The position numbers were made by a program, and so were the translations under genes. Positions 1 to 34,216 of a stretch of DNA of 34,216 nt are shown here, in pieces. This DNA is from Bdellovibrionales bacterium (lineage in GTDB: Bacteria; Bdellovibrionota; UBA1018; CAIMNF01), in assembly GCA_947462765.1 (NCBI GenBank), contig CANHQK010000022.1, forward strand, positions 1 to 34,216, in the 5' to 3' direction. The notes beneath the pieces are model-generated. The model had not been told where the DNA came from, did not search any database, and saw only the letters and a list, made by a program, of their open reading frames with translations. The stretch's first letter is position 1. The number at the start of each line of letters is the position of its first letter.

Positions 1-239
1 AGAAAAATGGTGGTCTTGATCACCTGCTGGAACCCGAGCCCGGCCTCCCTGAGAACCTCTGAGATATTCCGCATCACCTGGCGTGTCTGAGCCTCCACAT
101 CGCCTTCCCCGACGATCGCACCGGTAGACGGATCAAGAGGAATCTGGCCCGAACAAAACACCATCGTCCCGGTGTCAATGGCCTGGGAATACGGTCCGAT
201 CGGCGCAGGGGCCGAGGAGGTCAGGATTTCCTTTTTCAT
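1..239 (-). CDS. ridA: RidA/YjgF family 2-iminobutanoate/2-iminopropanoate deaminase (partial, 3' end outside window)
   Basis: About 79 N-terminal residues are visible and the gene runs off the left edge. The translation begins [20 protein letters not shown] and continues through VFCSGQIPLDPSTG, the two hallmark stretches of the RidA family (the APxxxGPYSQA start and the SGQxxxDPxTG segment). RidA proteins are small cytosolic trimers that hydrolyse reactive enamine/imine intermediates released by PLP enzymes, protecting those enzymes. The ATG overlaps the TGA of maeB in an ATGA arrangement, and AAAGGAG lies a few bases upstream inside the maeB end, so translation is probably coupled to maeB. 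The catalytic Arg region is beyond the window and cannot be checked. Confidence 0.93.
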   Translation of the reverse strand, partial: MKKEILTSSAPAPIGPYSQAIDTGTMVFCSGQIPLDPSTGAIVGEGDVEAQTRQVMRNISEVLREAGLGFQQVIKTTIF

Positions 240-2533
240 TTTTGTGCTCCTTTGGATTCACGATTGACGTTGTAGACTTCAAAGGCGGTGATCGCAGCCA
301 TGTTCACAATGTCGTTCACATCGCTACCGCGTTGGAGGACACATACCGGTTTATTCATCCCGACCAGGATGGGACCGATCGCCTCCACTCCGCCCATGCG
401 CCAGACCAGCTTGTAGGCAATGTTGGCGGCGTGAAGGTTCGGGAAGATCAGGACATTCGCATCACCGGCCACCCGGTTGAAGGGGAAGCTCTCTTGGGAA
501 ATATCAGGCTTCAAGGCGGTGTCGGCTTGCATTTCTCCGTCGACCACCAGTTCCGGATGTTTTTCCCTGAGGATCGCCACCGCGTCGCGCACCGGTGCGG
601 TGGCGGGATGGTCGTTCGAACCGAAGTTCGAAAAAGACAACATGGCGACTTTGGGCTCCGTACCCGTCGAACTTTTTACGAGTTCTGCAGTGGTCACAGC
701 GATGTTCGCCAACTGCTCCGCGTCTGGTTCGACATTGATGGTGGTGTCAGCGAACCAATAAGTCTTCTTCTTGTTGGCGATCATGTAGATGCCCGCAAGG
801 GTTTTACCCGGCTTCGCGCCAATCACCTGAAGTGCCGGCTTCAGGGTGTCCGGATAGCTCTGGGCGATGCCGCCGATCGTCCCGTCAGCCAGACCGAGCT
901 CGACCATCATTGCGGCAAAGTAGGTGCTTTGCTTCATCAGGACTTCCGCATTCGAGAGGGTGACGCCCTTGCGTTGGCGTTTTTGGAAAAACCGCTCCGC
1001 GAACTGGGGGAGCAACGGACTCTGCGACGGACGGATGATTTGCACTCCATCCATCACGGCACCAAGCCCGAGTCGGGTGATCTCCATTTTGATTTTCTCA
1101 GGATTTCCGAGCAGAATCGGCTCGGCGAGATTCTCATCGCGGATGATCTTGGCCGCATGGAGGATCTTCGGGTGCTCTCCTTCAGGAAACACCAGAGTGA
1201 TCTTCCGCCCCAAATCCCGCTCCGCCTTCCGGACTTGTTTCCGGACAAAACGCATGGCTGTATAAGTAAATCCGAGAAAACTCTCGAGTTTTTCCCGATA
1301 CTGCTTGAGATCGATCTGGATCCGGGCGACTCCGGACTCCATAGCAGCCTGGGCAACCGCAGGCGCCACATAAAGGAGCGCTCGCCGGTCGAACGGCTTC
1401 GGAATCAAATAGTCCCTACCGAATTTGAATTGCTGTCCACCGTATGCACGGGAAACATACTCAGGCACATCTTCCTTGGCGAGTTGAGCGAGAGCCCGGA
1501 CCGCGGCCATCTTCATCTCCTCATTGATCGCCATCGCACGGGTATCGAGCGCACCCCTGAAAATGAAAGGGAAGCCGAGCACGTTGTTCACTTGATTCGG
1601 ATAATCCGATCTGCCTGTTGCAATGATCGCATCCTGCCGGACCGCAAGGATGTCCTCAGGCAGAATCTCGGGCTCAGGATTCGCCATGGCGAAAATCAGC
1701 GGATCGCGAGCCATCTTGGCCACCATCTCCTTGGTGACGATACCTTTCACCGAAACTCCGACAAAGGCGTCCGCACCATCGAGCGCCTCTCCGACGGTCC
1801 GCTTGGAGGTTTCGACGGCAAAGCGTTCTTTATAAGGGTTCATCCCGTCGGTGCGACCTTTGTAGATCACGCCTTTGGAATCGCACATGATGATGTTCTC
1901 GCGGCGGACGCCCAGATTCACATAAAGGTTCGCGCAGGCGATGGCAGCAGCACCGCCTCCGCAGAAAACCACCTTCATATCCTCGATCTTCTTGTCGACA
2001 AGCTCGAGCGCATTCAAAAACGCGGCTCCGCTGATCACAGCAGTACCGTGCTGGTCATCGTGGAAGACCGGTATCTTCAAACGCTTCTTCAGCTCTTCCT
2101 CGATGTAGAAACATTCGGGTGCCTTGATATCCTCGAGATTGATTCCTCCGAATGTGGGCTCGAGCATCTCGCACGCACGGATCACATCGTCCGGATTCGG
2201 CGCTTGAAGCTCGATATCGAACACGTCAATGTCGGCGAACTTTTTGAACAGGATCCCCTTGCCTTCCATCACGGGTTTCGAAGCCTGCGCTCCGATGTTT
2301 CCCAGGCCGAGGACGGCAGTCCCGTTGGAAACCACGGCCACCAGATTCCCCTTGGTGGTGTATTCATAGGCGAGATTGGGATCTGCGGCGATCTTCTCAC
2401 ATGGACCCGCAACCCCCGGACTGTAGGCCAGGGACAAGTCCTTCTGTGTGGTCACAGCCTTGGTCGGCACGACCTCCACCTTCCCTTTTCTTCCACTGGC
2501 ATGGTACTCGAGCGACTCTTCGTAGATTGACAT
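236..2533 (-). CDS. maeB: NADP-dependent malic enzyme with C-terminal phosphotransacetylase-like domain
   Basis: This 765-residue protein has the two-part layout of MaeB. Residues about 1-430 are the malic enzyme (N-terminal domain with [15 protein letters not shown], then DDQHGTAVI and a Rossmann region with [16 protein letters not shown] and [10 protein letters not shown]). Residues about 430-765 resemble phosphate acetyl/butyryltransferase and are thought to be regulatory, binding acetyl-CoA. The enzyme decarboxylates malate to pyruvate with NADP, giving NADPH. Length is normal for the family (about 760). AAGGA lies 11 nt before the ATG. A possible promoter, TTGAGT-N17-TAACCT, lies upstream. 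It heads a probable two-gene unit with ridA and is divergent from the barrel gene at 2567. Confidence 0.96.
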
Positions 2534-2558
2534 GATCTTTGCTATCCTTAGACGCTAG

Positions 2559-2587
2559 AGGTTAGGATGAAAGGCATGAAAACTCAA
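2559..2587 (-). promoter_or_regulatory. Possible maeB promoter
   Basis: Read on the minus strand, TTGAGT (2587-2582) and TAACCT (2564-2559) are separated by 17 nt. A start near 2552 would leave a leader of about 19 nt holding the AAGGA ribosome site of maeB. The match is modest, and the site lies inside the start of the divergent gene. Confidence 0.3.
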
Positions 2588-3850
2588 GGATCGGTTTTGG
2601 GGCGCCGTATCACCAATTTTATGATTTTATTGGGGTTTTTCCTTATCCCCCCTCGTGCATTCGGGCACCTACTCCTCCAACCGAGAGAAAACCGGACCGG
2701 TTCGCATGCCGGACTCCTTCTCGAGCCCCGGATCGGGCTCTTCTCGACCACCTCCAACTTTTCAGAGGATGGCACGCTGAACGGCTTGAGTACCGGGGCC
2801 AAGGTGACCCGAACCCTGTTCGACCTGAATCTCTCCTATGGCCTCTCGGATCACCTCTTCCTGTTCGGGAGAGCGTCCCTCATTTCTACCGGACAAAGCG
2901 GCGGCACTGTCGGACGGGGTTCCGGCTTCGGCCTGGGAGATCAACTCATCGGCATGGCGTGGCGACTTCTCTCGACGGAGGGTGGAACCGGAGTCAATCT
3001 TCAAGCAGAAGCTCGGATTCCGGGCTACTCGAATGCCAGCGCCAAGGCGGCCAATCGTCTTTACCTCGGAGACGGATCGGTTGATCTCATTGCCGGAGCC
3101 TTCATCGAGTTCCCGGCCGCCTTCATTGGAGGATCGGATAGCTATTTTGAACTGGGGGGAGCCTACACCCAACGGGGCGCAGGATTTTCTTCAGCCATCC
3201 CGCTCAGCCTGCTCTTCAGAAGGGATCCGGCCTATGGAGGAATGATGTTGGACGCGGGTTTTCGTGCACAGCTGAGTCTGAACTCCGATGTGGCCACGCA
3301 GAATATCGCCCAACGCATCAACGCGATCTCAGACCGTGAACAAGGCGCTCTGGGGAGCGACCTCATCAACGGAATCAATCCGTCCTGGCTAGCGGCTCAC
3401 CTTCGTGTCGGATACAAAAGCAGCAATGGGCGGTCTTATTTCATCTCGGGTGAACTCCCCGTGGCCGGCTCCGCAGTTCCCTCTGGCATCCTAGTCTCAG
3501 GTGGGATCACCCTTGATTTCAACCCCCAGGGAGGAGTCGACCCCTCACACGAAAAACAAGGAGAATCCAGCTCTCGCAAGCCCCGGACTCCGCTTCGTGG
3601 GTTCCAAAGCTACGACCTCGAGGCCAAGGTATTGAGCTACAATGACCAACTCTACTTTGTGAAGATTGATCATGGATCAAGCGATTCGGTAGAAAAAGGA
3701 CAGCTTTTTGACATCTTTTCGGGCAAGGAAGTGATCGCCCGGGCCAAAGTCTCACAGGTTCGGGGTGAAGAGGCGATCCTGACTGTGCTAGAATACTTTC
3801 AAGACCAATGGATCGAAGCGGGGTTTGTGGCGCGACGATTGCTGAAATGA
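2567..3850 (+). CDS. Unrecognised outer-membrane barrel-like protein with C-terminal FlgT-like domain
   Basis: No named family is recognised with certainty. The N-terminus has a hydrophobic signal-like segment (FMILLGFFLIPPRAFG). Residues about 45-330 alternate short amphipathic stretches ending in aromatic residues with Gly/Ser-rich turns (LNLSYGLSDHLFLFGRASLI, YFELGGAYTQRGAGF), as in outer-membrane barrels. After a polar linker (about 325-345), the last 80 residues (AKVLSYNDQLYFVKIDHG ... KGQLFDIFSGKEVIARAKV) read like the small beta domain found at the C-terminus of FlgT and related envelope proteins, which I infer to be periplasmic. The start at 2567 is chosen because GAGG lies 5 nt upstream; 2576 is an alternative. 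The next gene begins 37 nt downstream with no terminator between, so the two are probably co-transcribed. Confidence 0.75.
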   Translation: MKGMKTQGSVLGRRITNFMILLGFFLIPPRAFGHLLLQPRENRTGSHAGLLLEPRIGLFSTTSNFSEDGTLNGLSTGAKVTRTLFDLNLSYGLSDHLFLFGRASLISTGQSGGTVGRGSGFGLGDQLIGMAWRLLSTEGGTGVNLQAEARIPGYSNASAKAANRLYLGDGSVDLIAGAFIEFPAAFIGGSDSYFELGGAYTQRGAGFSSAIPLSLLFRRDPAYGGMMLDAGFRAQLSLNSDVATQNIAQRINAISDREQGALGSDLINGINPSWLAAHLRVGYKSSNGRSYFISGELPVAGSAVPSGILVSGGITLDFNPQGGVDPSHEKQGESSSRKPRTPLRGFQSYDLEAKVLSYNDQLYFVKIDHGSSDSVEKGQLFDIFSGKEVIARAKVSQVRGEEAILTVLEYFQDQWIEAGFVARRLLK

Positions 3851-3887
3851 ACTACTCTGAAATGAAGAACGATATGAGGAACACAAA

Positions 3888-4634
3888 ATGAAACAGTTGA
3901 GTAACTTTGCGGTGATTCTCGGAATGTTGCTGGGATCGGAATCCGCATTCGCCGTGAAATTCGCAAACCAGTTTGTCGAGTTCGATCTCCCCACGGCGTG
4001 GAACTGCTTCCTGGAAGGGACGGAGTGGGTTTGTCAGAACCAGCAGGACGCAGCCAAGAAAAAAGAGGCGATCATCATTCTGGCCGCGAAGATTCAAGGG
4101 GATCAAGACACTCTGGATCAGTACTTGAATTACCTGAAAGCACCCAAGACCTTCACGAGTTCCCAAGGCAAGTCACTCACCTCCACGGTCAGTTATGCCC
4201 AGAATAAGTCGATCAATGACAGGATGTGGGTGGACTCGCTCCACATGGAGTCCGAGGTTCCGGGCTTTTACACCCGGTACATCGCCACCGTCACTGACGG
4301 GATCGGGATTCTCGTCACCTACTCCGTGAACAAGGGCAAATACCAGGAGTACACCCCCATGTTCGAGGAAATGGTCAAGTCGCTGAAGGCTTTCCGTAAA
4401 GACGGTGGATTGAATGCCGCGCCTGCAAACAGCGATCTCTTCAAAAATGCAAAAATCCCCTCTGGAGTGACCGGGGACACCGTCTTCGGATCGGTACAAG
4501 GTGCTGGAGAAGAAGCTCCTAAACCCCAAGAAACAGGCCTTGATGCGCTCATGAAAGATCCGATCGTATTTTATGGCGGACTCGGCGCACTCGCGCTCAT
4601 CATCCTTTCGATCCTGAAAAAACGGAAGAAGTGA
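3888..4634 (+). CDS. Hypothetical membrane-anchored secreted protein
   Basis: Not recognised. This 248-residue protein starts with a signal peptide (MKQLSNFAVILGMLLG ... AFA, cleavage near residue 22), followed by a soluble domain of about 150 residues. It ends with a hydrophobic helix at about 224-243 (PIVFYGGLGALALIILSIL) and the basic tail KKRKK. The topology suggests a body outside the cytoplasm held by a C-terminal anchor with the lysines inside. The soluble part has a pair of Cys (NCFLEGTEWVC) that could form a disulfide. GAGGA lies 8 nt before the ATG. It follows the barrel gene closely, so a shared envelope role is likely but unproven. Its stop codon abuts the stop codon of the convergent M16 peptidase gene. 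Confidence 0.85.
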   Translation: MKQLSNFAVILGMLLGSESAFAVKFANQFVEFDLPTAWNCFLEGTEWVCQNQQDAAKKKEAIIILAAKIQGDQDTLDQYLNYLKAPKTFTSSQGKSLTSTVSYAQNKSINDRMWVDSLHMESEVPGFYTRYIATVTDGIGILVTYSVNKGKYQEYTPMFEEMVKSLKAFRKDGGLNAAPANSDLFKNAKIPSGVTGDTVFGSVQGAGEEAPKPQETGLDALMKDPIVFYGGLGALALIILSILKKRKK

Positions 4635-5969
4635 TCAGAGAGTTTCAATCTCGGGCGGAAGCCCGGTGAGCTTCAGGGCGCAAGCCCGGACAGCTTGCCG
4701 GGCTTCCCTGCTTTTGGGCCAGGGACTTTGCACCAAAACAGTGGGAGCGCTGTTTTTGACCCAGGATTGCGCAAGCTCGCGCGTTTCGCCGGGACGAATG
4801 GCGCGGATGAGATCCTCATAAGCCTTGAAGGTGAACCCTCTTTTGAAGAAGAGTTCGGAACTCGAAATCGTCATCATCCTCGACTCGGAACTCTCAAGGG
4901 AGAGCTCGAACGAATACACCAGACTGTCCTGGATCCGCTTGAGATCCGCGAGAGGAATCCCGTCGCGAGCGATCTTCTGCATCTCCTGATGGAAAACTCC
5001 GAGGGTCTCGCTGACCTTGTCCGGCTTCACTCCGGCATAAATCGAGAAAATGGATGAATCCAGAAACTGGATGGCACTGGCATAAACCGAATAGGCCCAG
5101 CCTTTTTTCTCGCGGATGCGGTCGAACAGCACAGAACTCATTCCGCCACCCAGATGTTGCTGGATCATGGTCGAGACCACCCGCTCCTTCTGGTTGGTGA
5201 CCGGCGCCGAAATTCCGTACAGGACATGGGCTTGCTCGGATTCCTCGTTGATCCACCAGAAACCCGGAGTGGTGCTCCCCGGAGGAGTGGCCCCCCAGTT
5301 CGGTTTCAGCGGTCTTTTTTCCTGCCTACCCGGCCAAGCTTCATCACCGAGCCTCGCAAAAATCCTCCTGCACTTCTCAAAGCCCACCGCACCGGATACC
5401 GCGAGCACCATACTCTCTGGCCGGTAGTGCTCGTGAAAAAAAGAGACCAGCTTTGACCGGCTCACCGCCTCGATGCTTTTTTTAGTACCGAGGATATTCC
5501 TCCCCAGGGGATGATTCGAATAAGCTTTCTCGAGAAACCGGTCGAACGAGTCCTCTTCCGGATTCTCCTTCGTCATCGCGATTTCCTGGAGAATCACCTG
5601 GCGTTCTTTCTCGATCTCTTTTTTCTCGAACAGAGGCTTGAAGAGGATTTCGCGGAGGAGTTCAGCTCCAAGATCGATTTCCTGATGGGGAAGATAAAAG
5701 TGGAAACAAGTGTGCTCCCGCGAAGTGAAGGCATTGAAGTCGCCTCCGACCCGGTCGACCGCCTTGGAGATCTCAGAAGCGCCCCGCTTCTCGCTGCCCT
5801 TGAAGATCATGTGCTCGAGAAAATGACACATACCGGAAGCGTCGTTCGACTCATGACGCGATCCGGTTTTGACCCAGGCGCCGATGGCAACAGACTTCAG
5901 CTGGTGCGCCTCGTCCACGATCAGCGTCAAACCATTCGGATAAACATGCTTTTTCGCCTCGTGCCTCAT
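4635..5969 (-). CDS. M16 family zinc metallopeptidase (pitrilysin / processing peptidase-like)
   Basis: The inverted zinc motif HxxEH is present as HFLEH (residues 49-53 from the start chosen here). The third ligand Glu follows 76 residues later in the VILQEIAMTKENPEED segment, the usual spacing. A second, inactive-type M16 domain follows (YGISAPV ... GGGMSSVLFDRIREKKGWAYSVYA). The length of 444 residues matches the short bacterial subfamily related to mitochondrial processing peptidase beta. The family degrades or processes peptides, sometimes in the periplasm; no signal peptide is seen, so this one is probably cytosolic. An upstream in-frame ATG at 6026 would overlap the rpoH start. I prefer 5969 because homology begins at the KKHVYPNGLTLIVDE segment just after it. 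Only a weak GGG precedes this ATG. Confidence 0.93.
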   Translation of the reverse strand: MRHEAKKHVYPNGLTLIVDEAHQLKSVAIGAWVKTGSRHESNDASGMCHFLEHMIFKGSEKRGASEISKAVDRVGGDFNAFTSREHTCFHFYLPHQEIDLGAELLREILFKPLFEKKEIEKERQVILQEIAMTKENPEEDSFDRFLEKAYSNHPLGRNILGTKKSIEAVSRSKLVSFFHEHYRPESMVLAVSGAVGFEKCRRIFARLGDEAWPGRQEKRPLKPNWGATPPGSTTPGFWWINEESEQAHVLYGISAPVTNQKERVVSTMIQQHLGGGMSSVLFDRIREKKGWAYSVYASAIQFLDSSIFSIYAGVKPDKVSETLGVFHQEMQKIARDGIPLADLKRIQDSLVYSFELSLESSESRMMTISSSELFFKRGFTFKAYEDLIRAIRPGETRELAQSWVKNSAPTVLVQSPWPKSREARQAVRACALKLTGLPPEIETL

Positions 5970-5979
5970 CCCACTTTTT

Positions 5980-6007
5980 ACTATCTGTGATACGGTTGGT
6001 TCCGCAA
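5980..6007 (-). promoter_or_regulatory. Possible promoter of the M16 peptidase gene
   Basis: On the minus strand TTGCGG (6007-6002) is followed after 16 nt by GATAGT (5985-5980). The start of transcription would fall only a few bases before the ATG at 5969. The match is weak and unsupported by other evidence. Confidence 0.2.
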
Positions 6008-6019
6008 CAGGAAAACGGT

Positions 6020-7018
6020 ATGGCAAGCACCGGTGGTCCGAAATCCAAAACCCGACAGTCGCCCCCGGATGAGATTCCGGAGGGGGAAGGTGCCGATCTG
6101 AGCCTGGAAGATGAGGATCACCAGGGTGAAACTCTTCCGGTCGCCTATTCTCCGGCCGAAAACGCAGGCGAAACCGGCCTAGTACCCACTGACCCGCTCA
6201 AACGCTACCTCGCCGAGATCCGGAACGCCCCCGTCCTCTCAGCGGAACAGGAGCAATCGCTTGCTAAAAGAATGCACGAGCAAGGGGATGTCAACGCAGC
6301 CAAGTTACTGGTCTCGGCCAACCTGAAGAATGTGGTCCGGATCGCCTACGAATACCGGTCCATGTACCATAACCTGCTGGATCTCATTCAGGAGGGAAAC
6401 ATCGGCCTCATGAAGGCGGTCTCGAAGTTCGACCCCACCAAGGGGGTGCGACTCGGATACTATGCATCATGGTGGATCCGCTCCTACATCCTGAAATACC
6501 TGCTCGATAACTTCCGTTTGGTCCGGATCGGAACTTCACAGGCCCAAAAAAAGCTATTTTACCACCTGATGCGAGAAAAGCAGCGCCTCGAAGCCCAGGG
6601 CATCACCGCCGGTCCGGCCCTCCTCGCTCATAATTTACAGGTTAAGGAAAAAGACGTGATCGAAATGGAGCAGCGCCTCCTCGCCCCTGGCGCAGAGACC
6701 TCCCTGGATGCTCCGGTCGGTAAAGACTCTTCCAATGGCATGAACCTCCTGCAAACTCTCTTCGATCCGGGTGAGTCTGCGGACCAAATCCTCGAAAAAG
6801 AGGAATGGCTCGGAATCCTTGAACGCGAGATCCCTGTCTTCACCTCGACCCTGAATGACAAGGAAAGAATGGTCCTCGCTGCCCGTCTTCTGTCCGAGGA
6901 TCCGAAGACCCTCCAGGAGGTGGCGGATGAGTTCGGACTGACCCGTGAGCGAGTTCGGCAGATCGAGTCAAAGCTGATTGAAAAGCTCAAGAAAAGGCTC
7001 GAACCTTACCTTAAGTGA
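6020..7018 (+). CDS. rpoH: RNA polymerase sigma factor RpoH (sigma-32 type)
   Basis: A sigma-70 family protein without region 1.1. Region 1.2 starts at DPLKRYLAEIRNAP (about residue 58). Region 2 carries LLDLIQEGNIGLMKAVSKFD and YYASWWIRSYI. The following QAQKKLFYHLMREKQRL segment corresponds to the RpoH box, which separates RpoH from other group members. Region 4.2 is TLQEVADEFGLTRERVRQIE near the C-terminus. RpoH directs RNA polymerase to heat-shock and protein-quality promoters. Residues 1-57 are an acidic, low-complexity extension not found in typical RpoH of about 285 residues. The start at 6020 (ATG, AGGA 7 nt upstream) is preferred over an in-frame GTG at 5987, which has no ribosome site. 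It is divergent from the M16 peptidase. Confidence 0.9.
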   Translation: MASTGGPKSKTRQSPPDEIPEGEGADLSLEDEDHQGETLPVAYSPAENAGETGLVPTDPLKRYLAEIRNAPVLSAEQEQSLAKRMHEQGDVNAAKLLVSANLKNVVRIAYEYRSMYHNLLDLIQEGNIGLMKAVSKFDPTKGVRLGYYASWWIRSYILKYLLDNFRLVRIGTSQAQKKLFYHLMREKQRLEAQGITAGPALLAHNLQVKEKDVIEMEQRLLAPGAETSLDAPVGKDSSNGMNLLQTLFDPGESADQILEKEEWLGILEREIPVFTSTLNDKERMVLAARLLSEDPKTLQEVADEFGLTRERVRQIESKLIEKLKKRLEPYLK

Positions 7019-7053
7019 TCTTTACGCACTTTCAACCCCGTTCTAGTTCTTTC

Positions 7054-7081
7054 TTTACAGGATTTTGGGCGATGTGATAAA
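7054..7081 (+). promoter_or_regulatory. Candidate rpsO promoter
   Basis: TTTACA (7054-7059) and GATAAA (7076-7081) are separated by 16 nt in the intergenic region between rpoH and rpsO. A start near 7088 would give a leader of about 88 nt that contains the inverted repeats described at 7107-7158. Confidence 0.4.
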
Positions 7082-7106
7082 GCTTAGCGGACAAAAAAAG
7101 AAAGAA

Positions 7107-7165
7107 ACAAGTCGGGAACCCGGTTCAATATGAACCGATCTTGTCCCGCTGAAGTTCAGTAAGGA
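7107..7165 (+). promoter_or_regulatory. Structured rpsO leader, likely S15 autoregulatory element
   Basis: CGGTTCA (7121-7127) and TGAACCG (7131-7137) form a perfect 7-bp stem with loop ATA. Around it, ACAAG (7107-7111) can pair with CTTGT (7140-7144), or CGGGA (7113-7117) with TCCCG (7144-7148). A second copy GTTCA (7154-7158) can also pair with TGAAC (7131-7135) and sits 2 nt before the AAGGA ribosome site (7161-7165). Competing pairings next to the ribosome site are what an S15 feedback site looks like; the function is inferred. Confidence 0.5.
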
Positions 7166-7175
7166 ATCAAACCGC

Positions 7176-7466
7176 ATGCAAATGGGTAAAGCTCGTAAGA
7201 CCGAAATCAAAGCCAAGAAAGCGAACCTCGTTCAGACTTTCGGCAAAACCACCGCAAATACCGGAACCACCGAAGTCCAGATCGCCCTGATCACGGACCG
7301 TATCAACACTCTCACTCCCCACTTCCAGAAGCACTCCAAAGACCACGCTTCTCGTTTGGGACTCCTCAAGCTCGTCGGCCAGCGCCGCCGCCTGCTCAAT
7401 TACCTGAAAGCCAAGGATGAGAAGGGCTACACTGCTCTCCTCTCCAAGCTCGAACTCCGTAAGTAA
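7176..7466 (+). CDS. rpsO: 30S ribosomal protein S15
   Basis: This 96-residue protein has the S15 signature: GTTEVQIALITDRINTLTPH, then HSKDHASRLGLLKLVGQRRR and LLNYLKAKDEKGY. S15 binds the central domain of 16S rRNA early in assembly of the small subunit platform, and in several bacteria it represses its own mRNA. AAGGA lies 10 nt before the first ATG; a second in-frame ATG 6 nt later is less well placed. The N-terminus (MQMGKARKTEIKAKK) differs from the usual MSLT/MSIT start. It is followed 109 nt later by pnp, the conserved rpsO-pnp order. Confidence 0.98.
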   Translation: MQMGKARKTEIKAKKANLVQTFGKTTANTGTTEVQIALITDRINTLTPHFQKHSKDHASRLGLLKLVGQRRRLLNYLKAKDEKGYTALLSKLELRK

Positions 7467-7476
7467 TTCAATATCA

Positions 7477-7546
7477 GAACGGATTGACTCCCGTCTCCTG
7501 CACGCTCCTTGATGGGCTTGCCGGGAAGGCGGGGGTCCATCCGTTC
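7477..7546 (+). promoter_or_regulatory. Long hairpin between rpsO and pnp (probable RNase III processing site)
   Basis: Arms 7477-7493 and 7530-7546 pair over 17 positions with one mismatch (7485/7538) and one G-U pair (7489/7534). The 36-nt loop can extend the pairing further. There is no T-tract, so this is not a terminator. In E. coli an RNase III-cleaved double-stranded leader lies at the same place and mediates PNPase feedback; the same role is inferred here from position and shape. Confidence 0.75.
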
Positions 7547-7575
7547 ATCCACACCCAAGAAAGATCAATCACGCT

Positions 7576-9837
7576 ATGATGAATATTCAAACTGTCTCGA
7601 TGAATCTCGGGGGCAAGACCCTCACACTCGAAACCGGCCGCATGGCCAAACAGGCCGATGCCTCCGTTCTCGTCCACTACGGTGACACACGTGTCCTCGT
7701 GACTGCTGTTTCCAACAAAGATCCGAAACCCGGCATCGATTTCATGCCACTCACCGTGGAATTCGCTGAGCGTTTCTATGCTGCCGGAAAAATCCCCGGG
7801 AGCTTTCTGAAGCGCGAAGGCCGTCCGTCTTCCGAGTCGACTCTGGCCGCTCGTTTGATCGACCGCCCGAACCGTCCGCTTTTCCCGGAAGGCTACTACC
7901 ACGACACCCAGATCATCGCGACCGTACTCTCGGTTGACCTCGAAGCCGACGCCGAGATGGCCGCTTCGATCGGTGCCGGTGCAGCACTTCACATCTCCGA
8001 CATCCCCTTCAACGGACCGACCGCCGCAGTCCGCATGGGCCGCATCAACGGCCAGTTCGTGGTGAACCCCACCTGGAACCAGCGCGAGACCGAATCCGAG
8101 CTTGAGATCGTGATCTCCGGAACCAAGAACGCGATCATGATGGTCGAAGGCGGCGCCCAGGAAGTTCCTGAAGCGATCTGTCTCGATGCGATCCTCCAGG
8201 GTCACGAAGAAGTGAAGAAGATCTGCGCTCTCATCGAAGAGCTCCGGTCCAAAGCCGGTAAGGCCAAGCGCGAATTCACTCCGCTCTCCACCCCTGCCGA
8301 CCTCATGAAGCAGATCGAGAACATCGCGAAAGATCCTCTCAACAAGGCCCTCCGCACCAAGGAAAAGCAAGCCCGCTACACCATGGTCAAAGACGCCAAG
8401 AAAGCCACTCTCGAAGCCCTGGTTCCCGCCAGTCTGAAAGAGAGCGATCCGAAGGCCGCTGACGCGAAAGAAAAAGAAGTGAAGCGCCTGGTGGAACTCC
8501 TCCAGTACAACCTCATGCGCGAAATGATCCTCTCCGAGAAGATCCGGATCGACGGTCGTGACACCAAGACCATCCGTCCGATCACCGTGGAAGCCGGCAT
8601 TCTGCCGAAAGCCCACGGTTCGGCCCTCTTCACCCGCGGCGAGACCCAGGTCCTTTCGGTGACCACTCTCGGAACCGCTGACGACGAGCAGATCATCGAC
8701 AGCATGTACCAGAATACCATGGGCAAGTTCATGCTCCACTACAACTTCCCTCCGTACAGCGTCGGTGAAGCCGGTCGTTTCGGCGGCCAGTCCCGTCGTG
8801 AGATCGGTCACGGCGCCCTCGCCGAACGCTCGATCCATGCGATGATGCCCGGGCACGACAAGTTCCCGTACACCGTCCGGATCGTGTGCGAAACCCTCGA
8901 GTCGAACGGCTCTTCTTCGATGGGTTCGGTTTGCGCAGCCTCGATGTCCCTGATGGATGCCGGCGCTCCCTTCATGAAGCCGGTCGCGGGTATCGCGATG
9001 GGCCTCATCAAAGAAGGCGATCGCTTTGCGGTTCTCTCTGACATCCTCGGAGATGAAGATCACCTCGGCGATATGGACTTCAAGGTCGCCGGAACCAAAG
9101 ACGGCGTCACCGGAATCCAGATGGACATCAAGATCGAAGGCGTGAGCGGAGCCATCATGAAGCAGGCTCTCGAGCAAGCCAATCAAGGCCGGATTCACAT
9201 CCTGAATGAGATGGCGAAGGCCATCAGCGAACCTCGCAGCGATCTGAACCAGAACGCTCCTCGCATCACTACGATCAAGATCCCGGTCGACCAGATCGGT
9301 GCTGTGATCGGACCGAGCGGTAAAGTGATCAAGGACATCGTGGCCAAGTCCGGCGCGAAGGTGAACATCGAAGACGACGGAACCTGTAACGTGGCCTCGA
9401 ACGACGCCGCTGCAGCTCAAAAGGCAGTCGATATGATCATGGGGATCATCGCCGTGGTCGAAGTCGGCAAGACCTACAAGGGCCCCGTCAAGAAGATCAC
9501 CGATTTCGGTGCCTTCATCGGGGTTCTTCCGAATCAGGACGGCCTCCTGCACATCTCCGAAATCGCTTATGAGCGCATCAACGCCGTGACCGATGTGCTG
9601 AAGGAAGGCGACATCGTCGAAGTGAAGGTGCTCGAAGTGGATCCTCAAGGAAAGGTCCGCCTCTCTCGTAAAGCCCTCATGACTCCTCCAGAAGGCTACG
9701 TTCCACCTCCTCCTCGCGAACCACGCGGTGACCGTGGAGACCGTGGCGATCGTCGCCCGGGTGGTGATCGCAGACCTGGCGGCGGAGATCGTCGTCCCGG
9801 TGGTGGCGGATTCGGTGGCGGCCGTCCTCGCAACTGA
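7576..9837 (+). CDS. pnp: Polyribonucleotide nucleotidyltransferase (PNPase)
   Basis: A 753-residue PNPase with all expected domains. First RNase PH domain about 12-145 (FMPLTVEFAERFYAAGKIPGSF, RLIDRPNRPLFPEGY). Helical linker about 240-320. Second RNase PH domain from about 324 (IRIDGRDTKTIRPI, FPPYSVGEAGRFGGQSRREIG). KH domain about 564-620 with GPSGKVIK, a slight variant of the usual GPGGKxIK. S1 domain about 627-700 (DFGAFIGVLPNQDGLLHISEI). It degrades RNA 3' to 5' using phosphate. The tail from about 704 is an unusual Arg/Gly/Asp/Pro repeat (PRGDRGDRGDRRPGG-type), probably disordered and RNA- or partner-binding. Two ATG codons (7576, 7579) are possible. The ribosome site is weak, in keeping with post-transcriptional control by the upstream hairpin. 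Confidence 0.98.
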   Translation: MMNIQTVSMNLGGKTLTLETGRMAKQADASVLVHYGDTRVLVTAVSNKDPKPGIDFMPLTVEFAERFYAAGKIPGSFLKREGRPSSESTLAARLIDRPNRPLFPEGYYHDTQIIATVLSVDLEADAEMAASIGAGAALHISDIPFNGPTAAVRMGRINGQFVVNPTWNQRETESELEIVISGTKNAIMMVEGGAQEVPEAICLDAILQGHEEVKKICALIEELRSKAGKAKREFTPLSTPADLMKQIENIAKDPLNKALRTKEKQARYTMVKDAKKATLEALVPASLKESDPKAADAKEKEVKRLVELLQYNLMREMILSEKIRIDGRDTKTIRPITVEAGILPKAHGSALFTRGETQVLSVTTLGTADDEQIIDSMYQNTMGKFMLHYNFPPYSVGEAGRFGGQSRREIGHGALAERSIHAMMPGHDKFPYTVRIVCETLESNGSSSMGSVCAASMSLMDAGAPFMKPVAGIAMGLIKEGDRFAVLSDILGDEDHLGDMDFKVAGTKDGVTGIQMDIKIEGVSGAIMKQALEQANQGRIHILNEMAKAISEPRSDLNQNAPRITTIKIPVDQIGAVIGPSGKVIKDIVAKSGAKVNIEDDGTCNVASNDAAAAQKAVDMIMGIIAVVEVGKTYKGPVKKITDFGAFIGVLPNQDGLLHISEIAYERINAVTDVLKEGDIVEVKVLEVDPQGKVRLSRKALMTPPEGYVPPPPREPRGDRGDRGDRRPGGDRRPGGGDRRPGGGGFGGGRPRN

Positions 9838-9863
9838 GGCGTCAAAGTACTAACAGTTTTCAC

Positions 9864-9901
9864 AAAACCCCGGGGGGCACTGTCTTCCGGGGTTTTTTTT
9901 T
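9864..9901 (+). terminator. Rho-independent terminator after pnp
   Basis: Arms 9864-9873 (AAAACCCCGG) and 9887-9896 (CCGGGGTTTT) form a 10-bp perfect stem with a 13-nt loop, followed by a run of T to 9901. It ends the rpsO-pnp unit. Confidence 0.95.
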
Positions 9902-9927
9902 GCCCGATCATTCTCATCTGCTACACT
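9900..9927 (+). promoter_or_regulatory. Candidate promoter for a leaderless GYF-protein mRNA
   Basis: TTGCCC (9900-9905) and TACACT (9922-9927) are 16 nt apart. Exactly 6 nt separate TACACT from the ATG at 9934, so transcription would start at or next to the A of the start codon. No Shine-Dalgarno is present before the ATG. Confidence 0.45.
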
Positions 9928-9933
9928 GGTCAT

Positions 9934-11040
9934 ATGACGGAACAGTGGTTCCTCGACTTGGACGGTGTCCGGTCAGGGCCCTATCAAACACCCGAAGTCC
10001 TGAGTCTGATCGCTGAAGGAGAGGTTCTTCCTCATCATCGTATTTCCCGTGCGCTGAAGGACTCCTCCTGGGTGACCATTCTCGATTGGCGCCTCGAACA
10101 AGCCCGTCACACCCCGCCCCCCGAGGTCCGTCCGGTTCCGCCACCTCCCGCACCCGAGGTGAGTCCCTTTGAGCTCAAAGTCGAACCCGCTCAAGCCGAA
10201 CCGACCCCTGAGCCCCTTCCGACGCCCCCGGCGCCCCCTGCTCCACCCCCTCTTACCCTCGAACCTGTCGAGCGGACCTTGAAGTTAGAACCGAGTACAA
10301 AAGAAACCGAAACTGAAGCCGAACCGGCGCAGGCTTCTGTGCCCCCTCCCACTTCCACCAAGCGGGATCCGACGGCAGAGCTGTTTGATATCATCCAGAC
10401 CAGCAAACAGAAGCGGGAAATCCGACAGCAACATCAAGCACAGGCGGAGTCGATCAGAGATCAAACTTCTTCCCAGGAGAACAGTCTGATCAAAGTCGTT
10501 TTAATTGGCGCCGGACTCGCCCTGATTGGCTTCTCGATCGGGCAGCTTTTCCAACAGTCCGCACCCCCTCCGGTGGAGACCAAAACATCCAAAGAGACGC
10601 CTGCACCCCCTGTGGCAAACGCAAACGCCAGTGCCACTCCGGCTGAATCGGGCCAAATCCTGGATCGATCGACTGAAAAAATGACCATCAAAGCAGTGGT
10701 TCAGGGAACGCCGAAACCGACCAACAAGACGTCTCCGAAAAGTGCCCAAGTCACGGTTCCCTCTCCGAGTGAAGAGCCCCGCGAGTCCGATCGGGAGCTC
10801 CAGGAGCTCAAGGACCTGAAAAAAGAACTCCAGGAACTGAAGGCGATGAAGGACCAGTTGCGGGACAACACCGCAGTGGAAGAATTCGAGGATGAGACCA
10901 GGGGAGCCTATCCATCAGAAAACTCTCCAGCATTTCCCGAACCTGAGACCATTTCTCCAGGAGGCCAAGCGGTTGACGGGAGTGGTCGCAAATACCGCAT
11001 GCCGCCAAACGCCTCTCCCCCGCCTGATAGCTATTACTGA
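9934..11040 (+). CDS. GYF_2 (DUF4339)-domain single-pass membrane protein
   Basis: Residues 1-55 fit the GYF_2/DUF4339 fold: EQWFLDLDGVRSGPYQTPEV with the GPY core, then the downstream Trp in DSSWVTILDW. GYF-type domains bind proline-rich peptides. A Pro/Glu-rich stretch follows (about 59-140), then a polar helical region and one hydrophobic helix at about 184-205 (LIKVVLIGAGLALIGFSIGQL). A second low-complexity region comes next, then a heptad-like coiled-coil candidate (ELQELKDLKKELQELKAMKD, about residues 288-308). Positive charges before the helix suggest the GYF domain faces the cytoplasm. The protein carries its own proline-rich segments, so self-binding is possible. Role unknown. Confidence 0.85.
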   Translation: MTEQWFLDLDGVRSGPYQTPEVLSLIAEGEVLPHHRISRALKDSSWVTILDWRLEQARHTPPPEVRPVPPPPAPEVSPFELKVEPAQAEPTPEPLPTPPAPPAPPPLTLEPVERTLKLEPSTKETETEAEPAQASVPPPTSTKRDPTAELFDIIQTSKQKREIRQQHQAQAESIRDQTSSQENSLIKVVLIGAGLALIGFSIGQLFQQSAPPPVETKTSKETPAPPVANANASATPAESGQILDRSTEKMTIKAVVQGTPKPTNKTSPKSAQVTVPSPSEEPRESDRELQELKDLKKELQELKAMKDQLRDNTAVEEFEDETRGAYPSENSPAFPEPETISPGGQAVDGSGRKYRMPPNASPPPDSYY

Positions 11041-11090
11041 ATTCGGGTTATCCTTGACGGGAAAAGCCCACGTTTGAGAAGTCTTTGTGC

Positions 11091-11684
11091 ATGTTCATCA
11101 CCTTCGAAGGAACGGAAGGATGCGGCAAGTCGACCCTGATCCGCAATCTTTCCACCCGCCTCCAGACACTTGGTGTCCCACACCTCGTCACTCGCGAGCC
11201 TGGCGGAACACGCACCGCCGAGGAAATCCGAAAGATCATTCTCAACGAGGAGATGGATCCTCTTACTGAATTGTTCCTTTACGAGGCTGCCCGAGCAGAG
11301 CACTTCAAGACCACCATCGCTCCTGCCCTGAAACAAGGGAATTGGGTCCTGTGCGACCGATTCACGGATTCGACCCTGGCTTATCAAGGATACGCACGGG
11401 GTATTCAGCTCCCGATGATCCGGACCTTGAACCGGATCGCGAGCCAGCGGAGATCGCCGGATCTCACCTTTTTTCTCGACCTGCCGGTTGAAATCGGGCT
11501 CTCAAGAGCGAGTGACCCGAACCGCTTTGAACGTGAAGGAGTCGAGTTCCAGAAAAAAGTCAGAAAGGGCTTTCTCGAGATCGCCAAGAAAGAGAAAAAG
11601 CGTTTCCGAGTGATCCGAGTAACGGATCTCGACCCGGAACAGGTCTGTGAAAAGGTCATGCGGGCCTTGAGGAAGCACCTGTGA
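11091..11684 (+). CDS. tmk: Thymidylate kinase
   Basis: This 197-residue protein starts MFITFEGTEGCGKSTLIRNL with a P-loop. It carries the DRFTDSTLAYQGYARG segment (the DR(Y/F)xxS motif of dTMP kinases) and the RRSPDLTFFLDLPVEIGL strand. It phosphorylates dTMP to dTDP for DNA synthesis. ATG at 11091 is preferred over an in-frame TTG at 11085, because conservation begins at FITFEG and GAGAAG lies upstream. Its TGA overlaps the GTG of holB. It is the first gene of a long plus-strand unit ending at lepB. Confidence 0.95.
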   Translation: MFITFEGTEGCGKSTLIRNLSTRLQTLGVPHLVTREPGGTRTAEEIRKIILNEEMDPLTELFLYEAARAEHFKTTIAPALKQGNWVLCDRFTDSTLAYQGYARGIQLPMIRTLNRIASQRRSPDLTFFLDLPVEIGLSRASDPNRFEREGVEFQKKVRKGFLEIAKKEKKRFRVIRVTDLDPEQVCEKVMRALRKHL

Positions 11685-12769
11685 ACGCCACCTTTCCTGC
11701 CGCACCCGAACTGATTGAGTGGCACGCTCCCAGGCTCGGACCGCTTCTCGATCGCTTTGAAAGAGATCAGGCACTCCACACCACCCTATTGTTCACCGGT
11801 GTGGAAGGGGTCGGAAAAAAGAGCCTTGCCCTGCATTTCATCCATTTGTTGTTTTGCGATCGCTCGATCTTCGCGACCGTCGAGGAGCCTGAGGATTCGC
11901 TATTCGGCGCTCCGCTCGAAGAGACCCCCAGAACACGCGTCGCATGCGGTGAATGCGGATCCTGCATCCGGGCCTCCCGGGGACAATGGCTTGATCTGAT
12001 CTGGATCGAGCCGGAGACGGACGAGGAAGGCAAACGACTCGGCACCCATAAGATCAAGCCATTCAGAGACCTCAAGGAAAAGCTGGGCCTGGGACCTGCC
12101 GAAGAGCCGTTCCGGGTGGTGGTGATCGCCGATGCCGATCGGATGAATCAGGAGTCCGCCAATTCCATCTTGAAGGTTCTCGAGGAACCCCCGAAAAACT
12201 GGCTCTTTATCCTCACCGCATCGGACTCTTCCCGACTCCTGCCCACCATCCTTTCGAGATGCATGGAAATCAAGTTCAGCCCTCTCGATCCGGAGCGGAT
12301 TTTTTCAATTCTGAAGCGGGACCCGTCGAGTGAATTCGCCTCACGTCGGGCAAAAGTCGCCTCCCGAGCAGCGATGGGGAGCATCACCCGCGCTAAAAGT
12401 TGCCTCGAAGAAGAAACTTGGGAGCTCAGAGATCGGCTGATCGGTCTCCTGTCCAACCCTGCTGCCGAGTGGATGCGCCTCATTGAGTCGATCTCCACCG
12501 GCCAAGCGCGCCTCAATCTCACCCTCGACCTGATGGAAACACTTCTCATGGACCTGCTCTCCCATCGCATCAAGGGTGATGCTCATGTTTGGATCCATGA
12601 AGACCAGAAAGAACCTCTCATCGAGATCGCCGATCGTCTCGGCTGGGACTCCACGAGGCTGATCCGGACTCTGGAGAGCATCGCTGAGCGAAGAAGACAT
12701 ACGGGCCTCACGCTGAATGCCAAACTGCTGGCACAGGAAATCCTCGCACCTTGGATGGAGCGCCCATGA
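11681..12769 (+). CDS. holB: DNA polymerase III delta' subunit (HolB-like)
   Basis: A clamp-loader AAA+ protein of 362 residues. It has a Walker A-like GVEGVGKKSLA, a zinc-module Cys cluster (CGECGSC, with an earlier FCD), the DADRMNQESANSILKVLEEPP segment and the sensor/arginine-finger SRC in LPTILSRCMEIKF. The delta' subunit works with tau/gamma and delta to load the beta clamp. The GTG start overlaps the tmk stop as GTGA, and tmk-holB adjacency is common in bacteria. Its own stop overlaps the start of the first ABC ATPase gene as ATGA. The C-terminal third is divergent, as usual. Confidence 0.92.
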   Translation: MNATFPAAPELIEWHAPRLGPLLDRFERDQALHTTLLFTGVEGVGKKSLALHFIHLLFCDRSIFATVEEPEDSLFGAPLEETPRTRVACGECGSCIRASRGQWLDLIWIEPETDEEGKRLGTHKIKPFRDLKEKLGLGPAEEPFRVVVIADADRMNQESANSILKVLEEPPKNWLFILTASDSSRLLPTILSRCMEIKFSPLDPERIFSILKRDPSSEFASRRAKVASRAAMGSITRAKSCLEEETWELRDRLIGLLSNPAAEWMRLIESISTGQARLNLTLDLMETLLMDLLSHRIKGDAHVWIHEDQKEPLIEIADRLGWDSTRLIRTLESIAERRRHTGLTLNAKLLAQEILAPWMERP

Positions 12770-13476
12770 TCCGGCTCGAGACCGTGAACGTCTCGTTCAA
12801 GGGACGAACCATCCTCGAGAATGTAGACCTGGAAGTCACCCGGGGAGAAGCTGTCGGGATCATCGGTCCTTCCGGTTCTGGAAAAAGCGTGATCCTGAAA
12901 ACGATTGCGGGATTGATCAAGCCCGAATCGGGGACTGTCACGGTGGAATCGGAAAAAGTGAGCATGCTCTTCCAGAAGAATGCGCTCTTCGATTCGTTTA
13001 CGCTCCTGCAAAACCTCCTGCTTCCCCTGTCAGAAACCCTTGGAATCACAGGCACCGAAGCGGAGACCCGATCCCTCTCGATGTTGAAAGCGGTCGGTCT
13101 CGATCATGCCGCCCACCTCCATCCTGACGAGATCTCAGGAGGCATGCAAAAACGCCTCGGGATCGCTCGGGCCCTGATCATTGAGCCCGAGGTCATCCTT
13201 TACGACGAACCGACCGCGGGCCTCGATCCCATCACTTCGAAGTCGATCGCTGACCTGATGATCACTCTTCACAGAACCAATCGCACGACTCTGGTCATGG
13301 TCACCAATGACCTGCAGCGCGCTTACCAGGTAGCCGACCGGATCGGATTCTGTCATGGAAAAAGGCTTGAGATGTTCGGGGGGCCGGAACAGGTCAAATC
13401 CTCACAACACACTGAGCTGAAACGCTTCATCTACGCCAACGCCCTCCTCGGGAACACAGAGGAGATCGACACGTGA
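12766..13476 (+). CDS. MlaF-like ABC transporter ATPase 1 (canonical signature, H-loop His replaced by Asn)
   Basis: A 236-residue ABC ATPase of the MCE/Mla type. Walker A GPSGSGKS (34-41), Q-loop FQKNALFDSFT (Q70), signature ISGGMQKR (123-130), Walker B VILYDEPTAGLDP with Glu148. The H-loop, normally a His in a T/S-H-D motif, reads VTNDL: Asn181 at 13306-13308. The ATG at 12766 overlaps the holB stop (ATGA), and homology begins right there, so the ATG at 12751 is rejected. It should pair with the second ATPase encoded next. The transporter moves lipids between membranes, probably phospholipid, inferred from family. Confidence 0.92.
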   Translation: MIRLETVNVSFKGRTILENVDLEVTRGEAVGIIGPSGSGKSVILKTIAGLIKPESGTVTVESEKVSMLFQKNALFDSFTLLQNLLLPLSETLGITGTEAETRSLSMLKAVGLDHAAHLHPDEISGGMQKRLGIARALIIEPEVILYDEPTAGLDPITSKSIADLMITLHRTNRTTLVMVTNDLQRAYQVADRIGFCHGKRLEMFGGPEQVKSSQHTELKRFIYANALLGNTEEIDT

Positions 13477-14267
13477 GCATCCGTTTCGAAGACGTGCACA
13501 AGGCTTTCGGGCAAAAAAAAGTCCTCGACGGAGTGAGTTTCGAGGCGGGCAAGGGCGAGGTCCTCTTCATTCTCGGGAAGTCCGGCATGGGCAAGTCAGT
13601 CACACTGAAACACATCATCGGTGTACTGGAGCCCGATCAGGGTAGAATCTTCGTGGACCAGTTCGAGGTGAGCGCATTATTCACCGGTGAGAGCCGGCAT
13701 TTGCTACCGAAAGTGCGCCAGCGATGCGGGATGGTATTCCAGCATCCCGCCCTACTGGATTCACTGAGCAATTACGACAATATCGCATTCGGGCTCAGGA
13801 CACCCCAGTATTCGGAAAAGATCGGCCGGAGCCTGAGTGAGGAAGAAGTCGACAAGATCGTCCGTGAGAAACTAGCCCTCGTTCACCTGGATCCGGAGAT
13901 CCTCTCGCTCTATCCGGGCGAAGTCTCGTACGGAGTCCAAAAACGGGTCTCCATGGCTCGCACCCTCGCTCCGGAACCGGATTACCTTCTGTTCGACGAG
14001 CCGACCACCGGCCTCGATCCTCTCAGCACGAGCTCCATCAATGCCTTGATCTCGGAGCTGTCTAAAAAACTGAAAGTCACCAGCATCATCGTCTCACATG
14101 ACATGGCCTGCGCACTGTCCATCGCCGACCGGATCCTGTTTCTCGATCAAGGAAAAGTCATCCTGATTGCGAACCCGCGAGAGGTTGTCAAAAGCGAACT
14201 GCCTCTCGTGAAGGAATTCTTCGAGGAAACTCTCTCGCTGTTGCCGCCCGGCTGGAGCCCTGCATGA
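13473..14267 (+). CDS. MlaF-like ABC transporter ATPase 2 (H-loop intact, degenerate signature)
   Basis: A 264-residue ABC ATPase. Walker A GKSGMGKS, Q-loop FQHPALLDSLS, Walker B YLLFDEPTTGLDP with the catalytic Glu, and H-loop His209 in IIVSHDM. The signature, normally LSGGM in this family, reads VSYGV (13923-13937): the first Gly is Tyr153, while Ser152 and Gly154 remain. The GTG start overlaps the previous stop (GTGA) and the end overlaps the first permease start (ATGA). Its defect complements that of ATPase 1, implying an obligate heterodimer with one normal and one degenerate ATP site. Confidence 0.92.
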   Translation: MSIRFEDVHKAFGQKKVLDGVSFEAGKGEVLFILGKSGMGKSVTLKHIIGVLEPDQGRIFVDQFEVSALFTGESRHLLPKVRQRCGMVFQHPALLDSLSNYDNIAFGLRTPQYSEKIGRSLSEEEVDKIVREKLALVHLDPEILSLYPGEVSYGVQKRVSMARTLAPEPDYLLFDEPTTGLDPLSTSSINALISELSKKLKVTSIIVSHDMACALSIADRILFLDQGKVILIANPREVVKSELPLVKEFFEETLSLLPPGWSPA

Positions 14268-15076
14268 AAACACTGCTGAACATGGCCGCAGGCGTGCTTC
14301 AAGAATTCGGCGGAGCAGTGATATTTTTTCTCCGGATCATCCGCACCTGGCGGAACAGCGGTGGTTATCGCCGCCCGGTCATCCAGCAGATCGCCGAGGT
14401 TTCCACCCGGACGATGAGCACGGTGATCTTCGCAGGAGTATTCGTTGGTGCAATCCTCGTTTTGCAGTTCGATCTCATGCTCAGGAGATTCGATGCACAG
14501 GCCTTGCTCGGGGGCCTCAACACATCGGCCACCATCCGTGAAGTCGGCCCCTTGATCATCTCATTCCTGCTGGCAGGCAAGGTCGGAGCCTACACCACTG
14601 CTGAACTCGCCAACATGAGGGTCACCGAGCAAATCGATGCCATCGAGAGTCTCGGCACGGATCCGATCCGATACCTGATTGTTCCGCGCTTTTTTGGTGT
14701 GATTCTTTCCTCGATCATCCTTCTGGCCATCGGTCTTTCGGTATCGATCCTGGGTGCCCTCCTGGTGGCCTTGACCATGAGCGGAATGAACCTGCACCAG
14801 TATCTTGCCTCGATTCCGCGGTTTGCAGGTCCCTGGACCCTCTTTGAAGGGCTGGTCCGGTCGACCATTTTCAGCACGATTGTGGCAACCATCTCGACCT
14901 ACAAGGGCTTCACCGCCAGCGGGGGGGCTCGTGGAGTCGGGCGGGCGGTCACCGAATCCGCGATCTATATCAATATCTATATCGTTTTGGGAAATGCCAT
15001 TTCGAGTCCGTTGCTGGAATGGACCCATGATTTCACTTTCTTTGTGGTCGGGATCATCGGGAGGGCTCTACCATGA
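14264..15076 (+). CDS. MlaE/YrbE-like ABC permease 1
   Basis: A 270-residue inner-membrane protein with the MlaE permease signature: EVGPLIISFLLAGKVGA, then TAELANMRVTEQIDAIESLG, TDPIRYLIVPR and the late GGARGVGRAVTESAI. Several hydrophobic helices follow an amphipathic N-terminal segment. It forms the membrane core of an MCE lipid transporter. This copy keeps the LGxDPxxYLxxPR cytoplasmic motif that contacts the ATPase in known complexes. Start and stop both overlap neighbours by ATGA, which suggests fixed stoichiometry with the ATPases and the second permease. Confidence 0.94.
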   Translation: MKTLLNMAAGVLQEFGGAVIFFLRIIRTWRNSGGYRRPVIQQIAEVSTRTMSTVIFAGVFVGAILVLQFDLMLRRFDAQALLGGLNTSATIREVGPLIISFLLAGKVGAYTTAELANMRVTEQIDAIESLGTDPIRYLIVPRFFGVILSSIILLAIGLSVSILGALLVALTMSGMNLHQYLASIPRFAGPWTLFEGLVRSTIFSTIVATISTYKGFTASGGARGVGRAVTESAIYINIYIVLGNAISSPLLEWTHDFTFFVVGIIGRALP

Positions 15077-15840
15077 ACATGGATTCGGCCCACCGGAGAC
15101 ACCTGAGGGCACTCTACATCTCACTGGACTTGTTGCAAAAACTCTTCCGACAGGTCTCCCGGGGACCCCATCGCCGAAATGAAGTCATCCAGGCCATGGA
15201 CTCAATCGGTATCGGGAGTCTTCCGATCATCTCGATTGCAACCGGATTCACCGGCCTGGTCATGACGAGCGAGATCGCTTGGCACATGGACTTCGCACTC
15301 TCCAACGTCTCGATGATTCCGGGATTCACAGGTCAGTTCGTGCTGAGGGAGCTCGGAATCGCCGTGCCGGCCCTCCTGATCGTATCGAAGGTGGGAGCGT
15401 CCATGACGGCCGAGCTCGCGAGCATGAAAATCACCGAGCAACTCGATGCGTTCCGTCTGCTCCGGATCGACGTCGTTTCCTATCATATTTTTCCGAGATG
15501 GGTGGCCTGTATCATCTCCACGGTTTGTCTCACCATGATTTCAATCGCGATCACGCTGTTGATCGCCATGTTCACAGCGGTTACGAAATACCATTTCAAC
15601 TCGGACGAATACCTGAACACTCTCGCCCAATTCATTTCCTCAATGGACCTCTTCTGCGCCCTGACCAAGGCGGCGATTTTCGGAATGATCATCCCCCCGA
15701 TTTCATCGGCTTATGGTTTGATTTGCGGAGGCGGAGCGCAAGGGGTCGGACAGGCCACCACGGATGCTGTGGTCACAGCCACTCTGGCTGTCATCACTCT
15801 GGACTTTGTCCTCACGGCGATTTTTACTGCCCTACTCTAG
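15073..15840 (+). CDS. MlaE/YrbE-like ABC permease 2 (diverged)
   Basis: A 255-residue second permease. It shares the family core (RELGIAVPALLIVSKVGASM, TAELASMKITEQLDAF) and the late GGGAQGVGQATTDAVV, but the ATPase-facing motif is altered: LGxDP is LRIDV in LLRIDVVSYHIFPR. It is only distantly similar to permease 1, so this is an old duplication kept as a heterodimer rather than a recent copy. Mycobacterial Mce systems also use two YrbE permeases, but with a single ATPase. The start overlaps permease 1 (ATGA); the MCE gene begins 25 nt after its stop. Confidence 0.93.
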   Translation: MNMDSAHRRHLRALYISLDLLQKLFRQVSRGPHRRNEVIQAMDSIGIGSLPIISIATGFTGLVMTSEIAWHMDFALSNVSMIPGFTGQFVLRELGIAVPALLIVSKVGASMTAELASMKITEQLDAFRLLRIDVVSYHIFPRWVACIISTVCLTMISIAITLLIAMFTAVTKYHFNSDEYLNTLAQFISSMDLFCALTKAAIFGMIIPPISSAYGLICGGGAQGVGQATTDAVVTATLAVITLDFVLTAIFTALL

Positions 15841-15865
15841 GGATTCAGGATAGGATGGGAGCGCA

Positions 15866-16693
15866 ATGAAGTGGACCAATGAACAGAAAGTCGGAGCTCT
15901 GGTGACCGGAACAGTGGTCATTGCGATCGGATTCGCGTGGCTGCTCGGATTCAAGAATCCGTTCACGGACCAGAACTATTTTTATGTCACTTACAATTTC
16001 GCCGGAGGAATCGATCTCGGCTCGCATGTCCGCCTCTCCGGGATCAAGGTCGGAAAAGTGGAGGAAATCCAGTTTTTCGCCCCAGCTCCGAACGAAACCG
16101 TTTCCAACAAGGAGCCGGGTAGCGCCGATCCGGGTTCCAATTTCGCACTCACTCCGGTCCGCCTCAAGATCTCGGTGAAAAAGGCCGCACTGCCCGGTAT
16201 TCGCAAGAATTCCCGATTCTATGTGAACCTGGCGGGTCTGATCGGTGAGCGTTACATCGAGATCACCCCCGGTACCATCGATGCCCCCCAGCTGCTTCCC
16301 GGAGATGTCATCGCAGGTGTTGATCCTCCGCGGATCGATCAGCTCATCTCCCAGAGTTTCAATCTCGCAGGGAAGATCCAGGATCTCATCGAACAGAACA
16401 AGGGGGACATCACTCGGTCAATCGAACTCCTGTACAAGTTAAGCGCCAACCTGAACCGGACACTCGAAAAGATCGATCAGAGCAAGATCCTCTCGCATGA
16501 CCTGGCCCAATTGATCACCAACCTGATGGAAGTGACTCAGGACATCCGCGAGGTCACCCGTCACACCCGCTCTCCCGAGGGTCAAAAAACGCTCAAGATG
16601 CTTCATGATGTCCTCTGGAGACTCGAGCCACTCGACTCCGAACGGATCCGCGCTTTTCTGCAAAAAGAAGGCGTGAGAGTCAAGATTTTCTGA
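15866..16693 (+). CDS. MCE-domain (MlaD-like) membrane-anchored lipid-binding protein
   Basis: A 275-residue protein. Residues about 9-28 are an N-terminal membrane anchor (VGALVTGTVVIAIGFAWLLG). A single MCE domain follows at about 38-150 with the typical NFAGGIDLGSHVRLSGIKVG and AGLIGERYIEITPG. Between strands it has an insertion (about 70-97, Pro/Asn/Ser-rich). The C-terminal 120 residues are predicted helical (LISQSFNLAGKIQDLIEQNK onwards), longer than in E. coli MlaD (183 residues). MCE proteins form hexameric rings in the periplasm that carry lipid to or from the permease. GGGAG lies 5 nt before the ATG. No MlaA, MlaB or MlaC gene is in the window. Confidence 0.93.
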   Translation: MKWTNEQKVGALVTGTVVIAIGFAWLLGFKNPFTDQNYFYVTYNFAGGIDLGSHVRLSGIKVGKVEEIQFFAPAPNETVSNKEPGSADPGSNFALTPVRLKISVKKAALPGIRKNSRFYVNLAGLIGERYIEITPGTIDAPQLLPGDVIAGVDPPRIDQLISQSFNLAGKIQDLIEQNKGDITRSIELLYKLSANLNRTLEKIDQSKILSHDLAQLITNLMEVTQDIREVTRHTRSPEGQKTLKMLHDVLWRLEPLDSERIRAFLQKEGVRVKIF

Positions 16694-16703
16694 GGCCGTA
16701 ACC

Positions 16704-17447
16704 ATGGACGAACAGAAGCATTTCATCCGTAGACAGATCCCTTTGCTCGCAGGCGTGATCCTCTCGATCCTGGCGGTCCGTTCGTCCATTATCGAGCCTT
16801 TCCGCATTCCAACCCGCTCCATGCTTCCCACTCTCATGATGGGAGACTTCCTGTTTGCAAGTAAGTTCGAGTACTCGGTGCACGTCCCGTTCAGCGAATC
16901 ATTCGCCATCCGGCCCTGGTATATCGGACAAGTGGGCGGCCCAAAACGCGGGGACATCGTCATTTTCACCCCCCCTGAGGCGGGACAAGAAAGCCTCTAC
17001 ATCAAGCGGGTGGTGGGCCTACCGGGAGACCGGGTCCGCTTCGAAGGCAAAAGGTGGTTCTTGAACGGTGCATCAGTCTACCGCGAGGAGATCACGGGGA
17101 CAGAACGGGACTCGACACTCAATCATCCGGGATTCGATCCGGAGGAGCGCTACAACCTCTCGAAGCTCCATCTTTATCGCGAGACCCTCGACGGAAAGAG
17201 CTACCGGATCCTCGAAGATGATTCGTTCGAAGGCTTCAAGAGTGACCGTGAAATTGTTGTTCCACCCGATCACTATTTCGTGATGGGAGACAACCGGGAC
17301 GATACCCGAGACAGCCGGGTTTTCGGGGTGATCTCAGTCCACTCCATCCGTGGGCGCGCATTCGTGATCTGGCTCTCCCACAGGATCTCCCTGTCGGATT
17401 CGAAGTGGTCTTTCCGCCCTGAACGCATCGGAAAAGTGATCGAGTGA
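16704..17447 (+). CDS. lepB: Signal peptidase I
   Basis: A 247-residue type I signal peptidase. One N-terminal membrane helix (about 12-30), then box B with catalytic Ser39 (IPTRSMLPTL). Box D has Lys101 (YIKRVVGLPGDRV) and box E is GDNRDDTRDSRVFG. It removes signal peptides of exported proteins, with its active site on the periplasmic side. E. coli LepB has two helices before the catalytic domain; only one is evident here. TGAGG, overlapping the stop of the MCE gene, lies 8 nt before the ATG. Only 2 nt separate its stop from the convergent outer-membrane protein gene, and no terminator is seen. Confidence 0.95.
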   Translation: MDEQKHFIRRQIPLLAGVILSILAVRSSIIEPFRIPTRSMLPTLMMGDFLFASKFEYSVHVPFSESFAIRPWYIGQVGGPKRGDIVIFTPPEAGQESLYIKRVVGLPGDRVRFEGKRWFLNGASVYREEITGTERDSTLNHPGFDPEERYNLSKLHLYRETLDGKSYRILEDDSFEGFKSDREIVVPPDHYFVMGDNRDDTRDSRVFGVISVHSIRGRAFVIWLSHRISLSDSKWSFRPERIGKVIE

Positions 17448-17449
17448 TC

Positions 17450-18307
17450 TCACTCCTCAGCCGGAGTCGGAACCGGCACGGGCTCGAGCGCCTCTTCGGA
17501 AGTCTTCGGCGGCTCGCTGTCCGGAATCGACATCGGAAGTGAGCTTCTCGGGGTCGAGTAACTGGCCCGATCCAAATCCTCCTCGGTCACCTGTTCGAGC
17601 GCCCGCTTCGGACGCGAAGTCGATCCAGTGAAAGGCAGATCGAAAGCCATCTGGAAAAAGGCTTGGAGTTGATGGACTGCACGGGGAGTTCCCGAGATCG
17701 AGGTGAGCCATCGCGCCCCCAGGCGGAATTTCCTCTCACGCTCCCATTCGTGAACCACCTGAGCCCCTACGAACATGCCCTGGTTGCTCACCCCTGAATT
17801 CACATCCGTATTCAAGGCAAAGTCTGAACCGAGGTTGTACTGAAATTCAGGACCGATCTGAAGGTATCGACCGAATCGATACCGAACCGATGCATCCAGA
17901 AAAGGAACTTTAGTCAGGACCGAGTCCGTACAAGCCCCGCCTCCTGAACACAGAATGGAGCCCGACGGGTTTCGCCCCCTCACTGATATGAATGCCCCAC
18001 CCCCTCCCGCCTCTGCCACCATCGAAAGCCAGTAATAGGCGACAAGCACTCGCCCTCCGAGGGCATAGCCGGTTTTGGTCCCTTCTTGGGAGGTGTTGAG
18101 TGAGCCGTAGGACATATAACCGCCGTCCGCCCCGACGATGATCCTCCACGGACTTCCGGTCTGATCCTGGAATTGCCAGGTTCCGGTTTCACGATCCTGG
18201 GTTTCACGCGCAGGCGAAATCGGCTTCCAGGAACGCAGAGGTGCGGCTTGTGCCTGACACACCAATAGAAAGGAAAGCGCGAATACCCGGATTTCGGGAA
18301 GCCTCAT
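17450..18307 (-). CDS. Predicted outer-membrane beta-barrel protein
   Basis: No named family. This 285-residue protein has a signal peptide (MRLPEIRVFALSFLLVCQAQA, cleavage near 21). Residues about 50-230 read as amphipathic beta strands with aromatic ends (IIVGADGGYMSYGS, YALGGRVLVAYYWL, ASVRYRFGRYLQIGPEFQYN), as in small outer-membrane barrels. The last 55 residues are acidic and Pro/Ser-rich, probably a periplasmic or disordered tail. Two Cys in the LCSGGGACTD loop may form a disulfide. It follows glpD by 5 nt. The only purine-rich site, AAAGGG, touches the ATG, too close for normal use; a promoter-like pair inside the glpD end may drive it separately. Confidence 0.8.
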   Translation of the reverse strand: MRLPEIRVFALSFLLVCQAQAAPLRSWKPISPARETQDRETGTWQFQDQTGSPWRIIVGADGGYMSYGSLNTSQEGTKTGYALGGRVLVAYYWLSMVAEAGGGGAFISVRGRNPSGSILCSGGGACTDSVLTKVPFLDASVRYRFGRYLQIGPEFQYNLGSDFALNTDVNSGVSNQGMFVGAQVVHEWERERKFRLGARWLTSISGTPRAVHQLQAFFQMAFDLPFTGSTSRPKRALEQVTEEDLDRASYSTPRSSLPMSIPDSEPPKTSEEALEPVPVPTPAEE

Positions 18308-18312
18308 CCCTT

Positions 18313-19938
18313 TCAGGTTAATTCACGCACCGAGGTCCCGGCAAGTTCAGAACGGAGAGCCTTTTCGAGAAGCGGAAACCAAGGAGCGCCGTGATCTTGA
18401 CGACAAAGGTGCAAGGGCTGTCTCCGGCGGACAAAATCCTCAACTGTCAGGACCATCTGATGGCGTACAGCATATCGAAACTGGGCTTCAAGAAGGGGAA
18501 AGCCCTCAGGATCCGTTGAATTCTGATCGCACTCGGACACGTGGATTTGATAAATCTCGAGAGCATCGGATCCATAGCGTTCGAAAAGCTTCTCAGGCAC
18601 TGCGTAACCTCGGGCACGCGCCACCTCGCGGGCCCGCTGGACTTCGCTCGGCATTGCTGGGACGAAAAGCGCAGACTCCGTGGCGGGCTCGATCCGAACT
18701 TGCCCGCGAGTGGCAAAATCGACGATCTCCTCAGCCATCTTGCGGAATGTGGTGTACTTACCACCAGCAACGATGACGGATCCGCCGGGCCCTTCATCAA
18801 TCGTATGTTCGCGAGAGACTTTTTGGAGACTTTTCTCTCCACCCGATGATGAACCCCGATCCGGACGGACCAGGGGGCGGATTCCGATCGTATGACTGAG
18901 AACATCCTTCTCCGTGATCCCGAGATGAGGAAAATACTGTGATAGGAGATTGAGCAAATAAGCGCGATCTTCTGCGATGGCCTTCTGCTCGTCGTCCACC
19001 CGATCGGGGGGCAGAGAGCACGGGCCATCGGTGGTTCCAACGAGCGTGATCCCTTGCCCGTAGTCAAGCCGCGGGATCGCAAATGCGATTCGTCCGTCTT
19101 CGATCTGCATGGTCACCGCACCGGGGACCGGAAAACGCTTCCAATCGAAAACCAGGTGGACTCCCCGACTGGGAGCAATCCAATTTTTCCAGGACTCTCC
19201 TCCAAGCAAGGAGCCAACCTGATCCGTCCAGACACCGGCGCAGACAATCAACTTTTTGAATCGGACCTGGAGATCCCGCTGCGTAAACTCATCGCGGACC
19301 CTCATCGAGGTGATGTTTCCCTCCTGGTCGCGCCCGGCTTTGGTCGCCTTCGCACGGGAGACCACGCAAGCCCCCGACTCATGCGCCTTCATCAGCACAT
19401 CGAGAACCAGGGCATCATCCCACATCGAAGCATCGAAATATTTGAACGAACAGCGCAATCCCTCTCGCTTGATTCCGGGAATGATTCTTTTCGACACTCC
19501 GGCGGAAATCCGCTGGTGGAGCCCGGGCGCGCGAAACATCGAAAGCACATCGTAGAGCCACATTCCGGCACTGAGTAGCGTGGGCGAATGAGGACTTGAC
19601 CGGTACACCGGCATGTAGAAAGGCAAAGGCTTGACCAGATGGGGAGCAGCCTGCATCAGGTAATGACGTTCGCTCAAGGCCTCAAAAACGAGTGGGAACT
19701 CATAATGCTCGAGATAACGGAGCCCCCCGTGAATCAACTTGGAGGAACGGGACGAGGTCCCCTCGGCAAAATCCCCCTTCTCCACCAAAGCGACTTTGTA
19801 TCCGCGAGATACCGCATCCCAAGCCACTCCGGCTCCAGTAATGCCGCCCCCGATTACGAGGAAGTCGAATTCTTCCTCCTCGAGTCGCTTCAGGTTGCGT
19901 TCACGCGTCCGGAAGGAAAATTCGGGAGTGGATTGCAT
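18313..19938 (-). CDS. glpD: FAD-dependent glycerol-3-phosphate dehydrogenase
   Basis: A 541-residue aerobic glycerol-3-phosphate dehydrogenase. The FAD Rossmann motif is VIGGGITGAGVAWDA (about 27-41), followed by GTSSRSSKLIHGGLRYLE, the hallmark GlpD segment. IGIRPLVRPDRG and VAGGKYTTFRKMAE mark the later FAD and substrate regions. It oxidises glycerol-3-phosphate to dihydroxyacetone phosphate at the inner membrane and passes electrons to quinone. Length is as expected. AGAGG lies upstream within the 6-nt gap and end of aspS, so it is probably co-transcribed with aspS. No glpK or glpF lies nearby. Confidence 0.95.
   Translation of the reverse strand: MQSTPEFSFRTRERNLKRLEEEEFDFLVIGGGITGAGVAWDAVSRGYKVALVEKGDFAEGTSSRSSKLIHGGLRYLEHYEFPLVFEALSERHYLMQAAPHLVKPLPFYMPVYRSSPHSPTLLSAGMWLYDVLSMFRAPGLHQRISAGVSKRIIPGIKREGLRCSFKYFDASMWDDALVLDVLMKAHESGACVVSRAKATKAGRDQEGNITSMRVRDEFTQRDLQVRFKKLIVCAGVWTDQVGSLLGGESWKNWIAPSRGVHLVFDWKRFPVPGAVTMQIEDGRIAFAIPRLDYGQGITLVGTTDGPCSLPPDRVDDEQKAIAEDRAYLLNLLSQYFPHLGITEKDVLSHTIGIRPLVRPDRGSSSGGEKSLQKVSREHTIDEGPGGSVIVAGGKYTTFRKMAEEIVDFATRGQVRIEPATESALFVPAMPSEVQRAREVARARGYAVPEKLFERYGSDALEIYQIHVSECDQNSTDPEGFPLLEAQFRYAVRHQMVLTVEDFVRRRQPLHLCRQDHGAPWFPLLEKALRSELAGTSVRELT
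18315..18344 (-). promoter_or_regulatory. Possible internal promoter for the outer-membrane protein gene
   Basis: On the minus strand TTGCCG (18344-18339) and TAACCT (18320-18315) are 18 nt apart, with TAACCT 7 nt before the ATG at 18307. It lies in the last codons of glpD. It matches the layout of other candidate leaderless starts in the window but the match is weak. Confidence 0.25.
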
Positions 19939-19944
19939 CGGGAA

Positions 19945-21777
19945 TCAGGCCTCTTTTTTCTGGGGTTTGACCACCATCACGTTCAGCTCCTGGAGCTGGT
20001 CGCGAGTGACCTCGGAAGGTGTCCCGGCCATGAGATCCGTGCCTTTTTGGGTTTTCGGAAAAGCCATGACGTCGCGGATCGGCCCTACACCGCAAATCAA
20101 TGCAGCCAAGCGATCGACGCCGAAGGCAAGTCCGCCATGAGGAGGCGTTCCGTACTGGAGCGCATCGATGAAGAATCCGAATTTTTCTTTGGCTTCTTCG
20201 GGCGTCAGTCCGAGCAGCTTGAACATGGCCGCCTGCACATCCGCGCGATAGATCCGGAGCGAACCCCCACCGACTTCGACTCCGTTCAGAACCATATCGT
20301 AAGCCGAGGCTTCGAGCGCATCCATATTCCGCCCGTGAATGAAATCCTCGAAGAACTCGGGCCGGGGCGAAGTGAAGGGATGGTGGCAAGCGAAGTAACG
20401 CCCTTCTTTATCATCGAACTCGAGGAGCGGGAAGTTCACCACCCAGAGGAATGCGAACTTCTTCTCTTCGGGCTTCGGAATGATTCCGAGTTTATGACCG
20501 AGTTCGAGACGGAGCGCACCGAGGGCATCGTAAACGACTTTGTTTTTATCGGCGACAATGAACACGATCGACCCCGGCTTGAGGGAGAGCTTTTCCGTCA
20601 GAGCCCGTTTTTCCTCGTCCGAGAAAAACTTCGCCGCAGGAGATTGCATCTCGTTCTCGGGGGTGATTTTGATCCAAAGGAGCCCTTTGGCGCCAAAAGC
20701 CGAGACATGCTTGGTCAAATCATCCAGATCTTTCCGCGAAAAGCTCTCGGCCTTCTCGTGCACGACCAATGCCCGGACCGATCCTTTGATCCCACGGGCG
20801 TTCGGAGCGAGAGCGGTCGAAAACACCTTGAAATCGGACTTGGCGAAGATGGAGGATAGGTCCTGAAGTTCGAGGCCGAAACGGACATCCGGCTTGTCGC
20901 TACCGAAACGATCCATCGCTTCACGATAGGCCATTCGCGGGAACGGCCTGGAAATGTCAACATTCAGGAGCTTTTTCCAGAGCTTCTGAATCATCTCTTC
21001 CAGGATCGGAAACAGTGCTTCTTCGTCCAGGAACGAGGTCTCGATGTCGATCTGGGAAAACTCAGGCTGTCGATCGGCTCGCAGGTCCTCGTCGCGGAAA
21101 CACCGGGCGATCTGGAAGTAACGGTCCATGCCTGAAATCATTAAAAGCTGTTTCAGAGTCTGAGGACTCTGCGGAAGGGCGTAGAACTCTCCCGGATTCA
21201 AACGGGAAGGGACAATGAAGTCCCGGGCTCCCTCAGGGGTGCTCTTGTAGAGGATCGGAGTCTCCACTTCGATGAACTGATGCTCATCGAGATGCTGACG
21301 GACAATTTGGAGCATCTTGTGGCGAGTGATCAGGTTCTTCTGCAAATAAGGCCGACGGAGATCGAGGTACCGATACTCGAGACGAACTTGCTCGGCGACA
21401 TCGACCTCATCCTCGATCGGAAAGGGAGGGGTTTTGGCCTCCGAAAGAATTTTCAAATCATGACACGCCACTTCAATGGTGCCGGTGGCCAACTTCGAGT
21501 TCACCATGCCTTCCGGTCGTGAGCGAACCTTCCCCTTGCACCAGAGCACGAACTCGGAACGGAGCTTGCCCGCCAACTCATGGGCAGCCGCACCACCCGC
21601 AATGGCAGGATCGAAGACAATCTGCGTCAAGCCGTAACGATCCCGAAGATCGATGAAGATGAGCCCGCCATGGTCCCGGCGCTTGGCCACCCACCCACAG
21701 AGGGTGACCTCCTGGTTCAATTGATTGACTCCCAATTCTCCACAAGTGTGCGTCCGGTTGGTTCTCTGATGACTCAT
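19945..21777 (-). CDS. aspS: Aspartyl-tRNA synthetase
   Basis: A 610-residue class II synthetase of the bacterial type. The N-terminal OB fold has CGWVAKRRDHGGLIFIDLRD. Motif 2 is RCFRDEDLRADRQPEFSQID, the GAD-type insertion lies in the middle, and motif 3 is GGLAFGVDRLAALICG near the C-terminus. It charges tRNA-Asp (and tRNA-Asn if non-discriminating, which cannot be told here). The frame extends to 21843, but homology starts after MSHQRTNRTHTCGEL, so the ATG at 21777 is chosen. No Shine-Dalgarno precedes it; a promoter-like element positions the transcription start at this ATG. glpD follows 6 nt after its stop. Confidence 0.96.
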   Translation of the reverse strand: MSHQRTNRTHTCGELGVNQLNQEVTLCGWVAKRRDHGGLIFIDLRDRYGLTQIVFDPAIAGGAAAHELAGKLRSEFVLWCKGKVRSRPEGMVNSKLATGTIEVACHDLKILSEAKTPPFPIEDEVDVAEQVRLEYRYLDLRRPYLQKNLITRHKMLQIVRQHLDEHQFIEVETPILYKSTPEGARDFIVPSRLNPGEFYALPQSPQTLKQLLMISGMDRYFQIARCFRDEDLRADRQPEFSQIDIETSFLDEEALFPILEEMIQKLWKKLLNVDISRPFPRMAYREAMDRFGSDKPDVRFGLELQDLSSIFAKSDFKVFSTALAPNARGIKGSVRALVVHEKAESFSRKDLDDLTKHVSAFGAKGLLWIKITPENEMQSPAAKFFSDEEKRALTEKLSLKPGSIVFIVADKNKVVYDALGALRLELGHKLGIIPKPEEKKFAFLWVVNFPLLEFDDKEGRYFACHHPFTSPRPEFFEDFIHGRNMDALEASAYDMVLNGVEVGGGSLRIYRADVQAAMFKLLGLTPEEAKEKFGFFIDALQYGTPPHGGLAFGVDRLAALICGVGPIRDVMAFPKTQKGTDLMAGTPSEVTRDQLQELNVMVVKPQKKEA

Positions 21778-21783
21778 GGGAAT

Positions 21784-21812
21784 ACTGTACCGATTGACGG
21801 AAGCGCTGGCAA
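21784..21812 (-). promoter_or_regulatory. Candidate aspS promoter placing transcription start at the ATG
   Basis: On the minus strand TTGCCA (21812-21807) and TACAGT (21789-21784) are separated by 17 nt. Exactly 6 nt (21783-21778) lie between TACAGT and the ATG, so +1 would be the A of the start codon. The match to consensus is 4 of 6 in each hexamer. Confidence 0.5.
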
Positions 21813-21822
21813 CTATTACGGT
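21794..21822 (+). promoter_or_regulatory. Candidate sucA promoter overlapping the aspS promoter
   Basis: TTGACG (21794-21799) and TACGGT (21817-21822) are 17 nt apart. A start near 21829 would place the AAAGGA ribosome site at the extreme 5' end of the message. It is interleaved with the opposite aspS promoter. Confidence 0.3.
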
Positions 21823-21845
21823 GTAATCAAAGGAAAAATCCAAGC

Positions 21846-24665
21846 TTGAACCCTGAAATTCAGCCCGATCTCCGGAACTTCGAGTACCTGAAAAGCATCA
21901 ACGCGGAATATATCGAAGATTTATACACGAACTATGTGGAAAATCCCGATTCCGTCGATCCATCGTGGAGATATTTCTTCGATGGGATCTACCTTGGTGA
22001 AGTCACCACTTTGGTGGAGGCCACCAGCGCCGTTCAGGATTCCGGCTGGACCACCCCGACCGGTGGCGATCTCGAGCGCGAACTCAAGGTCTTCCGCCTG
22101 ATTGAGGCCTATCGCACTCACGGCCACCTCGAAGCCCGCATCAATCCGCTGATGGATGGCCCGGCTTCGGCGCCTGAACTTGCGCTCGCACGATTCGGAC
22201 TGAGCGAGATCGATCTCGGGGAAACCTTCAGGATTGCCGGAGCGATCGGGCTCGAGCCCTCTCCTCTTTCCACCATCATCGCCCGCTTACGCGCGATTTA
22301 TGCCGGACCGGTGGGCATCGAAACCCTCCAACTCCAAACTGAAGAAGAGCGACAGTTCATCCAGAGCCGATTCGAAGCCCTTTCCGGAACTTATCGGGTC
22401 GGAAACGAGGACCAGAAGTACATCTTGAATCGTCTCACCGAGAGCGAAAGCCTCGAGCGATTCATCCACACCCGCTACGTGGCGCAGAAACGCTTTTCGA
22501 TCGAGGGCGGTGAAGCCTTGATCCCCGGTCTCGATTGTGCAATCGAAACGGGGGCGGCACTCGGAGCCGAAGAAGTCGTGCTCGGAATGGCCCACCGCGG
22601 ACGCCTGAACGTGCTCGTGAATATTCTGAAAAAGAATCCCGAGATGCTCTTCGCGGAATTCGATGACAACTACCGCCTGTCGACGGATCATGGCGAGGGC
22701 GACGTCAAATATCACAAGGGGCACTCTCTCGATTTCATCACCCGCCAGGGAAAACAGGTTCACTTGTCGCTCGGATTCAACCCCTCTCACCTGGAGTTCA
22801 TCAATCCGGTCGTGACCGGCATGGCCCGAGCCAAGCAAAAGCAGCGCAAGGATTCCGAGCGGACCAAGGTGCTTTCCATTCTCATGCACGGTGATGCCGC
22901 ATTCGCCGGCCAAGGCGTGGTGTACGAGACCATCCAGGCCCAAAAGCTCGAAGGCTATGCCGTGGGTGGAACGATCCATATCATTTCAAACAACCAGGTG
23001 GGCTTCACCACCGATCCACGTGACTCGCGCTCCACGCGCTACTGCACGGATCTGGCACGCGCCTTCGATGCTCCGGTGTTCCATGTGAACGGAGACGAAC
23101 CCGAGGCTCTCTGGCACACGGTCCGCATTGCCACCGAATTCCGCTACCGCTTCAAGAAGGATGTCTTCATCGATCTCGTTTGTTATCGCCGTTACGGCCA
23201 CAACGAGGGAGATGAGCCCTCGTTCACGCAGCCCCAGCTCTACAAGACCATCAGCGCACACGACACTCCTCGGGGCGTCTACGCCGCCCGCCTGACTGCC
23301 GAGGGTGTGATCACCGAGGAAGAGCCGAAGCGTCTTCAAGATGAGGCCATGGCTCCGCTTGCGAAGGCCCTCGAGAAGGTCCGGGCTGAAAAACCTGAAC
23401 CCACCTACTCGGAGTACCAGGGACCGTATTGGTCCAAGTACCATCATGCCCATCCGGCCGACCTCTTCAAACCCGTGAAAACTACGGTCAGCGCGAACGA
23501 TCTCGTGACCATCGCCAAGAAGATCAACCGCTTTCCAGAAGGCTTCAAGGTCCACCCGAAACTCGAACGTTTGTTCGAAGGACGGATCCAGGCGATCGAG
23601 CAAGGAAAAGGGATCGATTGGGGGAATGCTGAAGTTCTCGCATACGCGACCCTCGTTCATGAGGGCACTCCGGTCCGAATGACCGGACAGGACGTACGCC
23701 GGGGAACCTTCACTCACCGTCACGCGGTGGTGACCCACTTTGAAACCAACCAGCCTCACACACCGATCAACTCCCTCCATCCCGAGGCCAAAATCTCGAT
23801 TTACAACTCTCACCTCTCAGAAACCGCCGCAATGGGAATCGAGTTCGGTTACTCGGTGTCGGACCCGGACTCACTCGTGATCTGGGAAGCCCAATTCGGT
23901 GACTTCGCGAATGGCGCCCAAGTGATGATCGATCAGTTCATCACCACCTCGGAATCGAAGTGGCACCGCGCCTCAGGTCTCACCCTGCTTCTTCCCCATG
24001 GATTCGAAGGGCAAGGTCCCGAGCACTCCTCGGCACGCCTCGAGCGATTCCTTCAACTTTGCGGAAAAGACAACATGACGGTTGCCTATCCGACCACTCC
24101 GGCCCAGATCTTTCACCTGCTCCGCAGACAGGTGAAACGGAACTTCCGGAAACCTCTGGTCGTCATGACTCCGAAGAGCCTTCTCCGCCATCCGAAAGCT
24201 GTTTCGGAACTCGCGGATCTGACTGAGAAGTCTTTCCAAGAGGTGATCGACGATTCAGCATTCACCGATTCCCGTGCGGCATCGGGAGTGAAGCGGATCA
24301 TGGTCTGCTCGGGCAAAATCTATTACGAACTCCTTGACGAACGCGAGAAGCGGAATGCTTTCCAGAATGCCATCCTCCGTCTCGAACAATTGTACCCGTG
24401 GCCTGAACAGGAGCTCGCCCGCATCCTGGAGCGCTACCCCAACGCAAAAGAAGTCTTCTTTGTGCAAGAGGAACCCCGGAACATGGGCGCCTGGATGTAT
24501 TTCCAGGGAATGTGGTCCGGAGCGCTTTCCAACTTCGGAACCCGCTTCCCGAAGCTCGGGCTGACCTATGTCGGTCGCGAGATTTGCGCCTCGCCGGCGG
24601 TCGGATCCAAAAAACTTCACGATAAAGAACAACAGGAAATCATCCTGAAAGCCTTTCAAGATTAG
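21846..24665 (+). CDS. sucA: 2-oxoglutarate dehydrogenase E1 component
   Basis: A 939-residue thiamine diphosphate enzyme. The N-terminal segment [20 protein letters not shown] with DPSWRYFF is typical of OGDH E1. [15 protein letters not shown] and [16 protein letters not shown] mark the cofactor domain, and [12 protein letters not shown] and [16 protein letters not shown] lie further on. It decarboxylates 2-oxoglutarate and passes the succinyl group to the E2 lipoate. The start is a TTG at 21846 with AAAGGA 11 nt upstream; no in-frame ATG exists before the conserved N-terminal segment, so TTG is well supported. It is first gene of sucA-sucB-lpd, which encodes the whole complex. Confidence 0.97.
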
Positions 24666-24673
24666 GAGCAAAC

Positions 24674-25894
24674 ATGAAACACGAAATCCTTGCCCCGCTC
24701 GTCGGAGAATCCATCACTGAAGTCAGCATCCTGAAATGGTCGAAGCAAAACGGCCAGGCCGTAAAAGCGGGAGACGTCCTGCTCGAGATCGAGTCCGATA
24801 AAGCCACGGTTGAAATCGTCGCGGAACACTCAGGGGCTCTCACCATTCTGAAAGGGGATGGCGAACGGGTCGCAGTGAAGTCGGTCATCGCCTTCATCGA
24901 TGATTCCGTTGCAGGCACGGCAGGCGCCTCCACCGGTAAAACTCCGCCCCCTCCCCCATCGACTCCCAAGCCTGCTGCACCTGCTGCCGCACCTCAAGCG
25001 ACACCAGCCGCACTGGACTCCCTGAGTCCGGCGGTCCGTAAAGCGGTGGTGGAAGCGAATGTCAATCCAGCGCAAATCCAAGGCACCGGCAAAGACGGGC
25101 GGATCTTGAAGGGCGATGTCATGGCCTTCATCGCCTCCGGTGGCGCGAAGAGCGCTCCCACCGCGAGTCGCTTGCCTGCAGTGAATGACAAACCGGGTGA
25201 CCGTCGCGTGCCGATGCCCTCCATCCGGAAGCGCATCGCCGAGCGTCTGGTATTCGCTCAACACACAGCCGCCATTCTGACCACGTTCAATGAAGTCGAC
25301 ATGAAGCCGGTGCAAGACGTCCGTGCCAAGCACAAAGACGCCTTCGAGAAGAAGTACGGTGTGAAGCTGTCTTTCATGTCCTTCTTTACCCGGGCTTGCA
25401 CTCTGGCACTGAAAGAACTGCCGGCAGTGAATGCCTCGATCGACGGATCGGACATCGTATACCACGATTACGCCGATATCGGTGTGGCCGTGGGCACCGA
25501 ACGCGGACTCGTGGTCCCGGTGGTCCGCGGTGCGGATAAACTGGACTTTGCCGGAATCGAGAAGGCCATCGGTGAACTTGCAGTGAAAGCCCGGAACAAC
25601 AAGCTCTCGATCGCTGATATGAGCGGTGGCACCTTCACAATCTCGAACGGCGGGACCTATGGCTCGCTCCTTTCGACCCCCATCCTGAACCCGCCCCAAA
25701 GCGGAATCCTCGGCATGCACAAGATCATGGACCGGCCGGTCGCGATCAACGGCAAGGTCGAGATCCGCCCCATGATGTACCTGGCCCTGTCTTATGATCA
25801 CCGGATCATCGACGGCAAGGAGGCGGTGACCTTCCTCGTCCGCGTAAAAGAACTCCTCGAGAACCCTGAAAAACTCGGTCTCGATTTTGCCTGA
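24674..25894 (+). CDS. sucB: 2-oxoglutarate dehydrogenase E2 (dihydrolipoyl succinyltransferase)
   Basis: A 406-residue E2. One lipoyl domain (1-77) with the attachment Lys43 in ESDKATVEI. An Ala/Pro linker, then a peripheral subunit-binding domain (about 115-152, [20 protein letters not shown]). The catalytic domain runs from about 175, with the active His and Asp in [13 protein letters not shown]. It transfers the succinyl group from lipoate to CoA and forms the core of the complex. Sitting between sucA and lpd supports the succinyl-specific role over pyruvate dehydrogenase. AGGAG lies 6 nt before the ATG, 8 nt after the sucA stop. Confidence 0.97.
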
Positions 25895-25917
25895 AACCTG
25901 AACTTCAAGGAACACCC

Positions 25918-27333
25918 ATGAATACCGAAAACTTCGATCTGATCATCATCGGCGGCGGACCCGCCGGCTACGTCGGCGCCATCCGTGCCGCCCAACTCGG
26001 CATGAAGGTGGTGTGCGTGGAAAAACGCCCCTCCCTCGGTGGGACCTGCCTGAATGTGGGCTGTATTCCCTCGAAGGCCCTCCTCGACTCGAGCGAGCAC
26101 TTTTCGATGGCTCAGTACAAATTCAAAAAGCACGGTATCGATCTGGAGGGACTGAAGATCAATGTTCCCCAGATGATCTCGCGTAAAGACGAAGTGGTGA
26201 AACAACTCACCCAGGGCATTGCCGGACTCTTCAAGAAGAACAAGATCGAGTGGGCCCAGGGCTACGGGCGTTTCGCCGGAATCGAAGGAGATCACAAACT
26301 GGTTGAAGTCGACGGAGCCACAAAACGTCTGCTCAAAGCTCCTAAGGTGATGATCGCTACCGGAAGTGAAGTGATCGAGCTACCGAACCTCAAGTTCGAC
26401 GGCAAAAAGATCATCTCCTCAACCGAGGCACTCAATGTCCAGGAAGTCCCGAACCACCTCGTGGTGGTCGGCGGCGGCGTGATCGGTCTCGAGATGGGAT
26501 CCGTCTGGAAGCGCCTCGGCGCCAAAGTGACCGTGATCGAGTTCGCAGACAAGATCCTCTCCGTCATGGATCAGCAGATCGCAGGTGAAGCCAAAAAATC
26601 CCTCACCAAACAGGGGCTCGAGTTCAGGCTGAACACTCAGGCCATGAGCGCCAAGGCCGCCGGTTCTCGCATGCAAATCGAAGTCATGGATCGCGGCACC
26701 GGTTCCAAAGAGACGATCGAGTGCGATCTGATCCTGGTTGCCACCGGAAGGCGCCCCTTCACTGACGGCCTCCAGCTCGACAAGGTCGGACTTTCCGCGA
26801 ATGAAAAAGGCCGGATCGACATCAACGATCACTTTGAAACCAAAGTGAAGGGCGTGTACGCAGTCGGCGATTGCGTCCAAGGCCCCATGCTGGCTCACAA
26901 AGCCGAAGAAGAGGGCATCGCGGCGGTTGAGATCATGGCCGGCCAAGCAGGCCACGTGAACTACCACACGATTCCTTGGATTGTGTACACCTGGCCCGAA
27001 ATCGCGGGGGTCGGCTACTCGGAAGAAGACTTGAAGGCCAAGGGCATCGAGTACAAAGCCGGAACCTTCCCCTTCCTCGCCAATGGTCGCGCCAAAGCCA
27101 TGGATGAATCCGAAGGCATGGTGAAGATCCTTGCAGACAAGACCACCGACAAGCTGCTCGGCATGCACATCTTCGGACCGCGCGCATCGGACCTGATTGC
27201 CGAAGGTGTGACCGTGCTCGAATACGGTGGCTCGGCCGAAGACGTTGCTCGCACCTGCCATGCCCATCCGACACTGGCCGAAGCCGTGAAAGAAGCGGCG
27301 CTCGCAGTGGATGGACGCCGCATTCATTTGTAA
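25918..27333 (+). CDS. lpd: Dihydrolipoyl dehydrogenase (E3)
   Basis: A 471-residue flavoprotein disulfide reductase. FAD motif IIGGGPAGYVGAIRAAQLG at about 10-28. Redox-active pair in GGTCLNVGCIPSK. NAD motif VVGGGVIGLEMGSVW, second FAD motif YAVGDCVQGPMLAHKA, and C-terminal catalytic HAHPTLAEAVKEAAL. It reoxidises dihydrolipoate with NAD. It is last gene of the OGDH operon, with AAGGA 7 nt before the ATG, and is followed by a strong terminator. It may also serve other lipoate-using complexes encoded elsewhere. Confidence 0.98.
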   Translation: MNTENFDLIIIGGGPAGYVGAIRAAQLGMKVVCVEKRPSLGGTCLNVGCIPSKALLDSSEHFSMAQYKFKKHGIDLEGLKINVPQMISRKDEVVKQLTQGIAGLFKKNKIEWAQGYGRFAGIEGDHKLVEVDGATKRLLKAPKVMIATGSEVIELPNLKFDGKKIISSTEALNVQEVPNHLVVVGGGVIGLEMGSVWKRLGAKVTVIEFADKILSVMDQQIAGEAKKSLTKQGLEFRLNTQAMSAKAAGSRMQIEVMDRGTGSKETIECDLILVATGRRPFTDGLQLDKVGLSANEKGRIDINDHFETKVKGVYAVGDCVQGPMLAHKAEEEGIAAVEIMAGQAGHVNYHTIPWIVYTWPEIAGVGYSEEDLKAKGIEYKAGTFPFLANGRAKAMDESEGMVKILADKTTDKLLGMHIFGPRASDLIAEGVTVLEYGGSAEDVARTCHAHPTLAEAVKEAALAVDGRRIHL

Positions 27334-27341
27334 AAAATAAT

Positions 27342-27373
27342 GCCGGGAAGACCAATGCCTTCCCGGCTTTTTT
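27342..27373 (+). terminator. Bidirectional rho-independent terminator between lpd and the START gene
   Basis: Arms 27342-27350 (GCCGGGAAG) and 27359-27367 form a perfect 9-bp stem with an 8-nt loop, followed by TTTTTT (27368-27373). On the other strand the stem is followed by a T-rich run, so it can also end the convergent START gene. Confidence 0.95.
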
Positions 27374-27393
27374 AGCTACATGACTTCAGCCGA

Positions 27394-28083
27394 TTACTTG
27401 CTGAAAATCTGGAACTCTTTCGGAACATCGATCCGGTTGTTCGCGATGTACTTGCCCAAACCGGTGAGGGTGTTCCGCGGCCACTTCTTCTGCTTCAGGC
27501 GAACGATCCACTTCGGAATCGCACCCTTCGGATCGACAATGATCTCGACGGTCACAAAGGTCTTCTTACCACCTTCAAGCGACTTCAAGAAGTAGCGGCT
27601 CAAGTGCATCTGACCCCGAACGATCCCGTCTTTCGGAGGAAGTTCCGCATCCTCAGTGGACTGCATGGTGATGATCATGCTTTTTTCCTTGGTATCCACC
27701 GCCACCTTGGCTGAATAAACAAAATCACGGTTCTGGAAGGGCCAAGGTACCGCGGTATGATTGTATTCGACCCGGTCGAAGATCGAATTCATCCGGACCC
27801 GACGGGCCTCCACCACTTCGTCCATCCACTTCTTCCGGCTCGGCATATCGGCCAGAACGGTCGCGATCTGCTCGATCGAAGCATCCATCACGGTTTCGCC
27901 ACGAAACCCGACAATGCCCTGATCTGTGTCACGCTGGAAGGTCTTGATCCCGTCCTTGTTCGCGATCAGCTCCCAGTTCTTATACTGGGAATCCGGAGCA
28001 ACTTGGTTCTCGTCACCCGCAAAAACAACAGCGGGCATGGCCAATAAAGAAACAGAAAGAAGCATCAACTGGAATGTTTTCAT
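27394..28083 (-). CDS. Secreted START-domain (lipid-transfer-like) protein
   Basis: A 229-residue protein with a signal peptide (MKTFQLMLLSVSLLAMPAVV, cleavage near FA-GD at 22). The rest matches a bacterial START domain: WELIANKDGIKTFQRD, then PSRKKWMDEVVEARRV with the W-M-D-E core, VPWPFQNRDFVY, and a late LKQKKWPRNTLTGLGKYI helix. START domains are helix-grip folds that hold one hydrophobic ligand, usually a lipid or sterol. Its place here is periplasmic; ligand unknown. It lies 4 nt after the glycosyltransferase gene. The purine run GAGGGA abuts the ATG, too close for a normal ribosome site; a promoter-like pair in the preceding gene end suggests a leaderless message. Confidence 0.88.
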   Translation of the reverse strand: MKTFQLMLLSVSLLAMPAVVFAGDENQVAPDSQYKNWELIANKDGIKTFQRDTDQGIVGFRGETVMDASIEQIATVLADMPSRKKWMDEVVEARRVRMNSIFDRVEYNHTAVPWPFQNRDFVYSAKVAVDTKEKSMIITMQSTEDAELPPKDGIVRGQMHLSRYFLKSLEGGKKTFVTVEIIVDPKGAIPKWIVRLKQKKWPRNTLTGLGKYIANNRIDVPKEFQIFSK

Positions 28084-28087
28084 TCCC

Positions 28088-28879
28088 TCAGTCTAACGGG
28101 GTTTTCTGGGATTTCAACTCATGGAGCTTCAGATGCTTCACAAAGAAAGCATAAGCCGATAGAGCACTCCAGCACCACCCTGCCCGACCGTTCAATAGGT
28201 TGCCATGAAGGAGCAAAAACTGCAGAAACTTGACAGGAAATGCCGCAGCATAGACAAAAGCCCACCGTCCGGGATGCTTGCGGAGCAACTCCAGCGCCCC
28301 CAAGCTGGTGTAGCGATTCATCTTCGACACGTACGCTTCCATGGAGGGATAGCTGTCATGGAGAAGCGGGGCCATCGCCCGCTGAACTCGCCCCTGCACA
28401 AGCCTGACTTTTTCATGCACGGCAGCCTGATCGAAATTCCCGGCTGATTTTCGGAAAAGACGGAGTACTAGATCCCGGGATTCCCGTCCGAACCGGAACT
28501 CGGTTTTCATGAACACCAGTCGCCTCGGAATTTCGAGCCCGGCATCCTCCGGAGCAGCATGCAGAACAAAGTTCCGGATTTCGCTCTCCAATCCTGGTGT
28601 CATCTTTTCATCCGCATCGATATTCAGTACCCAGTCGTTCTTGGCCTGGTTGACTGCGAATGCTTTTTGAGCCCCGAACCCGAGAAACTCTTGCTGAATC
28701 ACGCGACAGCCGGAATCGGCCGCAAACGCGGCTGTCCCGTCCTCACTCCCGCTATCGACCACGACAATCTCGTCACAAAAACGCAACAACGGAAGCGTGG
28801 TCTCGAGTTGGGCCCGCTCGTTCTTGACAATCAGAACGGCTGACACTGGAATGCGACCTGAAGAATCCATGGCTCTCAT
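28088..28879 (-). CDS. Family 2 glycosyltransferase (WaaE/KdtX-like)
   Basis: A 263-residue GT-A glycosyltransferase. VSAVLIVKNERAQLETTLPL at the N-terminus, then EIVVVDSGSEDGTAAFA and the DxD-like NIDADEKMTP, match the family 2 enzymes that add sugars to the lipopolysaccharide core. A hydrophobic or amphipathic stretch near the C-terminus (about 205-250) may attach it to the inner face of the membrane. The sugar donor cannot be told from sequence. The ATG at 28879 overlaps the stop of the dehydrogenase gene (ATGA), so translation is coupled. A second Met three codons later is possible but less likely. Confidence 0.9.
   Translation of the reverse strand: MRAMDSSGRIPVSAVLIVKNERAQLETTLPLLRFCDEIVVVDSGSEDGTAAFAADSGCRVIQQEFLGFGAQKAFAVNQAKNDWVLNIDADEKMTPGLESEIRNFVLHAAPEDAGLEIPRRLVFMKTEFRFGRESRDLVLRLFRKSAGNFDQAAVHEKVRLVQGRVQRAMAPLLHDSYPSMEAYVSKMNRYTSLGALELLRKHPGRWAFVYAAAFPVKFLQFLLLHGNLLNGRAGWCWSALSAYAFFVKHLKLHELKSQKTPLD
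28090..28117 (-). promoter_or_regulatory. Candidate promoter for the START gene, leaderless layout
   Basis: On the minus strand TTGAAA (28117-28112, 5 of 6 to consensus) and TAGACT (28095-28090) are 16 nt apart. TAGACT lies exactly 6 nt before the ATG at 28083. It sits in the last codons of the glycosyltransferase gene. Confidence 0.4.
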
Positions 28880-30273
28880 GCCGGCAATACCTTGCCGGGA
28901 TTGAGCAGACCCTTCGGATCGAACATCTGCTTCATTTGGCGCATGAGGCGGATCTCATCCTCGGATCTGCAATAAGACAGCAAGTGGCGTTTCAGAAGTC
29001 CGATCCCGTGCTCGGCAGAGACCGATCCCTCGAATTTCCGGATCCAATCGAACATGCCTTCGTCCGCTTTATTGCAGAGGATTTTGAACTCCGTCACCGG
29101 CATAGCTTCGGGCTTCATCAAATTGACATGAAGATTCCCATCTCCGATGTGACCGAAAACATAAGGCTTCAATCCGGGATAGTTCTGATCGATGTCGCGG
29201 GTCCAGATTTCAATGAATTCTTTCAGGCGATGGATCGGGAGCGAGATATCGTGTTTGTGCAGAAGCCCCTGGTGTGCAAGGGACTCGGAGATCCCCTCGC
29301 GCATGGCCCAGAGGTTGGAGGCTTCTTTTTCGGATTGGGCCAGGACTGCATCCTTCACCAACCCCGACTCCATGAGACCAGAGAGCCACTTTTCCAGATT
29401 TTCCTGTGCAGCATCTCCCGAAGGACGCTCGACTTCGAGGAGCACGTATTGAGTGCAAGCCGAAGCAAAGGGTGCGGAGAGATTCCTATGCGACAACACC
29501 TGCTCCAGGCAATCCTGGGAGAAACACTCAAATGCATTGACGAGGAGCCCGCTCTTCCGGGAAGCCTCGAAAAGGTCAAAAACAGCCGGAAGATCGGCCA
29601 ATCCGAATAGAAAAACTTCCCGATCCCCTGGCACAGGGGTCAGCTTCAAAATGGCCTCGGTGATCACTCCGAGAATTCCTTCGCTTCCGATGAAAACCTG
29701 CCGGAGATCGATCCCGGTGTTGTTTTTCTCAAGCGAGCCGTTCATCCGGAGCACAGTCCCGTCCATCAGAACGACCGTGAGACCGAGCACCCAATTCCGG
29801 GTGAGCCCGTAGCGGATCACGCGGACTCCGCCAGCGTTCGTTGCAATGTTACCGCCCACTGTCGATGAGCCCTTAGAGGCGAAATCCACGGGCCAGGTCA
29901 GACCATGAGGCTTGCAATGCTCATGGACAGCCTCCGTCACGGCACCGGCTTCGACCGCTACCGTGAGGGCCAGTGGATCCACCGCACCCATTTTTCTCAT
30001 CCGATCGAGGCTGAGTACCACCTCACCCTTGGCTGCAACCGCTCCTCCCGCGAGCCCCGTGCGGCCCCCTGAGGGCACAACAGCGATCCCTTCCCGAAAG
30101 CACAGAGCCAGGAGGTGTGAGACTTCATCGGTGGAGGATGGAAAACAAATGGCCAGTGGTGCCGGTTCATGAGTCTTGGTCCAATCCTTCCCGTAAGCCT
30201 GCAGATCTCCAGGATCGACAGACACCGCATTCGGACCGAGGGCAGTACGGAGCAGGGCAACAGGGTCGTTCAC
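28876..30273 (-). CDS. FAD-linked D-2-hydroxyacid dehydrogenase (GlcD / D-lactate dehydrogenase family)
   Basis: A 465-residue flavoprotein of the PCMH/vanillyl-alcohol-oxidase type. The FAD half (about 37-215) has PSGGRTGLAGGAV and GSSTVGGNIATNAGGVRVIR. The C-terminal half has FGHIGDGNLHVNLMKP (metal/substrate His) and SAEHGIGLLKR. Members oxidise glycolate, D-lactate or D-2-hydroxyglutarate and pass electrons to quinone or an electron-transfer flavoprotein. The divergent lactate-permease-family gene favours D-lactate, but this is inference. The start is GTG at 30273 with no Shine-Dalgarno. The gene ends in an ATGA overlap with a glycosyltransferase, an unexpected partner. Confidence 0.92.
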   Translation of the reverse strand: MNDPVALLRTALGPNAVSVDPGDLQAYGKDWTKTHEPAPLAICFPSSTDEVSHLLALCFREGIAVVPSGGRTGLAGGAVAAKGEVVLSLDRMRKMGAVDPLALTVAVEAGAVTEAVHEHCKPHGLTWPVDFASKGSSTVGGNIATNAGGVRVIRYGLTRNWVLGLTVVLMDGTVLRMNGSLEKNNTGIDLRQVFIGSEGILGVITEAILKLTPVPGDREVFLFGLADLPAVFDLFEASRKSGLLVNAFECFSQDCLEQVLSHRNLSAPFASACTQYVLLEVERPSGDAAQENLEKWLSGLMESGLVKDAVLAQSEKEASNLWAMREGISESLAHQGLLHKHDISLPIHRLKEFIEIWTRDIDQNYPGLKPYVFGHIGDGNLHVNLMKPEAMPVTEFKILCNKADEGMFDWIRKFEGSVSAEHGIGLLKRHLLSYCRSEDEIRLMRQMKQMFDPKGLLNPGKVLPA

Positions 30274-30280
30274 GGCTTCA

Positions 30281-30310
30281 AGGTTAGGCGAAAGGGGGAG
30301 CCTCCATCAA
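30281..30310 (-). promoter_or_regulatory. Possible promoter of the D-2-hydroxyacid dehydrogenase gene
   Basis: On the minus strand TTGATG (30310-30305) and TAACCT (30286-30281) are 18 nt apart, with TAACCT 7 nt before the GTG start at 30273. This again suggests a very short or absent leader. Confidence 0.3.
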
Positions 30311-30339
30311 GCGATTTTTTAATGGTTTTCAGCACATAA

Positions 30340-30359
30340 CGGGGCTATGCTCGGCCCCG
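30340..30359 (+). promoter_or_regulatory. Small hairpin directly before the permease start
   Basis: CGGGGC (30340-30345) and GCCCCG (30354-30359) form a 6-bp GC stem with an 8-nt loop, ending 7 nt before the ATG at 30367. No ribosome site lies between. It might limit translation or be an operator; the role is unknown. Confidence 0.35.
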
Positions 30360-30366
30360 ATCCCCT

Positions 30367-31713
30367 ATGCAATTTGCGGCATTGATTCCCTTTCTGATCC
30401 TCTTTTTGGGATTCGCGGGCTTACGCCTGCCCCTCACCCATGCCTCGTTCTATGCCATGCTGAGTGGCACCTTGCTGACCGGTACCCTGTTTCGTGCGAG
30501 TGATCAGGTTTGGGCTCATGCAACGCAAAAAACACTCATCCTCACGGTCGAAATCGGATTCATCCTGATCGGAGCTTTTTTCTTCCTCGAAATGGCGCGT
30601 AAAGCCGGCATCATCGATTCTCTGGCCCGTTTGGTCCGGGCGATCACTCCAAACCGGGTGGTTCAAGGCATCTTGGTATCTTTTCCACTCGCCCTGATGG
30701 TGGAGGGTTCGAGCGGATTTGGCACTCCGACCCTGGTGATTGCACCGATTCTATTGGCACTGAATTTCGAACTGAAATGGTGTGCCCTGTTGCCCTTCTT
30801 GAGTTGTGTGGTGGGCATTCCCTATGGCGCACTCGGGACTCCGACGAGACTGGGCTTTCCTGACGCCTCTCCTGCCCATGAGATTTTTCTCCACCTCACT
30901 CCCCTCATGGTGATCGCCCCGCTCCTCTCGGCCCGATTGATCGGTGGACGCTGGAACCTGAAGGAATCTCTATGGACCCTCTCCCTGAGCCTGATCTACA
31001 TCACCTCCGGTGTATTCATTTCAAAATCCGGTCCCGAGCTTTCGGCTTTGGGCCCCGCCTTCATCACCTTTGTTTTCGGTCTCTGGACCGCTCGCCGGCT
31101 GTTCGGAGGTGATTCAGGTCCTGTTCTGGAATGGAAGGGGCTTTCGGTTTATGGACTCCTTCTGCTCTGCATGTGGACGGGGAAAACGATTTGGATGGAT
31201 CGACGGTTCGAAGGGTCGGAGATCCGGATTTTCAATCCAGGGACGGTGTTCATCGCGTTCGGATTGCTGATGATTCCGGCCGTGAAGCGACTTCATTCTC
31301 TAAGAGCCATCGTGCTGGAAACGGGAGTGCGCTCCAGAAAGACTCTTTTTGTTTTCTTCTGCACGACCTTCTTGGTTCAGCAACTCCGGGTGAATGGCAG
31401 CCTCGAGCTTCTGACCGGGGCATTACCTTCGTTCTGGCTCGGTGCCGGGGCTCCCATCCTCGGCTTCCTCGGATCGATCTTCGTGGGCACCTCGACCATG
31501 TCGAATCTCCTGCTCTCGAAAGTGGTCGAGCCTTCCCACTTCGCCTCGCTGGCCGCAGGAAGTGCGGTCGGCGTCCCTCTTGCTTTTCAGTCGATTGTTG
31601 CGATCCGGAGCCTCTTGCACGATCAAGTCGGAGAAAAAGAGACTTACATGCGGGTAGCGCCGTTCGGAATCGGATTTCTACTGGTGGTCTTGATCTGGGC
31701 GGCATGCTTCTGA
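30367..31713 (+). CDS. Lactate permease (LctP) family transporter, short form
   Basis: A 448-residue polytopic membrane protein with about 12 hydrophobic segments. The EGSSGFGTPTLVIAPILLAL segment and the late FVGTSTMSNLLLSKVV are the two characteristic re-entrant-type motifs of the lactate permease family. These carriers import L-lactate, D-lactate or glycolate with protons. Typical members are about 530-560 residues, so this one is about 100 shorter, the losses being in the middle loops. It is divergent from the D-2-hydroxyacid dehydrogenase across 93 bp, which suggests a shared substrate and regulation. No Shine-Dalgarno is seen; a GC hairpin precedes the ATG. Confidence 0.88.
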   Translation: MQFAALIPFLILFLGFAGLRLPLTHASFYAMLSGTLLTGTLFRASDQVWAHATQKTLILTVEIGFILIGAFFFLEMARKAGIIDSLARLVRAITPNRVVQGILVSFPLALMVEGSSGFGTPTLVIAPILLALNFELKWCALLPFLSCVVGIPYGALGTPTRLGFPDASPAHEIFLHLTPLMVIAPLLSARLIGGRWNLKESLWTLSLSLIYITSGVFISKSGPELSALGPAFITFVFGLWTARRLFGGDSGPVLEWKGLSVYGLLLLCMWTGKTIWMDRRFEGSEIRIFNPGTVFIAFGLLMIPAVKRLHSLRAIVLETGVRSRKTLFVFFCTTFLVQQLRVNGSLELLTGALPSFWLGAGAPILGFLGSIFVGTSTMSNLLLSKVVEPSHFASLAAGSAVGVPLAFQSIVAIRSLLHDQVGEKETYMRVAPFGIGFLLVVLIWAACF

Positions 31714-31718
31714 GCAAG

Positions 31719-31749
31719 AAAAAACCCGGAGAGCATCGCTCCCCGGGTT
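31719..31749 (-). terminator. Rho-independent terminator of the DUF4360-like gene
   Basis: On the minus strand, AACCCGG (31749-31743) pairs with CCGGGTT (31729-31723), with an inner GAG/CTC pairing, and the stem is followed by TTTTTT (31724-31719). In the plus direction no T-run follows, so it serves the minus-strand gene ending at 31774. Confidence 0.85.
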
Positions 31750-31773
31750 CCACTCCATTCACTATTGGATGAT

Positions 31774-32907
31774 TTATCGGCAAGCCGGATTGAATTGACT
31801 GAACTGCATGGCCTGATTGTAGTCCGGAGTATTGAACAGGATCCGACCCGAAGCATCGACCACACGGTAGAAGCGCTGTCCGTAGGCATTGCCCCCCGCC
31901 ATGATCTGACACCGGCTAGGGAATCCACCTTGTCCGGGGAATCCACCTTGTCCGGGGAATCCACCTTGTCCGGGGAATCCACCTTGTCCGGGGAATCCAC
32001 CTTGCTGGGCATTGTTCACGATGCCGGAGCAGAATCCCATGGCCCGTGATTGCTCGGCGATCCGGAGCGCTTCAGCATACTGGACGGTATTGCCCATCAC
32101 ACGTCCAGTTCCATCCTTGACCATGAACACTTGGAATCCGCGTTGATCGTAGTAGGAGTTGATCACACAAGGACCCATCTGACCGGGATAGGGATAGGGA
32201 TTCGGGTTGGGGTAAGGATTCGGATTCGGGAACGGCGTCGGCTGAGGATATCCGCCACCATTGCCCCAGCCCCCGTTGCCCGGATTTCCTCCGCCACAAG
32301 TTCTCCACTGAAGCTGATACACCACTCCCGCGGAGAGATCGGCCGAATCGAGGGTCATGATCGATTGTTCGTTCATGCCGTTCGTCTGCACCGCGATGCT
32401 GGTGTTGGTTCGTAAATTCACATCCTGGCCGCAGGGCGACCACACATTGGCTGTAGCCACGAGGTTGTTGTTCAAGTTGAAGTTGCCGTCGTTCGCACCG
32501 ACAAAGCTCTTGTGATAAGCGGGCCCGTTCTGACCCGCGAAGAAGTACTCGACATCGAAAGTGGCACTCGCATTCACCGGGAGTCTTGCATAGCCCCGGT
32601 AATCGATCTTGATCACGGAAACCGAGTATCCGCCGGGAACATTCACCGGGATGGCAATGTTACAGGCCTTGCGATCCACGGTGTTGCCCGACATTCCCCC
32701 TGCTTGCGCCTGAAAGGAGCCGAACAGGATACTCAAACTTTGAGCGTCTGGACTCAGGGTCGCAGATACGGTCCCGAGTGGACACCCCGTGCCCGCATAA
32801 GTTGGAGTTCCTAGCCGGATTTGATCGCCGGGCACTTGGGCCTTGGCCTTTCCAGCCATCGCAAACATCAGGATTGCGAGGATGAGTCGATACGAATAGT
32901 GCTGCAT
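31774..32907 (-). CDS. Secreted DUF4360-like protein with Gly/Pro repeat linker and two C-terminal modules
   Basis: A 377-residue protein. Signal peptide about 1-23 (MQHYSYRLILAILMFAMAGK, ending AKA-QV). Residues about 30-210 match the DUF4360 pattern (IRLGTPTYAGTGCPLGTVSA, TLSPDAQSLSILFGSFQAQA). A Gly/Asn/Pro/Tyr-rich linker covers about 212-243. Residues 247-293 and 333-376 are two related modules, each beginning and ending with Cys. Between them lie five units of QGGFPG. Even Cys spacing suggests disulfides outside the cytoplasm. Function unknown; DUF4360 proteins are secreted. GGGGGG before the ATG is the ribosome site. It is a single-gene unit with its own terminator. Confidence 0.85.
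   Translation of the reverse strand: MQHYSYRLILAILMFAMAGKAKAQVPGDQIRLGTPTYAGTGCPLGTVSATLSPDAQSLSILFGSFQAQAGGMSGNTVDRKACNIAIPVNVPGGYSVSVIKIDYRGYARLPVNASATFDVEYFFAGQNGPAYHKSFVGANDGNFNLNNNLVATANVWSPCGQDVNLRTNTSIAVQTNGMNEQSIMTLDSADLSAGVVYQLQWRTCGGGNPGNGGWGNGGGYPQPTPFPNPNPYPNPNPYPYPGQMGPCVINSYYDQRGFQVFMVKDGTGRVMGNTVQYAEALRIAEQSRAMGFCSGIVNNAQQGGFPGQGGFPGQGGFPGQGGFPGQGGFPSRCQIMAGGNAYGQRFYRVVDASGRILFNTPDYNQAMQFSQFNPACR
31915..32004 (-). repeat. 18-bp tandem repeat coding for (QGGFPG)5
   Basis: Five head-to-tail units of 18 bp: four identical, and the fifth (31915-31932) different only at its end, encoding QGGFPS. Exact identity at DNA level shows recent expansion and a likely length-variable site. 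The frame is kept for any copy number because the unit is a multiple of three. Confidence 0.95.
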
Positions 32908-32943
32908 GGGTTCCGCCCCCCTTTGGTGGAATCGTGTGTGGTC

Positions 32944-32961
32944 TGAAGGATCATTCCTTCA
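32944..32961. promoter_or_regulatory. Inverted repeat upstream of the DUF4360-like gene
   Basis: TGAAGGA (32944-32950) and TCCTTCA (32955-32961) form a perfect 7-bp inverted repeat with a 4-nt spacer, 36 nt before the ATG. GTGTG and CACAC stretches flank it and may extend the structure. It could be an operator or a leader hairpin. The rest of the 223-bp gap between 32908 and 33130 holds no convincing gene. Confidence 0.4.
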
Positions 32962-33078
32962 ATGCTCCCTCACACAGCGAATCCCGTGCCAAAAGTACGG
33001 ACCCCGAAAGAAACCATAAATCCTCATGATTTCAGGAAACTAATGCGGCGCGCTCATCGGCAGGCCCGAAGTGGAGCC

Positions 33079-33104
33079 AAAACGCGCCCTGTTTGAATAG
33101 GCGC
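33079..33104 (-). terminator. Weak candidate terminator after clpA
   Basis: On the minus strand GCGCC (33104-33100) and GGCGC (33088-33084) form a 5-bp GC stem with an 11-nt loop followed by GTTTT. It lies 27 nt after the clpA stop. The stem and T-run are short. Confidence 0.35.
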
Positions 33105-33130
33105 TTTCTGGCACCAGCTCTTGCTGCGAA

Positions 33131-34216
33131 TCAGGATTCCGCTTTTTCCACGGGCGTGGAAATCACCCCGCTCGGAACCCGCGCCTCCACCACGAAGTGC
33201 GGCTTCCCGTCCTTCAGAACCACCCGCACCGCACCACCTTGCTCGAGTTTCCCAAACAGGATCTCTTCCGAAAGCGGTCGCTTGATCTCATCCTGAATCA
33301 CACGAGCCAGAGGCCGGGCCCCCATTTTACGGTCGTAGCCCTTCTCGGCAAGCCAGGTCCGGACCTCGGGTTCGAACTCGATCTCCACATGCTTGGCCAG
33401 GAGCAGGTGTTCGAGCTCGACAATCTGCTTGCCCACCACCTGGTCCATCATGCGCATGTCCATCGGGCTGAAGAAGATGATCGAATCCAAACGGTTCCGG
33501 AACTCGGGCGAGAACACCCGCTCGAGTTCCTTCTGGGCCGCATCGGATCCAGCCAGGTCGCTCACGAAGCCCACCATGCGGCGTTCGGCGTCGCGTGAGC
33601 CGACGTTCGAAGTCATGATCAGGATCACATTCCTGAAGTCGGCTTTTTTCCCGTTGTTGTCGGTCAGGAAACCGTGGTCCATCACCTGGAGCAGGATGTT
33701 CCACACACTCGGGTGCGCTTTCTCGATCTCATCGAGCAGTACGACCGAGTGGGGATTCTTCATCACGGCGTCGGTGAGCAAGCCTGCCTGCTCGAAGCCG
33801 ACATAGCCGGGAGGCGCCCCGATCAATCTCGAAACCGTGTGCTGTTCCATGTACTCGGACATGTCAAACCGCAAAAAGGCGACACCCATGTGGCTGGCCA
33901 ACTGCTTCGACAACTCGGTTTTCCCGACGCCGGTCGGTCCGCAGAAGAGAAAGGACCCGATCGGCTTGTCTCCGCTCCGGAGTCCGGATCGCGCGAGGCG
34001 GATCGAAGACACGACCCGGTCGATTGCGGGATCCTGACCGAAGATACTCAGCTTGAGATTCCGATCCAGCCCCTGCAGCCGGTCCTTTTGGGAGTGGGTG
34101 ACGGTTTTCGCAGGAATTCTGGCCATCTGGGCGATCATTTCTTCGACGTCGAGTGCGGTCACTTCGGTGGGCGCTGCATCCTCTGGAACGCCCTCTTTCA
34201 TCCGCTTGATCCGGAT
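33131..34216 (-). CDS. clpA: ATP-dependent Clp protease ATP-binding subunit ClpA (C-terminal part, 5' end outside window)
   Basis: The visible 361 residues begin in the D1-D2 linker and contain the whole second AAA+ domain. FGQDPAIDRVVSSIRLARSG is the ClpA-type D2 entry, Walker A is GPTGVGKTELSKQL, and the pore-loop region is GAPPGYVGFEQAGLL. Walker B is SVVLLDEIEKAHP, followed by sensor segments MTSNVGSRD and FRNRLDSIIFF and the GARPLARVIQDEIKRPL tail. ClpA unfolds substrates and feeds them to ClpP. The linker text (EMIAQMARIPAKTVTHSQKD) resembles ClpA rather than ClpB or ClpC. The frame is open to the right edge of the window, so the apparent Met at 34201 is internal. Its partner clpS is not in the window. 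Confidence 0.93.
   Translation of the reverse strand: MRIKRMKEGVPEDAAPTEVTALDVEEMIAQMARIPAKTVTHSQKDRLQGLDRNLKLSIFGQDPAIDRVVSSIRLARSGLRSGDKPIGSFLFCGPTGVGKTELSKQLASHMGVAFLRFDMSEYMEQHTVSRLIGAPPGYVGFEQAGLLTDAVMKNPHSVVLLDEIEKAHPSVWNILLQVMDHGFLTDNNGKKADFRNVILIMTSNVGSRDAERRMVGFVSDLAGSDAAQKELERVFSPEFRNRLDSIIFFSPMDMRMMDQVVGKQIVELEHLLLAKHVEIEFEPEVRTWLAEKGYDRKMGARPLARVIQDEIKRPLSEEILFGKLEQGGAVRVVLKDGKPHFVVEARVPSGVISTPVEKAES

Follow-up and report, generated by a model that had tools for sequence, protein, structure and literature searches.

Complementary motif defects point to an asymmetric heterodimeric ATPase in an MCE transporter operon of Bdellovibrionota

Introduction

Why would an MCE transporter operon encode two different ATPases, one with an intact signature and an altered H-loop, the other with an intact H-loop and a broken signature? 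The question is raised by a contig of a Bdellovibrionales bacterium (CANHQK010000022.1), of which a stretch of 34,216 nucleotides, here called the window, was analysed as a whole. The initial annotation had proposed that the two ATPases pair with each other, so that one ATP site is canonical and the other degenerate. If MCE lipid transporters are asymmetric, they would add an unrelated transporter class for studying the purpose of an idle site. We therefore followed the two ATPases from the window to their relatives and weighed the heterodimer against other arrangements.

Results

The operon lies on the plus strand in the order A1, A2, E1, E2, D (Pfam: ABC_tran, ABC_tran, MlaE, MlaE, MlaD). 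A1 (12766..13476; ATG 12766, stop 13474-13476) and A2 (13473..14267; GTG 13473, stop 14265-14267) encode nucleotide-binding domains (NBDs) of the MlaF/MceG type. E1 (14264..15076; PF02405, 192.8 bits) and E2 (15073..15840; PF02405, 175.8 bits) encode MlaE-family permeases, and D (15866..16693; PF02470, 46.8 bits), the sole MCE gene seen in the operon, encodes a single MCE-domain protein of the MlaD/Mce family. Four consecutive junctions overlap by 4 bases: the ATG of A1 overlaps the stop of the preceding DNA polymerase III delta' gene (ATGA), the start of A2 the stop of A1 (GTGA), E1 the stop of A2 (ATGA) and E2 the stop of E1 (ATGA).

Fold models were made of the monomers, and they inform on family identity, not on dimerisation. 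For both A1 (pLDDT 88.0) and A2 (pLDDT 88.7) the first-ranked Foldseek match was MceG (8fed_H); MlaF (6xbd) ranked third for A1 and fourth for A2. Against the NCBIfam MlaF equivalog the two proteins scored 133.3 and 143.1 bits, far under the cut-off of 441. With MlaE permeases, an MCE protein and ATPases closest to MceG/MlaF all present, the operon is that of an MCE transporter. MlaA (PF04333) and MlaC (PF05494) had no match in the same genome, a 91% complete draft, and the E. coli control was positive; no STAS/MlaB-like gene was seen among the annotated ORFs. The genome also carries two additional MlaF-type ATPases, at C61 and C3.

In A1, Walker A (GPSGSGKS, 12865-12888), the Q-loop, the signature ISGGM (13132-13146, SGG kept) and Walker B with its catalytic Glu (VILYDE, 13192-13209) are intact, and the His of the H-loop is missing: the loop reads VTND (13300-13311), with Asn181 (13306-13308) in its place. 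A2 shows Walker A GKSGMGKS (13575-13598), Walker B YLLFDE with the catalytic Glu (13983-14000) and the H-loop VSHD (14091-14102) with His209 (14097-14099). Its signature is VSYGV (13923-13937), in which Tyr replaces the first Gly of SGG. The initial annotation had named the same substitutions, Asn181 beside an intact ISGGM and VSYGV beside His209, and a recheck of both ORFs and their coordinates found them correct.

The same division of defects was found throughout the phylum. In 88/88 readable pairs of Bdellovibrionota, one ATPase keeps SGG and has lost the Glu and/or the His, and its partner retains both of these residues but has a broken signature. Because the core and signature defects lie in different subunits, all of them would meet in one composite ATP site. 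The 88 pairs comprise 84 of the main set and 4 from lower-ranked loci, and they come from related genomes rather than representing independent events. The SGG-bearing ATPase was the upstream gene in all 84 pairs checked for order. When 20 lower-ranked loci were read for exceptions, the 4 pairs among them all followed the rule, and the other 16 loci had single ATPases, all intact. Pairs with intact motifs in random combinations, the finding that would have spoken against asymmetry, did not occur among the 88, and the proposal of one canonical and one degenerate site is supported. Chance or misreading of the motifs was ruled out, since coordinates and alignments agree and the division recurs in every pair; a quirk of one genus was rejected as well. 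Loci that looked like exceptions were followed up. In G144, G152 and G099 a non-adjacent A1 with the same motifs was found 1.8-4.0 kb upstream; in G023 the available sequence begins within the operon; in G033 A1 is present and A2 is cut by the contig end; and in G061 the A1-type ATPase keeps Glu and has Ser for His, the A2-type signature being unread under a run of N.

Among the A1 orthologues, 85/88 have an H-loop residue other than His, and the remaining 3 are without the catalytic Glu. The Walker B Glu is lost in 48/88 (47 Asp, 1 Ser), so that the degenerate site would be more degraded in many relatives than in the window, where A1 keeps this Glu and some hydrolysis at the predicted degenerate site is possible. 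The Walker A Lys and the Q-loop are conserved in 82/82 readable A-type sequences of the phylum, and the DP of the D-loop in 84/84. In the A2 orthologues, the catalytic Glu and the H-loop His are conserved together in 88/88 and the Walker A Lys in 85/85 sequences; the signature reads SYG in 66 pairs, SFG in 15, and takes seven other forms once each.

Pairs of this kind were also found outside the phylum. In Myxococcota a related operon obeys the rule in 39/39 genomes, via other residues; at 14 loci without an adjacent A', the best A' match elsewhere was core-defective in 14/14. In Acidobacteriota, where the genes of the pair are encoded apart, the rule holds in 19/20, the exception (G181) having an A-type ATPase with both Glu and His beside a partner with a degenerate signature. 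The pattern extends past the window to Myxococcota and, possibly independently, to Acidobacteriota. MCE operons with a single ATPase had intact motifs in 50/50 cases (33 + 2 + 15, the 33 being left after 9 truncated heterodimer loci were dropped from 42).

The strongest of the alternatives is that A1 and A2 are each homodimeric, or pair with another MlaF-type ATPase, the odd residues being tolerated and both sites hydrolysing. Non-canonical residues are sometimes compatible with activity, the ATPases at C61 and C3 are conceivable partners, and mycobacterial MCE systems, as described in the literature, have one ATPase, MceG, in common. However, homodimers would place the core and the signature of one ATPase under equal constraint, and the observed pattern is the contrary: across Bdellovibrionota and Myxococcota, none of the 107 SGG ATPases has both Glu and His, and both are present in 124/124 of those whose signature is broken. 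Comparable changes are absent from the 50 single-ATPase operons, and the A1 and A2 genes overlap. We consider this arrangement very unlikely. Even less probable is that A1 is a regulatory pseudo-ATPase outside the NBD dimer and that A2 uses another signature donor. Some ABC proteins do have non-transport roles, but SGG, which is needed from an NBD-dimer partner, is retained by the upstream member in every one of the 84 ordered pairs; A1 is encoded within the operon, and the docking sites are two, one per permease.

Selection on the pair was also considered. Estimates of dN/dS for A1 and A2 were 0.017-0.100 (14 of 42 within-genus comparisons with estimable dS; near saturation, rough), indicating that purifying selection acts on both genes. 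Elements assigned to the degenerate site have been altered again and again, whereas the Glu and His that would serve the canonical site have stayed the same. Low dN/dS and this pattern of change bear out the earlier suggestion of selection rather than decay, and gene decay was rejected on these grounds. That one copy of a duplicated MlaF pair is becoming a pseudogene is scarcely credible: the genes are duplicated and A1 diverges faster (pN about 0.19 vs 0.12 for A2, window vs L004-L007), but dN/dS is low for both, A1 keeps its Walker A Lys, Q-loop and D-loop, and the pair is retained phylum-wide and, when related subunits are counted, in two phyla.

For the history of the pair, A and B labels were assigned by signature, so SGG in A holds by definition. 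Parsimony over Bdellovibrionota and Myxococcota required a minimum of 9 residue changes at the Glu of A, 8 at its His and 16 at the signature of B. In a motif-masked tree of 93 rows, long branches excluded, the A and B subunits of Bdellovibrionota formed separate clades (100/99 and 100/100), which makes the labels more than names; with the long-branch rows included, Bdellovibrionota A was not a single clade (3 changes). A shared origin of all three pair types was weighed against a separate one in Acidobacteriota: the tree sets the Acidobacteriota subunits apart, but AU tests did not reject either a single A clade (p 0.171) or a single B clade (p 0.188). The second permeases of Bdellovibrionota and Myxococcota grouped together (100/97), and the first permeases did not (2 changes). 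If a single ancestral A/B duplication underlies the pairs of these two phyla, whose lineages re-broke the idle site with differing residues, and Acidobacteriota, with ATPases encoded apart, arrived at the design separately, the one-active-site motor would be an old and recurrent feature of MCE transporters. Combined with the MCE ring and an asymmetric permease, it would form a strictly directional lipid pump spending one ATP per cycle; we offer this wider history tentatively, at slightly under an even chance.

Discussion

The complementary defects make it very probable that the motor is an obligate heterodimer of A1 and A2, hydrolytic at one ATP site and degenerate at the other, under an E1/E2 permease with a ring of D. 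The two ATPases would assemble 1:1 beneath a heterodimeric MlaE-type permease, which would feed or drain the ring of the MCE protein D, presumably with lipid; the direction of transport is likewise a matter of prediction. In the closed dimer, Walker A/B and His209 of A2 would meet ISGGM of A1 in a canonical site, probably the single active one, and Walker A/B and Asn181 of A1 would meet VSYGV of A2 in the degenerate site. Because A1 keeps its Walker A Lys and Q-loop, the degenerate site probably still binds ATP, which may be hydrolysed slowly or not at all. One ATP would then be spent per transport cycle, and the idle site may act as a clamp holding both ATPases together between cycles.

Such an arrangement, kept across phyla and reached via different residues, would bear on the energetics of MCE transport and on its direction. 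In a heterodimer the individual ATPases and permeases can be mutated or labelled separately, which is impossible with homodimeric MlaF and MceG.

The system shares its NBD, permease and MCE families with MlaFEDB of E. coli and relatives (MlaF, PDB 6xbd, 6xgy). MlaFEDB has one permease gene. Mce1 (YrbE1A/YrbE1B, MceG and Mce1A-F; PDB 8fed) likewise has two different MlaE/YrbE permeases, but combines six MCE genes with a single MceG, whereas the window operon has one MCE gene and two ATPases. The terminal Met of the A1 signature is shared with MlaF, and published accounts state that both MlaF of MlaFEDB (PMC7367683), as the initial annotation held, and MceG of the mycobacterial Mce1 (preprint PMC9882608) are homodimers. 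A homodimeric ATPase like that of the Mla pathway is what the distribution of motifs argues against here.

Two different NBDs per transporter also occur in the importers OppD/F, NrtC/D and EcfA1/A2, which have other permease families and no link to MCE. In CFTR, the H-loop of NBD1 has Ser and NBD2 has LSHGH, changed at the same signature position as VSYGV. The heterodimeric ABC exporters belong to other transmembrane families and carry the transmembrane domain and NBD in one chain. Defects are likewise collected in one composite site in TM287/288, TmrAB, TAP, CFTR and MsRv1273c/72c; in the last, Asp and Gln of the degenerate site stand in for the Glu and His of the consensus site, as its description states (PMC12038006). 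With separate ATPase genes and MlaE-family permeases, the window system would resemble these exporters in its working and is not a member of their group. A heterodimeric MCE ATPase was not found described in the open-licence PMC literature, in agreement with the initial annotation, which knew of no such MCE transporter. The design with one working and one idle site, well known in other transporters, is thus apparently new to the MCE class.

Two ATPases with complementary motifs in an MCE operon

The window spans the whole of contig C22, part of a draft genome of 2.3 Mb. Its gene order is polynucleotide phosphorylase, an ORF without assignment, thymidylate kinase, DNA polymerase III delta', two ATPases (A1, 12766-13476; A2, 13473-14267), two MlaE-family permeases (E1 and E2), an MCE-domain protein (D) and signal peptidase. 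A 368-codon ORF with proline-rich stretches lies at 9934-11040 and had no Pfam match at 1e-5. Four successive 4-base overlaps (ATGA or GTGA), at delta'/A1, A1/A2, A2/E1 and E1/E2, suggest that these five genes are translationally coupled. In A1, the Walker A, Q-loop, ISGGM signature, Walker B with its Glu and D-loop are all intact, and the H-loop residue is Asn181 (13306-13308). In A2, the Walker A, Q-loop, Walker B with its Glu, D-loop and His209 (14097-14099) are all intact, and the signature is VSYGV (13923-13937). Every ATPase motif coordinate in the initial annotation proved correct when the window sequence was re-read.

The system is an MCE transporter, but not demonstrably a component of an Mla pathway. 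The genome (a 91% complete draft) encodes three MCE proteins (C22, C39 and C61) and four MlaE proteins, two of them in C22, yet gave no match for MlaA or MlaC. The third MCE system has its MlaE and MCE genes together (C39, 6311-7346). A separate MlaF-type ATPase at 92101-92826 of C3, with no permease or MCE gene nearby, may serve the C39 system.

Conservation of the motif pair in Bdellovibrionota

A2 was used as a query on the genomes of 58 relatives and an A2 profile on 144 genomes of the phylum (165 distinct genomes). The A2-orthologue locus was read in 85 genomes and both ATPases were readable in 84, the contig of G023 beginning at A2. SGG was found in exactly one ATPase, always that of the upstream gene, in 84/84 pairs. 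The Walker B position of A1 was Glu in 38, Asp in 45 and Ser in 1, and its H-loop residue was Asn in 65, Ser in 14, His in 3 and Thr in 2; no A1 of the 84 pairs had both Glu and His. A2 kept both residues in all 84 pairs, with SYG (66), SFG (13) or SHG, SFS, SFA, SYV and GFS (1 each) as its signature. As a check for exceptions, 20 lower-ranked loci among the matches listed were additionally read, yielding 16 single intact ATPases and four further pairs. A1 had Asp and Ser in G105, Glu and Ser in G087 and G101, and Asp and Gly in G081; A2 had SHS in G105, SFG in G087 and G081, and SLG in G101, each with Glu and His. The initial annotation had read the two defects as complementary and selected. 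Homologous pairs showed no random motif combinations, and all 88 readable pairs (84 plus the four lower-ranked) were complementary in the same sense. Pairs with a cut or masked A2 (G033 and G061) are outside the 88. Loci were read from part of the remaining 74 of 165 genomes, where more divergent pairs may exist. Some A2-type signatures were worn further with Glu and His intact (L180, SFST; L184, SYVA; L171, SFAV; L177, GFSL).

Loci were selected via A2 similarity, independent of motif state, and the same searches also yielded intact single ATPases. Control loci had to contain a single nucleotide-binding domain (NBD) and a single MlaE together with an MCE protein. From 42 at first, seven loci of the Myxococcota B' type and two of the Acidobacteriota A'' type (both defined below) were dropped, their partner being hidden by short flanks; of the two Acidobacteriota ATPases, one has Ser for Glu and the other (G181) is intact. 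SGG, Glu and His were all present in the remaining 33/33, and in 50/50 when 2 + 15 later loci were included. One intact control lies on contig C61 of the window's own genome.

Lone SGG-type ATPases with LSGGM or ISGGM, Walker B Asp and altered H-loop regions (SSKM, THSM and THSL) were observed at L334 (G135:C77), L335 (G133:C23) and L336 (G118:C1), with no MlaE or MCE match within the fetched 6.4-8 kb. Each may be one member of a further asymmetric pair whose partner is encoded in trans.

Pairs in Myxococcota and Acidobacteriota

In contig-scan loci titled Myxococcota the gene order was A'-E-E-B'-D, A' and B' being the counterparts of A1 and A2. Among 77 genomes searched, 61 had a match at E 1e-60 and 41 a B' match of at least 264 bits, of which 39 were fetched. 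B' kept Glu and His in 39/39, with GDG (31), GPS (5), SDG (2) or GPG (1) as signature. A' lay upstream within the same locus in 25/39, with SGG and Asp+His (19), Glu+Ser (5) or Asp+Ser (1). For the remaining 14, the best-matching A' sequence was elsewhere in the genome, with SGG and Asp+His (8) or Glu+Ser (6), and sequence similarity makes these the probable partners of B'. Complementarity was thus obeyed in 39/39 genomes (14 by a distant A'), with residues different from those of Bdellovibrionota. In one Myxococcota locus (L267, G185:C74:91000-100000), an 809-codon open frame encodes a fusion of two MlaF-like NBDs, one with LSGGM/DEP/His and the other with ISAGQ/DEP/His; no MlaE or MCE match lay within 9 kb.

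In Acidobacteriota, LSTG or LSMG replaces LSGG in the ATPase of 37/80 contig-scan loci (among L068-L128). The second ATPase of L121 was searched in 20 of those 37 genomes (fetched loci including L195-L214), and this SGG-type subunit, A'', was found in 20/20, adjoining an MlaE gene. Both ATPases lay within the fetched locus only in L121; otherwise the two are encoded in trans, the MlaE-linked partner being at another place in the genome. A'' had SGG in 20/20 and Ser for Glu in 19/20, and the LSTG-type ATPases kept Glu and His in 20/20; A'' of G181, which keeps Glu and His, is the sole exception among the 20 pairs. A 21st LSTG-type match (L082), an unrelated ABC protein, was left out.

In a 93-row tree with motifs masked, the A subunits of Bdellovibrionota and Myxococcota grouped together (97/78; 97% of bootstrap trees), as did the B subunits (97/72; 98%), both groups being separate from canonical MlaF types and both Acidobacteriota subunits. 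This grouping across two phyla indicates that one duplication is probably behind both. A 136-row quick tree including long branches was less tidy, with three changes required for Bdellovibrionota A. Joining the Acidobacteriota subunits to the other two phyla was not rejected by AU tests (p 0.171 and 0.188). The second permeases of Bdellovibrionota and Myxococcota group (100/97); the first do not.

Constraint on the predicted composite site

ATPases were labelled A (SGG) or B (broken signature), and trait residues were masked to build trees from Bdellovibrionota and Myxococcota sequences (107 A, 124 B). Parsimony minima were 9 residue changes for the Glu position of A, 8 for its H-loop and 16 for the signature of B; the Glu and His of B were invariant (124/124). 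As labels were assigned by signature, that of A is in part constant by construction, but its constancy is informative because the labels agree with gene order and, with long branches removed, with clades. Constraint tracks the composite site: the parts that would make up a site of A2 core and A1 signature are frozen, and those that would make up the other are free. Such a pattern is expected of a heterodimer with one working site and unexpected if A1 and A2 formed two separate homodimers, an arrangement whose odds were slightly lowered by the 4 additional complementary pairs and 17 additional intact controls, and which we consider very improbable.

In Bdellovibrionota, the Walker A Lys and Q-loop Gln were kept in 82/82 readable A and 85/85 B, and so the idle site probably still binds ATP. 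Across seven congeneric genomes, the Nei-Gojobori method gave dN/dS of 0.029-0.100 for A1, where dS was finite in 6 of 21 pairs, and of 0.017-0.067 for A2, where it was finite in 8 of 21; the others were saturated at silent sites.

Proposed mechanism and comparison with known MCE ATPases

The motifs, their distribution, the selection and the operon are established here. In the proposed mechanism, the A1:A2 heterodimer would sit on an E1:E2 permease heterodimer, with a single hydrolytic site per A1:A2 dimer. The idle site would be clamped by ATP, as proposed for exporters (PMC12038006), and family membership suggests a lipid substrate. A search of open-licence PMC papers turned up no account of an MCE ATPase that is heterodimeric or has a degenerate site; this is a lead, not proof, that such an ATPase is new. 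In published descriptions, MlaF is a homodimer (PMC7367683) and Mce1 combines a YrbE1A/B heterodimer with an MceG homodimer (PMC9882608, preprint; PMC10517005); in contrast to these homodimeric ATPases, an A1:A2 heterodimer is predicted for the window's operon.
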